This document shows positions 1 through 64,000 of a stretch of DNA of 64,000 nucleotides, in pieces (the first letter of the stretch is position 1; the number at the start of each line of letters is the position of its first letter). Location: NCBI RefSeq assembly GCF_945873775.1, contig NZ_CAMCEC010000003.1, forward strand, positions 1 to 64,000, given 5' to 3'. The translations under genes and the position numbers were made by a program. A model generated the notes under the pieces. The model was not told the DNA's origin. It ran no database searches and saw nothing but the letters and a program-made list of their open reading frames with translations. The stretch comes from an uncultured Treponema sp. (lineage in GTDB: Bacteria > Spirochaetota > Spirochaetia > Treponematales > Treponemataceae).

Positions 1-61
1 AGTTGTATTTTTTTTAGAATTAGTATTGACAACTTGGGGCCTTATATGTGTTATATACCTA

Positions 62-111
62 TAATTATAGTGAGTTTATTTGAAATGACAACTTAAACGG
101 CAAAAAAAGTG
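62..111 (-). repeat. 50-bp dispersed repeat carrying a promoter (copy 1)
   Basis: These 50 bases recur exactly at 15347-15396. Read on the minus strand they contain TTGTCA, a 16-bp spacer and a perfect TATAAT, so the repeat looks like a mobile or duplicated sigma-70 promoter. The second copy drives the BspA-like lipoprotein gene. This copy points out of the left edge of the window, presumably towards another gene there. Confidence 0.75.
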
Positions 112-129
112 AAAAAAGTTTGTTTTGTG

Positions 130-242
130 TCATTCCCTTGCTTGATTTCTTTGTCATTCCTGTGCTACGACACAGGAATCCTTGTACAAGAGATCCTCCG
201 GTCGAGCCGGAGGATGACAGGGAGCTGGTCGAGATAATGACA
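130..242. repeat. Dispersed REP-like palindromic repeats
   Basis: Several short units of the form GTCATT-C/G-rich arm-GCTTGAC-complementary arm-AATC lie head to tail, for example the hairpin around CCTGTG/CACAGG and the CCTCCGG/CCGGAGG stem. The same family recurs at least ten times in intergenic DNA of this window. It is non-coding and probably folds as hairpins in DNA or RNA. Confidence 0.8.
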
Positions 243-281
243 GTGGAAGAAAATCGATTTTGGTTACAAAATTCGTCTTAA

Positions 282-310
282 TTGACCTATGTTCCATAAA
301 ACGGTATTAT
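282..310 (+). promoter_or_regulatory. Predicted sigma-70 promoter of prs
   Basis: TTGACC at 282-287, a 17-bp spacer, and TATTAT at 305-310. Transcription would start near 317, giving a leader of about 55 nt before the ATG at 373. Confidence 0.6.
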
Positions 311-372
311 ATGCGTAAAAGTTCTACTTAAATCTTCTGCTTTCAAAAAAATCTAAATAAGGGGTAAGAATA

Positions 373-1626
373 ATGCCGTATTCTGAGCCAACTGATCTTG
401 CTGTTGTAGCGTGTCCGGGCGGAGAGTCTTTCGCCAACGAAGTCATCACACATTTGCGCCACATGTATAAGCACCGTTTTTCTTTGAAGAGCGATGTTAT
501 TTCAAAACGCTATGGACTTGAAAAGGAAAATATCGTTCAGCAGATTAACTTGAAGAATGATATTGAAACTAGCGACCTTTGCATCCGTGGTGTAACGGAC
601 AAGTACCGCGCGCCGTTTTTTAAGGTTAATGCAAGGTTCACATATTTTGCAAACGGAGAATTCAAGACAGAACTTTTGGATTGCATCCGCGGAAAAGATG
701 TTTATATTTTTCAGGATGTTGAAAACCACGAAAAGCTTGCTCTTAACGACGGAAAAAATGTTCTTAGCCTAAGCGTAAATGATCACGTTATGAGCCTTCT
801 TGTTACAATTGATGCTGTGCGTCAGGCTGGAGCGCGCCAGATTACTTTGGTTTTGCCTGCTTATCCTTACAGCCGTCAGCATAAAAAGAAGAGCCGCGAA
901 GGTCTTACCGCCGCTCTTTTGGGACACATTTATGAAATGATGGAAGTTAAGCGCATTATCACGCTTGACCTTCATTCACGCGAAATTGTAAATGCGTTTG
1001 CCCATACTCACTGCGAAAATCTTCATGCTTCTTACCAGATTATCCGCGAGCTTGCACGTGTAGTTGATCTTACAAAAGAAGATCTTGTTGTTGTAAGCCC
1101 GGACACTGGAGCAATTGACCGCAATAAATTCTATGCGACTGGTCTTAAAAAGCCGCTTGCCATGATTTACAAAGAGCGCGACTATTCAATTGTTACTCAG
1201 GATGCAAAAAACACAAACATCAAGAGCATAAAGCTTTTAGGCGATGTTAAGGGAAAAGTTGCTTTCCTTGCAGACGATATGCTTGGCACTGGCGGAACTT
1301 TGCTCAAGGCAATGGGATTTTTGCATGAGCAGGGCGCGACAAAAGTTATTGCCGCAATCAGCCTTCCGTTCTTTACAGGAAATGCGATTGAGCAGTTTGA
1401 TGAAGCGTACAGCAAGGGCTTGTTCTATAGAATAATTGGAACTAATGCGGTTTACCACGAAGAGCTTTTAAAGCGTGAATGGTACATCAGCACAAATGTT
1501 TCTGGTCTTTTTGCAAACGTAATCACAAGGCTTCACCACGACCAGTCTTTGAGCGATTTGCTTGACAACCGCACAATCATAGACAAGCTTATAAAAGTTT
1601 CAACTCCAGCTGAAAAAAGCGAGTAA
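373..1626 (+). CDS. prs: Ribose-phosphate pyrophosphokinase (PRPP synthetase)
   Basis: Transfers pyrophosphate from ATP to ribose-5-phosphate to make PRPP for purine, pyrimidine, His and Trp synthesis in the cytoplasm. The protein has 417 aa, about 100 more than the usual 315. Visible motifs are DLHSREIVNAF in the middle and the PRPP loop FLADDMLGTGG near residue 300. The first 70 or so residues precede the normal N-terminal fold, and there is an insert around the dimer region, a pattern I associate with long PRPP synthetases of spirochetes. The start follows a GGGG-containing ribosome site. It is the first gene of a plus-strand run that continues into a sugar kinase. Confidence 0.93.
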   Translation: MPYSEPTDLAVVACPGGESFANEVITHLRHMYKHRFSLKSDVISKRYGLEKENIVQQINLKNDIETSDLCIRGVTDKYRAPFFKVNARFTYFANGEFKTELLDCIRGKDVYIFQDVENHEKLALNDGKNVLSLSVNDHVMSLLVTIDAVRQAGARQITLVLPAYPYSRQHKKKSREGLTAALLGHIYEMMEVKRIITLDLHSREIVNAFAHTHCENLHASYQIIRELARVVDLTKEDLVVVSPDTGAIDRNKFYATGLKKPLAMIYKERDYSIVTQDAKNTNIKSIKLLGDVKGKVAFLADDMLGTGGTLLKAMGFLHEQGATKVIAAISLPFFTGNAIEQFDEAYSKGLFYRIIGTNAVYHEELLKREWYISTNVSGLFANVITRLHHDQSLSDLLDNRTIIDKLIKVSTPAEKSE

Positions 1627-1708
1627 TATTCTAAACGACATATTTCTTTTTGATGAATGATTTCTATAAAAGCTGTATGCCGTTGTTGTTTTTGGAAAAT
1701 TGTTTTTT

Positions 1709-2947
1709 ATGGAACAAACCGTTCTTGCCGTTGATATTGGAACATCTTCTTTAAAGGCTGCCTTTGTTTCTGAAAAAGGAAAAGTCTATGCGTTCAGCCG
1801 CCGTCCGTTTTTACTTTGCAACACGGAGTACGCTTCAAAGGAATGGCTTCCTGCTTTTCAAAATGCTTTGCAGGATTTAGTTTCCCAGTCGCCAGAAGTT
1901 CGTCCAAGCGGAATTTGCGTGAGCGGAAACGGACCTACACTTGTTGCCCAGTCCGGCGAAACTCTTTTGTGGAACGAAAAAGTTCTTCAGCTAAAATCCA
2001 GTTCTCTTTTTATTCCGCGCCTGCTTGCGTTTAAAGACAAGTTCCCTGATGTATGGAAAAAGAACGAGCTGGTCTACAGCGGTCCTGAATATTTTCTGTG
2101 GCTTCTTACCGGGGAGTCTTGCACAATTCTTCCTGAAAAAAGATTTGAGTCCGCATATTGGAACAAGCAGCTTCTTTTGGAAAGCGGATTCTCGGCTGAT
2201 GAAATAAACAAGCTTCCTTTATTTGCAGAGCCTTCACATAAGCTTGCAGGACTTTCAAGAAAAGCATCTTCATTTTTGGGCGCGGAAGAATTTGGAATAA
2301 AAGAAGGGCTTCCTGTTTTTTGCGGCACTCCAGATTTTATTTCTGCGCTTGTTGGCACTGCGACTGTAAAGCCGGGCGTTTTGTGCGATAGGGCAGGTTC
2401 AAGCGAAGGTCTTAACTTCTGCACGGCTGTTCCTCTTGAAGGTGAAAAAATAAGGACGCTTCCTTCTGTTGTTCCGGAACTTTGGAACGCTTCTGTTTTG
2501 CTTCCTGATTCAGGCTCAAAGTTTGATTCTTTTAAATTGAAAATTGAACGCGAGCTTGGAAGCCAGATTGAATATTCGGTTCTTGTTCAGGAAATAATAG
2601 GAAACGACGGAACAAATGCTTCTTTAGATCAAGGCAAGTATCTTATGATTCAGACTGCGCTGAATTTAAAAGATGCGCTTGGAATTTTAAAAGATGCCGC
2701 TGCAAAAAAAAGAATTCCGTTTCCTGATGAAATGCGAGTTGCAGGCGGACAGGCAAAAAGCGCGCTTTGGAATCAGATGAAGGCCGACATAACTGGAATG
2801 AAAATTTCAGTTCCTTATTGCCCTGACGCAGAACTTTTGGGAGATGCCGCGTTTGCATTTACAGCGTTGAAAGTTTTTCCTAATTTGGTTTGCGCATCTG
2901 AATCCTTGTTTTCCAAGGCGGAAACTTTTTATCCGCAGAACTACTAA
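1709..2947 (+). CDS. FGGY-family carbohydrate kinase (xylulokinase-like)
   Basis: Predicted ATP-dependent sugar kinase, 412 aa, acting in the cytoplasm. The N-terminal phosphate-binding motif AVDIGTSSLKAAF lies at residues 7-19, and the second actin-like ATPase half contains GTPDFISALVG and RVAGGQAKSALWNQM. The family is normally 480-520 aa, so this is a short member and its sugar cannot be named. I prefer the ATG at 1709 to the in-frame TTG at 1700. The gene lies 82 bp behind prs and 14 bp ahead of a HAD phosphatase, suggesting one transcript for pentose or nucleoside-sugar use; that link is inference. Confidence 0.8.
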   Translation: MEQTVLAVDIGTSSLKAAFVSEKGKVYAFSRRPFLLCNTEYASKEWLPAFQNALQDLVSQSPEVRPSGICVSGNGPTLVAQSGETLLWNEKVLQLKSSSLFIPRLLAFKDKFPDVWKKNELVYSGPEYFLWLLTGESCTILPEKRFESAYWNKQLLLESGFSADEINKLPLFAEPSHKLAGLSRKASSFLGAEEFGIKEGLPVFCGTPDFISALVGTATVKPGVLCDRAGSSEGLNFCTAVPLEGEKIRTLPSVVPELWNASVLLPDSGSKFDSFKLKIERELGSQIEYSVLVQEIIGNDGTNASLDQGKYLMIQTALNLKDALGILKDAAAKKRIPFPDEMRVAGGQAKSALWNQMKADITGMKISVPYCPDAELLGDAAFAFTALKVFPNLVCASESLFSKAETFYPQNY

Positions 2948-2961
2948 AGGCTTGGGCGCAC

Positions 2962-3618
2962 GTGAAGTTTTATTCAATTCCTAGGAAAATTAAAACTTTT
3001 ATTTTTGACATTGACGGAACTCTTTACACAAGCCCGGAATTTGTTGCGGAGCAGGTTGATGTTCAGATTCGGCATTACGCGCACATAAACGGCATTTCCG
3101 AAGATTCCGCAAGAAGCATGATTGAAGACTACAGAAAAAAATGGAGCGCGGAACACGGTGGAAAAAAAATCAGCTTGGGAAACACTTTTCCTGCGTTCGG
3201 TGTGGATATTGAAACTAGCATAAAGTGGCGCAATGAGCTTTTGCAGCCGGAAAAATTTCTTTCGCCAGATTTAAAGCTAAAAGAATTTCTTGGGGAGCTA
3301 AAAAAATCTTTCAACTTAATTTGCGTTACGAACAATCCTGTAAAAGCCGCAAGAAGAACTTTGGCGGCAGTTGGAATTTCAGATCTTATTCCAGAAGTAA
3401 TTGGACTTGATACTTGCATGAAGTCTAAGCCCGCAAAGGAAATGCTTGAGCTTGCCGCAAAAAAGACTTCAAGTGAATTCAGCGAGTGTGTTTCTGTGGG
3501 CGACAGATTTGACATAGACATTGCGCTTCCGCTTGAGCTTGGCATGGGCGGAATCCTTGTAGACGGCGCGCATGATGTAGTAAAAATCCTTGACGAAATC
3601 TCTGATAAAATCTATTGA
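2962..3618 (+). CDS. HAD-superfamily hydrolase (pyrimidine 5'-nucleotidase-like)
   Basis: Predicted phosphatase of 218 aa. Motif I FDIDGTLY (residues 15-22) supplies the nucleophilic and acid-base Asp. A Thr motif II occurs in CVTNNP, a Lys motif III in KSKPAKEM, and motif IV in SVGDRFDID. The FDIDGTLY form and cap size resemble the SDT1/pyrimidine nucleotidase branch; the natural substrate cannot be told from sequence. It starts with GTG just after the kinase stop, so it is probably translated from the same message. The promoter of the next gene overlaps its stop codon. Confidence 0.8.
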   Translation: MKFYSIPRKIKTFIFDIDGTLYTSPEFVAEQVDVQIRHYAHINGISEDSARSMIEDYRKKWSAEHGGKKISLGNTFPAFGVDIETSIKWRNELLQPEKFLSPDLKLKEFLGELKKSFNLICVTNNPVKAARRTLAAVGISDLIPEVIGLDTCMKSKPAKEMLELAAKKTSSEFSECVSVGDRFDIDIALPLELGMGGILVDGAHDVVKILDEISDKIY

Positions 3619-3643
3619 CTAAAAAAATTCTTTGCTGTATAAG
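3615..3643 (+). promoter_or_regulatory. Predicted promoter of the MATE gene
   Basis: TTGACT at 3615-3620, a 17-bp spacer, and TATAAG at 3638-3643, overlapping the stop codon of the HAD gene. A ribosome site GAGGTG follows at 3654, just before the ATG at 3664. Confidence 0.6.
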
Positions 3644-3663
3644 TTTGAACTTCGAGGTGTTTT

Positions 3664-5013
3664 ATGGCTCAAGAAAAACTTATTGACAAAGTAAACGATA
3701 CTCCGCTTAGAAAAATCGCTTATCCGCTTGTAATTGAAAATCTTCTTTTTCTTGCATTTTCCAGTATTGATGTTTTTATGTTGTCTGGATATTCGGACAA
3801 GGCAGTTGCAGCTGTCGGTCTTATAACCCAGTACACTTGGTTTCTTCTTGTCTTGCTGCAAGTGATTCCAAACGGCGCGACTATTTCCCTTACAAACTTT
3901 TTGGGAGCAGGGCAGGTTGAAAAGGCCAAAAAGATTTCCAGGACGGCATTGCAGATGGTCATTGTGTTCGGCTTGTTTTTTGGACTTGCGTTTGCGTTTT
4001 TAATTCCGCAGATTCTAAAAAAATACAACATTGACGATGAAGTGCGCTTGTTTGCAAGCCAGTACGCTTTTATTTATTCAGCGTTTTCTGTTTTCAGCGG
4101 AATTTCTATTGTTCAGTCTTCTATTTTGCGCAGCTACGGACACACAAAAGATGCGATGGTTGTAAACGCAATTGCGAACTCTTTAAATATTGTGGGCAAT
4201 GCTCTTGCTTTGTACGGCTGGTTTGGTCTTCCGATTTTGGGTGTTAAAGGCGTTGCAATTTCCACAGTGGCAAGCCAGTTTGCGGGAGCTATTATTCTTT
4301 CTGTTAGAATCGCTTGCTTAAAAGATTCAAGATATTCAGTAAAAAATCCGTTCAAGATTGTAAAAAGCGAATGGAGACAGATTCTTAAAATTGGAGTTCC
4401 TACTGCCGGCGAAAGCGTTTCCTGGAATTTGTCGCAGCTGGTTATAATGATAATAATTACAACATTTGGAACAGAAGCAATTGCTGCGTTCACTTATCTT
4501 ATGACGATTTTGCGTTTTATCTACATGATTGCGATTTCCATAGGAACGGCTTCTCAAATCAAGACTGGGCATTATTGCGGCGCAGGACTTCAGCAGACTG
4601 CATACAGAAATGTTTTTTGCTACCAGATGTCGGGAAGCGCGGTGAGCCTTTTTATTGCGACTGTGATTTTTATTTTCCGTCATCAGATGATTGCGTTTTT
4701 TACCACGGATGCGGCGATTACTTCTATAATACTTTCTGTAATGCCGGTAACATTTTTTCTGGAGCTTGGGCGTTCCATAAATGTCATTATCATTCCGTGC
4801 CTTATGGCTTCTGGCGACATTCACTTTCCTGTTGGTGCCGGAATCTTTTCAAACTGGATGATTTCAACTTTGCTTTCTTATGTCTTTGCGGTTTTGTTTG
4901 GCTGGGGATTTATTGGAGTTATAATTGCGATGGCGTGCGATGAGCTTTTCCGCGGAATTCTGATGATTCTTAGATGGAAATCAAAAGTCTGGATGTATAA
5001 AAAGGCTGTGTGA
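3664..5013 (+). CDS. MATE-family multidrug/cation antiporter
   Basis: Integral inner-membrane exporter of 449 aa, normal for the family, with about twelve hydrophobic segments in two related halves. The N-terminus has the typical layout TPLRKIAYPLVIENLLFLAF followed by MLSGYSDKAVAAVGL, and an equivalent motif recurs near residue 240 (GVPTAGESVSWNLSQ). These proteins expel drugs or metabolites in exchange for Na+ or H+; the substrate is unknown here. The start has a GAGGTG ribosome site and its own promoter. The gene is followed by repeat DNA and then convergent purA. Confidence 0.88.
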   Translation: MAQEKLIDKVNDTPLRKIAYPLVIENLLFLAFSSIDVFMLSGYSDKAVAAVGLITQYTWFLLVLLQVIPNGATISLTNFLGAGQVEKAKKISRTALQMVIVFGLFFGLAFAFLIPQILKKYNIDDEVRLFASQYAFIYSAFSVFSGISIVQSSILRSYGHTKDAMVVNAIANSLNIVGNALALYGWFGLPILGVKGVAISTVASQFAGAIILSVRIACLKDSRYSVKNPFKIVKSEWRQILKIGVPTAGESVSWNLSQLVIMIIITTFGTEAIAAFTYLMTILRFIYMIAISIGTASQIKTGHYCGAGLQQTAYRNVFCYQMSGSAVSLFIATVIFIFRHQMIAFFTTDAAITSIILSVMPVTFFLELGRSINVIIIPCLMASGDIHFPVGAGIFSNWMISTLLSYVFAVLFGWGFIGVIIAMACDELFRGILMILRWKSKVWMYKKAV

Positions 5014-5061
5014 AAGGTTTATTAGGCAAATGGCAATGGGGATGCCTCGTAAGTATCTTTT

Positions 5062-5205
5062 CTGTCATTTTCAGGCTTGACAGTATGTCATACTCCGGCT
5101 TGACCGGAGTATCTATTTCAGATTCCCGCATCAAGTGCGGGAATGACATTTATTTTTGCCGTATCAAGTACGACAATGACAAAATAAGTCAAGCATGGGA
5201 GTGAC
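5062..5205. repeat. Dispersed REP-like palindromic repeats
   Basis: About four GTCATT...GCTTGAC units in tandem, including CTCCGGCTTGACCGGAG and CCCGCATCAAGTGCGGG hairpins, fill the space between the convergent MATE and purA genes. An open frame of 64 codons through here is a by-product of the repeats. Confidence 0.8.
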
Positions 5206-5214
5206 AGCAAGTGT

Positions 5215-6441
<1,227 letters not shown>

Positions 6442-6486
6442 TTATAATTCCTCCAAGGCTTTTTGCCTAGAATTTTTAATTTAGTT

Positions 6487-7995
6487 TCAGCTGTGAATAG
6501 AAGTGTTGCGTACTGTAACGTCGTGCGCGCTTCCTTCGCTGATTGTTGTAGATGAAACAAGTGTAAGTTTTGCTTTTTGCTGAAGTTCTGGAATTGAAAG
6601 CGCGCCGCAGTTGCACATTGTGTGGATTACCTTGCTCATTGAAAGTGAAACATTGTCGTGCAAGCGTCCGGCATAAGGAACATAAGAGTCAACGCCTTCT
6701 TCAAACGCCATTCCCTTTTTTCCGCCGAGGTCATAACGCTGCCAGTTGCGCGCCCTGTTGCTTCCTTCGCCCCAGTATTCCTTTACGTAGTTTCCGTTGA
6801 TTATAAGCTTGTTTGTAGGAGACTCATCGAATCTTGCAAAGTAACGTCCGAGCATTACAAAATCCGCGCCCATTGCAAGAGCAAGTGTTATGTGGTAGTC
6901 GTGAACGATTCCGCCGTCTGAGCAGATTGGAACGTAGATTCCTGTCTTTGAGTAGTATTCATCGCGCGCTTTTGCAACTTCGATTGTAGCTGTGGCTTGT
7001 CCGCGTCCAATTCCTTTTTGCTCGCGTGTAATGCAGATTGAGCCGCCGCCGATTCCGATTTTTACAAAGTCCGCGCCGTTTTCTGCAAGGAACATAAATC
7101 CTTCGCGGTCAACAACGTTTCCAGCTCCAACTTTTACATCTTTGCCGAATTTTTCGTGGATGTCGTGGAGAGCTTTTGCCTGCCATTCTGAATATCCTTC
7201 GCTTGAGTCAAGGCACAAAATGTCAACACCAGCCTTCAAAAGAGCTGGAACTCTTTCCATATAGTCGCGTGTGTTGATTCCTGCTCCAACAATGTATCTG
7301 TGGTTAGTGTCCATAAGCTCATTTGGATGAGTTTCGTGGTTGTCGAAGTCTTTTCTGAATACAATTGAAACAAGATGATTTTTGTCATCGATTATAGGAA
7401 GCTGATTTACTTTGTGCGCCCATATTAAATCGTTTGCTGCGCTCAAAGTGATTCCGTCTTTACCTGTAACAAGTTTTGCAAAAGGCGTCATGTATTCGCT
7501 TACTTTTGAATTTGCAGGAACGTGGTCGATTCTAAAGTCGCGCTCTGTGATAATTCCTTCAAGTTTGCCGTGCGCAGTTCCATCGTCTGTTACGGCGATT
7601 GTGCTGTGTCCAGTTTGTTCTATTAAAGATACAACTTCTTCAAGAGTCTGATCCGGGCGGATATTTGAGTCGGAAGTTACAAATCCTGCTTTGTATGATT
7701 TTACGCGCGCAACCATTGCCGCCTGGTTTTCGATTGTCTGCGAACCGAATATAAAGCTGATTCCGCCTTCTTTTGCAAGGGCAATTGCCATTTTGTCATC
7801 AGAAACCGACTGCATGACTGCGCTTACCAAAGGAATGTTCATTGAAAGCGAAGGTTTTTCGCCTGATTTTTTGTTGAATCTTACAACAGGTGTTTTCAGT
7901 GAAACATTTTCTGGAATGCATTCTGCGGATGTGTAGCCGGGAATTAACAGATACTCACCGAATGTGTGAGACGGTTCTTCGTAAAAGTATGCCAT
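6487..7995 (-). CDS. guaB: Inosine-5'-monophosphate dehydrogenase
   Basis: Oxidises IMP to XMP with NAD+, the rate-limiting step of GMP synthesis. The protein has 502 aa. The catalytic Cys lies in [12 protein letters not shown], the phosphate site is DGGI, and a pair of CBS domains is inserted after about residue 90 ([17 protein letters not shown]). I place the start at the ATG at 7995 ([12 protein letters not shown]), which has AGAGGG just upstream; the open frame extends 18 codons further but without a family-like sequence. First gene of the guaB-purA pair, divergent from the chemoreceptor gene. Confidence 0.95.
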
Positions 7996-8218
7996 TTTGC
8001 CCTCTTGAAATGAAATTTGGCAGCTATAGTGCCTTAGAAATTTCAGCATATTATATAAAAAATGCCCTGTTCTGTCTATTCTTTAGTTATGGAGGAAAAA
8101 AACAACTAGCTCGTAAGCGAAGCGATTCAATCGCCTTTTTCTCTCCCTCCATGCCACCATCCTTTCCTTGCAACACTTAGGGCTGCGCCTTAAGAACCTG
8201 CTTGAATTACAATGTATT

Positions 8219-8295
8219 TTGTCATTATCCTACTTGACCCGATAATCTATTTGTTGTTGTTAAGTGGACTCCCGTGTCGGGGCATGGAAATGACA
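8219..8295. repeat. Dispersed REP-like repeat in the guaB-chemoreceptor gap
   Basis: Contains GTCATTATCCTACTTGACC and related arms. The remaining bases of the 7996-8485 gap hold GGCGATTGAATCGC-type dyads near 8120 and a TATAGA-N6-TCTATA dyad at 8340-8357 upstream of the chemoreceptor promoter. No gene was seen here. Confidence 0.6.
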
Positions 8296-8369
8296 ATTCG
8301 CTGAATATGCGGTAAGAAAAAATGCATGCGAATTTTATGTATAGAGGCAGTTCTATACAAACAAATCGC

Positions 8370-8399
8370 TTGACAATGTTGACTGGGGGGGGGTATTAT
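8370..8399 (+). promoter_or_regulatory. Chemoreceptor promoter with a poly-G tract in its spacer
   Basis: TTGACA at 8370-8375 and TATTAT at 8394-8399 are separated by 18 bp, of which the last nine are an uninterrupted G tract (8385-8393). Loss of one G would give the optimal 17-bp spacing, while gains would weaken the promoter. Transcription would start near 8406, giving a leader of about 80 nt. In T. pallidum and Neisseria, G tracts at promoters are known to vary expression; that it does so here is inference. Confidence 0.7.
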
Positions 8400-8485
8400 T
8401 ATTTTGTTTTTTGATTGCAAAGATGCAATTGCGGCAGCATCCCTGGAGGCGGGATAAATTTTAGTTGCAGTTGCAGGGGGGATAT

Positions 8486-10579
8486 ATGCAAAAAAAACTT
8501 TTTTCGAGCCTAAAGGCACGCCTTTTAGTTTCCATTATTTCAATAATTATTGTTTCAAATTTGTTTCTTGTTTGCTTTTTATTTGTAAATTCACGAAACG
8601 AACTTATGAAATCCCTTGCTGAACAAAACTCAAACTTCACGTATTCTACCGCACTGCAGATTCACAACATAAATGACAGGGAATACAAAATGCTTGATTC
8701 CCTTTCAAAACTGCCGCTTATTCGTGATGAATCTGTAGACATTAGAAAAAAATGGGAAATGATAAATGCCATTAGCAAGGAAGATTCTTCTTATATTGGA
8801 ATGGCAATTTATGATGAGAAAGGCATAGGTTATACAACTACAGGAAAATATCAGGACTTGCACACAAGAGAATATTTAACAAAAGCCCTAAAAGGAAACG
8901 TTTCTATTCTTGATCCAAACTGGAGTCCCGTAAATGGAAAGCTTTCGACTTTTTACGCTGTTCCTTTTTATGGTCAGGACAGCCGGCAGGCAGGTGCTGT
9001 TGTTGCTGTTGTAGATAGCCTTGGACTTTGCAAGACAGTTTCTGAGATGATTATGGGAAAAAATTCTCATCCTTATGTAATTAATATTAAGACTGGAAAA
9101 TATGTGGCGCACTCCGATGTTGAGTTTTTAAAGCAGGAAAAAAGCCTTTATGACAATGTTCCGGCAGAGCTTGAATCTGTTATAATGAAAATAAAATCTG
9201 GAGAATTTGGCTCTGAATTCTGCGTTGATAAAAATACAAAAAAAGAATACAGCGTTTCTTATTATCCTGTAGGCGGATATACTGACTGGACTGTAATCTG
9301 TTCTGCTCCTGCTGATGACTTTTTGGGTGGACTGAACAGGCTTTTTTTGCTTGCTGTTGTGATTTTCTGTGTATTTACGTTTTTTGCGGTTTTCATAGTT
9401 TCAGCATTCGTCTTGAAACTTTTGAAGCCGCTTAATGTTTTAAAATCTTCTATAAAAATGATTGCTTCTGGAAATGGAGATTTGACAAAAAGAATCGAAA
9501 TTTATTCAGATGATGAAATTGGTGAGGTTGTTTCCGGATTCAATGAGTTTATAGAAAAATTGCATAAAATTATAAGCGATGTAAAGGCTTCAAAGGATAG
9601 GCTTCTTTGTTTTGATTCAAAGTTGCAGTGTTCGGCAGAAAAGTCAAATTCTTCTATTTCAAATATTGTTTCAAATATTGATATAGTGAATGAGGAAATT
9701 TCAAAGCAGTCAAATTGTGTGGATGCTACAGCTGATTCTGTACGCGAAGTTGCGGACAATATAAGCAGGCTGGATAGTCTTGTGCTTGAGCAGGCAAAAG
9801 GCACAGAAAATGCATCTGCCGCTGTTGAAGAAATGGTTGGAAATATTCATTCTGTAAATAATTCTGTTGAAAAGATGGCTGAAAGATTTGAAATGCTTCT
9901 TTTGGATGCTCAGAACGGCTCTTCCATGCAGGACAATGTTAGTGAAAAAATAGCGCACATAGCGGGGCAATCGGCAAGTCTTCAGGATGCGAATGCTGTT
10001 ATTGCATCTATTGCTGAACAGACGAATCTTCTTGCTATGAATGCCGCAATCGAAGCTGCTCATGCAGGAGAGGCTGGTAAAGGATTTAGTGTTGTTGCCG
10101 ATGAAATTAGAAAACTTTCAGAAACATCTTCTTCCCAGTCACATAGTATAAGCGAGCAGCTGAGCGGAATACAGAATTCTATATCAGATGTAGTTTCTGC
10201 TTCGGAAGAATCCACAAAGTCTTTTGATTCTGTTGTTGAGGAAATAGAAGCTACAAACCAACTTATGCAGGAAATAAAAAATGCGATGCTTGAGCAGCAG
10301 GAAGGTTCTTCGCAGATAAACGAATCTCTTGCGATTATGAGAGACAGTTCCAATGAATTCAAGTCTAAATATGAAACGATGAATGAAAAGAACAAGTCTA
10401 TTCTTGAAGAGGTATCAAAATTAAAAGAGGCGACTTCTGTAATGAATATCCGAATCTCTGAAATGGAGCAGGATATTTGTTCTGTTTCTGATACTGGAAA
10501 GTCTTTGTTTAAAATTTCAAATGATATGAGCGATTCTATAAGGAATATTGGCAGTAGAATTGATGAATTTAAAGTTTGA
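8486..10579 (+). CDS. Methyl-accepting chemotaxis protein
   Basis: Transmembrane chemoreceptor of about 697 aa. A short cytoplasmic N-terminus is followed by a first membrane helix (about residues 10-32). Then come a large periplasmic sensor resembling a double Cache domain, a second helix (about 280-305), a HAMP segment and a long coiled-coil signalling domain. Its hairpin tip reads [19 protein letters not shown], the binding site for CheA and CheW. The ATG at 8486 follows a GGGGGG ribosome site; an upstream TTG at 8465 is less likely. The ligand is unknown. Its promoter spacer carries nine G, so the receptor may be phase variable. A hairpin follows the stop. Confidence 0.93.
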
Positions 10580-10581
10580 AT

Positions 10582-10623
10582 CTAAACTGTCTCTGGAAAC
10601 TTTAGTTTTTAGAGGCAGTTTAG
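10582..10623 (+). terminator. Hairpin after the chemoreceptor gene
   Basis: The arms CTAAACTGTCTCT and AGAGGCAGTTTAG pair over 13 bp with one wobble, starting four bases after the stop codon. Only A-rich and T-rich patches follow, so it may terminate weakly or simply stabilise the mRNA end. Confidence 0.5.
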
Positions 10624-10664
10624 AAATAAAAACTTGTTTTTAAAATAAAATCAGGGAACAGATT

Positions 10665-10850
10665 ATGGGAAAGCAGAAATTTTCTATAGAGTTTAAGCTT
10701 GAAGTTATAGGAAAGTACGAGATGGGAACTTGCGGCTACAAAAAGCTTGCAAAGATGTACGGACTTTCCCGGGACACTGTGCGCAGCTGGGTCTTGAATC
10801 CAAAGTTAAACCCTAATAAAAATCCAGAAGAAGAAACAACTGCGCAATGA
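10665..10850 (+). CDS. Lone helix-turn-helix protein resembling a transposase N-terminus
   Basis: A 61-aa protein with SIEFKLEVIGKYEMG followed by GYKKLAKMYGLSRDTVRSW. This is the HTH pattern seen at the N-terminus of IS3/IS911-type OrfA transposase subunits and related proteins. The rest of a transposase is missing: the stop is followed directly by repeat DNA. It has a plausible GGGA ribosome site. It could be a decayed insertion-sequence remnant or a small independent DNA-binding protein; the sequence does not decide. Confidence 0.55.
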   Translation: MGKQKFSIEFKLEVIGKYEMGTCGYKKLAKMYGLSRDTVRSWVLNPKLNPNKNPEEETTAQ

Positions 10851-10857
10851 TGACCAT

Positions 10858-11010
10858 CTTTCATTGTCGTACTTGACTATTTGTCATTATCCGGCTTGAA
10901 AAACTGTCATTATCTGGCTCGACCAGATAATCTATGTGCAGTGATTCCCGCATCAAGTGCGGGAATGACAGAAAAAGTCATACTGGGGAATGACAAAAAG
11001 GTTGCGCCAT
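10858..11010. repeat. Dispersed REP-like palindromic repeats
   Basis: At least five units, including TTATCTGGCTCGACCAGATAA and CCCGCATCAAGTGCGGG hairpins. A 62-codon open frame through this stretch is not considered a gene. Confidence 0.8.
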
Positions 11011-11051
11011 GCAATGGCAATAAAAAAACACAAATGATGACAGTGAAATTC

Positions 11052-11480
11052 TTATCCTCTTTGTTTTAGTGCGGAAAGATTTTTTTCTAGCAAAATAAGG
11101 CGGTTCTTTAGCTCCCGTACTTGATCAAGACTTTTCATTATCTTGGACTGCATATATGTGTCCGCAAGTATTCCGTCGAAAAGAAAATCCGCGAATGTTG
11201 CAAATGTCATTGTGTTCATTCTAAAATCCACAGGAATTACAACCTGCCTAAGTTCCGCCTGAAGTTGCTGCAAAAGAAAACTTATCTGGTTCATTATGTC
11301 TGCCGCCGTATTCAGCTTGTAATGCTTTATAAGGTCAACGAGCGTTCCTCCACCGAACATATCAAGAAATCCCCAGTTGCGCGCGCTTTTGAATTTCTTT
11401 TCCGCCGCTTCTACAAGTGGAAGTATTTGCCGTATAAGTGCCAATGCCCGTTCGAGCCTGTTTTTTTCAATTTCGTCCAT
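11052..11480 (-). CDS. Conserved hypothetical helical protein
   Basis: A 142-aa soluble protein starting at MDEIEKNRLERALALI. It contains a Gly-rich turn FLDMFGGGTLVDLIKHYK and a C-terminal coiled coil VRELKNRLILLEKNLSAL. I have seen this general layout in small proteins of Firmicutes and spirochetes but cannot assign a function. I chose the ATG at 11480 because it has AAGG close upstream, although the open frame is 12 codons longer. It is isolated between repeat DNA and a long intergenic stretch with a dyad array. Confidence 0.6.
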   Translation of the reverse strand: MDEIEKNRLERALALIRQILPLVEAAEKKFKSARNWGFLDMFGGGTLVDLIKHYKLNTAADIMNQISFLLQQLQAELRQVVIPVDFRMNTMTFATFADFLFDGILADTYMQSKIMKSLDQVRELKNRLILLEKNLSALKQRG

Positions 11481-11781
11481 AGCCTTAACTATAAAATAAA
11501 TAGAAGAAACTTGCAAATTTTATCAATCCCTATGGAAATTATTCATCAGGCGGCGGAGTGGTTGTTAGCTAAGCCAGAACTGTTTGATGTAAACATTTTT
11601 CTGTAGTATTTAGAAAGAAAGTAAATGCCCTATTCTCCCGGTCGCCTCCATATTTTTGGGTTATAAAGTCGTCCAATGTGTTGCAAACGAATGGGATGCT
11701 CTAATTTTTAACTCTTTAATATAAATTCCGCAAAAAGAATTTGTGCCTGTGCTTACGAGAGCTATAATGCAAAATCGGCGC

Positions 11782-11913
11782 TACAGTCAAACTGTATAAC
11801 AGGCACAGACTTTAAAAATACGCTGTACAGTTTGTCTGTAGTTGTTATACAGCCAAACTGTAGCGTCGTCACAGGAAAACTGTATAGCTTATACAGACTG
11901 TCCTGGATCTTGT
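11782..11913. repeat. Six-unit array of 22-bp repeats with TACAG/CTGTA dyads
   Basis: Units start every 22 bp at 11782, 11804, 11826, 11848, 11870 and 11892. Units 1, 3 and 4 each hold a TACAG-N5-CTGTA dyad, unit 5 has CACAG-N5-CTGTA, and units 2 and 6 are degenerate. A 17-bp dyad CTGTATA-GCT-TATACAG spans units 5 and 6. An outer 9-bp pair, TGTGCCTGT (11742) and ACAGGCACA (11799), flanks the first unit. The array sits 34 bp beyond the stop of the serine recombinase gene. The rest of the 11481-11946 gap shows no gene. Confidence 0.8.
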
Positions 11914-11946
11914 CTCTCTTTCATTGCCGTGCTTGACGCGATAAAT

Positions 11947-12534
11947 TTACGCCCTCAGGCATCTTCTTATGGTGTTGCGGGAAACGCCGACAAAATGCGC
12001 GATTCGGTTTATGCTCATGCCCCAGCGGTGCATTGTCTTTATCTGGAATTCTGCGCCGTCCAAAAGATGCTCGTTGTTTTGTCTTCCCTTGGGACGGCCG
12101 AGATGCACGTTCTGCGCCCTTTTGAGCGCGAGGGCTTCCTTTGTGCGTTGGCTTATCAGGTTGCGCTCTATTTCCGCGCTCAGTCCGAACGCGAACGCAA
12201 GAACCTTGGACTGAATGTCGTCTCCGAGGCGGTAACTGTCCTTTATCGTCCAGATCCGCGCGCCTTTTTCCATAATCAGGTTCAGAATCGACATAATCAT
12301 AAAAAGACTTCTGCCTAGACGCGAAAGTTCGCTGCATATAATCAGGTCGTCTTTGCGAATGTGCGAAAGAAGCCTGCCCAGCTCGCGTTTGTCCGGCGTG
12401 AGCGTTCCGCTGATTGTCTCCTCAATCCAGGCTCCCACCTCAAGCGAATTCTTTTTGCAGAACCGCAGAATCTCGAACCGCTGGTTTTCCACCGTCTGTC
12501 TGTCCGTGCTGACCCGAATGTAACCGTAAACCAT
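11947..12534 (-). CDS. Serine site-specific recombinase (resolvase/invertase family)
   Basis: A 195-aa recombinase. The nucleophilic Ser is in YGYIRVSTDRQ at the N-terminus, with the conserved ELSRLGRS and the E-helix segment AEIERNLISQRTKEAL. The C-terminal DNA-binding domain ends in GMSINRIAHFVGVSRNTIRR. Length and layout match DNA invertases and resolvases such as the Pin/Mpi group. It may invert or resolve a local site; the 22-bp dyad array just downstream is the obvious candidate target but this is inference. An 18-bp inverted repeat AATGAT-N6-ATCATT (12535-12552) abuts its start codon and could be a self-control operator. Confidence 0.9.
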   Translation of the reverse strand: MVYGYIRVSTDRQTVENQRFEILRFCKKNSLEVGAWIEETISGTLTPDKRELGRLLSHIRKDDLIICSELSRLGRSLFMIMSILNLIMEKGARIWTIKDSYRLGDDIQSKVLAFAFGLSAEIERNLISQRTKEALALKRAQNVHLGRPKGRQNNEHLLDGAEFQIKTMHRWGMSINRIAHFVGVSRNTIRRCLRA

Positions 12535-12643
12535 AATGATAAGATAATCATTTTTAGGTGGAAAGGAAAATTCTTGTTAATCTGTGCAGTTTTTGCAAAA
12601 AATGGTATATATTATATTTGCATGGCAAGAAATGAGGTGAAAA

Positions 12644-14005
12644 ATGAATATAAAGTGTCCTAACTGCGGGCAGCTGATTGCACTGGAGCAGAATGTTTAT
12701 GATTCGATTGCGAACGATGTGCGCAACGAGCAGTTTGAAAAAGAGCTTGAAAAACGCGCGGTATCCTTGAGCAAGGAAAAAGATGCTGCGGTTCAGCTTG
12801 CGGTCTCAAAGGCACAGAACGAAAAGGAAAAGGAAATTGCGGCTTTGGAGTCCAGGCTTTCAAAACTGGCGGCGGAATTTGAGGCTGAAAAGCAGAAATC
12901 AAAGTCGGACTTGCAGATTGCTTTGGCGGAAAAAAATCAGCAGATTGTTAAAATTTCTGCGGAGCTTGGGGCGGCAAAAGAAAAGTCGCAGTCGGAAATG
13001 AAAGTTGCGCTTGCCTCGAAGGAGCAGGAAATTGCGGTTTTAAAAGAAAAAATTGATTCTGGCAAAAAGGATTCCGAGATTGCTGTGAAATCCGCAGTTC
13101 AGGACAAGGAAAAGGAAATAATTCAGCTTAAAAGCGACCTTGCAGTGCTTGAGAACAAGTCAAAAAGCGAAGTTTCTTCTATTAAAGAGCAGTTTTCGGC
13201 GCAGCTCAAGGCTAAGGATGAGGAAATTGCGTTCTACAAGGACTTCAAGGCGAAGGAATCAACCAAGAGAATTGGCGAGGACTTGGAGCAGTTTTGCCTT
13301 ACGGAGTTCAACAAGAACCGCGCGCTGGGTTTTCAGAATTCGTATTTTGAGAAGGACAACAAGGTTTCGCGCTCTTCGGGCAGCAAGGGCGACTTTATTT
13401 TTAGGGAAGCAAGCAGCGAAGGCGTGGAATTCATTTCAATCATGTTTGAGATGAAAAATCAGGCTGACGAGACGGCGACCAAGCACAAGAACGAGGATTT
13501 TTTGAAGGAACTGGACAAGGACAGGAACGAGAAGGGCTGCGAGTATGCGGTTCTGGTTTCCATGCTTGAAAGCGACAACGACTATTACAACACGGGAATT
13601 GTGGACGTTTCGTACAAGTATCCAAAGATGTACGTGATTCGTCCGCAGTTTTTTATTCCGGTGATTACTTTTCTGCGGAACGCTGCCATGAATACTCTTG
13701 AGTCTAAGCGCGAACTTAGGCGGATTCAAGAGCAGAACATGGACATTACGCATTTTGAGGAGGACTTGAACCGATTTAAGGACGGATTCAGCCGAAACTA
13801 CGACCTTGCAAGTCGCAAATTCATGAGCGCGGTTGAGCAGATTGATAAGGCGATTTCAAATTTGCAGAAGATGAAGGAGGATTTGCTTAGCTCCGAGAAC
13901 AACTACCGCCTTGCGAACAACAAGCTTGAGGATCTGACCGTGAAAAAGCTTGTAAGGAACAATCCTACGATGAAGCAGAAGTTCGACGAGCTGAAAGGGG
14001 AGTGA
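12644..14005 (+). CDS. DUF2130-domain coiled-coil protein
   Basis: A 453-aa protein of a family of unknown function. It starts with a zinc-ribbon-like [10 protein letters not shown]. Residues 25-195 or so are a long Lys/Glu/Ala-rich coiled coil of near-repeats. The conserved DUF2130 core follows, with [34 protein letters not shown] and [15 protein letters not shown]. This Asp/Glu-x-Lys pattern resembles the PD-(D/E)XK nuclease fold, which I note only as a possibility. A second coiled coil closes the protein. A GAGGTG ribosome site precedes the ATG. The relatively GC-rich codons and the recombinase next door suggest accessory DNA. Confidence 0.82.
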
Positions 14006-14012
14006 CGGGAAA

Positions 14013-14262
14013 TTTGCCATTATTCAGGTTCACAGGATAATTCCATGAAATAGATTCCTGTGTCGCTGTACAGGAATGACGATAAATCAGTGTGATATTT
14101 GTCATTTTCGGATTTGACATTTTGTCATTCCCGTACTTGTTTTCTATGTCATCTTCGGGCTTGACCCGAAGATCTGTTGCAAAGAGATTGCTGACCGAGT
14201 TTGCTTCGCAAACATCGCGTGTCAAGCGCGATAATGACGCGGAGGTGAGTACGACAATGACA
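14013..14262. repeat. Dispersed REP-like repeats, left flank of the BspA-like gene
   Basis: Five or six palindromic units in tandem. A 41-bp segment (14141-14181, around CTTCGGGCTTGACCCGAAG) is repeated exactly at 15436-15476 in the same orientation on the other side of the lipoprotein gene. Confidence 0.8.
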
Positions 14263-14303
14263 TAATAATTTACGCCAAAAGATGACAGTGCATTCTAATA
14301 TCA

Positions 14304-15310
14304 CTATTGCCCAATATTTTTTAGCTCTTCGTAAATTCCTTCTGTTCCATCAGCAAGACAGACAATTTTTGCTTTCAGGAGTGCATCATTTGTTGCTCCA
14401 ACAGAACTTGCATTCATATCTATATCTATTTTGTTCCAGTCATCCACAGTTCCAGCATATTTAATGGTAAATGATTTTTCTTTAGCGTCCAAACCACATT
14501 GAAAAGCGCCTGCACCTATTTTTGTAACAGTGGTTGGAATATGAACGGTCTCAAGAGAAGACCATCCGCAGAACATTTCAGCAAGTATTTCGGTAATACC
14601 GCTTCCGATTACAACTTCTGTAAGAGAAGAACAGTCTTCAAATGTTCCATACATCAAAGTTGTAACAGAATCAGGAATCACAATGCTTTCTAAGCTATAG
14701 CAGCCTCTGAAAGCCAATCCACCTATAGATGTCAGACCGTCAGGAAGATTAACGCTTGCAAGATTGCTGCAATATCCAAACGCATAATCTCCTATCGATT
14801 TGACGCTGGCAGGAATTGAAATTTCTGTAATTCCGGCATTGGCAAATGAGTCATTTCCAATAGAAGTTACAGTGTTTGGCAGCACAACTCCGACAAGATT
14901 ATCCGTGTTATAGTTAGGATTTCCTTCGAATGCAGATTTTGGAATTTCAGTAAGATTTTCAGTTCCGCTCAAGTCCAGAATCACCTTTGCATCGGGGCAG
15001 CTCTTTTTTAGCTCAATCAATGCCGCTGCTATTTCAGAAGGAGAATTGCCTTCATTTCTTGTAAGAATGCTGTTGACATCGCCTGTAACGATGATTGTAT
15101 GAGTGCCAGAAGAAAGACTTGAGATTTTATCTGTAATATTGTCAGCGGTTGCATAGATTTTTGGAATAATTGCTGCTACCTGTCCGCTGTCGTTCTCCGA
15201 ACCGCCGCTTGAGCCGTCCGAACATGAAGTGAACGAGAGCGCAAGGCTAAGTGCAAGAATGCAGGCTAAAATCCAATGGGGGGGGTAGTGGAATGGGTAT
15301 TAAATTTCAT
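14304..15310 (-). CDS. BspA-like leucine-rich-repeat lipoprotein, phase-off by a poly-G tract
   Basis: Predicted surface lipoprotein of about 335 aa. The start at 15310 has GGAG and its own promoter. After nine codons the frame meets eight C on the coding strand (15278-15285) and runs into a stop after 14 residues. With nine C it would continue through a lipoprotein signal, LALSLALSFTSC, into the long open frame. The rest has a small N-terminal domain, then at least five BspA-type LRRs such as FANAGITEISIPASVKSIG and FRGCYSLESIVIPDSVTTL. Such proteins often mediate adhesion. As written, the gene is off or needs slippage; a sequencing error in the tract is the alternative. Confidence 0.8.
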
Positions 15311-15346
15311 TTTGTCTCCATGAAAAATAGAATTTTTGTATATCTT

Positions 15347-15396
15347 TAATTATAGTGAGTTTATTTGAAATGACAACTTAAACGGCAAAAAAAGTG
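15347..15396 (-). promoter_or_regulatory. 50-bp repeat carrying the BspA promoter (copy 2)
   Basis: Exact copy of 62-111. On the minus strand, TTGTCA (15371-15376), 16 bp and TATAAT (15349-15354) form a strong promoter about 32 nt before the lipoprotein ATG. Confidence 0.75.
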
Positions 15397-15404
15397 GGGA
15401 AATT

Positions 15405-15560
15405 TGCGGATTTTTTATGTCAATTCCGCACTTGGTTTCTATGTCATCTTCGGGCTTGACCCGAAGATCTGTTGCATAAGATTGTCGCGTCAAGCGCGAC
15501 AATGACGCGGAGACGAGTACGGCAATGACATTTTGAGCGAGCCAGAGGATGACAGGGGTG
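15405..15560. repeat. Dispersed REP-like repeats, right flank of the BspA-like gene
   Basis: Tandem palindromic units including the 41-bp exact copy of 14141-14181 and a TTGTCGCGTCAAGCGCGACAA hairpin. They run up to the 3' end of the methyltransferase gene. Confidence 0.8.
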
Positions 15561-15595
15561 GGCATGGAAGTTGCAAGATGTCTAGCTGGGCAATC

Positions 15596-16540
15596 CTACT
15601 TTCCCTGCCAGATTCCCGAATTCCTTTCCCAGAAGACACCGTCGCTGTACCCCTGAATTGACTTGTCGGTTTCCGCGAGGGCAAGGCGTTTTTCTGCAAA
15701 AAGACAATATTCCTCGTTCTGCTCGATTCCGCAGAATCGCCGGCCGAGCTTTTTCGCAACAACGCTTGCGGTTCCGCTTCCCAAAAACGGGTCAAAAACA
15801 ATATCGCCGGGGCGTGAGCTTGCCAGAATCAGCTTTGCGTAAAGTTTCTCAGGTTTTTGTGTAGGATGATCTGTGTTTTCGGGCATTGACCAGAACGGCA
15901 CGGAAATGTCATCCCAAAAATTCGAAGGATACGTAATCCGGAATTTTCCGTCCGATTCCTCATTCCAGTCCTTTGGTTTTCCGTCAGCTTTGTACGGCGC
16001 AAGAACTTTCCGCTTCATTTTTACGGCATCAACATCAAAATAATAGTCGTCCGGATTTTTTACCGCAAACCAGATGTCCTCCATTCCGTTTTTCCAGTTG
16101 GATTTTGCGCCGCGGCCTTTTTCACGCTGCCAGGTAATCCGGTTCAGAACGGCAAGCTCCCTTTCTATCGCACGCTGGAGCGATGAAGTGCATTTCCAGT
16201 CGCCGCACATATAAAGAGAGCCGTCGGATTTCAGCTTTTTACAGATCAGCGGAAACCATTCCGACAGATATTCGTCATAATTTTCCTGCGAGCGCGATGC
16301 GAACTTCATTCCGTTGAAATTTTTTGAAAGATTGTACGGCGGATCAATGATAATCAAATCGGCAAAATTATCCGGAACAAACTCGAGCATTTTCAGAATG
16401 TCGCCGTTCAGTGTGCGGTTCACAATGTCCGTTTCCGCAGAAATATTTTTCTCTGTAAGCAGGCGGTTTCTCAAACCTTCAATTTCCTGCGGTTCAAGCA
16501 TCAATGTCCTATTGTTCGCCGCGCGTTCTTTTTCTTTCAT
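15596..16540 (-). CDS. Solitary DNA methyltransferase (N6-adenine or N4-cytosine, beta-type order)
   Basis: A 314-aa DNA methylase. Motif IV DPPYNLSKNF (about residue 85) comes before the AdoMet motif I DPFLGSGTASVVAKK (about residue 255), the order of beta-class enzymes. HPTQKPEKLYAKLIL and GIEQNEEYCLFAEKRL complete the family pattern. It transfers a methyl group to A or C in a short DNA site that cannot be read from sequence. No restriction endonuclease is nearby, so it looks like an orphan enzyme of regulatory or phage origin. The ribosome site is weak. A 23-bp dyad array lies upstream. Confidence 0.88.
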   Translation of the reverse strand: MKEKERAANNRTLMLEPQEIEGLRNRLLTEKNISAETDIVNRTLNGDILKMLEFVPDNFADLIIIDPPYNLSKNFNGMKFASRSQENYDEYLSEWFPLICKKLKSDGSLYMCGDWKCTSSLQRAIERELAVLNRITWQREKGRGAKSNWKNGMEDIWFAVKNPDDYYFDVDAVKMKRKVLAPYKADGKPKDWNEESDGKFRITYPSNFWDDISVPFWSMPENTDHPTQKPEKLYAKLILASSRPGDIVFDPFLGSGTASVVAKKLGRRFCGIEQNEEYCLFAEKRLALAETDKSIQGYSDGVFWERNSGIWQGK

Positions 16541-16642
16541 CAGACTGTCCGTTTTTCAAGTTTGAAAGTTTCTCTATGGACACTATAAAATATTTTTAGA
16601 ACTCTGTCATTGCCGGGAGTATGTATGAACTTTAGCAATTCT

Positions 16643-16776
16643 CTATGGACTGTCCATATAGGACTACTATGAGGTGTGCATAGCGTTCGCTATGGGGTGC
16701 TCGTAGAGTGCTCTATGGAGTGTCCATAGTGGATGCTATAGGTTGTCCATAGAGAGCTACTATTGATGCTCCATAG
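16643..16776. repeat. Six-unit array of 23-24-bp repeats with CTATGG/CCATAG dyads
   Basis: Units start at 16643, 16667, 16690, 16713, 16736 and 16760. Unit 4 is a perfect 17-bp dyad CTATGGAGTGTCCATAG; the others keep CTATRG or CTATG and mostly a C-x-TAG half. A further perfect dyad CATAGCG-TT-CGCTATG spans units 2 and 3. An isolated CTATGGA occurs at 16574. The array fills the gap between the methyltransferase start and the end of the TetR gene. Confidence 0.82.
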
Positions 16777-16816
16777 AATACTAAACGGAAGAAATGCCAA
16801 GTCTGCTATTGCTTCT

Positions 16817-17464
16817 TTACTGTTCCCTTACGCTCCACCTGATTTTCATCAGGACAAAGTCGCGCATATCCTCGTAGAAGTCCATTTTTGGCGGAGTTAT
16901 TCCGATTTTCTGAAGAGCCTCTTTTATCAGCGGATTTTTGTAGCAGCTTACGGCGGTTGTCGCGGCGAACATCAGGACGCTAAGCTGGAGCTTGTATGCT
17001 TCATCGGCGGAAAGGGCGAGCATTGCGGAAAGCTTGTCGCGGAAAACGTAGGCAAAGTCGTAGTATTTTTTCTTGAATGAGGCGAGGCGGTCAACTGTAA
17101 CATTCGTCTCGATAATCGGGTTCAAGTAGGAGACATAGCGCAGGTAGTCCTGGTTCGCGTTCAGTATTCCGGCCCAGACTTCGGCAATAACTTCCGGGGA
17201 AAATTTGTTGCCTTCCGGGAACGCTGAATTGAGCGCGTTGAAATATGCCGCCATTTTCTGCGCGGAAATCTCAAGAAAAATCTCTTCCTTTGTCGTAACG
17301 TATTTGTAAAGGTTCGCGCGGGACCAGGTGAGCTTGTCGGCGATTGTCGTGAGAGTGATTTCTGTGTACGGCATCTGCGCAAAAAGCGAGTCCGCCGCTT
17401 CCTTTATCTGGTTGAGTCTTTCTTCTTTCTGGTCGTCGCTCCGCGCGCGTATGTAGTTCTGCAT
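16817..17464 (-). CDS. TetR-family transcriptional regulator
   Basis: A 215-aa repressor. The N-terminal HTH reads RLNQIKEAADSLFAQM, then ITLTTIADKLTWSRANLYKYV, then TTKEEIFLEI, the standard TetR pattern. The C-terminal ligand and dimer domain is helical. A Trp replaces the common Gly in the turn (LTWSRANLY), as in a subgroup annotated TetR/AcrR. I chose the ATG at 17464 over the longer frame because the family starts close to the HTH; no strong ribosome site is seen. It is divergent from trpB2, with the trpB2 promoter between them, so control of trpB2 is plausible but unproven. Confidence 0.85.
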   Translation of the reverse strand: MQNYIRARSDDQKEERLNQIKEAADSLFAQMPYTEITLTTIADKLTWSRANLYKYVTTKEEIFLEISAQKMAAYFNALNSAFPEGNKFSPEVIAEVWAGILNANQDYLRYVSYLNPIIETNVTVDRLASFKKKYYDFAYVFRDKLSAMLALSADEAYKLQLSVLMFAATTAVSCYKNPLIKEALQKIGITPPKMDFYEDMRDFVLMKIRWSVREQ

Positions 17465-17527
17465 TGGATAAGAATACCACACGGCGCAAAATTGTTCAAT
17501 AAATGACGCGATGTTGCTAAGAAAAAT

Positions 17528-17600
17528 CGGCGGATTGCCACTAGATTATCTGGTCAAGACCGATAATGACAATTCAACTTCTCCTGATATTCCAAGCATG
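17528..17600. repeat. Degenerate REP-like repeats
   Basis: Contains TTATCTGGTCAAGACCGATAATGACA, a decayed member of the dispersed family, in the TetR-trpB2 intergenic region. Confidence 0.5.
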
Positions 17601-17647
17601 ACAGCGCAATCTCCACATAAACCGCAACATTTTTTGCACTGTTACTA

Positions 17648-17676
17648 TTGACAGAATCATAATAAGGCTGTATATT
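17648..17676 (+). promoter_or_regulatory. Strong predicted promoter of trpB2
   Basis: TTGACA at 17648-17653, 17-bp spacer, TATATT at 17671-17676. A leader of about 60 nt follows, with the ribosome site AGGAGG just before the ATG. No Trp-rich leader peptide was seen. Confidence 0.7.
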
Positions 17677-17742
17677 ACTATCTGTAGAAACAAGCGCAGG
17701 GCTGCTGCGTTGAAAACTTCACACCTTACAGGAGGTACATTT

Positions 17743-19128
17743 ATGGACACAAAGAAAATCCCCTACAAAATCTACTTGAACGAAGAAGAGATGCCACAGC
17801 AGTGGTACAATATGAGAGCCGACATGAAGAACAAGCCAGCACCGCTTTTGAATCCGGGAACGCTCAAGCCTTGCACTGCGGAAGAGCTGGAGCACGTTTT
17901 CTGCAAGGAGCTTGTAAAGCAGGAACTGAACGAAACTGACCGCTACATTCCGATTCCCCAAGAAATTCTGGATTTCTACAAGATGTACCGTCCTTCTCCG
18001 CTCACAAGGGCTTACTGCCTTGAAAAGAAGCTCGGAACGCCGGCAAAAATCTACTACAAGTTTGAAGGAAACAACACTTCCGGAAGCCACAAGCTCAATT
18101 CGGCAATCGCCCAGGCATTCTACGCAAAGGAGCAGGGACTCAAAGGCGTTACTACGGAAACAGGAGCGGGCCAGTGGGGAACTGCAATGTCGATGGCGTG
18201 CGCATATCTTGGTTTGGACTGCCGCGTCTATCAGGTCAGATGTTCCTACGAACAGAAGCCTCAGCGCCGCGAGGTAATCAGAACTTACGGAGGTCATGCG
18301 ATTCCTTCCCCAAGCATGGAAACTGAAATCGGAAAGAAACTGAACGCCGAATATCCGGGCTGCACAGGCTCTTTGGGCTGCGCGATTTCGGAAGCGGTTG
18401 AATACGCCACAAAGCACGACGGCTACAGATATGTTCTGGGCTCGGTTTTGAGCCAGGTTCTTCTTCACCAGTCGATAATCGGAATGGAAGCAAAGGCTGC
18501 GATGGACAAGTTCGGAATCAAGCCGGATGTAATAATCGGATGTGCGGGAGGCGGCTCGAACTTGGGCGGACTTATAAGCCCATTCATGGGAGAAAAACTG
18601 CGCGGCGAAAAAGACTACCAGTTCATTGCGGTTGAGCCGGCATCATGCCCAAGCCTTACACGCGGAGTGTTCGCCTACGACTTCTGCGACACAGGCGAGG
18701 TCTGTCCGATGCAGAAAATGTACACGCTCGGATCGCAGTTCATGCCAAGCGCAAACCACGCAGGAGGACTTCGATACCACGGAATGAGCGCAATCGTAAG
18801 CCAGCTCTACCACGACGGCTACATCGAGGCAAGAAGCGTTGAGCAGACGGAAGTTTTCAAGGCGGCTGAACTTTTCTGCCGTTCGGAAGGAACTCTGCCT
18901 GCTCCTGAATCAAGCCACGCAATCAAGGTCGCAATCGACGAGGCTCTCAAATGCAAGGAAACCGGCGAGGAAAAGACGATTCTGTTCGGACTTACCGGAA
19001 CCGGCTACTTCGACATGAAAGCCTACGAAGCGTTCAACAACGGCACGATGAGCGACTACATCCCGACCGACGAGGAAATCAAAAAGTCAATTGATTTGAT
19101 TCCGCGCTTCCCGGGAAACGAATTCTAA
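17743..19128 (+). CDS. Stand-alone tryptophan synthase beta-like protein, TrpB2 type
   Basis: PLP enzyme of 461 aa. The PLP lysine lies in NNTSGSHKLNSAIAQ and the phosphate cup in GCAGGGSNLGG. The N-terminal extension and the PSPLTRAYCLEKKLG segment mark the TrpB2 subfamily, which lacks the usual TrpA contacts and can turn serine and indole into Trp. No trpA or other trp gene is in the window, so it may salvage indole, for example from gut neighbours. The ATG follows AGGAGG at the right spacing; an earlier TTG frame is unlikely. Codon use is noticeably GC-rich. A terminator follows. Confidence 0.92.
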   Translation: MDTKKIPYKIYLNEEEMPQQWYNMRADMKNKPAPLLNPGTLKPCTAEELEHVFCKELVKQELNETDRYIPIPQEILDFYKMYRPSPLTRAYCLEKKLGTPAKIYYKFEGNNTSGSHKLNSAIAQAFYAKEQGLKGVTTETGAGQWGTAMSMACAYLGLDCRVYQVRCSYEQKPQRREVIRTYGGHAIPSPSMETEIGKKLNAEYPGCTGSLGCAISEAVEYATKHDGYRYVLGSVLSQVLLHQSIIGMEAKAAMDKFGIKPDVIIGCAGGGSNLGGLISPFMGEKLRGEKDYQFIAVEPASCPSLTRGVFAYDFCDTGEVCPMQKMYTLGSQFMPSANHAGGLRYHGMSAIVSQLYHDGYIEARSVEQTEVFKAAELFCRSEGTLPAPESSHAIKVAIDEALKCKETGEEKTILFGLTGTGYFDMKAYEAFNNGTMSDYIPTDEEIKKSIDLIPRFPGNEF

Positions 19129-19212
19129 GAGGCAGAACAAAGTTGTGTTCTATCGCTGCTGGAAACGGATATTAAGTGGTTCTCTCCAGCGGTGATTTAG
19201 GATTCCAATTCT

Positions 19213-19250
19213 GCCCGGTTTCAGTTCTTTTGCCTGAGCCGGGCGGTTTG
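19213..19250 (+). terminator. Intrinsic terminator after trpB2
   Basis: GCCCGGTTTCAG pairs with CTGAGCCGGGC (19234-19244) with one bulge and is followed by GGTTTGGATTTT. It separates trpB2 from the convergent LysR gene. Confidence 0.6.
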
Positions 19251-19271
19251 GATTTTATTGCTTTATACTTC

Positions 19272-20132
19272 TTAATTCCTGAAAAATTCCACAAATGCTT
19301 TTGCGGTCGGGTTTAGATTCGCGGATTTTTTCCATGCAAGAACCGAGGTCATCGGGTTGGCTTTTTCAAACGGAACGAATGTAAGACCATTGTAGCAGTA
19401 GATTTTTTCAACGGTGATTGCGGCGGCATTCTGAAGTTTTACAAGGTGCGTTATGTTTCCCGGCAGGTTGTAAGTTCCGGCGACAGTGATTTTTTCTGCG
19501 CAGTCGGAAAGCCACGCGGAAACTTCGCTCCGCATTGTTGTCCGCCACGGAAGATAAAGCGGAATTGTGGTCAAATCCTGCGGCGTTACGGACTTTTTTG
19601 AGGCAAGCGGATTGTCGCTCCGCACAAGAATTCCCCAGTGCTCCACAGTTTTTATTCGCACAAAATCGTAATGAAGAATCTCGACCGGCTCGCTCATCAG
19701 CCCGAAGTCCAGAATCCCCTGGTCAAGGCGGAATTTTATGTCGTCTGCAATCGCGCTGTAGATTCTGAAAGTGACTTTCGGATTCTGCCTTTTGAATTCC
19801 GCAAGTTTTTCGGCAAGCTCCAACATTCCCATATTCTCGCCGCACCCGAACGCAAGCTCGCCCGAAATCTCGTCTCCGTCATCGGAAAATTCCCGGCGGA
19901 TTTTGTCTTCCAGCGAAAGCATTTCTTCCGCCCGCCGCTTTAAAAGAAGCCCCGCGTCCGTAAGCACAATGCAGTGGCTCGAACGCACAAAAAGCGTCTG
20001 CCCAAGCTCGTCCTCAAGCTGCGCAATCTGCCTTGAAAGCGCCGGCTGGCTCACGTTCAGCGACATTGCCGCCTTTGTGAAATTTTCCTCTTTCGCAACC
20101 GCCAAAAAATACCGCAAGATTCTAAGTTCCAT
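19272..20132 (-). CDS. LysR-family transcriptional regulator
   Basis: A 286-aa regulator with the classic start MELRILRYFLAVAKEENFTKAA, winged HTH MSLNVSQPALSRQIAQLEDE and LFVRSSHCIVLTDAG. A two-lobed periplasmic-binding-like effector domain follows from about residue 90. Length is normal. LysR proteins usually control a divergent neighbour, but here the upstream neighbour is a small unknown gene on the same strand and trpB2 is convergent, so its target cannot be assigned. Confidence 0.9.
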   Translation of the reverse strand: MELRILRYFLAVAKEENFTKAAMSLNVSQPALSRQIAQLEDELGQTLFVRSSHCIVLTDAGLLLKRRAEEMLSLEDKIRREFSDDGDEISGELAFGCGENMGMLELAEKLAEFKRQNPKVTFRIYSAIADDIKFRLDQGILDFGLMSEPVEILHYDFVRIKTVEHWGILVRSDNPLASKKSVTPQDLTTIPLYLPWRTTMRSEVSAWLSDCAEKITVAGTYNLPGNITHLVKLQNAAAITVEKIYCYNGLTFVPFEKANPMTSVLAWKKSANLNPTAKAFVEFFRN

Positions 20133-20179
20133 TTTTATCCTATAAACTTATATAAATATTCCATTAGCAAATTTTGCCT

Positions 20180-20398
20180 TTAATTCACCTTTGAAAACAC
20201 AATTTTCTTGTCTTTCAGTTTTACTTTCTCAACTTTGTAGCCGTAATCCAGAAGCTCTTTTTTGCAGTTTAAAAACGAATGGTCAAGTTCAATTCCCGCC
20301 ACGTCTTTTATCTGGCTGAAAGACAGTTCCAGTTTTTCTTTATTCGTTTGTTTGAAAATCAAATCAATATAAATCCACAAGTCATTATATTTGCTCAT
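20180..20398 (-). CDS. Small conserved hypothetical protein
   Basis: A 72-aa protein beginning MSKYNDLWIYIDLIF, with LELSFSQIKDVAGIELDHSFL and KKELLDYGYKVEKVKLKDK. This pattern (short helix, F.QI..IAG, DHSFL, YGY.V) occurs in many small proteins of gut bacteria. I regard it as a real family but know no function. The repeat-rich gap to 20634 holds no other gene. Confidence 0.55.
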   Translation of the reverse strand: MSKYNDLWIYIDLIFKQTNKEKLELSFSQIKDVAGIELDHSFLNCKKELLDYGYKVEKVKLKDKKIVFSKVN

Positions 20399-20459
20399 CG
20401 TTTTTTTCCGCGAATCTCGCTGCTAAGTTGAATTCAAAGTTTATATTTTACTGCCATTA

Positions 20460-20602
20460 TCGAGAATATCTCTTGTCATTATATGGCACAGCCACTTTGT
20501 CATTTTCGTGCTTACAACTTTGTCATTGTCGGGTTAAACCCGACAATCTCATGCAGTTATGAAACAGATTGCCCGGTCAAGCCAGGCAATGACAGTTTAG
20601 TT
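20460..20602. repeat. Dispersed REP-like palindromic repeats
   Basis: Four or five units, including TTGTCGGGTTAAACCCGACAA and TTGCCCGGTCAAGCCAGGCAA, between the hypothetical gene and the acetyltransferase. Confidence 0.8.
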
Positions 20603-20634
20603 GCAATTTTTATCAAAATTCGAAATTGAACTCG

Positions 20635-21270
20635 TTAGTTTTTAATCTTCCTGATTTTCTCCAGGTCGCCGCTGCACAGGGCTTCCATATTGCGGAAAAT
20701 TTTCTCCGCATCCCAGTCCCACCATTTCAGTTTCAGAAGATATTCCGTCAGCTCGTCGTCGAACCTTTTGCGGATGACTTTGCACGGATTTCCGCCTGCA
20801 ACGCAATACGCGGGAACGTCCTTCGCCACCACCGAATTCGCCGCGATAATCGCCCCGTCGCCGATATGCACGCCCGGCATCACCGTCACGTTCTGCCCGA
20901 TCCACACATCGTTTCCCACGACCGTATCGCCCTTGAACGGCAAGTCCTTCAGCTTTGGCGAAAACTTTTCCCAGCCGCCACCCATGATGTTAAACGGATA
21001 AGTCGTCACGCTGTACATCCTGTGGTTCGCTCCGTTCATCACAAACTCGATTCCCCGCGCAATCGCACAGAATTTTCCGATAATCAGCCTGTCGCCCAGA
21101 AAATCGTAGTGGTGCGTCACGTGCTCCTCGAAATTTTCCGCGCCGTCCGGGTCGTCGTAGTAAGTGTAATCGCCCACCAGGATGTTCTCACGCTTTACGA
21201 CATTCTTGATAAACACAAGTTGGCGAATGTTCTCGTTCGGATAAATTTTATTCGGGTCTGGTCCGGTCAT
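20635..21270 (-). CDS. CatB/Vat-like hexapeptide-repeat O-acetyltransferase
   Basis: Predicted trimeric left-handed beta-helix acetyltransferase of 211 aa. Hexapeptide repeats run through LIIGKFCAIARGIEFV, GNDVWIGQNVTVMPGVHIG and GAIIAANSVVAKDVP. The likely catalytic His lies in VMNGANHRMYSVTTYPF, as in streptogramin (Vat) and xenobiotic (CatB) acetyltransferases. Such enzymes acetylate antibiotic hydroxyls, but many chromosomal homologues have unknown substrates, so resistance is not shown. It lies in the accessory block next to a toxin-antitoxin pair. Confidence 0.87.
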   Translation of the reverse strand: MTGPDPNKIYPNENIRQLVFIKNVVKRENILVGDYTYYDDPDGAENFEEHVTHHYDFLGDRLIIGKFCAIARGIEFVMNGANHRMYSVTTYPFNIMGGGWEKFSPKLKDLPFKGDTVVGNDVWIGQNVTVMPGVHIGDGAIIAANSVVAKDVPAYCVAGGNPCKVIRKRFDDELTEYLLKLKWWDWDAEKIFRNMEALCSGDLEKIRKIKN

Positions 21271-21309
21271 TTTGATTTCCTCCGCCGAAACTTTGTCCGG
21301 AATTTTTTA

Positions 21310-21582
21310 TTATTTGTGATAATGAGTTCCACACTGCGCGATTTCAATGTATTTTTCGCCGTCTTTTTCGATTATCCGGTAGACAATACGGTTAAAAATA
21401 TCAATTCTGCGGCTCCAGAATCCGGACAAATCTCCAGCAAGAGCTTCGGGCTTTCCGATTCCGTCGTAAGGATTGCGCTCAATGTCCTTCAGAAGCGCAT
21501 TCGCCTTTTTCAACAGTTTTTTGTCTTCATTTTGCAGTTTAAGGTAGTCTTCCCATGCGAGGTCGTACCAAAGTTTTTTCAT
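21310..21582 (-). CDS. YoeB/Txe-family mRNA interferase toxin
   Basis: A 90-aa toxin with the family hallmarks WEDYLKLQNEDKKLLKKANALLKDIERNP, GKPEALAGDLSGFWSRRID, RIVYRI and the C-terminal CGTHYHK. These residues form the ribosome-dependent RNase site that cuts mRNA during translation. The start codon overlaps the antitoxin stop by one base (TGATG), so the pair is translationally coupled. It is bound and silenced by the upstream antitoxin. All key residues (the Glu, Arg and C-terminal His) appear present, so it is probably active. Confidence 0.92.
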   Translation of the reverse strand: MKKLWYDLAWEDYLKLQNEDKKLLKKANALLKDIERNPYDGIGKPEALAGDLSGFWSRRIDIFNRIVYRIIEKDGEKYIEIAQCGTHYHK

Positions 21583-21839
21583 CAGTCAACCTCAATAAGT
21601 TCGTGTTCAGAAACATTAACTCCATTTTTGATGTCGGTAACTGCCTTTTTCAGAAAAGCCTGATTCTCTTCGCTCCAAAATGGGTCAGGTTCGGAAATTT
21701 TGAACGGAATTTCGTGCGTGCTCACAACTTTTTTCGCAAAAAGATTCACAGCGGCGGAAACTGTAAGCCCGACCGAATCACAGAACTTTTCAAATGCGTT
21801 TTTTGTCTTGTCATCCATTCTTATGCTAAGTGTTGCCAT
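21582..21839 (-). CDS. RelB/DinJ-family antitoxin
   Basis: An 85-aa antitoxin. The N-terminal ribbon-helix-helix reads MATLSIRMDDKTKNAFEKFCDSVGLTVSAAVNLFAKKV, and the acidic C-terminal tail is expected to wrap the YoeB toxin. The ATG at 21839 follows AGAGG; the longer open frame upstream lacks family sequence. A TTGTA...TACAA dyad (about 21851-21873) just upstream probably overlaps the promoter and is a likely autorepression site. Confidence 0.9.
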   Translation of the reverse strand: MATLSIRMDDKTKNAFEKFCDSVGLTVSAAVNLFAKKVVSTHEIPFKISEPDPFWSEENQAFLKKAVTDIKNGVNVSEHELIEVD

Positions 21840-21919
21840 ACAAACCTCTATAATTGTAATATATATCGTATACAATGTAATACACGCAAAACTCGATGTC
21901 AAGAAAATAAGCACATTTT

Positions 21920-22489
21920 CTACTTTCCTTCAAACTGCTCCATTCCTTTTATCATCACATCAAGCGAAAGTTCAAAACTTTCTTCAATTGAAATCGGGTT
22001 TCCGAACGAATTGTGAATCACCAGAAGCGAAAATCCTTCCAAAAATGCGCGGTAAGTACGCAAAAGATGGTTCGCGGCTTTACGGCTGATTTTAAGTTTG
22101 TCGGTCTGGGCAAAAAAGAAATCGTAAAGTTTTTCGGTCGACTGAACAAGCTCCGGGCTTTCGTATTTGTTGTACCAGAGCATCGCCTCAAAAACACCGG
22201 GATTTTCAATCGCATATTTATAGAAGAGATTTGCATATTGGCGCAAAGCCTCGTGCGCGTCGTCAGTTTTGATTTGCTCGGAAAGCGGCTCGATTCCATG
22301 CGTCCAGCCGTAAATCATCAGCGACTTCTGAATATCCTCCTGGCTTTCAATGTGGTTGTAAAGCGACGGTTTTTTAATTCCAAAATGCTCGGCAATCGTC
22401 GTGATTGTAACGTAACTCAAGCCATGCTCGTTCGCAAGCTGAGCCGCCGCCTCAATAACTTTTTCCCTTGTAAGACCCGCACGCGGCAT
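21920..22489 (-). CDS. TetR-family regulator with WHG-like C-terminal domain
   Basis: A 189-aa repressor: LTREKVIEAAAQLANEHG, VTITTIAEHFGIKKPSLYNHI as the HTH, then a helical ligand domain containing ALRQYANLFYKYAIENPGVFEAML, typical of TetR proteins with the WHG domain. A perfect 23-bp operator-like dyad sits 15 bp before its start, so it probably represses itself. No obvious divergent target gene is present; the region beyond holds only repeats and the 41-bp array. Confidence 0.88.
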   Translation of the reverse strand: MPRAGLTREKVIEAAAQLANEHGLSYVTITTIAEHFGIKKPSLYNHIESQEDIQKSLMIYGWTHGIEPLSEQIKTDDAHEALRQYANLFYKYAIENPGVFEAMLWYNKYESPELVQSTEKLYDFFFAQTDKLKISRKAANHLLRTYRAFLEGFSLLVIHNSFGNPISIEESFELSLDVMIKGMEQFEGK

Positions 22490-22504
22490 AATTTCCTCCA
22501 GTTG

Positions 22505-22527
22505 AACAACTAATCTGATTAGTTGTT
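22505..22527. promoter_or_regulatory. TetR operator-like palindrome
   Basis: AACAACTAAT-CTG-ATTAGTTGTT is a perfect 10-bp-arm dyad directly upstream of the TetR start and its ribosome site, as expected for autoregulation. Confidence 0.75.
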
Positions 22528-22582
22528 TTATAACGGCAGAGGATTATTTTGTCAAGAGAAAGGAGATTGCGAAAGGTTATCC

Positions 22583-22617
22583 AACTGTTATTCCCGTGCT
22601 TGATGCGGGAATCTTTT
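22583..22617. repeat. Single REP-like repeat
   Basis: TTATTCCCGTGCTTGATGCGGGAATC, a clean single copy of the dispersed hairpin, directly before the 41-bp array. Confidence 0.6.
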
Positions 22618-22900
22618 TTACTGACCGCATACAATTTCTGCTTGCGTTAAAATAACGTTTTCTGACTTGACGTAATTTCTTGAAACGTTATGGTAACGTT
22701 CCTTGAACTGGCGTAATTTCTTCAAATGTTATTTTAATTTTCTTTGACTGCGCATGATTTCAGACAGCGTTATTTTAACGTTTGTTGACTGCAAGTGATT
22801 TTGACAAACGTTACTGTAACGTTCGCTGTCCGCGTGCAATTTTTAAAAACGTTATAGCAACATTCATCATCTGCGCATAATTTTCTAAAACGTTTTATTC
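22618..22900. repeat. Array of 41-bp tandem repeats with AACGTTA-N3-TAACGTT dyads
   Basis: Units begin exactly every 41 bp at 22644, 22685, 22726, 22767, 22808, 22849 and 22890 (last partial); the tail of a further unit lies at 22618-22643. Each starts with RCGTTA-N3-TAACGTT or a near match, then a less conserved part resembling TTGACTG-GCGTAATTT. The period is kept to the base although sequences have drifted, which suggests selection on spacing (41 bp is close to four helical turns). The array runs into the last codons of the downstream minus-strand gene. Confidence 0.88.
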
Positions 22901-23887
22901 TATTTCAGCGGAAAAATTATCTAGTGTGCTTTCTGTCCATTTGCGGCTTAGTTCTGGATATGTTTCTTCAAGCGAAAGAAAATATGTGAGCGCAGACGGA
23001 AAATTTCCGGTGTAGTAATAAGATTCGCCAAGATAAAAATTCGCTCTGTCTGTAACTTGCTTGTTTCTGTTTTGCGCAAGGAATTTTTTCAGCGCGACAA
23101 TTGAATCTGAATATTTTTTCTTTATAAATGAAGTGCGCAAGATTTCAAATAAAAGATATTCGTCTCCGCCTGCAGGACTTATCAAGTCTTCATCAAAAAT
23201 ATAAACCGGCAGAACTTTTGCTTGCTCTTTTTTTGATTTTAAAAGCGGCTGAATTTTTCGGCGTGAGCTTTCGCTGATTTGAGTTTCCGCTGGCTTTGAA
23301 TTTTCACCAAGAACGTCTACAAGCGGCAACGGCATTTCGCGCATTTTGTCTTCGTATTCTTTTTTTTCCTGAGGAGTTTTTTTGATTGAAGGCTGTCCTA
23401 GATAAATTGCTGCGGAAGCTTTGATTCCTTCAGTTGTGGCGTTTACTCCCGGAAGCACAAGCCGGACTGGAGTTTCAGTTCTAAGCGATTTTTTTCCGTC
23501 GAGCTGCTCGTCATAATAAATTTCGCTGTTGCTTTGAGCTTTGCCGTTTTCCGAAATCATTGTGATTACGGCATAAAAATATTCGCTTGTGTCTCTTGGC
23601 GAGTCTGTGTATGAATCTGTAATTTTTTCTACAGTTGCCAAAGGCTGGCTGAATTCAATTTGACCGTAGCTTGTAAAAGGCTTTTTGCTTCTGTAGATTA
23701 TAAATGAAGAAATTGAATCTGAATCGTTTTTTGGAAGAATCCAGCTTATTGAAATTTTTCCGTTTTCAGCCTGAATTGCGTTGATTCCTGTAACAACCGG
23801 TCGTTTGCTTTGCGCAAATAAAATTGAGGATGAAAAAATTAAAAGTGCCGATGAAAAAAATTTTCTAAATGAATTTGAAATTTCCAT
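22895..23887 (-). CDS. Exported protein with Fn3-like and TPR-like parts
   Basis: A 330-aa protein starting at 23887 (MEISNSFRKFFSSALLIFSSSILFAQ), with a cleavable signal peptide. Residues 30-130 look like a fibronectin type III fold (ISISWILPKNDSDSISSFIIYRSKKPF, YFYAVITMIS). The middle is charged and low in complexity, and the C-terminus resembles a tetratricopeptide pair (RANFYLGESYYYTGNFPSALTYFLSLEETYPEL). It is probably periplasmic or surface-bound and may mediate protein contacts; function unknown. The 41-bp array ends at its stop codon and an inverted-repeat element lies 48 bp before its start. Confidence 0.75.
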   Translation of the reverse strand: MEISNSFRKFFSSALLIFSSSILFAQSKRPVVTGINAIQAENGKISISWILPKNDSDSISSFIIYRSKKPFTSYGQIEFSQPLATVEKITDSYTDSPRDTSEYFYAVITMISENGKAQSNSEIYYDEQLDGKKSLRTETPVRLVLPGVNATTEGIKASAAIYLGQPSIKKTPQEKKEYEDKMREMPLPLVDVLGENSKPAETQISESSRRKIQPLLKSKKEQAKVLPVYIFDEDLISPAGGDEYLLFEILRTSFIKKKYSDSIVALKKFLAQNRNKQVTDRANFYLGESYYYTGNFPSALTYFLSLEETYPELSRKWTESTLDNFSAEIE

Positions 23888-23935
23888 GTTTGTATTTTGG
23901 ACTAAATTCCGCTGATTTTCAAGTGTATCTTGCAT

Positions 23936-24152
23936 TCAGGGCAAAAGCATTATAAATAATTTAAGTAAAGTTTGCGCGAAGGAACGGTTCGTGGGGCAAA
24001 AACACTCTGATTGTTGCGACCGCGTGAGCGGGCAATTCTATAGTTACTTTGCAACAATCAGCGTGTAGCGCATTATTGCGCGATTTTGAACCAGAAAACC
24101 GTGTCTGGGAGCCAGTTTTATGCTGAATACATTTATAATGCGTTTGCCCTGA
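23936..24152. mobile_element. MITE-like element with 22-bp terminal inverted repeats
   Basis: The ends are 22-bp inverted repeats with one mismatch (outer part TCAGGGCAAA / TTTGCCCTGA), bounded by the direct repeats TCTTGCAT and TCTTGTAT (23928-23935 and 24153-24160), which look like an 8-bp target duplication with one change. The interior is non-coding and very structured: a 15-bp stem (24002-24017 with 24051-24066) capping CCGC-GTGA-GCGG, a GCGCA-TTAT-TGCGC hairpin and CCAGA/TCTGG. A structured RNA is the alternative. It does not match tmRNA, RNase P, SRP or 6S patterns known to me. Confidence 0.6.
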
Positions 24153-24170
24153 TCTTGTATTTGGTGCGGT

Positions 24171-24199
24171 TTGACAATGTCTAGCGTTTGATTTATTCT
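24171..24199 (+). promoter_or_regulatory. Promoter of the Cas2-like gene
   Basis: TTGACA (24171-24176), 17 bp, TATTCT (24194-24199). The expected start near 24206 is only about three bases before the ATG at 24209, implying a nearly leaderless mRNA. Confidence 0.6.
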
Positions 24200-24208
24200 A
24201 TTATATGT

Positions 24209-24499
24209 ATGTTTATTTCTGTAATTATAGAGCCGGGCGGACTTGATAGCGGCAAGATGATGGTGGATATTCTTTCCAGATATGGATTTCAGAAAATTCA
24301 GCGTTCTTGCTGGGAAAGTTTAAAGCTGAATGAAACAGAGCTTTCCGCCTTGAAAAAAGATTTGGACAGGGTTACTGATTACTATGATAAAATCAGAATT
24401 TATCAGTTTCCTTTGAACGGACTTTTTGTTATTACAGAAATGAAACAGAAAAAATGGCGCAAATGCTGTTTTAACGGAACTGCGCACCCTAAGAATTAA
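24209..24499 (+). CDS. Orphan Cas2-like small protein
   Basis: A 96-aa protein reading MFISVIIEPGGLDSGKMM, ILSRYGFQKIQRSCWE, ELSALKKDLDRVTDYYDKIRIYQFP. This matches the ferredoxin-like Cas2 layout: beta-1, RYGF.KIQ.S.WE, a basic helix, then RIY.FP. The Asp that follows beta-1 in active Cas2 is replaced by EP. It lies 15-19 kb from the CRISPR locus, beside prfB, without cas1, so a role in spacer acquisition is unlikely. A Cas2/VapD-type RNA-binding or toxin-like role is possible. The start is ATG 24209 rather than an upstream TTG. Confidence 0.65.
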   Translation: MFISVIIEPGGLDSGKMMVDILSRYGFQKIQRSCWESLKLNETELSALKKDLDRVTDYYDKIRIYQFPLNGLFVITEMKQKKWRKCCFNGTAHPKN

Positions 24500-24515
24500 A
24501 AATTTGAGGACAATT

Positions 24516-25650
24516 ATGATTGAAGATTTTCAGGAGCCTATTGCACAGCTGAAGGCAGATGTTTCGGCTGTTTGGGGGCGTCTTTGACGTTGATGACATC
24601 AATAAAAAAATAGCAGAAAAAGAAGCTCTTACAACTGCTCCCGGATTTTGGGACGACAATGCCAAGGCTACAAAAATAATGAATGACATTAAGCTTTTAA
24701 AGGGAAGAATTGAGCCGTGGCAGGATTTGGTTCAGCGGGTTGATGACCTTGAAGCTTTGTATGAACTTGGACTTGAAGAAAATGACAAGAGCATTGAGTC
24801 AGAATTAAAAGAGCAGTACGAAAAAGCAAAAGCCGATTATGAGCATCAAAGCATTTTAAATCTTCTTAGCGATGAAGTTGACAAGAACGACTGCTTTCTT
24901 TCTGTTCATGCTGGCGCTGGCGGAACTGAAGCTTGCGACTGGACATTTATGCTTAGCCGTATGTACCAAAGATGGGCGGAACGTCATGGATATAAAGTTG
25001 AAGTTCTTTCGCAGGAAGAAGCCGAAGGCGGACTCAAGTCAATCAACATGAAAATTTCAGGTCCTTATGTTTATGGATATACAAAGGGCGAGGCTGGAGT
25101 TCACCGCTTGGTTCGCATAAGTCCGTTCGATGCAAATGCAAGGCGGCACACTTCGTTTGCTTCTGTTTATGTTTTTCCAGTTCTTGACGACAGCATCGAA
25201 GTTAATATCGACCCAAAAGATTTGCGTGTAGACACTTACCGTTCCGGCGGAAAAGGCGGCCAGCACGTAAACAAAACTGAATCCGCAGTCCGCTTTACTC
25301 ATATTCCAACTGGAATTGTAGTTGCTTGCGATAGTGAGCGCAGCCAGCTTATGAACCGTGCATCCGCAATGAGCATTTTAAAGTCAAGGCTTTATGAATA
25401 TTACAAGGAAGAGCGCGAAAAGGAAAATTCAAAATTCGCAGGTGAAAAAAAGGACATTTCTTTTGGAAGCCAGATTCGTTCTTATGTTTTCCAGCCTTAC
25501 ACAATGGTAAAGGATCACCGAACAAAATATTCAGTTGGAAATATTCAAGGCGTAATGGATGGCGACATCGACGGATTCTTGGATGAATTCCTTTCAGCAA
25601 AATGGAAAGATCTTCCTTCTTCATCAGATGACGATGGAGATGATTTGTAG
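24516..25650 (+). CDS. prfB: Peptide chain release factor 2 with programmed +1 frameshift
   Basis: Releases nascent chains at UGA and UAA. Translation starts at ATG 24516 and reads 23 codons to CTT-TGA-C (24582-24588). The in-frame TGA follows the slippery CTT, and a Shine-Dalgarno-like GGGGG lies just before it, the known RF2 autoregulatory frameshift. After +1 slippage at 24585 the frame continues to 25650, giving about 377 aa. The catalytic GGQ is in YRSGGKGGQHVNKTESA. When RF2 is scarce, slippage rises and more RF2 is made. The next gene begins two bases after its stop. Confidence 0.95.
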
Positions 25651-25652
25651 AG

Positions 25653-27311
25653 ATGAATTTTCTCTTTCAGAAATATAAAAGATTTTTTTTTATTTTTTCT
25701 CTTTTACTATTTCTGACGGAGAATATTTTTTGCGAGCCTTGGATTCTTGCTGCCAAAAAATTTGATTTTGACAGCGGGAAAACTTTGAATTCCGCAGAGC
25801 AGGATTTGTCTTCCATAATGCCGCAGCTTATAATGGAAAAAATTTCTGAAGGACTTTCGCGCAATACAACGCCTCAGGAAATGCTGGACAGGTCTTTGAA
25901 CAATTTGCTTGTTGAACGCCAGTCTTTGTTTCTTCAGCTTTCAAAAGAAATAAAAACGCGTGATGCAATTTTTCTTTTGTCTGGAAGCAAGAAAAGAATT
26001 CAAAAAAAAATTTCAGCCCAAGAAAAAAAAATTGACGAAATAAAAAATCAGATTGACGAGAACTTAAAAAAAACTCATCTGCTTTATGAAGAATTTAAAA
26101 ATGAAAATTCTTCTCAAGAGGAAAAAACAGAAACAAGTTTTAGTCCGCTTCCGTTCAATCCATTTAAAAATCTTTTTGTGAAAAAAAATTCTCCAGTTCT
26201 TCCAGAGCCTCAAAATGAAAATGTTTCTTTCTACAAAGAAAATTCTTACGAACTTTTTTCTCCTTCACAGGAAGCTCTTGATTCTGGAATTGAAAGCCGC
26301 AAGTTTGAAAATGAAGTCGTCGCTGCAAAAATAAACGGCCTTATAACTGGGAACATTATTGTTTATGGCGAGTATTTTTCAATTTCCTGCGCGCTTTATA
26401 ATTTTCCAGGGAAAAAGATTCTTGGGCAGGTTACAGAAATTGGTTCGTTAAAGGACTATATTTCAGTTGCAGAAAATGCCGCAAATTATTTTGTTCCGAT
26501 TATTGTAAATAGTTTTCCTGTTGAAATTAAGTTCGAAATTCAGCCGCCTGAAGTTTTTAAAAATGCAATTGTTTCTGTTGATGGAAATGTTTACAAAAAT
26601 GCGCCGGAAAAAATTTCTGTTCCTTCTGGAAATCATTCTATAACAATTGAGTCGCCAGGCTATATTCCGTGTTCGATAAACTATGATTTTGAAGGCTCTA
26701 AAATTTTTAAGCTTCAGGGAAATATGAAACTTAAGTCAGAAGTTTCCGGCTCTATTGAATTGAAAAGAAATCTGGAAAATGGATTTCTATATTCTGGAAG
26801 CAATTTGCTTTCTGAAATTTCAGATGAAAATTTTTCTGCGGAAATTTCTTTTGATGGAACTCCTGTCATTGGGCAATTTAAATCTGCGCAAGATGAAAAT
26901 GCTTTGTTCTTTTTTTATGTGCCTGAAATCCTGCAACAAAATCAGGCTCGACTTTCTGTAAAAGGAAAAACTGTAAATCATTCTGAATATATTGACAAGC
27001 GGAGAATTGCCGCCTACAGAGCTTATACAGCTTTGGTTCTTTCTGTTCCGTTTACTTTGTATGCGGTTGGAAAAAATAATTCAGTTACAAATGCTTATAA
27101 TCGTGGTTCTTTAAAAGACTATGATGAAGTTTTAAAATGGAGACGCTATGGAACTATTTCTAGCGGAATAACTTTTGCGTGCCTTGGATTTTTTGGCTTT
27201 GAACTTGCGCGTTATCTTATCGCTGCAAATTCATTGCTTCCTTCAAATGCAAAAGAAATTCATTCATCTGAAATTTCAAATTCAGCTTGGACTGAAATTC
27301 AAGAAGAGTAA
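25653..27311 (+). CDS. Exported PEGA-domain membrane protein
   Basis: A 552-aa protein with an N-terminal signal (RFFFIFSLLLFLTENIFC). It has a coiled-coil stretch (about 120-150) and a PEGA-like surface domain near residues 290-345 (VSVDGNVYKNAPEKISVPSGNHSITIESPGY). Two C-terminal hydrophobic segments follow (YTALVLSVPFTLYAVG, ISSGITFACLGFFGFELA). Treponemes carry several PEGA proteins thought to act at the cell envelope; the specific role is unknown. The gene is AT-rich and starts inside the prfB operon, with ftsY 20 bp downstream. Confidence 0.75.
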   Translation: MNFLFQKYKRFFFIFSLLLFLTENIFCEPWILAAKKFDFDSGKTLNSAEQDLSSIMPQLIMEKISEGLSRNTTPQEMLDRSLNNLLVERQSLFLQLSKEIKTRDAIFLLSGSKKRIQKKISAQEKKIDEIKNQIDENLKKTHLLYEEFKNENSSQEEKTETSFSPLPFNPFKNLFVKKNSPVLPEPQNENVSFYKENSYELFSPSQEALDSGIESRKFENEVVAAKINGLITGNIIVYGEYFSISCALYNFPGKKILGQVTEIGSLKDYISVAENAANYFVPIIVNSFPVEIKFEIQPPEVFKNAIVSVDGNVYKNAPEKISVPSGNHSITIESPGYIPCSINYDFEGSKIFKLQGNMKLKSEVSGSIELKRNLENGFLYSGSNLLSEISDENFSAEISFDGTPVIGQFKSAQDENALFFFYVPEILQQNQARLSVKGKTVNHSEYIDKRRIAAYRAYTALVLSVPFTLYAVGKNNSVTNAYNRGSLKDYDEVLKWRRYGTISSGITFACLGFFGFELARYLIAANSLLPSNAKEIHSSEISNSAWTEIQEE

Positions 27312-27331
27312 ATTTTTTAGGAGTTAAAAAT

Positions 27332-28207
27332 ATGGCGAAGATTTCATTTTCAGAAAAATTAAAAAATCTTTTTGGCGGCAAGAAAAATTTCTCTGAAGAT
27401 TTTTTTGAAGACTTAACTGACGCCTTGATTGAAGGAGATTTGGGCGCAAAAAACGCGGTCGAAATTGTTGACAATCTTGAGTCCTTTTGCAAAAAAGAAA
27501 AGAAATTTTCTCCAGAAGAAATTACTGCCGAGTTAAAAAATATTCTGCTGAAATTTTTAAAGCCAGTTTCAATAGAGCCTTCAAATGGAAAAGTAAATAT
27601 TTTTATGGTTCTTGGCGTGAATGGCGTTGGAAAAACTACGACAGTTGCAAAAATGGCAAAACTGTATTCTGAAAAAAATGTCAATGTGATTATGGCGGCG
27701 GCGGACACTTTTCGTGCAGCGGCAGTTGACCAGCTTTCCATGCACGGGGAAAAACTTAAGCTTCGTGTTGTAAAACATCAAATGGGAAGTGATCCAAGCG
27801 CAGTTGTTTTTGATGCTGCGGATGCTTGCAAGGCGAACAATGGCGGGCTTGTAATTGCGGACACAGCTGGCCGTCTTCATAACAAAGAAAATCTTGTGAA
27901 TGAACTAAAAAAAATTGATAGGATTTGTGCTTCCAAAGCTGATGACGGTTGCTATAAAAAAATTCTTGTAATTGATGCGACAACTGGTCAGAATGCTGTA
28001 AGGCAAGCTGAAGTTTTTAATGAAGCTGTTGGAATTGACGCTGTTGTTCTTACAAAATATGATTCAACTGCAAAAGGCGGCGCGCTTGTTTCAATTGGAA
28101 AAGATTTGAATATTCCAGTTTTGTTTGTCTGCACTGGAGAAAAATATGAAAATATAGGATCCTTTGATCCAAAAAAATATGTGGATGAATTTGTTGGAAC
28201 AGAGTGA
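27332..28207 (+). CDS. ftsY: Signal recognition particle receptor FtsY
   Basis: Membrane-associated GTPase that docks SRP-ribosome complexes at the Sec translocon. The 291-aa protein is essentially the NG domain. The helical N part is followed by the P-loop GVNGVGKTTTVAKMAK (about residue 95), then AAADTFRAAAVDQL, DTAGRLHNKENL, TKYDSTAKGGA and FVCTGEKYENIGSFDP. The acidic A domain of E. coli FtsY is absent, as in many short forms. An AGGAG ribosome site precedes the ATG. Confidence 0.95.
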   Translation: MAKISFSEKLKNLFGGKKNFSEDFFEDLTDALIEGDLGAKNAVEIVDNLESFCKKEKKFSPEEITAELKNILLKFLKPVSIEPSNGKVNIFMVLGVNGVGKTTTVAKMAKLYSEKNVNVIMAAADTFRAAAVDQLSMHGEKLKLRVVKHQMGSDPSAVVFDAADACKANNGGLVIADTAGRLHNKENLVNELKKIDRICASKADDGCYKKILVIDATTGQNAVRQAEVFNEAVGIDAVVLTKYDSTAKGGALVSIGKDLNIPVLFVCTGEKYENIGSFDPKKYVDEFVGTE

Positions 28208-29073
28208 TGTCTTTTTTTGAGGCTTTGTTTTTTTTGTATTTTTTGTTTCCCGTTATAAATGAAAATCAACTTCTGATTTCTCGCGCAATGAAAGGGAATA
28301 TTTCTTTTGAAAAAACAGAAGAATTAAAAACTGAACTAAAAGAATTTTTAAATTCAGATGAAATTGATTTTGAGCTTTATGAAGATTCAGAAAAAAATCA
28401 TTCTGGATTTTATTTAAAAAATTCTCTTGGAAAACTTGTTCTTTTTAAATTTGACAAAGAACTTTTAAGTGTTTCAAAGGAACTTGAAAATTTTTCCTGC
28501 ACATCAGTAAATGAAGATCAGTTTTCAAGAATAAAATATAATTCAGATTATAAGCCTGTTGAAAAAATTGTTTGGGAAAATAAAAATACTGTTGCAGATT
28601 CAAAAATTATTTTAAAGGAAAACTGGAAATATTCAGGCAAATATATTTTTTCAAATAAAGAAGATTTTAAAAATAAGAAAAGCTATGAGATTCGGTACAA
28701 TAAAGATTTTCTTCCGCTTTATGTTGTGGAATATTGTTATGTTCAAAATCCAGAATCAACAGAAGAAAATCCTTTGCCTGAAATAAAAGTGCTAGAAAAA
28801 AAATCTTTCTTTTCTTATGACATGCAGAATCGGCTTTTATCTGATGAAGAAATTTCCTATGATGAAAAAAAAGAAGGCAAAGAAATTTATAGAAAAAAAA
28901 ATGTTTATAGTTATACAGGCAAAAGTGAAAATGCAGATTTTGAATTTTATGAAAATGGAACTTTAAGATTTTCTATAAAATATGCAAGCGATGATGATTT
29001 TGTTGAAACTGTATATTTCCCAGATGGAAAATGTATGGAAAAAAAATTTATAAATGGTGAAAAAATAAATTGA
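28207..29073 (+). CDS. Hypothetical exported protein
   Basis: A 288-aa, very AT-rich gene whose ATG overlaps the ftsY stop (TGATG), so it is coupled to ftsY. The N-terminus FFEALFFLYFLFPVI is a probable signal or anchor. The rest is polar, rich in Lys, Glu and Phe, with repeated YDEKKE/YEIRYNK strands, and ends in FYENGTLRFSIKY...YFPDGK, reminiscent of the MORN-like 'toxin-antitoxin YwqK' beta-repeat pattern. I cannot assign a function. It is followed closely by the lol operon. Confidence 0.65.
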   Translation: MSFFEALFFLYFLFPVINENQLLISRAMKGNISFEKTEELKTELKEFLNSDEIDFELYEDSEKNHSGFYLKNSLGKLVLFKFDKELLSVSKELENFSCTSVNEDQFSRIKYNSDYKPVEKIVWENKNTVADSKIILKENWKYSGKYIFSNKEDFKNKKSYEIRYNKDFLPLYVVEYCYVQNPESTEENPLPEIKVLEKKSFFSYDMQNRLLSDEEISYDEKKEGKEIYRKKNVYSYTGKSENADFEFYENGTLRFSIKYASDDDFVETVYFPDGKCMEKKFINGEKIN

Positions 29074-29082
29074 AAAAATTTA

Positions 29083-30375
29083 ATGAGGGTAAAATTGAAA
29101 TCAGATTTTAAATGGATATGCTTTGTTGCCAGACGAATAAGCAGAATAAATAGAAAAGGGCGCACTGCAGCCGCTTCGTATTTGGCTGCATTGGGAATTG
29201 CGCTTGGAGTAATGGCTCTGATTGTCATAATGAGTGTTATGAATGGATTTCAGATGGGATTTATAGATTCTATAATGGAAATTTCATCATACCATATTCA
29301 GGTATCTAAAATTCAAGACGATTCGTTTGAAAATTGGTGCAGTAAAAATAAAAAAGTTCTTTGTGCAGTTCCTTTTTATGAAGCACAAGGTCTTATGGTT
29401 GGAAATTCAGAAAGACAATGCGCCTCGATTGTCCGGGCAGTTCCAGAAAATATTATGGAAACTGATTTTGGATTTAAAGACAAGCTAAAAATTGTTGCAG
29501 GAAAATTTAATTTGTCTGAAGCAAACTCGATTGTTGTTGGCAGCACTTTGGCATATAACTTGAATCTTAGAATTGGAAGCAGAGTGAACATTGCGGCGCT
29601 TAGCGGTTCAAGCGATACAAGCTTGCTTTCTACAAACCGTCAATTTGTTGTAAAAGGAATTTTTCATTGTGGCTATGCGGAAATAAATTCTTCATTTGCA
29701 TTTATAAATTTTGATTCTGGAAAAAAAATTCTCGGAAATTCCGCTGAAGAAAAATATGGAATAAAATTAAATTCAGCTTCAAAAGATTCTTCATTTATAA
29801 AAGAATTCAAGAATGCTTTTCCGCAGTCCAAGGCAGTAGGCTGGCGCGAATACAACCGAAGTTACTTTGGAGTTCTTCGCATGGAAAAGAACACTCTGTT
29901 TGTTATTGTGCTTTTGATTTTTGTTGTTGCCGCAATAAATATTTTTAATTCAATGAAGAAACTTGTTTTGGAGCGGAAAAATGAAATTGCAGTTCTCTCT
30001 GCGCTTGGTGCTTCTGAAAAAAATGTGCAGAGCATTTTTGTTGTTCAGGGAATTTTCACGGGAATTTTGGGCGGTGTAACTGGACTTTTTCTTGGCGTTT
30101 TTATTTCTCTGAATATGAAAACAGTTTTTAATTTGCTTTCTAAAATTCAGTTTGGAATCGAATATTTTTTTACAATGATTTTCAATTCAGGATATGAAAA
30201 CTTTGTGACGGAAAATCCAATGTTTGCAATTTACGCAAGAATTCCTACGAGAATTTTTTTGCATGAAGTTATTTTTATTTTTTTGTTCGGAGTTTTTTCA
30301 GCGGTTGCGGCAACCTGGCTTGCTAGCCGAAATGTTTTGCGAATGACTGTAACGGAGGTTTTGCGCGATGAATAA
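29083..30375 (+). CDS. lolC: Lipoprotein-releasing ABC permease (LolC/LolE type)
   Basis: Inner-membrane permease of 430 aa expected to extract lipoproteins for transfer towards the outer membrane. It has one N-terminal helix (AASYLAALGIALGVMALIVIMSVMNGF), a large periplasmic MacB-like domain, and three C-terminal helices of the FtsX family (VIVLLIFVVAAINIFNSM and following). The coupling segment VLERKNEIAVLSALGASEKNV contacts the ATPase. A TTG at 29095 with GAGGG upstream is an alternative start. Its stop overlaps the start of the ATPase gene. Which of the two permeases is C or E cannot be settled. Confidence 0.85.
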   Translation: MRVKLKSDFKWICFVARRISRINRKGRTAAASYLAALGIALGVMALIVIMSVMNGFQMGFIDSIMEISSYHIQVSKIQDDSFENWCSKNKKVLCAVPFYEAQGLMVGNSERQCASIVRAVPENIMETDFGFKDKLKIVAGKFNLSEANSIVVGSTLAYNLNLRIGSRVNIAALSGSSDTSLLSTNRQFVVKGIFHCGYAEINSSFAFINFDSGKKILGNSAEEKYGIKLNSASKDSSFIKEFKNAFPQSKAVGWREYNRSYFGVLRMEKNTLFVIVLLIFVVAAINIFNSMKKLVLERKNEIAVLSALGASEKNVQSIFVVQGIFTGILGGVTGLFLGVFISLNMKTVFNLLSKIQFGIEYFFTMIFNSGYENFVTENPMFAIYARIPTRIFLHEVIFIFLFGVFSAVAATWLASRNVLRMTVTEVLRDE

Positions 30376-31060
30376 TCAGAATATTGTTTTGTCAATAAAA
30401 GATTTGGAAAAAACTTACAAGACTTCAAGTGAGGAACTTGCGATTTTAAAAAAATTGAACATGGAGTTGAAGCAGGGACAAACTTGTGTAATTGTTGGAA
30501 AAAGCGGCAGCGGAAAATCAACTTTGCTGAATATAATCGGCGGGTTGGACAAGGCTACTGGAGGAACTGTTTGTGTTGGCGGAATGAATGTAAGTTCAAT
30601 GTCAGAAAAGCAGCTTGTAAAATTCAGGCGTGAATTTCTTGGAATGATATTTCAGTTTCATTATCTTTTAAAAGATTTTACTGCATTGGAAAATGTTTTT
30701 CTTCCGGCATTTATGGCAGGCGTTTCTAAAAAAGATGCAATGGAAAAAGCAGAAGAACTTTTGTGTGCCGTTGGATTGAAAGAAAGAATGTCGCATTTGC
30801 CTTCTGAACTTTCTGGTGGAGAGCGGCAAAGAGTTTCCGTTGCAAGAAGCCTTGTGAATAATCCTGAATTGATTTTGGCTGATGAGCCTACAGGAAATCT
30901 TGATCCTGCAAATGCCGAGTCTGTTGGCAATCTTCTTTTTTCACTTTCTGAAAAATACGGAAAAACTTTGATTCTTGTTACACATGATATGAATCTTGCT
31001 TCAAAAGGACAGATAAAATATTCCATAGAAAACGGGCAGCTTCAGGAGCTTGAAATATGA
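30368..31060 (+). CDS. lolD: Lipoprotein-releasing ABC ATPase
   Basis: A 230-aa ATPase of the LolD/MacB group. Walker A is VGKSGSGKSTLLNIIGGLD, the signature is LSGGERQRVSVARSL, Walker B is LILADEPTGNLDP, and the switch His is in LVTHD. It energises the two flanking permeases, with which its gene overlaps by 8 and 4 bp, a clear sign of one translation-coupled unit. Confidence 0.93.
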   Translation: MNNQNIVLSIKDLEKTYKTSSEELAILKKLNMELKQGQTCVIVGKSGSGKSTLLNIIGGLDKATGGTVCVGGMNVSSMSEKQLVKFRREFLGMIFQFHYLLKDFTALENVFLPAFMAGVSKKDAMEKAEELLCAVGLKERMSHLPSELSGGERQRVSVARSLVNNPELILADEPTGNLDPANAESVGNLLFSLSEKYGKTLILVTHDMNLASKGQIKYSIENGQLQELEI

Positions 31061-32400
31061 CTTTTACTTCATGCTTGATGTATGCAAAAAAAATATTTTT
31101 TTCAAAGTCTCAAAGTTCTGATTCTGGAATTGGAAAGCGAAGTCTTACTGGCGCTATTGCGTGTATTGGAATAAGTCTTGTTCCGATGGTTGTTCTTCTC
31201 GTTGTTACAAACGGAATGGTTCAAGGAATGACAAGCCGGATGATAAATCTTTTTTCACGTGATATTTCAGTTTCAGTTTATAAAAACTCTATGTATTTGA
31301 GTTCATGCAAAAATTTTATTTTGGCATCGGAAAAAATTGCGGATATTCAAGGCGTGGAAAAAGTTTTCCCGGAAGTGCGAGGAATGGCTCTTGCGGCCGG
31401 ACAAAATTATAGATCTGGTGCATTTGTAAGAGGCGTTCCTCAAGGCACTTTTTTGACTGATAAAAATTTTTCTTCACTTTTTAAAGTTATTGAAGGAAAT
31501 ATTTCTTTTCCTGATTTGCGGACTGCTGTTATCGGAGAAAAAATTTCAGAACAGCTTGGAGTTCATGTTGGAGATAATATAAAAATTATAAGCATGAACA
31601 CAGCAGGAAAAAGATTTGTTCCAAAAGTTGCGCAGTTTAAAGTCGGAGGAATAATTTCAAGCGGCTATCAGGAGCTTGATGCGGTGTGGGTTTTTATTCC
31701 AATTGAAGCGGCTTTTAATTCCCTTGCAAAATCATCCTGCGAATTTGTTGTTGGCATAAAAACTGAAAATTCTTTTTCCGAAGAACTTTCTTCTATTGCG
31801 GAGCGGATTCAATATTTTGCATTTCAAGATGAAGGCTTGGTAGATTCCAGAGTTCAAACCTGGAAAGAAGTCAATGCGTCTGAACTTGAAAACTTTGCTT
31901 CGACAAAAGCTTTGCTTGTTGTGATTATGGTTATGATTGTGATTGTCGCAAGCATAAGCGTAAGCTCTTCTGTTTTGATAATTGTAATGGAACGCAAAAA
32001 AGAAATTGCGCTTTTAAAATGCGTTGGCGCGTCTCCAAATGGAATTGCTCTTTCATTTGTTTTAACAGGAGCTTCAATTGGCCTTGCAGGAATTTTGATT
32101 GGTGTTCCGATTGGACTTTTAATTTCCGTAAACATAAATGGAATTATCAGCGCAATTGAATCTTGTGTAAACTTTTTTGAAAAATTTTCGCTTGCATTTT
32201 CTTTTGGAGATTCGCATGAAATTGCAAAATTTCATTTGCTTGATCCGGCATATTATCTTCAAGACATTCCAATAGAAATTCCTGTAAAAGAAATTGTCGC
32301 GGTTGTTTTATGCACGCTTCTTCTTTCCGCTTTGGTTTCTTTGATTCCTTCAGTTAAAGCCGGAAAAGAGAAACCTATTGATACTTTGCGTAAAATGTAA
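31057..32400 (+). CDS. lolE: Lipoprotein-releasing ABC permease (LolE/LolC type)
   Basis: Second permease, 447 aa, with the same topology: a first helix near residues 30-55 (ACIGISLVPMVVLLVVTNGM), a periplasmic domain, and C-terminal helices starting LLVVIMVMIVIVASISVSSSV. The coupling motif VMERKKEIALLKCVGASPNGI is well conserved. The N-terminal part is longer by about 25 residues than in its partner. The final gene of lolCDE; mcsA follows after 38 bp. Confidence 0.87.
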   Translation: MTFTSCLMYAKKIFFSKSQSSDSGIGKRSLTGAIACIGISLVPMVVLLVVTNGMVQGMTSRMINLFSRDISVSVYKNSMYLSSCKNFILASEKIADIQGVEKVFPEVRGMALAAGQNYRSGAFVRGVPQGTFLTDKNFSSLFKVIEGNISFPDLRTAVIGEKISEQLGVHVGDNIKIISMNTAGKRFVPKVAQFKVGGIISSGYQELDAVWVFIPIEAAFNSLAKSSCEFVVGIKTENSFSEELSSIAERIQYFAFQDEGLVDSRVQTWKEVNASELENFASTKALLVVIMVMIVIVASISVSSSVLIIVMERKKEIALLKCVGASPNGIALSFVLTGASIGLAGILIGVPIGLLISVNINGIISAIESCVNFFEKFSLAFSFGDSHEIAKFHLLDPAYYLQDIPIEIPVKEIVAVVLCTLLLSALVSLIPSVKAGKEKPIDTLRKM

Positions 32401-32438
32401 TTTATGGTACACTCACTATTTGAAAAACGAGGAAAAGT

Positions 32439-32975
32439 ATGATTTGCGATTTTTGCCACGAACGTGAAGCTGTAATTTTTATGGAACAAACCACAACTGA
32501 TGGTTCGCGCCGGAAAATAAATATATGCCTCGAATGCGCAATGGAACGCGGAATTTCTCCAGATCCAAAAAGCATAGAGTCTTCAATCGGAAATCTTTTT
32601 AGAGAACTTGCCAATGTTTCAAAGAAAATTTCAGAGCGCGAAAACAAACTTTGTCCTGTCTGCGGAACTTCATTGAAAGAAATAACTCGAAGCGGAAAAA
32701 CTGGCTGCCCGGAATGCTACGCTATTTTTAAAAACGATGTAAGGCATTTTCTTGAAACTAATGGAATAAAAGAAATATTTAAAGGCTCAATGCCGGCTCG
32801 TCTTTCTTCGGTGCGTTCTGTTTTAAATGACAGAGTTATTCTTCAAAATAAATTGAACATTGCGATTCAAAAAGAAGATTATGAAAAAGCCGCAATGTAC
32901 AGAGATTATTTAAAGGCTCTTGAAAAAAATGCAGTTTCAGGTTCGGCGGAAATTTCTAGTGGAGAAATCGGCTGA
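32439..32975 (+). CDS. mcsA: McsA-like zinc-finger protein with UVR motif
   Basis: A 178-aa partner of the McsB arginine kinase and ClpC. Four CxxC pairs (CDFC, CLEC, CPVC, CPEC) should bind two zincs. The C-terminus carries a UvrB/UvrC motif (LNIAIQKEDYEKAAMYRDYLKALE) used to contact ClpC. A GAGG ribosome site precedes the ATG. First gene of mcsA-mcsB-clpC; ctsR, which leads this operon in Firmicutes, is missing and no CtsR box was seen. Confidence 0.88.
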   Translation: MICDFCHEREAVIFMEQTTTDGSRRKINICLECAMERGISPDPKSIESSIGNLFRELANVSKKISERENKLCPVCGTSLKEITRSGKTGCPECYAIFKNDVRHFLETNGIKEIFKGSMPARLSSVRSVLNDRVILQNKLNIAIQKEDYEKAAMYRDYLKALEKNAVSGSAEISSGEIG

Positions 32976-34087
32976 TGATAAAAAAATCAAAAGAAGATGT
33001 TTCTGGAGCGTGGTATGCCTGCGCAGGTCCTGAGCAAGATATTGTTGTTGCGACCAGAGCGACTCTTTCAAGAAATCTTGCAAATTTTCCTTTTCCAGAT
33101 AAATTGAATGATTCTGAAAGCGAGCGCATTCAGTCTATTGTTTTTGATGCGTTTAATTTTTTAAAGAATGCGGAAGATTTTCAGGCGGTTTCTGTTTGCA
33201 AACTTGATGGCATCGGGAACAAGATAATGCATGAGCGCGGAATTCTTTTCGATTCAAAAGGAAAAAAATCTGGACTTGTTCTTCGCAATGATGGAAAAAT
33301 TTCTTGCACTGTAAATACTGATGATCATTTGAAAATCTCTTCATTTATTCCAGGTCTTGGAATTGAAGCCGCATCGAATTCAGTTTATGAAATAGACAAC
33401 GAGCTTCAAAAAAGAATTCAGTTTGCTGCAAGCTATGAGTTTGGATATTTGACTTATTCAGTTTTAAATTCAGGAAGCGGGCTTTCTGTTGTTGTAAAAC
33501 TTCATCTGCCTGCCTGCTCATTGCTTGGCTCAATAAATTCAATTGTAAAAAATATTTCAGGTGATGGATTTAATTTGCTGGCTTGCTATGGTTCTGGCGG
33601 CGGAAATGCTTTGAGCGGCTTTGGAACAAAAGGAACTTCTTTGGGCAGCTATTACATTGTTGTTCCGAAAAGTTCAGCGGGCGGAAGTGAGTTCGATCAG
33701 ATTGCTTCAATTCAGTGCGCTGTTCAAAATATTTTAAAGGAAGAAAGAGCTGCACGAAAAAGTTGCAAGGCTCAGCATATAACGGAAATTTCAAACTATG
33801 CGCTTCGTTCGCTGGCTTTGGCAAAGAGCAGTTTTTTTGTTTCGCTCAGAGAAGCTATCGACATTATAAGTGGCGTTAAGTTCGGCAAGGACATGGGAAT
33901 TTTTTCTGGAGTTGAAGAGGCTGAATTACACGCTTTGCTTTACAGAGTTCAAGAAGGACATCTTGAATATGTTCTTGACAACGGAAAATTTAAATTTGAA
34001 AAAGATATTCAGGACAACCGTCCGCGTAAAATTGAGCGGCTTAGAGCTTTGATTTTACAGGAAGCTTTTGAAAATATTGAAAAGTGA
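32975..34087 (+). CDS. mcsB: McsB-like guanido kinase homologue with altered active site
   Basis: A 370-aa member of the ATP:guanido phosphotransferase family; in Firmicutes McsB phosphorylates arginines to mark proteins for ClpCP. The fold is clear (ATRATLSRNLANFPFP, NTDDHLKISS, YEFGYLTYSVLNSGSGLS, LHLPA). Several expected active-site residues differ: the R-x-R pair is R-x-T, NEEDHxR is NTDDHLK, CPTN-GTGxR is SVLN-GSGLS, and the last Arg loop reads CYGSGGGNALS. It may be inactive as a kinase and act as an adaptor; that is inference. Start overlaps the mcsA stop by one base. Confidence 0.8.
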   Translation: MIKKSKEDVSGAWYACAGPEQDIVVATRATLSRNLANFPFPDKLNDSESERIQSIVFDAFNFLKNAEDFQAVSVCKLDGIGNKIMHERGILFDSKGKKSGLVLRNDGKISCTVNTDDHLKISSFIPGLGIEAASNSVYEIDNELQKRIQFAASYEFGYLTYSVLNSGSGLSVVVKLHLPACSLLGSINSIVKNISGDGFNLLACYGSGGGNALSGFGTKGTSLGSYYIVVPKSSAGGSEFDQIASIQCAVQNILKEERAARKSCKAQHITEISNYALRSLALAKSSFFVSLREAIDIISGVKFGKDMGIFSGVEEAELHALLYRVQEGHLEYVLDNGKFKFEKDIQDNRPRKIERLRALILQEAFENIEK

Positions 34088-34096
34088 GGTTCCTAT

Positions 34097-36661
34097 ATGT
34101 ATGAAAATTTTTCTCCTAGGGCACAGCGTATTTTGGTTGCGCTTGCTCAAGACGAAGCTTATTTTTTAGGAAGCCGGCAGATTGAGCCGGAACATATTAT
34201 ACTTGCGCTTTTAAAATCTGCGGAAGGACTTGGTTATGTTGTGCTTCAGCAGCTTAGAATAAATGTTCTTACTCTTCAGCTTGCAATTGAACAAAGTTTG
34301 CCTTCCCGTTTTCCAGATACAGAACTGAAGACGATTCCAAATTCGGAGCGCACAGAAAGATTTTTGAATCAGGCTGCATTTGATGCAAAGACAATGCAGT
34401 GCAACTATGTTGGAACGGAGCATCTTTTGTTTGCAGCGGCTACGGAGGAACGTTCGCTTTTGTGGGCATATTTAAAGCGCGCAGGAATTTCCATTGAGCA
34501 GGTCAGAAATGCAATTGCAGATATTCAGCGCAAAATTCCTTCATCAGCTGTAAAAGAGCAAAAGAATTTTTCAGGCGGAAACTTTGCGCAGGAAACTCCA
34601 GTTCCTTTTATGGCGGACGGAAGCGCGCAGAGAAAACAAAAGCAGTCTGGAATTCTTGCACAGTTTTCAAGAGACTTAACGCAAGATGCAAAGGACGGAA
34701 ACTTAGATCCTGTTGTCGGACGTGAAAAAGAAGTTTTGCGAACAATTCAAATTTTAAGCCGCCGCACAAAAAATAATCCAGTTCTTGTTGGAGAGCCGGG
34801 TGTTGGAAAAACTGCAATAGCGGAATCTCTTGCACATCGCATTGCAAATGGAAAAGTTCCTGCCGATCTTCTTGGAAAAAAATTGCTTCAGCTTGATTTG
34901 GCTGCAATGATTGCCGGAACGAAATACCGCGGTGAATTTGAAGAGCGGCTTAAGCGTGTAATGAAAGAAATAAAGGAATCAAAAAATGTGATTCTTTTTG
35001 TTGACGAGCTTCACACTATAATTGGAGCTGGCGGACCAGAAGGCTCGATGGATGCAAGCAACATGATAAAGCCTGCTTTAAGCCGCGGTGAGCTTCAGAT
35101 GATTGGAGCTACCACAACAAAGGAATACAGAAAATATTTTGAAAAAGATTCTGCGCTTGTAAGAAGATTTCAGATTGTAAAAGTTGAAGAGCCTTCCGAA
35201 GATGAAACTCAAAAAATACTTTTGGGACTTAAAAAATATTATGAGGAATTTCACCATGTCGTTTATGAAGATGATGTGATTCCACTTATTGTAAAATACA
35301 GCAAGCGATATATTTCTGAACGTTTTTTACCAGACAAAGCGATTGATATTCTTGATGAAGCCGGAGCTGCAAAAAAATTGCAGGAAGATGTTCGTCCGGA
35401 AGAACTGGACAAACTTGAAGCGGAATATGCAAGATACAACGAGCAGAAACGCGAGCTGGTTGCTTCACAGGAATACGAAAAGGCCGCATATATCAGAGAC
35501 CACATAAATTTGTTGCGCTCACGGATAGATGACTTGAACCGCAAATGGAAATCTTCTGATGCCGCAAAAAAACGCCGTGTTTGCGCGGAAGATGTCTGCA
35601 AGATTATAAGCGAAATTTCTGGAATCGATGTTTCAAAACTGGACGAAGGAAAATCCGGTCGGCTTTTGAACATGGAAAAAATTCTGCATGAAGAAGTTGT
35701 TGGGCAAGACGAAGCCGTTGCTTCAATTTGCAGCGCAGTCCGCAGAAACAAAGCTGGCATTTCTTCACATAAACGTCCTGTGGGCTCATTTATTTTTCTT
35801 GGTCCTACCGGCGTTGGAAAAACTCAGCTTGCAAAGTCGCTTGCAAAATTTCTTTTTGGAACGGAAGAAGCTTTGATTCGTGTGGACATGAGCGACTACA
35901 TGGAAAAGCAAAACGCATCTCGTCTTGTTGGCGCGCCTCCGGGATACATTGGCTATGAAGAAGGCGGGTTGCTTACGGAGCAAGTTCGGCAGCATCCATA
36001 TTCAGTTGTGCTCCTCGATGAAATTGAAAAAGCTCACCACGACATTTACAATCTTTTGCTTCAGCTTCTTGAAGAGGGCGAATTAAAGGATAACCTTGGT
36101 CATACCGTGAGCTTCAAAAATACAGTTGTCATTATGACCAGCAATGCCGGCGCGCGCGAGATTACTGCGGAAAGCAGAATGGGATTTTCCACAGCAAAAG
36201 AAGGAATTGTTCCATACAACGAAATAAAATCCAGCGCAATGGAAGAACTCAAAAAAATCATGTCGCCTGAACTTCTTAACCGAATTGATGATGTGATAGT
36301 TTTTGATGCGCTTTCAAAAAAACAGATTGCGTCTATACTTGAAATTCAAATTAAAGAGCTTGAAGAGCGTCTTGCTGAAAAATCAATTTCACTTGCGCTT
36401 AAACCTAAAGCCAGAGAATATCTTGTGGAACATGGATATGAGCCTTCAATGGGAGCGCGTCCGATGCGCCGTCTGCTTCAAAAAGAAATTGAAGATCCGC
36501 TTGCAAATCTTTTTTTGCAAAATGAAAATGCGGAAGGCGAAACTGTTTCCGTGGATTGCGTTGATGGAATTATTTCATTAAAACTTAGCAAGAAAAAAAG
36601 AGCAGTTTCTGCAAAGAAAAAGCAAGAGCTTTCAGCGCAAGAAGCAAATCAACTTTTATAA
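34097..36661 (+). CDS. clpC: ClpC-type AAA+ unfoldase
   Basis: An 854-aa chaperone that unfolds proteins for ClpP. A double Clp N-domain (residues 1-145) is followed by AAA-1 (Walker [16 protein letters not shown], Walker [12 protein letters not shown]). Next come a coiled-coil M domain with a UVR-like segment ([18 protein letters not shown]) and AAA-2 ([33 protein letters not shown]), then a D2-small domain. The short M domain fits ClpC rather than ClpB. A GAGG site precedes the ATG, 9 bp after mcsB. It ends in a basic tail [13 protein letters not shown]. Confidence 0.94.
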
Positions 36662-36684
36662 AAATAAAGTAACGAGGAAGAAAT

Positions 36685-37962
36685 ATGTTTTCAGATTTTG
36701 GAAAAAAACTTACGGGAGAGTCTGGAATTTTACAATTGATGGAAGACTTGGGAGCTCCTCTTCCTGAAGGAAAAAAACTTTGCGCGCTTGGAGGAGGAAA
36801 TCCTGCGCAGATTCCAGAACTTGAAAAAATGTATCGCGCTGAAATGGAACGCATAATGAAAGACGGACGTGCGTTTGAAGACTTGATTGGAAAATATGAT
36901 GGTCCGCAGGGAAAAAATGCGTTTATAAATTCTGTTGCATCTTTTTTTTCAAGAAACTTTGGATGGAATGTAAAGTCGGAAAATATCGCTGTGTGCAACG
37001 GAAGCCAGAGCGCGTGCTTTTATCTTTTTAATCTTCTTTCAGGAACATTCACTTCGCCAGATGGAAAAAAATCTAAAAAGAAAATTCTGTTTCCGCTTGT
37101 GCCGGAATATGTGGGCTATGCGGATCAGGGAATTGAAAGCGAAACTTTTGAAAGCATTCCTTCACGCTTTGAAGAATACAGCAACAACACTTTTAAATAT
37201 TTTGTTGATTTTGAAAAACTTGAAGAGCGTCTTAACAAGGACAATGACATTGCAGCACTTTGTGTGAGCCGCCCCACAAATCCGACTGGCAACGTTCTTA
37301 CTGATGAAGAAATTACGCGGATGTCTGCCCTTGCGCAAAAACATTCTATTCCGCTGATTATTGACAATGCTTATGGACTTCCGTGGCCGCATATAATTTT
37401 CAATGACGCAAAACCTTTCTGGAATGAAAATGTAATTCTTAGCATGAGCCTTTCAAAAATAGGTCTTCCAAGTTTGCGCACCGGCATTATAATTGCAAGA
37501 AAAGAAATTGTTACGGCTCTTTCAAATTTGAATTCTATAATTGCGCTTGCTTCGGGAAGTCTTGGCCAGGCGATTGCTTCTAATCTGATTGAAAGCGGAA
37601 AACTGATTGAAGCTGCTTCAAACTTTGTGCGTCCGTATTATGAAAAGAAAAATAAATTTGCCCAGAGCCTTGTGCATAAATATTTTGCTGGAACTGATTA
37701 CGCTGTTCATAAAGGTGAAGGTTCAATTTTCCTGTGGATTTTAATGCGCAATCTAAAAATTACAACGAAGGAACTTTACAAAAAACTTAAAGAGCAGGGC
37801 GTTGTTGTTGTTCCTGGCGAATATTTTTTCTTCGGAAATGGAGGAGCATTTAAAAATCATCCGCATTATTCAAAGTGCATAAGAATAAATTATGCGCGCC
37901 CCGATGATGAGCTTGAAGACGGAATCAGAATCATTGCAGAAACTTACAAGGCAAATTCATAA
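36685..37962 (+). CDS. avtA: Valine-pyruvate aminotransferase (AvtA-like)
   Basis: PLP aminotransferase of 425 aa, fold type I. The start FGKKLTGESGILQLMEDLG then LGGGNPAQIPELEKMY is characteristic of AvtA, which moves amino groups between valine/alanine and keto acids. Asp for the PLP nitrogen lies in PLIIDNAYGLPWP and the Schiff-base Lys in SMSLSKIGLPSLRTG. The GAGGAAG site precedes ATG 36685. It sits 23 bp behind clpC, but a functional link is not obvious. Confidence 0.9.
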   Translation: MFSDFGKKLTGESGILQLMEDLGAPLPEGKKLCALGGGNPAQIPELEKMYRAEMERIMKDGRAFEDLIGKYDGPQGKNAFINSVASFFSRNFGWNVKSENIAVCNGSQSACFYLFNLLSGTFTSPDGKKSKKKILFPLVPEYVGYADQGIESETFESIPSRFEEYSNNTFKYFVDFEKLEERLNKDNDIAALCVSRPTNPTGNVLTDEEITRMSALAQKHSIPLIIDNAYGLPWPHIIFNDAKPFWNENVILSMSLSKIGLPSLRTGIIIARKEIVTALSNLNSIIALASGSLGQAIASNLIESGKLIEAASNFVRPYYEKKNKFAQSLVHKYFAGTDYAVHKGEGSIFLWILMRNLKITTKELYKKLKEQGVVVVPGEYFFFGNGGAFKNHPHYSKCIRINYARPDDELEDGIRIIAETYKANS

Positions 37963-37972
37963 AGGCTGATAA

Positions 37973-38617
37973 ATGAAAAAATTACTGCTTCGCCTTTCAG
38001 TGTATTTTGCCGGACTTTTTGTTATGACAATTGGCATAGCACTTTCTGTAAAATCAAATCTTGGAGTTTCACCAGTCAGCTCGATTCCGTATACAATGAC
38101 GCGGGTTTGGGGAATTGAAATGGGAAACGCAACGATAATTTTTCATTGTGCTTTGGTTCTTATTCAGTTTTTGATTTTGCGAAAAAGTTTTTCGCCTCTT
38201 ATTCTTCTGCAAATTCCTATTGGAATTGTTTTTGGAAAATTTACAACTCTTTGCAATTTTCTTGCTGATTTTTTTCCGTCTCCTGATTTTTTTCTTTTTC
38301 GCCTTGTATTGTCTTTGCTAAGCTGTGTTTTTGTGGCAATTGGAATTTTCTTTTATGTTCCGGCGAATATTGTTCCTCTTGCAGGAGAGGGCTGCATGGG
38401 CGTAATTTCAAGAGTCGCAAGAATTGAATTTGCAAAAGTGAAAATTACATTTGACTGCCTGATGGTTCTTGTTTCAGTTGTAACTTGTCTTTTTGCTTTG
38501 CACAACTTTGGAAGTGTTGGTATTGGAACTGTAATCGCAGCTGTCCTAGTCGGCTTGATTCTTGGTTTTATCACCAAAAAATTTGCAAAGGTTAAAGAAA
38601 AAGTTTTTGGGTTTTAA
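37973..38617 (+). CDS. YczE/YitT-like membrane protein (DUF6198-type)
   Basis: A 214-aa integral membrane protein with five or six hydrophobic helices. The N-terminal GIALSVKSNLGVSPVSSIPYTM and the NIVPLAGEGCMGVISR segment are typical of the YczE/DUF6198 family, which has no firm function. It follows avtA by 10 bp, so may be co-transcribed. The tracrRNA terminator hairpin lies 50 bp after its stop and may also end this transcript. Confidence 0.75.
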   Translation: MKKLLLRLSVYFAGLFVMTIGIALSVKSNLGVSPVSSIPYTMTRVWGIEMGNATIIFHCALVLIQFLILRKSFSPLILLQIPIGIVFGKFTTLCNFLADFFPSPDFFLFRLVLSLLSCVFVAIGIFFYVPANIVPLAGEGCMGVISRVARIEFAKVKITFDCLMVLVSVVTCLFALHNFGSVGIGTVIAAVLVGLILGFITKKFAKVKEKVFGF

Positions 38618-38654
38618 GACTGAAGGGGAAAGTTTGAACTATTTATCTGATTTT

Positions 38655-38789
38655 TGAAAAAACAAAAAGGAAGCCGTAGCTTCCTTTTATCATCTTATCT
38701 ATACACATTCCTAAGAATGTATAAGCATTTTGCGGAATCTTAAAGATTCCTTGTTAGCAGGTTGACTAGAAAAATTAATCAGTAAGACT
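38655..38789 (-). ncRNA. tracrRNA of the type II-C CRISPR system
   Basis: On the minus strand, TTGACA (38814-38819) and TATAAA (38792-38797) with 16-bp spacing form a promoter. Directly after it the anti-repeat (38753-38789) is complementary to the CRISPR repeat, with a few mismatches and one bulge; TACTGATTAATTTT and AGTCAACCTGC are shared. Then come a GGAATC-TTTAA-GATTCC hairpin, an ATACATTC-TTAG-GAATGTGTAT hairpin, and an intrinsic terminator GGAAGC-TACG-GCTTCC followed by TTTTTGTTTTTT. About 130 nt long. It pairs with crRNA to load Cas9. Confidence 0.92.
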
Positions 38790-38893
38790 ATTTTATAATG
38801 ATAGAATATGATTTGTCAAATGATTTCTGACCAAATTTGCTATGCAAATATCGTAGTGTCAAGCACGGCAATCTTACCTAATATTATAGTACA

Positions 38894-38984
38894 ATTAGTA
38901 CAGTAATAAGGTGTTGATTATTGCACTAAATGGGTGTCGATTAGCGTACTAATAATGAGGCATTTAGTGCAGTATTTAAAGGGC
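38894..38984. repeat. Four-unit array of 22-23-bp repeats with TAGTRC/GYACTA words
   Basis: Units start at 38894, 38917, 38940 and 38962. Each begins ATTA or ATTTA, holds a TTAGTRC or GYACTAA word, and ends with a G-rich piece (AAGGTGTTG, TGGGTGTCG, ATGAGGC, AAAGGGC). A possible decayed fifth unit follows at 38985. It lies between the tracrRNA and cas9 promoters; a REP-like remnant (38823-38876) precedes it. Nothing else was found in 38824-39092. Confidence 0.7.
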
Positions 38985-39092
38985 AATTTACGAAGAACTG
39001 CTATAATTTGTCTTTTTCCAGGTGCACTGCACGTGAATTACACTAAAATTGCTTTTTTTATCAAAACTCGGCATTCGGTCTAACTAAAATAA

Positions 39093-39122
39093 TTGCCTCT
39101 GTTTAATAAGCCGTGGTATAAT
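39093..39122 (+). promoter_or_regulatory. Predicted cas9 promoter
   Basis: TTGCCT (39093-39098), 18 bp, perfect TATAAT (39117-39122) preceded by TGG, an extended -10. The start near 39129 would place the GGAG ribosome site at the very 5' end of the mRNA. Confidence 0.55.
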
Positions 39123-39139
39123 TTTGGCTGGAGATTATA

Positions 39140-42100
39140 ATGAAATATCGTTTAGGGCTTGATTTAGGAACAAATTCAATTGGCTGGGCTGTTTATTCTC
39201 TTGATGAAGACAACGAGCCTGAAAAACTTGAAGACCTCGGCGTAAGAATATTTTCAGACGGCCGGAATCCAAAGTCAAAAGAACCTCTCGCAGTAGAAAG
39301 AAGAACAGCACGCGGGCAACGCAGAATAATTTATAGAAGAAAACTCCGCAGAAGAGAAACTTTCCGGCTTTTGCAAAAGCAGGGGCTTCTTCCTGTAAAA
39401 AAAGATGAGGATCAATCGTTGAAACTTATGAATCCTTATGAGCTTCGCATAAAAGCCATTGATGAAAAACTTGAGCCGTTTGAGCTTGGACGCGTTTTGT
39501 TCAATCTTTCTGTTCGGCGCGGATTTAAAAGCAATAGAAAAGACGGCTCGCAAGAGGAAACAAAAGAAAATTCGAAATCTGAAAAACTGACGCAGGCGGA
39601 CAAATGCTCAAACCTTTCAAATGCAATAAAAACTTCCGGCTGCAGAACGCTTGGAGAATTTCTTTGGAAAAACAGAGAAAAAAACGGCGGAACTCGCTTT
39701 GCTCCAAACAGAATGAATTATTATCCTGTACGGCAGCTTTATATAGAAGAATTTAATCTGATACGGCAAAAACAAGAGCCGTTTTATCCTGACGTTGAAT
39801 GGGAAGAAATCTATGATAAGATTTTCTTTCAGCGGCCGCTAAAAATTCAAGAGCGCGGAAAATGCCAGTATATGCCGGAAAAAGAAAGAACATTCAAGGC
39901 GATGCCGTGCGCGCAAAAAATCCGCATTTTGCAAGACGTTTTCAATCTTTCTTTTATTGCGGAAGGAAAATCAAAAAAGCTTCTTCCAGAATGGCAGAAC
40001 GAAATCATAAAGCTGCTTGATTCAAAAGAAAAAGTGACTTTTAAGGAAATCCGCAAAAAACTTGGTCTTGATGAAAATATTACTTTCAATCTTGAATCAG
40101 AAACTCGCGACTTTTTGCAGGGAAACTCAACTGCTGTAAAACTTCGAAGCAAAAATCGTTTTGGCGAGATTTGGGATTCGTTAAGCCTTGAAGAGCAGGA
40201 CAACATTGTTGAATGTCTGATAACTGCACAGGAAGATTCCGATGTTCAAAAAATGCTTGAAAAATACGATTTGTCTCCTGAACAGAAGAATTTCATCACA
40301 AAGCTTGTTCTTCCAAGCGGAACAACGAGTTTCTGCCGAGAATTCTCTGAAAATGTTGTGAACAAAATCGAAGAAAATGCAAAAATCTTCGCAGATTCTA
40401 ATGAACGCACGGAACGCTGTCAGATTCACAATGTGATTCAGGAACTTGGCTATACTTATGCGAATCAGTCTGTGGAAAAATGCAGCGAGCTTCCTTATTA
40501 CGGAAAAGTTCTTGCTGGCTCAACGATGGGAGCAAAGCCGAATCCTAAAAATGACGAGGAACGTTTTGGAAAAATAAGCAATCCGACTGTCCATATCGCG
40601 TTGAACCAGACCCGCGTTGTTGTAAATTCTCTTATAAAAGAATTCGGAAAGCCTACGCAGGTTGTAATAGAAGTAAGCCGGGAGCTAAAAGCCAGTCGAG
40701 AAGCTAAAAATAAAATGCAGCAGAAAATTGCGGCAAACCAAAGGCAGAACGAGATTCTTAACAAGAAAATAAAGGACGCGAATTCTTCTATTCTATTTCC
40801 AAACCGAACTGACCGTCTAAAATACAAGCTCTGGGAAGAACTTGATCCGGAAAACGCGCTAAACAGAAGATGCGTTTATTGCGGAAAACTAATTTCGGGC
40901 GCAGATATTTTCAATGACAACACCGTTCAGATTGAGCATATTCTTCCATTTGGACTCACTTTGTGGGATTCCGAGCATAACAAGACTATTGCCCATACAA
41001 AATGCAACGCATTCAAAGGCGAAAATACACCTTACGAGGCTTTCTTTAAAAATCCAAAAGGCTACAACTGGAATGAAATTCTTGAAAGAGCTTCGCATTT
41101 AAAAGATCCTCAGAAAAGGCGGCTTTTTTCAGAAAATGCGATGGAAACTTTTGAAAAGGAAAGCGGATTTATTTCGCGCCAGCTTACTGACAACGCTTAT
41201 CTTTCAAAAATGGCTTTGAAATATTTGAAGTGCGTTGTTGAAAAAGATTCCAATGTCTGGGCTGTTAGCGGCGGAATGACAAAACTTTTGCGCGATAAAT
41301 GGGAAATAGATTCAATCTTGAAAAGAAAAATCGGAGAAAATGAAATTTTTCATTTTGAACTGAAAGATGAGCAGATTGGAACTTACAAAAAGAACCGGTA
41401 TGACCATCGCCATCATGCTCTTGATGCAAGCGTAATCGCATTGATTGACCGATCAATGGTTCAGCAAATTTCGCGTCTTAATCAGATTGGAAAGAAAAAC
41501 AGAATTGAAGTTCCGCAGATGCCTGTTATAAGAACAGACCTAATAGAAAAGACAAAAAATATTGTCGTAAGTTTTAAGCCTGACCACGGCGCACAAGGCA
41601 AGCTTTCTAAAGAAACTCTGCTTGGAAAAATAAAAATGGCAGAGCAGGTTGCAATCTCAAAGATTCGGGAAGAAGATATTGCTTTCATAAAGAATGAGAA
41701 AGTCCGTTCAGAGTTTGAAAAAAAACTTGCAGAACTTAAGGATATTAAAAAAGTTCAAAAGGAGCTTAAGGAACTTTATCCTGTTGTTTGGGTTTTTAAG
41801 GAATATTACGTTTGCAAGGAAAATATTCTAGGGCTAAAAGAAAAGGATTTTGATTCGATAATCGATAAGAAAATCCAAAAAGAGCTTCGCGAATTTACGG
41901 AAGCCCACAAATCTGAAAAAATAGAAGATGTAATGCAGAAGTTCAGCGAGCAAACAAAAATCAAAAAAGTCCGCTGCATAAACCGTGTTCAAACTCCGAT
42001 TGAAATTAAAAATAAAGACGGCACAATGCGTTATCTTTGTCCTGAAGATTATTTTGCCGCTGTTGTCTGGCAGATTCCTCCAAAAAATAAAGATTCGAAG

Positions 42101-42487
42101 CCTGCGTACAAGGCAACGTTTATTCGCCGTGACCAAGTTGATTTAGACGGAAATCCGAAAATTATGACTAAGCCTCATCCTGCCGCAAAGAAGATATGTA
42201 TTCTGCATAAAAATGATTATCTTGAATTTGTGGACAAGGGAAACTGGTACAAGTGCAGAATTACGGGATATGCAGCTACAAGCAATAAGTTTGATATTCG
42301 TCCGATTTATGCCGTTACAAATTGCGCTGACTGGATAATTTCTACAGATGATTCTGTGCTTGAGCCTTGCTGGAAGCCAACGCCGACTCAAAACTGGATT
42401 TCAGTAAACGTTCTCTTTGGAGAAAAATTCGCCCGCCCGATAACTGTAAATCCTATAGGCCGGGTGTTCAGAAAAAATAAGAATTGA
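39140..42487 (+). CDS. cas9: Cas9, type II-C
   Basis: RNA-guided DNA nuclease of 1115 aa, a compact II-C size. RuvC-I is LGLDLGTNSIGWAVYSLDED at residue 4, followed by the Arg-rich bridge helix ERRTARGQRRIIYRRKLRRRE. RuvC-II lies in VVIEVSRELKAS. The HNH domain holds QIEHILPFG (catalytic His) with CVYCGKLI upstream and HTKCNAFKG after. RuvC-III is YDHRHHALDASVIALID. The last 300 residues would form the wedge and PAM-interacting domain. All catalytic residues appear present. GGAG precedes the ATG, and cas1 follows after 31 bp. No csn2 or cas4 is present, consistent with II-C. Confidence 0.97.
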   Translation: MKYRLGLDLGTNSIGWAVYSLDEDNEPEKLEDLGVRIFSDGRNPKSKEPLAVERRTARGQRRIIYRRKLRRRETFRLLQKQGLLPVKKDEDQSLKLMNPYELRIKAIDEKLEPFELGRVLFNLSVRRGFKSNRKDGSQEETKENSKSEKLTQADKCSNLSNAIKTSGCRTLGEFLWKNREKNGGTRFAPNRMNYYPVRQLYIEEFNLIRQKQEPFYPDVEWEEIYDKIFFQRPLKIQERGKCQYMPEKERTFKAMPCAQKIRILQDVFNLSFIAEGKSKKLLPEWQNEIIKLLDSKEKVTFKEIRKKLGLDENITFNLESETRDFLQGNSTAVKLRSKNRFGEIWDSLSLEEQDNIVECLITAQEDSDVQKMLEKYDLSPEQKNFITKLVLPSGTTSFCREFSENVVNKIEENAKIFADSNERTERCQIHNVIQELGYTYANQSVEKCSELPYYGKVLAGSTMGAKPNPKNDEERFGKISNPTVHIALNQTRVVVNSLIKEFGKPTQVVIEVSRELKASREAKNKMQQKIAANQRQNEILNKKIKDANSSILFPNRTDRLKYKLWEELDPENALNRRCVYCGKLISGADIFNDNTVQIEHILPFGLTLWDSEHNKTIAHTKCNAFKGENTPYEAFFKNPKGYNWNEILERASHLKDPQKRRLFSENAMETFEKESGFISRQLTDNAYLSKMALKYLKCVVEKDSNVWAVSGGMTKLLRDKWEIDSILKRKIGENEIFHFELKDEQIGTYKKNRYDHRHHALDASVIALIDRSMVQQISRLNQIGKKNRIEVPQMPVIRTDLIEKTKNIVVSFKPDHGAQGKLSKETLLGKIKMAEQVAISKIREEDIAFIKNEKVRSEFEKKLAELKDIKKVQKELKELYPVVWVFKEYYVCKENILGLKEKDFDSIIDKKIQKELREFTEAHKSEKIEDVMQKFSEQTKIKKVRCINRVQTPIEIKNKDGTMRYLCPEDYFAAVVWQIPPKNKDSKPAYKATFIRRDQVDLDGNPKIMTKPHPAAKKICILHKNDYLEFVDKGNWYKCRITGYAATSNKFDIRPIYAVTNCADWIISTDDSVLEPCWKPTPTQNWISVNVLFGEKFARPITVNPIGRVFRKNKN

Positions 42488-42518
42488 GTACTTAATTTCT
42501 CATACCGATAAACAAAGT

Positions 42519-43421
42519 ATGCTGAATAGAATTCTAGAGATTTGTGAAGAAAATCGCTATGTTTCTCTAAGCCGCGGCTTTGTTGTTATCCAGCATGGAA
42601 CTGAGACATTGGGGCAAGTTCCGCTGGATGACGTGTCGGTTCTTCTGCTTTCTGCGCAGGGAATTACGCTCAGCAAGAATATTCTTAACGCTCTTTCTGA
42701 ACGGGGCTGCGTTACGGTCTTGTGCGGAAAGAATTTTATTCCGCAGAGCATGGTTTTGCCTGTAGCGAATCACTGCCTTTTTACAAAAATTATAAAAAAT
42801 CAGATAAACGCTTCCGAGCCGTTAAAGAAAAGAATTTGGCAGCAGATAGTAATCCGAAAAATCGAAAATCAGGCAAAAGTCTTAAAATTATACGAAAAAG
42901 ATTATTCTCTTGTTGAAAAGATTTCAAAACTTGTAAAGTCTGGCGACAGCGACAACCGGGAAGCTTATGCCGCAAAAATTTACTGGACAACGCTGTTCGG
43001 AAAAGAATTCCGCCGCGACCGAAACGAAGAAGGAATCAATTCATTTCTGAACTACGGATATGCGGTTATGCGAGCGGCAATGACAAGAGCAGTCTGCGCT
43101 TCGGGACTTATTCCGGCTTTAGGTGTGAACCACAGCAACAATTTAAATCAGTTTTGCCTTGCCGATGACTTTTTTGAAATCTATCGTCCGCTTGTGGATT
43201 CTATTGTCTATAAAATGTGCTTGGAAGGCGAGGAAGAGCTTTCGCCAAAAAACAAAAAACGGCTTACGGATTCTTTGTGGCTAAAAGTAAAAACTTCAGA
43301 AGGCTATGCTCCGGCATTTCAGAGTATGCAGTATATGACGGCTTCCTATGTTCACGCACTGGAAGATAAAAATTCTGCCATTGAGCTTCCGATTTGGGAG
43401 CAAGGTGAAGAAGATGAATAA
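42519..43421 (+). CDS. cas1: Cas1, type II
   Basis: Integrase of 300 aa that, with Cas2, inserts new spacers at the leader end of the array. The type II pattern is clear: MLNRILEICEENRYVSLSRGFVVIQHG, LDDVSVLLLSAQGITLS, then the metal-binding residues in YAAKIYWTTLFG (Glu region), LGVNHSNNLNQFCLADDFFEIYRPLVD (His and Asp). The end overlaps the cas2 start by 8 bp. Length and key residues look normal, so acquisition is probably working. Confidence 0.95.
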   Translation: MLNRILEICEENRYVSLSRGFVVIQHGTETLGQVPLDDVSVLLLSAQGITLSKNILNALSERGCVTVLCGKNFIPQSMVLPVANHCLFTKIIKNQINASEPLKKRIWQQIVIRKIENQAKVLKLYEKDYSLVEKISKLVKSGDSDNREAYAAKIYWTTLFGKEFRRDRNEEGINSFLNYGYAVMRAAMTRAVCASGLIPALGVNHSNNLNQFCLADDFFEIYRPLVDSIVYKMCLEGEEELSPKNKKRLTDSLWLKVKTSEGYAPAFQSMQYMTASYVHALEDKNSAIELPIWEQGEEDE

Positions 43422-43749
43422 TCTTGAATTGAACAGGTACGAGCTTATGTGGATGATGGTCTTGTTTGATTTGCCGGTGATTGAAAAGAAAGAGCGGAAA
43501 GCCGCAACTGACTTTAGAAATTTTCTTTTGGACAATGGATTTTCTATGGTTCAGTATTCAATTTACACAAAACTTTTTTCTGGAAAAGATGCCTGCGAAA
43601 AATATTATAAACAGATAGTAAGCAACTTGCCTCCAGATGGAAAAGTTGATATTCTTACAATAACAGATAGGCAATATTCCAATATAATCAGCTATTCGTC
43701 AGGAAATAAAATTGAAAAAAAAGCACCTGAACAACTTATGTTATTTTGA
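43414..43749 (+). CDS. cas2: Cas2, type II
   Basis: A 111-aa partner of Cas1: YELMWMMVLFDLPVIEKKERKAATDFRNFLLDNGFSMVQYSIYTKLF is the standard Cas2 start with the FDLP Asp, and the ending VDILTITDRQYSNI is typical of type II. I chose ATG 43414 (MNNLELNRYE), which overlaps the cas1 end, over the longer frame. The CRISPR array terminator hairpin lies 18 bp after its stop. Confidence 0.94.
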   Translation: MNNLELNRYELMWMMVLFDLPVIEKKERKAATDFRNFLLDNGFSMVQYSIYTKLFSGKDACEKYYKQIVSNLPPDGKVDILTITDRQYSNIISYSSGNKIEKKAPEQLMLF

Positions 43750-43766
43750 TTTTTCCTCAAAAAAAA

Positions 43767-43820
43767 ATACATCCAATGTATTCTATTTCTTTATCTCAAA
43801 AAGAATTACATCGGATGTAT
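43767..43820 (-). terminator. Intrinsic terminator at the cas2-side end of the array
   Basis: Arms 43767-43783 and 43803-43820 pair over 16 bp (ATACATCC with GGATGTAT, ATGTA with TACAT). On the minus strand the hairpin is followed by nine T. It would stop minus-strand array transcripts before cas2, and it overlaps the first two bases of repeat 1. The same stretch is also where the leader would be if new spacers enter at this end. Confidence 0.75.
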
Positions 43821-44426
43821 TATAACTGATTAATTTTCCAAGTCAACCTGCAACCTACCGCAAGAGGCGAGTACCCTCTTGGCAATTATAACTGATTAAT
43901 TTTCCAAGTCAACCTGCAACAAACTTCGACTCAGAAATTCATCGCTGTTTATTATAACTGATTAATTTTCCAAGTCAACCTGCAACTGAGCCGCCCTCAT
44001 TATCACATAATCATGCATTATAACTGATTAATTTTCCAAGTCAACCTGCAACTCAAGATTACTTCTTGTCTGCACTTCCTTTATTATAACTGATTAATTT
44101 TCCAAGTCAACCTGCAACTCCTGTTAATGGCGTTTCTACCGCAAGAGGATTATAACTGATTAATTTTCCAAGTCAACCTGCAACACAAAGATGTTGTTTA
44201 CAACGGTTCCCAAAATTATAACTGATTAATTTTCCAAGTCAACCTGCAACTAAGTTTTCATAATCAAAACCTCCGATGCTATTATAACTGATTAATTTTC
44301 CAAGTCAACCTGCAACAAAGTTACGTAAGTTGTATTTGTTGAATCGATTATAACTGATTAATTTTCCAAGTCAACCTGCAACAATGCGCTTTCGGGTGCT
44401 GGGATTATGTCGATTATAACTGATTA
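43819..44426 (-). CRISPR. Type II-C CRISPR array, nine full repeats and one truncated
   Basis: Identical 36-bp repeats begin at 43819, 43885, 43951, 44017, 44083, 44149, 44215, 44281 and 44347. All nine spacers are exactly 30 bp. A tenth repeat is cut to 14 bp (44413-44426). Minus-strand repeats start GTTGCAGGTTGACT and end CAGTTATAAT. The tracrRNA complementarity and the T-tailed hairpin at 43767-43820 both fix transcription on the minus strand. Each repeat contains TTGACT, 16 bp and TATAAT, so every spacer could have its own promoter. Spacers at 43855 and 44119 share 13 nt end to end. Confidence 0.97.
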
Positions 44427-45278
44427 CTTCTCCACATAGCTTTGGGCAAAGTCGATTACACATTCATCTCTTCTGTTTTCTTCGCATTCAGCATATCCTA
44501 CGCCGGCTATATTGTACCTTTTGTTCATAATATTTTTTCTGTGTCCGCGTGAATCTACTCCATCGTCAATTAAAAATTTTACAACCGTATTTCTTGCTGT
44601 GTCTACGCAATAAAATATATTTTCAGCAGTCGCCATAAACATGCCGTAGTTTTGCATTCTTTCAGCTGGTGTCGAGCCGTCAACTCCTTTGTGCCCAAGC
44701 TGGTCAGTTACTACTTGGGTTTCCGCATGGCCTCTTGCAGCTTGTGTAAGTTCTTTAGATGGTTTAAGTGGCGGGCGTGGAGTTTGTTCGTACATATAAT
44801 TTATGCATTCTTTTACAGCCGCAGGACCTTCTTGTGTGCAAGTTGTCCTGTAGTACGGACCAGCCGCCGACATTCTTTTTTCGACATAGTTGTATCCATC
44901 GAAATTTTCCAGCCTTGGAACAATATATAAATCAGCGTATTGCTTTGGATTTGTTCTTGCTTTGTTCATTTCCAGAATTACATTTTTTTCAAAGTCGTCC
45001 AGATAATCAACATTTCTTGCGGTGTCTAGCAATTTAATGTTCCACAAAGAATTTTTGCTTTTTGCTTTGGCGCTTGCAGTGCTGCTAGGGTTTTGTTTGC
45101 TTTTGGCATTGCTTTGCGCTTTTTGCTGAGTTCTTTTTTTACTGTTTGAAGGGGTGGCAGCTTTTCTTGTGGTAGAAGTTGAATTTGCAGGCTTCTTTTT
45201 TTTCGTAGAAGATGACTGGCAAAATAAAAATGCAGAAATAAAAATTGTAAATAAAACAAAAAGAATACGCTTCTTCAT
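44424..45278 (-). CDS. Secreted CAP/SCP-domain protein
   Basis: A 284-aa exported protein with a signal peptide (MKKRILFVLFTIFISAFLFCQ; the Cys could be a lipid site). A Lys/Ser/Thr-rich linker (residues 22-75) follows, then a CAP domain with VILEMNKARTNPKQYA, LTQAARGHAETQ, HKGVDGSTPAERMQNYG, ATAENIFY and HRKNIMNKRYNIAGVGY. The His and Glu residues that form the CAP cleft are present. CAP proteins of bacteria have varied, mostly unknown envelope roles. Its stop codon lies inside the truncated CRISPR repeat. GAGGTG precedes the start. Confidence 0.87.
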   Translation of the reverse strand: MKKRILFVLFTIFISAFLFCQSSSTKKKKPANSTSTTRKAATPSNSKKRTQQKAQSNAKSKQNPSSTASAKAKSKNSLWNIKLLDTARNVDYLDDFEKNVILEMNKARTNPKQYADLYIVPRLENFDGYNYVEKRMSAAGPYYRTTCTQEGPAAVKECINYMYEQTPRPPLKPSKELTQAARGHAETQVVTDQLGHKGVDGSTPAERMQNYGMFMATAENIFYCVDTARNTVVKFLIDDGVDSRGHRKNIMNKRYNIAGVGYAECEENRRDECVIDFAQSYVEK

Positions 45279-45304
45279 AATTCACCTCGATTGTGATTTT
45301 TTAG

Positions 45305-46240
45305 TTAGCTTTTATGCTGTAATGCTGCTGATTTTACTCTTACGCTGAATGCCGGCACTTCTTTTGTCTCAAATGTTTTTGGGTATCTTGCAATTTCTGC
45401 GCGGAGTTTTGTTCCAAACGGAAGCTTTGCGCCCATTTTGTATTCAATTGATTTTCCAAGCTGAGCAACAAGTGCCCATCCGTCGTCGTCTTTTCGGCAG
45501 TTGGAAATTCCTTCTATGATGAGTCTTTCAGGCAAAACAAAATTGTGGGCAGGCATTTCAAATGTGCTTCTGGCATTTGGTTTGTAGTGAATTTGAAATC
45601 CTTGTTCCGGCGCATCTATTTTTGTAAAGATTGATTTTATCTGCTGAGAAACACGCTCGTCAAGAAGACTTGAAATGCTGATTGCCTTGTCTGCGGTTTC
45701 AAGCAAATTCTGTGAAGCTCTTGTAATGGAAACTGGTGTTTTAAAATCATAGTAGATAACAAACACGCGCACGCCTTCCGCTTTGAGCCCTGAAACAAGA
45801 ACTGAAAGGTCTCCGTCTCCTGCATAGAGAACAAGCGTGTCAAACCGTTCATCGCGGCTTTTTGTGTAGAATTCTTTTGCTGTGTTGAATACAATTGTTG
45901 TGTCTACAGCGTCTTCTTTTAGTGTTGGAAGTCTTCCGTTCGAATTTTCCTGCGAGCGCAAGTTGAATGTGTTGCGCTGAAATCCGGCTTCATCAAGTGC
46001 CCTGTAAAATTTCTGGTTTTCACGGTCAAATTCTGCGTTTGTTCCCATGAACACTTTTTTATCCGAGAACACGCATCTTTTGCCAGTTTCCGCTTCAATA
46101 AGAGAAGACGTGTATTCTGTGAGAGCTGCAAAATTTATTGAATAGTAATTTCCATCAATTCCGTCTTGCGCCAAATGTGAAAAGCCTTTTCTTGTATAAT
46201 TTCCGTCTATAACAAAACAGGCTCTTGCGATGTCTTCCAT
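45305..46240 (-). CDS. NYN-domain (LabA/DUF88-like) protein
   Basis: A 311-aa cytoplasmic protein. The NYN PIN-like nuclease domain covers about residues 1-185: the first Asp in FVIDGNY, LKEDAVDTTIVFNTAKEF, and LVLYAGDGDLSVLVSGLKAEGVRVFVIYYD supply the metal-binding acids. The C-terminal 100 residues (FVLPERLIIEGISNCRKDDDGWALVAQLG) resemble the LabA-type or OST-HTH extension. A role in RNA cleavage is likely by family but unproven. GGAGG precedes the ATG. Confidence 0.82.
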   Translation of the reverse strand: MEDIARACFVIDGNYTRKGFSHLAQDGIDGNYYSINFAALTEYTSSLIEAETGKRCVFSDKKVFMGTNAEFDRENQKFYRALDEAGFQRNTFNLRSQENSNGRLPTLKEDAVDTTIVFNTAKEFYTKSRDERFDTLVLYAGDGDLSVLVSGLKAEGVRVFVIYYDFKTPVSITRASQNLLETADKAISISSLLDERVSQQIKSIFTKIDAPEQGFQIHYKPNARSTFEMPAHNFVLPERLIIEGISNCRKDDDGWALVAQLGKSIEYKMGAKLPFGTKLRAEIARYPKTFETKEVPAFSVRVKSAALQHKS

Positions 46241-46430
46241 ATATCCTCCGTATATTTTTATTTTGCGTATATTAGCCTTTCAAAAGCTATATGTGTTTTG
46301 AAAATAGCTTCTTATACATTGAAGATTTTTCCTTCCCTGATTTGCATATTTTTTGCAATGTTTATATATAGAATATAAAAAAGTTCCGTGGAGTTTGCAA
46401 GCATTTCAAAAAAATTATCAGCTGAAAAAA

Positions 46431-46454
46431 AACTTCGGGCATTAACCCGAAGTT
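46431..46454 (-). terminator. Intrinsic terminator of the small membrane protein gene
   Basis: AACTTCGGG-N6-CCCGAAGTT, followed by eight T on the minus strand, 12 bp after the stop codon of the gene ending at 46467. Confidence 0.85.
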
Positions 46455-46466
46455 TTTAAAGTTGAA

Positions 46467-46874
46467 CTATTTCGTTTTTATAAATCCTGCAATTGCAATA
46501 ATCCAGCCGGCAATTATCATGTAGAATCCAAATGTTGCGTGCTTTAAGAATTCTTTTCCAATAAGACGTGAAAGCGCGCTGTTGTTCATCTGCACTACAA
46601 GAATTATTCCTCCCAGAATGCTTGCTGCAAGAGCAATCAGCTTAAAGAGCTTTGCATTTTTTATTTTGATAAAGCAAAGAACTGCGCCTGCCACAGCTCC
46701 GATAAAAATCAAAAGAATTCCTGCGCTTATTACAGAAGAATCTTTTGAAATAAGATCGAATCCGTTCGCTGTCTGCCCAAGAGCCTTGAACAGCGGACAC
46801 AAAAATCCAATGGCGCAAATTGCCATTCCTGCCAAATAAAGATGCTGAATAATTCCAACATTTTTCTTTCCCAT
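46467..46874 (-). CDS. Four-helix membrane protein, unknown function
   Basis: A 135-aa protein with four hydrophobic segments (LYLAGMAICAIGFLCPLF, ISAGILLIFIGAVAGAVLCFI, KLIALAASILGGIILVV, FGFYMIIAGWIIAIAGFI). Similar small proteins occur in treponemes; no function is known to me. GGAGG precedes the ATG and a strong terminator follows, so it is expressed on its own. Confidence 0.7.
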   Translation of the reverse strand: MGKKNVGIIQHLYLAGMAICAIGFLCPLFKALGQTANGFDLISKDSSVISAGILLIFIGAVAGAVLCFIKIKNAKLFKLIALAASILGGIILVVQMNNSALSRLIGKEFLKHATFGFYMIIAGWIIAIAGFIKTK

Positions 46875-46906
46875 AATTTTCCTCCTGCTAGGGATTTTGT
46901 AAGTGA

Positions 46907-47248
46907 TTAAAATGCTGACTGCATAGTTGCAATCTCATCATGCAATGATTTTTCTACAAAGCTATTTAAGGACATATTTAGTTTTTTTGCGGCAATAGCG
47001 ACTTGACTGTGAAAGAAAGGTGTAAGTCTTACATTGAACTTTCCAGAATACGGCTTTTCTGGCTCAATGCCATCTTCTTTGCACCATTCAAGATAGTCAT
47101 CAACAGAGGCATGAAATTCATTTTCAATTTCATCTACTGTTGTGCCTTGAAATGTAATTACTGTCCGAGTATTTATAACTTCTCCTGAAAAAATGCGGGC
47201 TTCATCATCATATTCCACGATTCCAACAAAGCCTTTATAATTCATCAT
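46907..47248 (-). CDS. hicB: HicB-family antitoxin
   Basis: A 113-aa antitoxin: the partial RNase-H-like HicB domain (YKGFVGIVEYDDEARIFSGEVINTRTVITFQG, VDEIENEFHASVDDYLEWC) is joined to a C-terminal ribbon-helix-helix (KFNVRLTPFFHSQVAIAAKKLNMSLNSFVEKSL) for DNA binding and autorepression. AGGAG precedes the ATG at 47248. It overlaps the toxin gene by 14 bp, with the toxin first, the usual HicAB order. Confidence 0.9.
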   Translation of the reverse strand: MMNYKGFVGIVEYDDEARIFSGEVINTRTVITFQGTTVDEIENEFHASVDDYLEWCKEDGIEPEKPYSGKFNVRLTPFFHSQVAIAAKKLNMSLNSFVEKSLHDEIATMQSAF

Positions 47249-47498
47249 TTTTAACTCCTGCATTATATAAAAATCTGCGCATTGATTTTATTGCGCCTTT
47301 GTCTGTTACTTTTTCTGGATGAGGACGATGGAATACAGCTCTTTCTCCATTCAATTCTATGCGAACTCTTGAGCCGTTTCCTTCTGATATATTTGCTCCT
47401 AATGATTTAAGCAAGTTTTCAATTTCTTTCCATTCAATATTTGACTGAACTGGATTCTTGAAGATTAAATCATAAATCCTCTTTTGCTTTGAGTTCAT
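47235..47498 (-). CDS. hicA: HicA-family mRNA interferase toxin
   Basis: An 87-aa toxin of the double-stranded RNA-binding-like HicA fold, expected to cleave mRNA. It has the longer variant form: IYDLIFKNPVQSNIEWKEIENLLKSLG, then GSRVRIELNGERAVFHRPHPEK. In classical HicA the catalytic His follows GS; here GSR is found and the likely His is in FHRPHPE, as in many annotated relatives. It is paired with HicB downstream. Confidence 0.85.
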   Translation of the reverse strand: MNSKQKRIYDLIFKNPVQSNIEWKEIENLLKSLGANISEGNGSRVRIELNGERAVFHRPHPEKVTDKGAIKSMRRFLYNAGVKNDEL

Positions 47499-47576
47499 AA
47501 ATAAATGATACTATAAAATGGTACTAATCGCAAATGATTTTTATGATAACTTAGTCAGTTGAAATGAAAAAAAAAT

Positions 47577-47609
47577 GCCAGCCTATAAACTGTATTGCTA
47601 TAAGCTGGC
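47577..47609 (-). terminator. Intrinsic terminator after the DUF362 gene
   Basis: GCCAGCCTATA / TATAAGCTGGC hairpin with a T-run on the minus strand, 22 bp after the stop at 47631. Confidence 0.8.
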
Positions 47610-47630
47610 TGTAAATTTTAAATCTAATCC

Positions 47631-48752
47631 TTAAAATTTTTCTAATTTGTACTTGCGGCTTCCAAGACCGATTTTTTCACCGTGGATTAGCGACATATCC
47701 CAGACTGATTCTGGCGTGGAATCTTTCCAAAGGTCTTTTGTTGGCTTGAGTCCTTTTTTTATGTTGTCTGCAATTTGCGAGTTTTCAAATCTTGCAGCCT
47801 GACAGCATAAGTCTGAGCATGCTTGATCCAGTGCAACCGGGTCAAAACTTGCTGCCATTCCAAGGTTTGGAATAAGCGGCGCGTCATTGAAAGCGTGGCA
47901 GTCGCACCAAGGACTTACATCGCGGATTATGTTTATGTGGAAGCAAGGACGTCCGTAGCATACTGCCTGAGTGTATTCAGCCATTTTGCAGTCAAGGTCT
48001 TCATTTGCGTTCCAGTTTGGATTATAGATTGCGTCAAAGTTGCAGGCTCCAATGCATCTTCCGCATCCTTTGCAAAGCTCTTGGTTTATAAAAGCTTTTT
48101 TATTTTCATAAGTGATTGCGTCTGAACCGCATTCTTTTGAGCACAAGCGGCATCCTTTGCAGGCTTCCTGATTTACCTGCGGTTTTCCTGTGTTGTGCTG
48201 ATCCATTTTTCCAGCACGGCTTCCGCAGCCCATTCCTATGTTTTTTATTGCTCCGCCGAATCCAGTTGCCTCGTGTCCTTTAAAATGTGAAAGGCTTATA
48301 AAAATGTCGGCATCCATTACGGCTCTTCCGATGTGGGCAGTTTTGCAGTATTCTCCGTTTACAATAGGAACGTCAACTTCATCTGTGCCTTTTAGTCCGT
48401 CTCCGATTATTATCTGGCAACCAGTTGTCGCCGGGGAAAATCCGTGCTTTTGCGCGCAGTCAAGATGGTCAAGAGCATTTTTTCTGTAGCCTGGATACAA
48501 AGTGTTGCAGTCCGTAAGAAATGGTTTTCCGCCAAGTTCTTTTACTAGTTCTGCAACGGCTCTTGCGTAATCCGGACGCAGGAATGAAAGGTTTCCGTCT
48601 TCCCCGAAGTGAAGCTTTATAGCGGTGAATTTTCCGTGAAAGTCAATTTGCTCAATGCCGGCTTTCTTGCAGAGCTTTTTCAGCTTTGCCTCTATTCCGC
48701 CGTCCTGAGTTACACGGAAATCTGTAAAAAAAACTTTTGATTTTTTTTCCAT
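47631..48752 (-). CDS. DUF362-domain protein with two 4Fe-4S clusters
   Basis: A 373-aa cytoplasmic iron-sulfur protein. The N-terminal DUF362 domain (residues 1-185) includes HFGEDGNLSFLRPDYAR, LTDCNTLYPGYRKNALDHL and ISLSHFKGHEATGFGGAIKNIGMG. Two ferredoxin motifs follow: CKGCRLCSKECGSDAI and CKGCGRCIGACNFDAI. The role is unknown; it is common in anaerobes and may move electrons or help cluster metabolism. GAGGAAG precedes the ATG and a terminator follows. Confidence 0.9.
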   Translation of the reverse strand: MEKKSKVFFTDFRVTQDGGIEAKLKKLCKKAGIEQIDFHGKFTAIKLHFGEDGNLSFLRPDYARAVAELVKELGGKPFLTDCNTLYPGYRKNALDHLDCAQKHGFSPATTGCQIIIGDGLKGTDEVDVPIVNGEYCKTAHIGRAVMDADIFISLSHFKGHEATGFGGAIKNIGMGCGSRAGKMDQHNTGKPQVNQEACKGCRLCSKECGSDAITYENKKAFINQELCKGCGRCIGACNFDAIYNPNWNANEDLDCKMAEYTQAVCYGRPCFHINIIRDVSPWCDCHAFNDAPLIPNLGMAASFDPVALDQACSDLCCQAARFENSQIADNIKKGLKPTKDLWKDSTPESVWDMSLIHGEKIGLGSRKYKLEKF

Positions 48753-48837
48753 AATCTTCCTCGCTTTGGTTTGTGTGTTGTATGTGTTTTAATTTATTAT
48801 ACTGAATGTCGATTTTTGATAAAAGTAGATACTTTGC

Positions 48838-48965
48838 TGTTATTCCTATGCTAACAAGTTTGTCATTGCCGTGCTTGACACGACAATCTAATGCAAAATT
48901 TCAATAGATTATTAACTGAATTTTTTTCAGAAACATCGCAGGGGCGAGCCCGATAATGACATTGA
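48838..48965. repeat. Dispersed REP-like palindromic repeats
   Basis: TTGTCATTGCCGTGCTTGACACGACAATC and a decayed GCGAGCCCGATAATGACA unit in the mraY-DUF362 gap; no gene in 48753-49012. Confidence 0.7.
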
Positions 48966-49012
48966 ATTATAAAACTCAAAATTTAATTTATTATATTAGC
49001 TGAAAATTCTCC

Positions 49013-50083
49013 TTATCTGATTTTAAAGAATATTCCGAGCATTGCGACAGTTATCAAAAGCTGAATTATCATAAACTTGATGAGCACTTGAGTTGGCGAC
49101 CAGCCTTTGTTTTTTCTCATGTGGTCGTGCAGCGGAAATCTTACTGTTTCAAAAATTGAAATATGGAAGAATCTTTTTAGCGCGACTTTTAAAAGTCCTA
49201 TGCCGCCGTTTACAAAAATAATTGAAGAAGTTGCAAGGAATAAAAACGGGTTTCCGCTTACCATTACACATACGCCGATAAAAAATCCCAGAGCGCGTGA
49301 GCCTGCGTCTCCCATAAGAACTGAGCTTGGAAACGCATTGTGCCACAAGTATCCCATAAGAACTCCGGCAAGGCAGAATGTTATTATTGCCCAGGAAGCT
49401 CCGTCTTTTAAATGCGGAACAAGAAGGTATGTTGAAATGTCAACATGGCCAAGCACGATATAAAAAAGCGCGCCCATAGTCAAAAGCGCAATCAGAACCA
49501 GAGTTGAACTTAATCCGTCTACTCCGTCTGTGCAGTTTGTTGTGTTTACAGACATCCAAAGCATGATTACTGTTATTGCAACGTAAAGCCAGCACGGAAT
49601 ATGAATCGTAGTTGAAAAAAATGGAAACCAAAATCTGAGTCTTCCGTCTGGAGAAGTCTGCGAAAGATAATGCATTAAAAGAACTGCCGCCGCCACTGCA
49701 ATCACAAAATCCAAAAAAGCCTTTCTGTATTCTCCCCAGCCTTTTAAACTTCTGTCGTCTAAAAAACCAGTAAGCATCATAAGCCAAGTAAGCGCAAGAA
49801 TTCCAGACTGAAGGTAATCCAGCGGAACAATTATAAAGCAGAGTATTACAAAGATTGTTATAAACACAACGCCAGAACCTGTCGGCTTTCCTTTTGCGGT
49901 TTCTTTTGTCAGTGTGAATTCTCTTCCTCTGTCGCTTGGAAGATACTTGTAGAATTTTGGAATTAATACTTTGGAAAGAAAAAATCCTGTGTAAAGCGCA
50001 AGCGCAATCAGAACTGTATATGACTGAAAAAGCCTAGCCGGTCCCCAAAAGTTTTTCAGCAAGCCGCCAAGATAGTAAATCAA
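49013..50083 (-). CDS. mraY: Phospho-N-acetylmuramoyl-pentapeptide transferase
   Basis: Inner-membrane enzyme making lipid I from UDP-MurNAc-pentapeptide and undecaprenyl phosphate. The 356-aa protein has about ten membrane helices. Active-site motifs are GFLDDRSLK, NTTNCTDGVDGLSS and VLMGDAGSRALGF, and FPLHDHMRKNKGWS provides the conserved His-rich loop. It stands apart from other mur genes. The first codons MIYYLGGLLK match the family start. Confidence 0.95.
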   Translation of the reverse strand: MIYYLGGLLKNFWGPARLFQSYTVLIALALYTGFFLSKVLIPKFYKYLPSDRGREFTLTKETAKGKPTGSGVVFITIFVILCFIIVPLDYLQSGILALTWLMMLTGFLDDRSLKGWGEYRKAFLDFVIAVAAAVLLMHYLSQTSPDGRLRFWFPFFSTTIHIPCWLYVAITVIMLWMSVNTTNCTDGVDGLSSTLVLIALLTMGALFYIVLGHVDISTYLLVPHLKDGASWAIITFCLAGVLMGYLWHNAFPSSVLMGDAGSRALGFFIGVCVMVSGNPFLFLATSSIIFVNGGIGLLKVALKRFFHISIFETVRFPLHDHMRKNKGWSPTQVLIKFMIIQLLITVAMLGIFFKIR

Positions 50084-50282
50084 AGTAAGACCCCTTTTGT
50101 TATAATTCTATAATTATATCATAAAATCTGCCAGCGTTCAATGTGTGTTCTTTTGTTCAATTTACGCTGTGGCAATTATGGTGTGTTGATTTTTACTCGG
50201 AATATTTTTATAATTTGAAAAGTATTTCTAAGAACTTAAGTTTCTGGATTTTTTCTTGCTGGGAGAGTGAAGGGAGTTTTCT

Positions 50283-51563
50283 GTGCCGGTTGAAGACGAA
50301 GAATTTTTCGCTGAAAATATTGAAAGTGTCAACAGGCTTACAACTGGCATTTTGCTGCTTGGAAATGTTCTTGCGCCACTTTTTATTGTTATCAGCAAGA
50401 TTGGCATTTTTGAAATTCCCTATTCATATTCAGTTACACTTGGAATCGTCATAGCTTTATTTTCTATTATTCAGAGCATTTTTGTCTATGTTTTCCGCTG
50501 GCACAGAATTCCTATGGTGTTCGGGCTTTGCGTTATGGCTGCGATTTTGGCGTACATGGGAACAAACGGACATATCGGAATCAATATTTCTTATGCGCTT
50601 GTAGTTTTTCTTAGCTGCCTTTATTACAATGCTGTGCTTACAAGATGCATTGCACTTGTCTGCTACGTTTTTATGATTGCTTCAATTTATTTCCGCGCAA
50701 AAATTATGTGCGTCAGTTTTAACACAACTGAAAGCTTTTACTTTTTTTCGCAGAGCGCAGGATTTACAATTGAATTTGTTTTTTCCTACATTATAGCGGT
50801 TGCGCTTTCCAAAAGAAGCCGTTCAACTCTTAGCCGCGCGCTTACAAAGGCTTTTCAGCTGAAAGATACTCAGATGAAGATTATGGAATTTATTCCAAGA
50901 ATGCTTGAAAGCCACGAGCTTTTTACGGGCCACCATGTCCGCCATACTGTAAAATATGTGGAGCTTATTTCCAGGGAACTTGTAAAGGAAGGTCATTACA
51001 AGGAAATTCTTACAGAGCAGGCAATTTCTGTTTATTCCGCCGCGGCAAACTTGCACGACATTGGCAAAGTTCACATTCCAGACAGCATTCTTAACAAGCC
51101 CGGAAAATACACTTATGAAGAATTTCAAATGATGAAAGCTCATCCTGCTGAAGGAAAAAGGCTTGTGCAGCTTTTGCCTATGATAAACAGAGGCTGGTTT
51201 AACATGGTTGCGGAACAGATGGCTTACTGCCACCATGAAAAATATGATGGAAGCGGCTATCCGAATGGACTTTCTGGAAATGAAATTCCTCTTTGCGCCC
51301 GCATAATGGCTGCTGCCGATGTTCTTGATGCCCTTTTAAGCTGGAGACCTTATAAACAGCCGTTTTCTATTGAGCGCACAATTGAAATTTTCAAGGAATC
51401 AAGCGGAAGTCATTTTGAGCCTTGCATTGTAGATGCCGTTATAAACATTGCTCCTGTTATTGAAGAAGTGTCAAAGTCATTCCGCAAGCAGGAAATTGAA
51501 GACGAGCAGAAAGAGTACGACTGGAGAGTTCAGCTTGTTGAAGGCCGTGAAAAAAGCAAGTAA
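50283..51563 (+). CDS. HD-GYP domain protein with membrane sensor
   Basis: A 426-aa predicted cyclic-di-GMP phosphodiesterase. Residues 20-180 form about six membrane helices (TGILLLGNVLAPLFIVI, FGLCVMAAILAYMG and others). A linker and the HD-GYP domain follow: GHHVRHTVKYVELI, AAANLHDIGKVHIPDSIL, HPAEGKRLVQ, HHEKYDGSGYPNGLSGNEIPLCARIMAAADVLDAL. All metal ligands appear present. It starts with GTG behind a good GGGAG site. c-di-GMP controls motility in spirochetes; the signal sensed is unknown. Confidence 0.9.
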   Translation: MPVEDEEFFAENIESVNRLTTGILLLGNVLAPLFIVISKIGIFEIPYSYSVTLGIVIALFSIIQSIFVYVFRWHRIPMVFGLCVMAAILAYMGTNGHIGINISYALVVFLSCLYYNAVLTRCIALVCYVFMIASIYFRAKIMCVSFNTTESFYFFSQSAGFTIEFVFSYIIAVALSKRSRSTLSRALTKAFQLKDTQMKIMEFIPRMLESHELFTGHHVRHTVKYVELISRELVKEGHYKEILTEQAISVYSAAANLHDIGKVHIPDSILNKPGKYTYEEFQMMKAHPAEGKRLVQLLPMINRGWFNMVAEQMAYCHHEKYDGSGYPNGLSGNEIPLCARIMAAADVLDALLSWRPYKQPFSIERTIEIFKESSGSHFEPCIVDAVINIAPVIEEVSKSFRKQEIEDEQKEYDWRVQLVEGREKSK

Positions 51564-51663
51564 AACGCTTTACGTGCAGTTTTGCTTTTAATATCATTAC
51601 TGGGCAGCGACCCGATAATCCAGTTTGCTTTTCAATTTCAGTTTTGTATCTGTAGTATTCTTA

Positions 51664-51748
51664 AAATTCTCGGCGAGAATTTCTTTAAAACACGCCGTAC
51701 TTTTTAAATTTCACGCCGGGAATTTTTAAAAACTCGGCGTGTTTTTTT
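51664..51748. terminator. Bidirectional terminator between the HD-GYP gene and aroA
   Basis: AAATTCTC-GGC-GAGAATTT (51664-51682) is followed by two CACGCCG arms (51691, 51712) that can each pair with one CGGCGTG (51734-51740) trailed by a T-run on +. It serves both converging genes. A REP-like remnant lies at 51590-51622. Confidence 0.7.
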
Positions 51749-53138
51749 AGGCTTGCGTGAATCCAGCTCCTATTTTGTTCATGGCTTCAAAGAATTCAGG
51801 AAAGCTTACAGAACAGCATTCGGCGTCTTTTACTTTTACTTCTTGACCTTCTTTTAATCCAAGTCCTAGGCATGCAAGGCTCATTGCGACTCTGTGGTCA
51901 AGGTAGCTTTCAACTTCTGCGCCGTGCAGGGTAAACGCTGGATTTTCTTTTCCGTCATTTAGGACTGGCGAATGTCCGTGGATAACCAAAAAATCTTCGC
52001 CTTCTTCTACTTGCGCGCCAAGTTTTTCAAGCTCGCTTTTTAGAACCTTTATGCGGTCTGTTTCCTTTCTGCGGCAAACTCCAATGTCTTCAATAAATAC
52101 AGTTCCTTCCGCAAAGCAAGAAACTGCGGCAAGAGCGCAAACTGCATCGGGGAATCCAGAAAGATTTACGTGAAGCTCCTTGTCTTTTAAAAGCTCCGTG
52201 GAAAGTTGTCCTGTTCCGTTTCTGGCTTTTGTTCTGCCGCGCACTTTGAGCGAGCAGGCTTGCTTGTCAAGTTCAATGTCCGCTCCAAGTGATTTTAGAA
52301 CTTCAACTATTGCCTCATCGCCCTGAGTTCCGCTTAAGTCCACGTTGTCGATTGTAATTTCGCTGTCTGTGATTAAGGCTGCAATCAGCGGAAATGCCAC
52401 GGCTTCCCAGTCGCTTGGAATTATTTTGTCGAACGCCTTGATTTTTGCAGGACCGTCAACTTCAATGTGCTTAAAGTCCTTGGACATTCTGACTTTTACT
52501 CCGCAGCTTTCAAGCCACTTTTGAGTCATGTAAAGATACGGAGTTTCTTTTGGATTTGAAAGTTCGATTTTGAGAGTTCCGTTTAGCCTGCAAGCCGCCA
52601 TCATCATTCCAGAAATATACTGGCTAAGCTCGCCGCCTGTTTTTACTGTATTGCTTGCATTTATAGGGCCTTTTATGAGCATTGGGCAAGTTCCGCTTTT
52701 TTCTTCCGCAGTGAATGCCTGCGCTCCAAGCTGCCTTAATGCGTCTACAACGTGGCTTACGGGGCGTTTTCTTATGCTTTCGTCCCCAGTGAATACGCTC
52801 CAGCCTTCAAATGTGGCTGCGATTGGCGACATAAAGTAAAGCAGCGAGCCGGAATTTCCTACGTCAACAATATTGCTTGGCAAGTGGATTTCGTTTCCTG
52901 CTCCTTGGACTGTCCAAGTCTGCCCGATTTTTACAGAGCCTTCTTCCAGTTCAATTTTTGCGCCCATAAGAGGAACTGCACGGCTTGCGCTAAGACAGTC
53001 TGCGCTTGGAAGAGGATTGCGTATATATGAAGTTCCTTCTGCAAGGGAAGCAAGCAAAAGCGCTCTGATTGTATGCGATTTAGAGCCCGGAACTTGAATG
53101 TGTCCATTGAGGGCTGTTTTTTTAGCAATGATTTTCAT
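51747..53138 (-). CDS. aroA: EPSP synthase (3-phosphoshikimate 1-carboxyvinyltransferase)
   Basis: Adds the enolpyruvyl group of PEP to shikimate-3-phosphate in the pathway to aromatic amino acids. The 463-aa protein shows VPGSKSHTIRALLLASLAEG, VDVGNSGSLLYFMSPIA (the NSG form of the PEP loop), DESIRKRP, GELSQYISGMMMA and RRKETDRIKVLKSELEKLG. It is the last gene of the minus-strand pot cluster, one base after potD, and so probably co-transcribed with a polyamine importer, an unusual pairing. Confidence 0.94.
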   Translation of the reverse strand: MKIIAKKTALNGHIQVPGSKSHTIRALLLASLAEGTSYIRNPLPSADCLSASRAVPLMGAKIELEEGSVKIGQTWTVQGAGNEIHLPSNIVDVGNSGSLLYFMSPIAATFEGWSVFTGDESIRKRPVSHVVDALRQLGAQAFTAEEKSGTCPMLIKGPINASNTVKTGGELSQYISGMMMAACRLNGTLKIELSNPKETPYLYMTQKWLESCGVKVRMSKDFKHIEVDGPAKIKAFDKIIPSDWEAVAFPLIAALITDSEITIDNVDLSGTQGDEAIVEVLKSLGADIELDKQACSLKVRGRTKARNGTGQLSTELLKDKELHVNLSGFPDAVCALAAVSCFAEGTVFIEDIGVCRRKETDRIKVLKSELEKLGAQVEEGEDFLVIHGHSPVLNDGKENPAFTLHGAEVESYLDHRVAMSLACLGLGLKEGQEVKVKDAECCSVSFPEFFEAMNKIGAGFTQA

Positions 53139-53139
53139 A

Positions 53140-54183
53140 TTATTCAGTGAATCTTATTTCCTGCCAAAGCTCGTTGTATTTGTCTAGGTCTTCGCCAAGG
53201 TCTTCCTTTAGAACGCAGTTTGACATTTGGTCTGCCTCATACATTGCTTTTGTTGTCATGTATTGGGCGGCATCCTTATTTACAAAGCAAGGAAAGTGGA
53301 AAGCGTCAAGAAACTTTGCGTAGACTTCAGGACGATGTATATAGTTTATAAATTCATTGGCAAGGTCATAGTGAGGAGCATCTTTTAGAATGCACATGCT
53401 GTCAAGGTAAGAAGGTCCGCCTTCAGCTGGAATAAAGAAGTCGATTGTTTCTTCCCATTTGTCTTCAGGAACTTCTCCAAATACAACTTCCGCATATCCT
53501 TGGCAAAGCCAGAAGTCGCCGGAAGCAAATGACTTTCCGAATCCTTCAGCGTCAAACTTTACAAGGTTCGGCTTCCAGTTTTTTACTATGTAATCCGAAG
53601 CTTCTTTCAGCTCATTCTGGTTAACTGTATTTATGCTGTAGCCAAGAGTTGTAAGGGCGTCCCCAATAACTTCGCGCATATCGTCCATCATTGTGGCGTG
53701 TCCTGCAAACTGCTTGTCTGCAAAAATGTTCCAGGTTCTTTCATAATCCGCGGAAACTTTTGTCTTGTTCACGGCAATTCCGGCGGCTCCAAGATAATAT
53801 GGAACGCAGTATTTCATTTGCGGATCGTAATCAGCTTTTTCAAATACAAGCGGATTTATGTGGCTTTTGTTTGTCATCTTGCTTTGGTCAAGCTCGCGGA
53901 ACATTCCTTGCTTAATCATAATCGAGCAGTAATCCTGAGACGGAACAACTATGTCGTAGCCTTTTGCTCCTGCTCTTAGCTTTGCATACATTTCTTCATT
54001 TGAAGCGTAGCTGTCTACTTTTACAGTGCAGTTGAATTCTTTTTCAAAGTCGCGCAAAACTTCATCCGGCGTATAGTAAGTCCAGTTGTAAAGGTAGACT
54101 TCATTTTCTTCTTTGCATGAAAAAAACGAAACAGAGGCGCAGGCGATAAAAGCTGAAATAATTGAACAAACTCTTTTTTTCAT
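53140..54183 (-). CDS. potD: Spermidine/putrescine-binding lipoprotein
   Basis: A 347-aa solute-binding protein with a lipoprotein signal ending VSFFSC. It then reads EVYLYNWTYYTPDEVLRDFEKEFNCTVKVDSYASNEEMYAKL, the PotD/PotF start, with IVVPSQDYCSIMIKQGM and VPYYLGAAGIAVNKTKV later. Acidic and aromatic residues of the polyamine pocket appear present. It lies 57 bp behind potC in potABCD. Confidence 0.93.
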   Translation of the reverse strand: MKKRVCSIISAFIACASVSFFSCKEENEVYLYNWTYYTPDEVLRDFEKEFNCTVKVDSYASNEEMYAKLRAGAKGYDIVVPSQDYCSIMIKQGMFRELDQSKMTNKSHINPLVFEKADYDPQMKYCVPYYLGAAGIAVNKTKVSADYERTWNIFADKQFAGHATMMDDMREVIGDALTTLGYSINTVNQNELKEASDYIVKNWKPNLVKFDAEGFGKSFASGDFWLCQGYAEVVFGEVPEDKWEETIDFFIPAEGGPSYLDSMCILKDAPHYDLANEFINYIHRPEVYAKFLDAFHFPCFVNKDAAQYMTTKAMYEADQMSNCVLKEDLGEDLDKYNELWQEIRFTE

Positions 54184-54240
54184 AGAAACTCCTGTGCAAG
54201 GCTGGCATTTAAGGTCAGCTTTGCTTTTTTGCAGAATGAA

Positions 54241-55113
54241 TTATCTTGATGCCGCAAATGTTTTTAGGCGGCTTCTAAGCAGAATTGCAATGGCGCAGAT
54301 TATCAGAATCAGCACGAACGAAAGCGAATTGATTACAGGACTTACGCCGAATCTTATAAGCGAATAAACGTAAAGCGGAAGTGTAGTGCTTCCCGGTCCT
54401 GAAACAAGAGCTGTTATAACGTAGTCTTCAAACGACATTGTTATGCTCATCATAAAGCCGGAAATAATTCCAGGCATGATTGCAGGTACAATTACTTTTG
54501 TGAGCGTCTGAAATTCGTTTGCGCCTAAATCGTGGCTTGCTTCTATAATTGAATAGTCAAATTCATCGATTCTCGCGCTTACCATAAGATAAACGAACGG
54601 AAGACAAAATGTTGTGTGCGCAATGAAAATTGTAAAAAGTCCGAGCGAAAGTTTTATTCCGCTGAAAAAAATCAGGAGGGAAATTCCCATGATTACTTCC
54701 GGCAGAACCATTGGCAAAAAGCTGATCGACTGAATGTAGGATTTTCCGAAGAACTTATACCAGCTGATTCCGATTGCCGCCAAAGTTCCAAGCACAGTTG
54801 CTGTAATTGCGGAAGTTACGGCTACAATAAAACTGTTCAAGAGTGCGTGCCATAAAGGTTTGGAACTGAAAATAAGCTTCTGATACCAGATGAATGAGAA
54901 ATTTGTAAACGTTGTGTCTTTTGACTCGTTGAATGAAAAAAACACAATTACAAACAGCGGCAAAAACAAAAACAAAATCGAAAGGCACAGAACTGTATTT
55001 GACAGACTGAATTTTGGATTGCGTTTTTTCCATTGGCGTTTTGCGTGTCTGTTTGACTCGCTTTTGGGAATCGACTTGTATTTTTTGTTCAGTAATAAAA
55101 TCGGATTTTTCAT
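54241..55113 (-). CDS. potC: Polyamine ABC permease PotC
   Basis: Inner-membrane permease of 290 aa, six helices, with the EAA loop EASHDLGANEFQTLTKVIVPAIMPGIISG that docks on PotA. The N-terminus carries about 30 extra basic residues before the first helix. It overlaps potB by 4 bp (ATGA). Confidence 0.92.
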   Translation of the reverse strand: MKNPILLLNKKYKSIPKSESNRHAKRQWKKRNPKFSLSNTVLCLSILFLFLPLFVIVFFSFNESKDTTFTNFSFIWYQKLIFSSKPLWHALLNSFIVAVTSAITATVLGTLAAIGISWYKFFGKSYIQSISFLPMVLPEVIMGISLLIFFSGIKLSLGLFTIFIAHTTFCLPFVYLMVSARIDEFDYSIIEASHDLGANEFQTLTKVIVPAIMPGIISGFMMSITMSFEDYVITALVSGPGSTTLPLYVYSLIRFGVSPVINSLSFVLILIICAIAILLRSRLKTFAASR

Positions 55114-56129
55114 TTGCTTCCTTCGAGGCTGGCTTTGGAAATGCTTTCCGCGATGCTTGATGTTGTGTCTTCTTTGTTCGACTTCTTGTTCAAGTCTGCT
55201 TCTTTTTTTCCTGTTGAAAGCATAAGCAGAACGCCTGCCATGCTTATAACTGTAATTACAAGGCTGAATGCAGAAGCTAGCGGCCAGTTGCGTACTTTCT
55301 GAACTTGGTCAACAATGATGTTTCCAAGCATATAGCTGTCTTTTCCGCCTACAAGCTGCGGAACTGTATATGTTCCAAAAATCGGAATAAACGTAAAAAT
55401 TACTGCGCTTAAAATTCCGCTTTTAATTCCGGGAATCAGAACCTTAAACATGGACTGCATTTTTGTTGCGCCAAGGTCTCGTGCGGCTTCAAGCAAAGTA
55501 AAGTCGAATCTGTCCACCGCTGTAAAAACTGGAAGAATCGCATAGGGCAAGTACATATAAATGCTTACAAGAATAACTGCCCCGCGCGTAAACATAAATT
55601 TATGCGGAACAAATTCTTTTGTAGAGCCAGTTATCTTGCAAATAATTCCGTGCAAATTTGAAAGCAGCTGGTTGAAAAGTCCGTTGTCTCCAAGAATTGT
55701 AATCCAAGCAAAAATTCTTATGAGGCTGTTTGTTAAAAACGGAACAATAACAAGAATCAAAAGAAGTGTCTGGTGCTTGCTTCTTGCCATCGCATATCCG
55801 CACGGAAGCGAAATGAGAATTGTAACTGCTGTGGCAATTATTGTAATCCAAAGCGTGCGCAAAAATATAAGACCGTAAGCTGGACTTAGCATCTGCTCGT
55901 AGGCTTTAAGCGAAAATTCCCTTGTGACTCCGCCGTAAACATCACGCTTTAAAAATGAATAGCACACAATTATAATCAGCGGCACAATAAAAAAAAGTGA
56001 AAACCAAGCTCCCATTGGCCAGGCATAAGCAGGACCGGGATTTGCCTTCTTGTATTTTGCACTGTAAGCTTTTGAAGCCAGTTTGAGCTGAAAGCTTTTA
56101 TGCTCTTTCTTTTCCTGCTTGCTTTTCAT
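55110..56129 (-). CDS. potB: Polyamine ABC permease PotB
   Basis: A 339-aa permease with six helices and the EAA loop EAARDLGATKMQSMFKVLIPGIKSG. It has basic extensions at both ends: about 40 residues at the start and a polar C-terminal tail (KKEADLNKKSNKEDTTSS). Its start overlaps the potA stop by 4 bp. Confidence 0.92.
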   Translation of the reverse strand: MKSKQEKKEHKSFQLKLASKAYSAKYKKANPGPAYAWPMGAWFSLFFIVPLIIIVCYSFLKRDVYGGVTREFSLKAYEQMLSPAYGLIFLRTLWITIIATAVTILISLPCGYAMARSKHQTLLLILVIVPFLTNSLIRIFAWITILGDNGLFNQLLSNLHGIICKITGSTKEFVPHKFMFTRGAVILVSIYMYLPYAILPVFTAVDRFDFTLLEAARDLGATKMQSMFKVLIPGIKSGILSAVIFTFIPIFGTYTVPQLVGGKDSYMLGNIIVDQVQKVRNWPLASAFSLVITVISMAGVLLMLSTGKKEADLNKKSNKEDTTSSIAESISKASLEGSK

Positions 56130-57316
56130 GTGTTTATGTCCTCAACAATGTAGCCGTCGTCTGCTGACCATGAAACAAAGACTTCATCTTTCCAGGCGAT
56201 TTCCGGACCGTCATCAAGATAGTTTGTGTGCTGCTTGAATACTTTTATGATTGCTCCGTTTTCAAGGCGCACATAGAATTTAGACTGAAATCCTGTGTAA
56301 ACCGGCTCTTCTACAATTCCTTTGAAAACATTGATGTCTTTTCTTCCGCCTACATTTGGCTCTTCAAGCGTTATGCGGATTTTTTCCGGACGGATTGTAA
56401 AGCAGACTTTCTGGCCAGGATCTGTGTGGTCATAGTCTGTAACAAGAATGTTTTTGTCTTCTTCGCGCATTGCCTGAGTTTCGCCTTTAAGCTTTGCCTG
56501 AAGTCCAAGAACTGGAGTGTTCAGCGTTACGTTGAATTCATCTTCTCCCTTGGAATTTTTGTGAGGCTCGCAGGAAACAACTGTGCTTTCAAAAAGGTTT
56601 GTCTCGCCTATGAATTGCGCTACAAATTGCGTTGCCGGACTTTCATAAATTTCAAACGGAGTTCCAACCTGAAGAACTTTTCCCTGGTTCATTACAGCGA
56701 TTCTGTCGCTTACGGCAAGAGCTTCGCTTTGGTCGTGGGTAACGTAAATAAATGTGATTCCGATTTTGTCGTGCAACGCATCAAGGTCAACCAAAAGATT
56801 TGCGCGCAACTTTGCATCAAGCGCAGAAAGAGGCTCGTCAAGAAGCAAAACCTTCGGCTCGTTTATGAGCGCCCTTGCAATTGCCACACGCTGTCTTTGT
56901 CCGCCTGAAAGCTGGTTCGGCTTTTTATACATGTGCTGGTCAAGCTGAACAAGATGCAAGTATTCCTTTACTTTTTCGTCGATTGTTTTTTTGTCAGTCT
57001 TTTTTAAGCGGAGCGGAAACGCGACATTTTCATAAACTGAAAGGTGCGGAAAAAGCGCGTAGCTCTGAAAAACTGTATTGCTCTGGCGTTTGTTAGGCGG
57101 AAGAGGCACAACATTCTTGTCATCAAAAAGAACTGCGCCTTCATCAGGAAATTCAAATCCTGCGATAATGCGGAGAAGTGTTGTCTTTCCACAGCCGGAC
57201 GGTCCAAGCAGAGAAAAAAATTCACCCTGCTTAATTGTAATGCTGATGTCGTCAAGCGCATGGAACGAGCCAAAATGCTTGGACACGCTGTTAATAGAAA
57301 CTGTACTTCCGTTCAC
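56126..57316 (-). CDS. potA: Polyamine ABC transporter ATPase PotA
   Basis: A 396-aa ATPase powering spermidine/putrescine uptake. Walker A LGPSGCGKTTLLRIIAGFE, signature LSGGQRQRVAIARALI, Walker B VLLLDEPLSALD, and a C-terminal TOBE domain (VCFTIRPEKIRI). I place the start at GTG 57316 (VNGSTVSINSVSKHFG), which has AAGGAG ten bases upstream; the open frame runs 17 codons further without family match. First gene of potABCD-aroA. Confidence 0.93.
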   Translation of the reverse strand: MNGSTVSINSVSKHFGSFHALDDISITIKQGEFFSLLGPSGCGKTTLLRIIAGFEFPDEGAVLFDDKNVVPLPPNKRQSNTVFQSYALFPHLSVYENVAFPLRLKKTDKKTIDEKVKEYLHLVQLDQHMYKKPNQLSGGQRQRVAIARALINEPKVLLLDEPLSALDAKLRANLLVDLDALHDKIGITFIYVTHDQSEALAVSDRIAVMNQGKVLQVGTPFEIYESPATQFVAQFIGETNLFESTVVSCEPHKNSKGEDEFNVTLNTPVLGLQAKLKGETQAMREEDKNILVTDYDHTDPGQKVCFTIRPEKIRITLEEPNVGGRKDINVFKGIVEEPVYTGFQSKFYVRLENGAIIKVFKQHTNYLDDGPEIAWKDEVFVSWSADDGYIVEDINT

Positions 57317-57376
57317 TAGGGTACAACTCCTTCCTGAGTGATAAAAGCCTTTTGTCTGGCAAAACAAGGCTCTGAT

Positions 57377-57413
57377 AGACTTTAAAGTCTAAGGCTTAAT
57401 TTGTATTTAATAC
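57377..57413. promoter_or_regulatory. Palindromes upstream of potA
   Basis: AGACTTTAAAGTCT (57377-57390) is a perfect palindrome and GTATT-T-AATAC lies at 57403-57413. On the minus strand TTGACT (57421-57426) with TACAAA (57400-57405) could be a promoter, though spaced only 15 bp. The palindromes may bind a regulator of polyamine uptake. Nothing else was seen in 57414-57555. Confidence 0.45.
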
Positions 57414-57555
57414 GTAAAAAAGTCAATAATTTTTGAAAAAATAAGTGGAAATTTATAAAAAAACTTTTTGCGGATTTTTGCTGAATTTATTGTAGAAAGT
57501 TGAAATTTTTCACTGTTGAACCTATTTATCTTTATTGCTATTATACTTGCTCATT

Positions 57556-58311
57556 ATGAACCGCTACGTTTTTGCCCAGGCACTGAAAATAACTGCGCCT
57601 GTGTTTTTTGGATATATTGCGATTGGAATCGGATTTGGAATGCTGCTTGCGAATGCGGGCTATCCTTGGTGGCTTGCTGTTCTTTCCGGGCTTATTATGT
57701 ACACTGGTTCAGGCCAGTATTTTATAGTCGGCCAGCTTGCTTCCGGGGCTTCTTTTGCTGAAATAATTCTTGTGCAGTTTTTGCTTAGCATCCGCCATAT
57801 TTTCTACGGACTTTCGCTTATTTCAAAATATAAAAATGCCGGCGGAAAAAAGCCTTATCTTATTTTTGCAATTACAGATGAAACTTTTGCGCTTGTTCAG
57901 GGAATTGAAGTTCCTCCTCGTGTAAATAAAATTTCATTTTACGCGATTGTTTCCGCGCTGGATCAAAGCTACTGGTGCTTGGGAAGTCTTATTGGCGCTG
58001 TGGCTTACACTGTCATGGACCGCTACGGACTTGGAAAATTTTTAACCGGAGTTGATTTTGCGCTGACTTCGCTTTTTATAGTTCTTTTGATTGAGCAGCT
58101 AAAATCTTCAAAGGATTGTGTGCCCGCTTTGGCTGGCGGACTTGCCGCTGTGGTTTCCGTTGCGCTTTATAAAACCGGCGTTTTTGGCTCGTCAAATATA
58201 ATCTGGGTTTCAATTTGCGCGGCTCTTGGAGTAATGCTTTTGGTAAGAGGTCCGTCATTTTTTACAAAAGAAAAAATTCTTTCAAATTCTAAATCGGAGG
58301 AATTGGCATGA
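57556..58311 (+). CDS. azlC: Branched-chain amino acid exporter, large subunit (AzlC)
   Basis: A 251-aa membrane protein of the AzlC/LIV-E family: FFGYIAIGIGFGMLLANAGYPWWLAVLSGLIMYTGSGQYF, then LLSIRHIFYGLSL and ITDETFAL are hallmarks. It exports branched-chain amino acids together with AzlD. I chose ATG 57556 (MNRYVFAQ). The stop overlaps the azlD start by 4 bp (ATGA). Confidence 0.92.
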   Translation: MNRYVFAQALKITAPVFFGYIAIGIGFGMLLANAGYPWWLAVLSGLIMYTGSGQYFIVGQLASGASFAEIILVQFLLSIRHIFYGLSLISKYKNAGGKKPYLIFAITDETFALVQGIEVPPRVNKISFYAIVSALDQSYWCLGSLIGAVAYTVMDRYGLGKFLTGVDFALTSLFIVLLIEQLKSSKDCVPALAGGLAAVVSVALYKTGVFGSSNIIWVSICAALGVMLLVRGPSFFTKEKILSNSKSEELA

Positions 58312-58640
58312 AAGAGTCCTACAGTCTTTTAATGGCTTTGGCGGCTATTTTTGTTTCCGGGGCAGTTATTTATGGAACTCGCTTGCTTCCCTTTATTGCC
58401 TTCAGCAGAAAAAATCCGCCTGCGATAATCCGTTTTATTGAAAAATACACGCCGTCTTTGATTATGGCGGTTTTGGTTGTTTATTGCTTCAAGGACACAA
58501 GCTTTTTGACCTCTCCTTTTGGAATTCCGCATTTAATTGCTTCCGTGGTAACTGTTGTTATTCATCTTGCATTTAAAAATTCCATGGTAAGCATTTTTTC
58601 AAGCACTGTGATTTTTATGGTTTTGTCCAGAATTATGTGA
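58308..58640 (+). CDS. azlD: Branched-chain amino acid exporter, small subunit (AzlD)
   Basis: A 110-aa membrane protein with four helices: GAVIYGTRLLPFIAFSRKNPPAIIRFIEKYTPSLIMAVLVVYC is the AzlD pattern. Translation is coupled to azlC by a 4-bp overlap. Confidence 0.92.
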   Translation: MKESYSLLMALAAIFVSGAVIYGTRLLPFIAFSRKNPPAIIRFIEKYTPSLIMAVLVVYCFKDTSFLTSPFGIPHLIASVVTVVIHLAFKNSMVSIFSSTVIFMVLSRIM

Positions 58641-58665
58641 AAACTTAAAAAATTTCCTGTTTGAA

Positions 58666-58694
58666 TTGCAATTGTTCAAATAATTGATTATACT
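58666..58694 (+). promoter_or_regulatory. Predicted rubrerythrin promoter
   Basis: TTGCAA (58666-58671), 17 bp, TATACT (58689-58694). A TTGAA-N9-TTCAA dyad overlaps it and might be an operator; it is not a clear PerR box. Confidence 0.5.
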
Positions 58695-58749
58695 TTATAT
58701 AAATAGGAAATTTTTATTTTTGTGGTTGTGTTTGTACTGGAGGTAAATC

Positions 58750-59286
58750 ATGGAATTAAAAGGTTCAAAAACTGAAGAAAATCTTAAGACGGCTTTTGCA
58801 GGTGAATCTCAGGCCCGCAACAAGTATACTTTTTTCGCAAGCAAGGCTCGTAAAGACGGATTTGTGCAGATTGCAAAAATTTTCGAGGAAACTGCTGAAA
58901 ATGAAAAGGAGCACGCAAAGCTTTGGTACAAATATCTTAACGACGGAATAAAAAGCACCGCAGAAAATTTAAAGGATGCTGCGGAAGGTGAAAATTACGA
59001 GTGGACAGATATGTATTCTTCGTTTGCCAAGACAGCGCGTGAAGAAGGATTTATCGATATTGCCCAGAAATTTGAAGGTGTCGCCGCGATTGAGAAAACG
59101 CATGAAGAGCGTTACCGCAAGCTTTTGGATAACGTTACAAATGAGTGTGTTTTCAGCAAGGACGGAGACGTTATCTGGCAATGCTCAAACTGCGGACATA
59201 TCTGCGTAGGAAAAAAAGCGCCGGATATTTGTCCAGTTTGCGCTCATCCTCAAAGCTATTTTGAAGTAAAAGCTGAAAATTACTAG
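58750..59286 (+). CDS. Rubrerythrin
   Basis: A 178-aa peroxide-reducing protein of anaerobes. The N-terminal four-helix diiron domain contains [32 protein letters not shown] and [14 protein letters not shown] (Glu/His ligands). The C-terminal rubredoxin-like FeS4 site is [12 protein letters not shown] and [16 protein letters not shown] precedes the ATG. A GCCGTT...AACGGC hairpin follows about 22 bp after the stop. Confidence 0.95.
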
Positions 59287-59357
59287 TTTAATAATTTTTT
59301 TATAAAATGCCGTTTTTGTTTTTACAAGAACGGCTAAAACAATTATGGAGTATTTTC

Positions 59358-59579
59358 ATGGTTTCATTGTTGATTGGAATTGTTCTGATTGGATTTTGCG
59401 TGTTTTCTTGCCTTGGCTTGAACTGGACTTCTGACATTGTTTCTTTTTTGAAGGGATTTGCTCCGTGTTTTGCGGCATTCTGCGGACTCATTTCTGTTTT
59501 TATAGGTTTTGCTGATATAAAAGACAAAAAGGAAGCAAAAAAAGAAGAAAACGCCGCTAAATCAATAGAAAAGAAATAA
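59358..59579 (+). CDS. Small membrane protein
   Basis: A 73-aa protein with two hydrophobic helices (LLIGIVLIGFCVFSCLGL, FAPCFAAFCGLISVFIGFA) and a Lys/Glu-rich tail. I chose ATG 59358, which has GGAG at good spacing. An ATG at 59307 is in frame but lies inside the probable rubrerythrin terminator hairpin. No function is recognised. Confidence 0.6.
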   Translation: MVSLLIGIVLIGFCVFSCLGLNWTSDIVSFLKGFAPCFAAFCGLISVFIGFADIKDKKEAKKEENAAKSIEKK

Positions 59580-59635
59580 GTTTCGTTTTTGGCGCAAATA
59601 TTTTCAGTTTTTGCAGTTGAATTTCTTGAATTCAA

Positions 59636-59767
59636 TTGACTAAAAAGCTGAAAACATGGTATCTTTTTTTACCCCGTATATATTGTTGGCAACTGCTCAT
59701 TGCCTGCAAACGTTTGAAGCTAGATGCAAAGCGGAAAGCGTAATGTTTTATTTAGAAAGGTATATAC
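59636..59767 (+). promoter_or_regulatory. rplM promoter and leader
   Basis: TTGACT (59636-59641), 18 bp, TATCTT (59660-59665), then a leader of about 95 nt. The leader contains GGCA-N9-TGCC and pairing GCTT/AAGC segments, compatible with a ribosomal-protein autoregulation site but not matched to a known leader by eye. Confidence 0.5.
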
Positions 59768-60196
59768 ATGAAAACTTATTTTGCTAAAAATGAAGATGTA
59801 AAAAATGACTGGTATGTCATCGATGCATCTGGAAAAACTTTGGGACGTGTAGCTGCAAAAGCTGCTTCTGTTCTCCGTGGAAAGCACAAAGCTTCTTATA
59901 CACCGAACTCTATCTGTGGTGATTTTGTTGTAATCGTTAACGCTGAAAAGATTCAGGTTACAGGAAAAAAAGCTGACAATATGCTTTATCGCCATTATAC
60001 AGGTTATGTACGTGGTTTGCGCTCTTATTCATTCAATACTCTTATTGAAAAACATCCTACAGAGCCTTTGAAGAGAACAATTTGGGGAATGCTTCCTCAT
60101 AACCGCCTTGGACGCAAGATTATCGGAAATCTTAAGATTTACGAAGGTCCAGAGCATCCTCATGCAGCTCAGAATCCAAAACCTCTTGAAGTTTAA
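59768..60196 (+). CDS. rplM: 50S ribosomal protein L13
   Basis: A 142-aa large-subunit protein that assembles early on 23S rRNA. MKTYFAKNEDVKNDWYVIDASGKTLGRVAAKAASVLRGK and GMLPHNRLGR are diagnostic. GAAAGG lies before the ATG. It forms the conserved pair with rpsI, 14 bp downstream. Confidence 0.98.
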   Translation: MKTYFAKNEDVKNDWYVIDASGKTLGRVAAKAASVLRGKHKASYTPNSICGDFVVIVNAEKIQVTGKKADNMLYRHYTGYVRGLRSYSFNTLIEKHPTEPLKRTIWGMLPHNRLGRKIIGNLKIYEGPEHPHAAQNPKPLEV

Positions 60197-60210
60197 AATA
60201 GGAGCATATC

Positions 60211-60603
60211 GTGATTAAGAATATAGCTATCGGTACAGGAAGAAGAAAAACAGCAACTGCCCGTGTTTTTATGCGCGAAGGTTCAGGAAAAATTGTTGTT
60301 AACGGAAAAGATATAAAAGACTATTTTGCAACAGAATCACAGGCTCGTCTTGTAATTCAGCCGCTTTTGGTTACATCAAATGTAAATAAGTTTGATATTC
60401 TTATCAACGTTTGCGGCGGAGGACTTAATGGTCAGGCGGCAGCTTGCTTGCATGGAGTTTCTCGTGCTTTGACTCAGGTAGATCCAGATGCACGTCCTTC
60501 TCTTAAGGCAAACGGCTATCTTACACGCGACTCTCGTATGGTTGAGCGTAAGAAGTACGGTCAGCGTGGTGCTCGCCGCAGATTCCAGTTCAGCAAACGC
60601 TAA
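60211..60603 (+). CDS. rpsI: 30S ribosomal protein S9
   Basis: A 130-aa small-subunit protein whose basic tail reaches the P-site tRNA. GTGRRKTATARVFMREGSGKIVVNGK and the ending KKYGQRGARRRFQFSKR are diagnostic. It starts with GTG 60211 after AGGAG. recX follows after two bases. Confidence 0.98.
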   Translation: MIKNIAIGTGRRKTATARVFMREGSGKIVVNGKDIKDYFATESQARLVIQPLLVTSNVNKFDILINVCGGGLNGQAAACLHGVSRALTQVDPDARPSLKANGYLTRDSRMVERKKYGQRGARRRFQFSKR

Positions 60604-60605
60604 AA

Positions 60606-61220
60606 TTGGTTATTCGCCAAATACAGCAGACTTTTACAGGAGTGTACGAAATTACGCTTTCTGTTGGGTCTGCATTTTTTTTGCGTGCGTGTTATCTTTC
60701 TCTTTTAACCGAAGAAAATCTTTTTGCCGGAGCGGAACTTTCTGATGAAGAAGCCTCGGATTTGCTGAATGCGGCGGTTGTCTATGGCGCGGAATTTGCC
60801 GCAATGACGTATCTTGCTCGTGCTGAGCATTGCCGTGCCGGACTTGAACGAAAGCTTTTAAAAAAGGGAATTGAAAAATCCGCTGTAGAAAAAGCCTTGG
60901 ACTATCTTGAGCAGTGTGGAAATTTGAGCGATGAAAGGTTTGCCGGTGCTTGGCTAAGAAGCCGTTCAATCGACCATGCTGAAGGAAGAATCCGGCTTGC
61001 GGCTGAACTTGCGTCCAGGGGCGTTGACCGTTTGGCTTCAAAAAAAGCCCTTGATGAATTTTTTTCAGAAAAAGATGAACTTGAGATTTGCCGGCGTGCC
61101 TATAAAAAATGCCTGTTGTTCAAAAAAGACTTGGATAAAATAAAAGCCTCTCTTGTTCAGAAAGGCTTTACGCTAAAGCAAATTGGAATTGTTATTTCAG
61201 AAGAAGATTCCTATTTGTAA
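60606..61220 (+). CDS. recX: Regulatory protein RecX
   Basis: A 204-aa modulator that binds RecA filaments. The repeated three-helix motifs are visible: TYLARAEHCRAGLERKLLKKGIEKSAVEKALDYLEQCGNLSDERFAGAW and RIRLAAELASRGVDRLASKKAL. The start is probably TTG 60606, two bases after rpsI, so translation may be coupled; later starts would cut into the protein. Its end overlaps the convergent sppA by 10 bp. Confidence 0.87.
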   Translation: MVIRQIQQTFTGVYEITLSVGSAFFLRACYLSLLTEENLFAGAELSDEEASDLLNAAVVYGAEFAAMTYLARAEHCRAGLERKLLKKGIEKSAVEKALDYLEQCGNLSDERFAGAWLRSRSIDHAEGRIRLAAELASRGVDRLASKKALDEFFSEKDELEICRRAYKKCLLFKKDLDKIKASLVQKGFTLKQIGIVISEEDSYL

Positions 61221-62242
61221 TAATACGCAGGAAATTCAATTTGCGGTTCTAAAACTTCCATTACAGCATCCGGAATTCCTAAAGATGCTTTTTTGAATTC
61301 TTTTGCGCTTCCCATAATCAGGCTGTAAATGCTGTCTTCTTTTTTGTAAGAAAAATCCGCAGTTTCGTATTCTGCAAAATCGAATTCTTTTCGCTGCATT
61401 GTTTCAATAAGCTCGTCTAAAGTTCCTATTGAATTTATTAGGGACGCTTCTTTTGCCTGTGATGCCGTGTAGATTCTTCCGTCCGCAAGTTTGTAGACTT
61501 CTTCTTTTGAAAGTCCGCGGCTTTCTGCCACAATGTCCGTGAACTGCTCGTAGCATTCATCTGCAATTGACTGCATTATGTTCCGCTGTTCCTGCGTCAT
61601 TGGCTCGTTGAAATTTCCCATGAGCTTGTTGCGTCCTGCGTGGATTGTCGTTGACTTGATTCCCCATTTTTCCATGAGCCCTGTTAAATCCGTGAACTGG
61701 CCTGCGATAACGCCGATGCTTCCGGTTAGAGAATTTCTGTTTGCCATTATGTAGTCAGCTGCACATCCAACGTAATATCCGCCGCTTGCCGCAAGAGAAG
61801 TGAAATATGCGTAAACCGGACGTTTGGTTTCCTTTTTATATTTTTCAAGCGCAAGGAAAACTTCGTCAGCCTGATAAACTCCGCCGCCTGGAGAATTTAT
61901 TACAAGGACGATTCCGCGGTTGTTTTCATCTTCCTGCAAGTCTTTTATTGTAGACAAAATCCATTCCTGGTTGTACGAATCGTTCGCTTCTGAAATTACG
62001 CCTTTTATAAAGACTTTTGCGATATATTCGCTCTTCGGAAATTTATTTTCTTTTTTTCCGAGCAGTTTGTCTTTGATTTTTGTTTCGGAATTTGAAACTG
62101 CGGAAATTGTGCTTTTTGTGTTTTTGCTCAAAATGGAATTTGCTGTGTTAAAAATAAAAATTGCAGCCGCAAGAATAATTGTGCAGGCAAAAACGGCAAG
62201 CCCTTTTTTTGAATAATTTTCTGTTGAAAACTTTATTTTCAT
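61211..62242 (-). CDS. sppA: Signal peptide peptidase SppA
   Basis: Membrane-anchored Ser/Lys protease of 343 aa, degrading leftover signal peptides. One N-terminal helix (GLAVFACTIILAAAIFIFNT) precedes the S49 domain: VINSPGGGVYQADEVFLAL, YFTSLAASGGYYVGCAADYI (nucleophile Ser) and AGRNKLMGNF (general-base Lys). I chose ATG 62242 with GGAG rather than the in-frame TTG at 62254. This is the short bacterial form. Confidence 0.93.
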   Translation of the reverse strand: MKIKFSTENYSKKGLAVFACTIILAAAIFIFNTANSILSKNTKSTISAVSNSETKIKDKLLGKKENKFPKSEYIAKVFIKGVISEANDSYNQEWILSTIKDLQEDENNRGIVLVINSPGGGVYQADEVFLALEKYKKETKRPVYAYFTSLAASGGYYVGCAADYIMANRNSLTGSIGVIAGQFTDLTGLMEKWGIKSTTIHAGRNKLMGNFNEPMTQEQRNIMQSIADECYEQFTDIVAESRGLSKEEVYKLADGRIYTASQAKEASLINSIGTLDELIETMQRKEFDFAEYETADFSYKKEDSIYSLIMGSAKEFKKASLGIPDAVMEVLEPQIEFPAYYYK

Positions 62243-62271
62243 TTTTTTCTCCAATAAAAAATAACTTTTAG

Positions 62272-62919
62272 TTACGCTTCAAAATCCGCCGGAGTAAGAG
62301 AGCCTGTTCTGAATGCTTCTTCTTTCAGCGCGTAATATGCGTTTGTAAATGACATTGCTTCGTAAGGCTTGACCCAAATCTGAAGAATAAAAAGTGTAAG
62401 CATTGAAAGAAATTCCCAGCCCAAAAAACTTAGCGACATAAGAAACAAATCGCCTTTGTGATTCCGAGTGAGAACCTTGCTTATGTTCATGGCTTTTGAA
62501 ACTGAAATTTTTGGATTTTCCGCCAGAACAAAAAACATCTGCGAGTACGAAAATGCTTTTACAATTCCCGGAAAAAAGAAAAGCAAGCTCCAAAGTCCGA
62601 CCCATAAATAAAACCAAAGAAATCCGAAAAATGCTTTTAAGAAATGCGAAAAACTGTTTATAAAATCTGAAAATTCGGCTTTGTTTTTTGTGTTGTGAAT
62701 CTGAATGAAAATTCTTAAAAATGCAAAAAAGAAAACACTATTTATAAAAGCGATTAGCAAAAATGAAATAAGCCCTGCAGTTCCGTCTAGGTTTTCCTGC
62801 GGAAGTCCTGCCGCCATTGCTGTGATTGCCATTGTTACAGCAAACGCAATTATTGGAGTTTTCATTTTTCCTTTTAGCTGTTCACGTGCCTGATTTTTGT
62901 AATTGATTCGTTCAAACAT
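62272..62919 (-). CDS. DUF975-family membrane protein
   Basis: A 215-aa protein with five or six helices. The start NYKNQAREQLKGKMKTPIIAF and the FFPGIVKAFSYSQMFFVLAENPKISVSKAMNISK segment define the DUF975 family, whose function is unknown. AGGAG precedes the ATG. It lies between a CYTH gene and sppA on the same strand, with small gaps. Confidence 0.82.
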   Translation of the reverse strand: MFERINYKNQAREQLKGKMKTPIIAFAVTMAITAMAAGLPQENLDGTAGLISFLLIAFINSVFFFAFLRIFIQIHNTKNKAEFSDFINSFSHFLKAFFGFLWFYLWVGLWSLLFFFPGIVKAFSYSQMFFVLAENPKISVSKAMNISKVLTRNHKGDLFLMSLSFLGWEFLSMLTLFILQIWVKPYEAMSFTNAYYALKEEAFRTGSLTPADFEA

Positions 62920-62948
62920 AAATTCTCCTGTAATGTTCTTTTTATAAT

Positions 62949-63539
62949 TTAATTATTTTTTTCAATTTGCGAAAGAAGTTCCGAATAATATTTTTCTTCT
63001 ATGCAGGATTTTTCGATTCCGCATTTTTCAAGAAGCTCAAATAAAATTTGCTGAACTTTTTTTACATCTTCGTCTTTTTTTGACGGCGAAAGAATTTCTA
63101 TTTCAAGAAAATCACCGAGCGGCGGAACATTGCAAAGCTCAAGAGTCGCCTTAAGCTGAATGTTTTCAATTGAAGTTGGAAGTTTCAGTTCCCAGTCCAT
63201 GACTTCCTTGTGTTTTTTTAGCGCAACTTTTAATCCTGCGTCGCAAAAAAATTGTTCCAAAGGCGCAGAAGATAAAAGTTCTGTTTCAAGCTCCTCATTT
63301 AATTCTGTGCTGGAATTTTCGGACGCGCTTTTAATTTCTTTCCGTTTGTAAGTGAGAATGAAGCGGGTTTCTTTTCCGCATTTTTCTTTTCTGATTCTAA
63401 TTTTGATTTTTGGATTCAGAGGGCTTTCGTAGTAAATGTCGTCCCGCAAAACTTCATGCTTGAATTCAGCGAAAGAATTTAATTTTTTTATAAGCTCATC
63501 TTTTTTGTAAACGTGGGCTTTGATTTCAATTTCATTCAT
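62949..63539 (-). CDS. CYTH-domain protein (class IV cyclase/triphosphatase family)
   Basis: A 196-aa protein opening with the ExExK motif (NEIEIKAHV). It then has KIRIRKEKCGKETRFILTYKRKE and ELETELLSS, the acid and basic residues lining the CYTH tunnel. Members hydrolyse inorganic or thiamine triphosphate or make cAMP. The CyaB-like length favours the class IV group, but activity cannot be predicted from sequence. Confidence 0.85.
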   Translation of the reverse strand: MNEIEIKAHVYKKDELIKKLNSFAEFKHEVLRDDIYYESPLNPKIKIRIRKEKCGKETRFILTYKRKEIKSASENSSTELNEELETELLSSAPLEQFFCDAGLKVALKKHKEVMDWELKLPTSIENIQLKATLELCNVPPLGDFLEIEILSPSKKDEDVKKVQQILFELLEKCGIEKSCIEEKYYSELLSQIEKNN

Positions 63540-63616
63540 CAGATTATTCTAGCACATTTGTATTCAAATAGAAAAGAATTTGTTTGGAAAGTTTTTCCAG
63601 AATGCGTTTTTGTTTA

Positions 63617-63702
63617 TTGACAATGTTGGTTTGATATGATAATATTATTTTACATTTTGATTATCCTTGAAAATTGAGCCGCAACAAAGGCTCTTTTTTT
63701 TT
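63617..63702 (+). promoter_or_regulatory. rimP promoter followed by a leader terminator
   Basis: TTGACA (63617-63622), 17 bp, TAATAT (63640-63645). About 30 nt after the expected start, GAGCC-N8-GGCTC with nine T (63676-63702) forms an intrinsic terminator ahead of rimP. This layout suggests attenuation of the rimP-nusA operon or a very short RNA. Confidence 0.6.
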
Positions 63703-63746
63703 AGTCTGAAATGCTTTTCGTTAAGCGTGTTTTTTAGAGGTTTGAC

Positions 63747-64000
63747 TTGGAGTATAGTTCTTTCGAGAATATTCCGTATTTTAATGAGTGTTCCGCTGTG
63801 ATGTCTGCGGAAGGTTTTAAGCTGGTGGAACTTCATGTTGTTCCGCAGAATGGCAAAGTTAATGTTTCTGCTGTCATAGCTTCGGCGGATTCTAAAAAAG
63901 ACATCGGTGTTTCAGATTGCGCAAAAGCACATCGCGCGTTGTTTTCAGAAATGGTTAAAATCCTCGGAAAAAATGAAGACGATATTTCTATGGAAATGTG
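63747..64000 (+). CDS. rimP: Ribosome maturation factor RimP (partial, cut by window end)
   Basis: The first 84 codons of a RimP-like protein needed for 30S maturation. The sequence EGFKLVELHVVPQNGKVNVSAVIAS followed by VSDCAKAHRALFSEM matches the RimP N-domain pattern. The likely start is TTG 63747, which has AGAGG six bases upstream; an in-frame TAG lies just before it. The frame is open to base 64000. rimP usually leads a nusA-infB operon, expected beyond the edge. Confidence 0.8.
   Translation, partial: MEYSSFENIPYFNECSAVMSAEGFKLVELHVVPQNGKVNVSAVIASADSKKDIGVSDCAKAHRALFSEMVKILGKNEDDISMEM

Follow-up and report, generated by a model that had tools for sequence, protein, structure and literature searches.

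Cas9 proteins of the Neisseria meningitidis type recognize PAMs of the form N4GATT or N4CC. In the type II-C system of this bacterium promoters carried by the repeats have been shown, and such promoters have also been noted for the type II-C system of Clostridium cellulolyticum, whose CcCas9 recognizes the PAM NNNNGNA and works with crRNAs holding 23-26 nt of spacer (PMC7038990). For CjCas9 of Campylobacter jejuni, PMC9433092 cites the PAM N4RYAC. PAMs can be predicted from natural targets by alignment of protospacer flanks (PMC8482600). The locus described here lies at 39140-44439 of the window, by which we mean the whole 64,000-nt stretch of DNA that was analysed, and consists of cas9, cas1, cas2, an array of nine spacers and, on the minus strand, a tracrRNA gene that has a promoter and a terminator, as follows.

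38665-38820, minus strand: tracrRNA gene, upstream of cas9, with anti-repeat duplex, promoter-like element and terminator
39140-42487, plus strand: cas9, 1115 aa, compact, type II-C-like (TIGR01865, 568 bits)
42519-43421, plus strand: cas1, type II, NMENI type (TIGR03639, 266 bits)
43348-43749, plus strand: cas2 (TIGR01573, 65.7 bits; family match from ORF residue 34)
43750-43818: AT-rich stretch, a putative leader, containing an imperfect inverted repeat of 15 bp (43766-43780 / 43807-43821)
43819-44439, minus strand: CRISPR array of nine perfect 36-nt repeats, one degenerate repeat and nine 30-nt spacers

The features of type II are present: positions D8, H600, N623, H759 and D762 of Cas9, the catalytic RuvC and HNH residues, are invariant in 9 relatives, and a tracrRNA with an anti-repeat lies beside cas9. 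Neither csn2 nor cas4 was found in the operon among ORFs of at least 100 aa and with NCBIfam profiles, and the gene content is therefore that of type II-C. By gene content and sequence similarity, the only bases of the subtype assignment, the locus is a standard type II-C CRISPR-Cas9 system. The style of the genes suggests a gut spirochaete akin to Treponema. It resembles the N. meningitidis system in having cas9, cas1 and cas2 only, a compact Cas9, an array that runs opposite to the cas genes, a promoter-like element in each repeat and PAM bases expected from position 5. The best PDB sequence matches of the Cas9 are entries such as 6jdq and 6kc8, which we take to be of the NmeCas9 type; however, the match covers just residues 2-324 and 477-726, and the PAM-interacting end is not recognisably similar by sequence. 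An AlphaFold model of the protein was too poor for PAM contacts to be read (mean pLDDT 61.5, pTM 0.32). An insert of ~50 aa (residues about 834-886; window 41639-41800) separates the end of RuvC from the C-terminal part; it is present in the relatives G048 and G199 and missing from six others. The Cas9 of G048, the nearest relative, is 95% identical, and the corresponding array region (L043, about 6969-8400; G048:C17) reads N (masked).

The perfect repeats start at 43819, 43885, 43951, 44017, 44083, 44149, 44215, 44281 and 44347, and the last, degenerate one at 44413; the latter (window 44413-44439) extends over the stop codon of a gene on the minus strand (44424-45278) with a weak CAP/YkwD match. 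The tracrRNA holds an anti-repeat at about 38745-38780 that forms a duplex of -40.2 kcal/mol with the repeat, a promoter-like TTGACA-18-TAAAAT at 38819-38790, and a terminator at 38688-38665 in which a 10-bp stem is followed by TGTTTTTT. Because the tracrRNA, with its promoter and terminator, is on the minus strand, the crRNA strand is also minus, and the direction given in the earlier note was right. On this strand each repeat ends in TTGACT-16-TATAAT, which matches the promoter consensus and is directed into the spacer, so that each repeat looks like a candidate promoter for the next spacer. An array read opposite to the cas genes, with putative promoters borne by the repeats, is a frequent trait of type II-C, found here by consensus, and CcCas9 shares both the array orientation and the promoter at the repeat end.

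We found that two spacers of the array overlap end to start.

43855-43884, minus strand: spacer 1, CTACCGCAAGAGGCGAGTACCCTCTTGGCA; first 30 nt of the joined 47-nt target in crRNA direction
44119-44148, minus strand: spacer 5, TCCTGTTAATGGCGTTTCTACCGCAAGAGG; last 30 nt of the joined target in crRNA direction

The last 13 nt of 44119-44148 equal the first 13 nt of 43855-43884 exactly, as the earlier note had reported, and the shared 13-mer, CTACCGCAAGAGG, has no further copy on either strand of the 2.59-Mb genome. An end-to-start match of at least 13 nt is expected by chance about 3e-6 times per nine-spacer array (72 ordered pairs x 2 orientations x about 1.33 x 4^-13, with uniform bases), which puts a figure on the chance that had been called very small. 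Beyond the overlap, spacer 5 supplies the 3' flank of spacer 1, beginning AAACGCCA; given minus-strand crRNAs, the joined 47-mer and this predicted flank had been derived correctly, the contiguity of the 47-nt target being deduced from the two spacer sequences. Spacer 1 also contains a 7-bp inverted repeat, CAAGAGG-CGAGTAC-CCTCTTG, which makes a hairpin possible in both protospacer and crRNA. Spacer 5 would be older than spacer 1 if the old end of the array is the one with the degenerate repeat.

The earlier note had proposed looking for the 47-mer in phage and plasmid data, and this search, made with the 47-mer or its core, returned no invader from IMG/VR, 50,697 phages, 72,556 plasmids and GTDB contigs. 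Its core, allowing up to 3 mismatches, led to no invader in 274 genomes of the family, and spacer 1 alone, at the same tolerance, matched only the array itself in 200 genomes of the genus. Several candidates were rejected. A 20-mer match on a Pseudomonas contig in GTDB was attributed to chance, as was MT839203, in which a 17-nt match extends to just 20/47 across the whole target, and codon-degenerate searches with the peptides PVNGVSTARGEYPLG and PRGYSPLAVETPLTG gave a single unconvincing match (L053, 19/30).

That two unrelated spacers simply match by chance is scarcely credible: fortuitous identities of 7-8 nt do occur between spacers of the array, but the observed identity is 13 nt, exact and end to start, at the expectation given above. 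An origin within the array, by recombination or re-capture of array DNA, might be suggested by the presence of both spacers in one array, four repeats apart. However, the portion of spacer 1 outside the overlap is absent from elsewhere in the genome and from same-genus genomes, and neither spacer holds repeat sequence; an outside template is therefore needed, which leaves such an origin very improbable. Somewhat more deserving of attention, yet still unlikely, is the view that the spacers came from different invaders with a common conserved 13-nt motif, in which case no such 47-nt target ever existed and the flank has been predicted wrongly. The collections searched yielded no invader with the 47-mer, one arm of the spacer 1 inverted repeat falls within the shared 13-mer and structured motifs can recur, and other spacers of the array target genes conserved among many microviruses. 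A common motif would nevertheless rarely end at one spacer's end and begin at the other's start: shuffled spacers shared a 13-mer at any position in 3 of 3002 trials (~1e-3), and the form that requires both ends is far rarer (~3e-6). The exact end-to-start overlap thus gives good support to the claim that both spacers derive from the same invader and the same strand, related variants of one invader being a further possibility, and we conclude that spacers 1 and 5 very probably share an invader.

Five of the other spacers have recognizable targets.

43921-43950, minus strand: spacer 2; matches MT135425 and MT135276 at 24/30 and Dulem virus 253 at 26/30 (all Microviridae); flank GCATGTCA / GCATTCTA
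43987-44016, minus strand: spacer 3; matches the rep gene of MT135425, MT135276 and Dulem virus 253 at 26-27/30; flank ATTTACCG / TTTTCCCG
44053-44082, minus strand: spacer 4; matches genes for the major capsid protein of microviruses at up to 26/30; flank GGATAATC
44185-44214, minus strand: spacer 6; matches microvirus OP209176.1 at 27/30; flank TAATTGCA
44383-44412, minus strand: spacer 9; matches a transposase gene on viral contig IMGVR_UViG_3300032007_002269 at 30/30; flank GTATACCG

At least 4 of the 9 spacers are directed against Microviridae. In particular, a single 5-kb pig microvirus, MT135425.1, is matched by spacers 2, 3 and 4 at 24, 26 and 26 of 30 positions, while 3000 shuffled spacers reached a maximum of 22/30, and its relatives MT135276.1 and Dulem virus 253 are matched by the same three spacers. 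These spacers encode TSTQKFIAV, LSRPHYHIIM and QDYFLSALPF, each of which is identical in one of the three viruses. In these viruses and in OP209176.1, the protospacers of spacers 2, 3, 4 and 6 are all found on one strand; it is the coding (virion-sense) strand with which the crRNAs pair. The target of spacer 9 is on a 9-kb viral contig, where exonuclease and SSB genes neighbour the transposase gene (PHROG 8463). With up to 3 mismatches, spacers 3, 7 and 9 matched only the array itself in 200 same-genus genomes, and exact 17-21-nt patterns from spacers 3, 7, 2 and 8 found no match in IMG/VR. A microviral prophage was also seen in a genome of the same genus (L080, 4478-11042; G097:C13, about 370477-377041). 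It encodes a Phage_F capsid protein (PF02305, E 1.9e-46), Rep (PF23343) and a pilot-like protein, and is bounded by perfect 23-bp direct repeats, ACTTCCTATAACGCGCATTCTGT; the gene on one side, named by eye, is presumably mfd-like, and a tRNA-Pro lies on the other. The element was possibly integrated by a dif-type (XerCD) route. The spacers of the array do not match this prophage, which is an independent sign that microviruses enter this lineage.

The flank of spacer 1 obtained from the overlap, AAACGCCA, can be compared in crRNA direction with that of the exact target of spacer 9, GTATACCG, these two being the most trustworthy, and with that of the best diverged target of spacer 3, ATTTACCG or TTTTCCCG. 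All three have CC at positions 6-7, and most have a purine at position 5. The CC in the flank of spacer 3 belongs to glycine codons kept in three related viruses, and it was therefore probably also present in the true target. The motif NNNNRYC, a reading made post hoc once the flanks had been seen, fits spacers 1 and 9, spacer 3 in 2 of 3 viruses, and spacer 2 in the pig viruses only; it fails for spacers 4 (GGATAATC) and 6 (TAATTGCA) in the available viruses, which differ from these spacers at no fewer than 3-4 positions. With random sites drawn from the same viruses as the reference, the similarity among all six flanks exceeds expectation (P 0.009), but for the CC run in three flanks P is 0.056, and spacers 1 and 9 taken as a pair show no significance (P 0.25-0.47). 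Conservation at positions 3-4 (A, T) equals that at position 7 and may reflect base composition.

These data leave about an even chance that spacers 1 and 5 do stem from one invader and that the flank is nevertheless uninformative, the PAM being laxer or elsewhere (e.g. only the A/T-rich positions 3-4) and the CC coincidental. The statistics are weak, CC is missing from the diverged targets of spacers 4 and 6, and type II-C PAMs are the most diverse within type II (PMC8482600). On the other side, CC at 6-7 and a purine at 5 occur in the sole exact protospacer as well as in the best of the diverged ones, and the array's own flank, GTTGCAGG, is without RYC at 5-7, which is consistent with self-avoidance. 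As a working hypothesis with modest statistical backing, we tentatively place the PAM near NNNNRCC or the looser NNNNRYC, as read from the aligned flanks; a C at position 7 together with a purine at position 5 is put forward just as tentatively. The PAM had earlier been predicted within AAACGCC. What stands of this is the CC at 6-7 and the purine at 5, which recur in the flanks of spacers 9 and 3, whereas spacers 4 and 6 are at odds with it. The overlap had further been said to reveal a candidate PAM; since one overlap provides one flank, it could never show a PAM alone, and what has been gained is a narrower candidate, NNNNRCC/NNNNRYC. The predicted motif differs from N4GATT and N4CC of NmeCas9. 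With CcCas9 it has the purine at position 5 in common, but has C rather than A at position 7. Compared with the CjCas9 motif in the form cited above, the candidate N4RYC shares R5 and Y6 and again has C instead of A at position 7.

We consider it quite probable that this is an ordinary II-C locus in which overlapping protospacers of one mobile element were captured on two occasions, the flank of spacer 1 pointing to a PAM near NNNNRCC/NNNNRYC. The two captures would have come from one strand of the element, offset by 17 nt, with Cas9 selecting PAM-flanked sites and Cas1-Cas2 taking both pieces, presumably because both adjoined a PAM. If crRNAs start from the promoter within the upstream repeat, about 22-24 nt of spacer would be used, a length that can be likened to the 23-26 nt of CcCas9 crRNAs. 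Starting about 7 nt into the spacer, they would leave guides 1 and 5 overlapping by only about 6 nt, and Cas9 with the two guides would cut the 47-nt site about 17 bp apart. The spacer 1 PAM would then lie within the target of spacer 5, 10-17 nt from the PAM end of guide 5, so that both guides may lose strength through an escape mutation at this site.

For most Cas9s known from metagenomes it is chiefly the PAM that is lacking and, if the reading is right, a compact Cas9 of 1115 aa gains a concrete, testable PAM prediction. In contrast to the alignment of protospacer flanks, one flank was here taken from a second spacer and needed no invader genome; a literature search found no paper using overlapping spacers as such a shortcut to a PAM flank. 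The approach gives a flank even where the invader is unsampled and could be applied to all known arrays. Taken together, the results are solid in describing an ordinary II-C locus, a neat inference and a useful host-virus link. It is a rather more doubtful proposition, though one worth stating, that all parts of a joint reading hold at once: a PAM of NNNNRCC/NNNNRYC undescribed so far, a lineage repeatedly attacked by ssDNA microviruses, to which this array would testify directly, and overlapping spacers that can be used for invader-free PAM flanks. Treponema was among the microvirus hosts predicted in a lemur virome paper (PMC11281440). The records of MT135425, MT135276 and Dulem virus 253 name no bacterial host, and for this clade of pig and lemur gut microviruses the array is host evidence.
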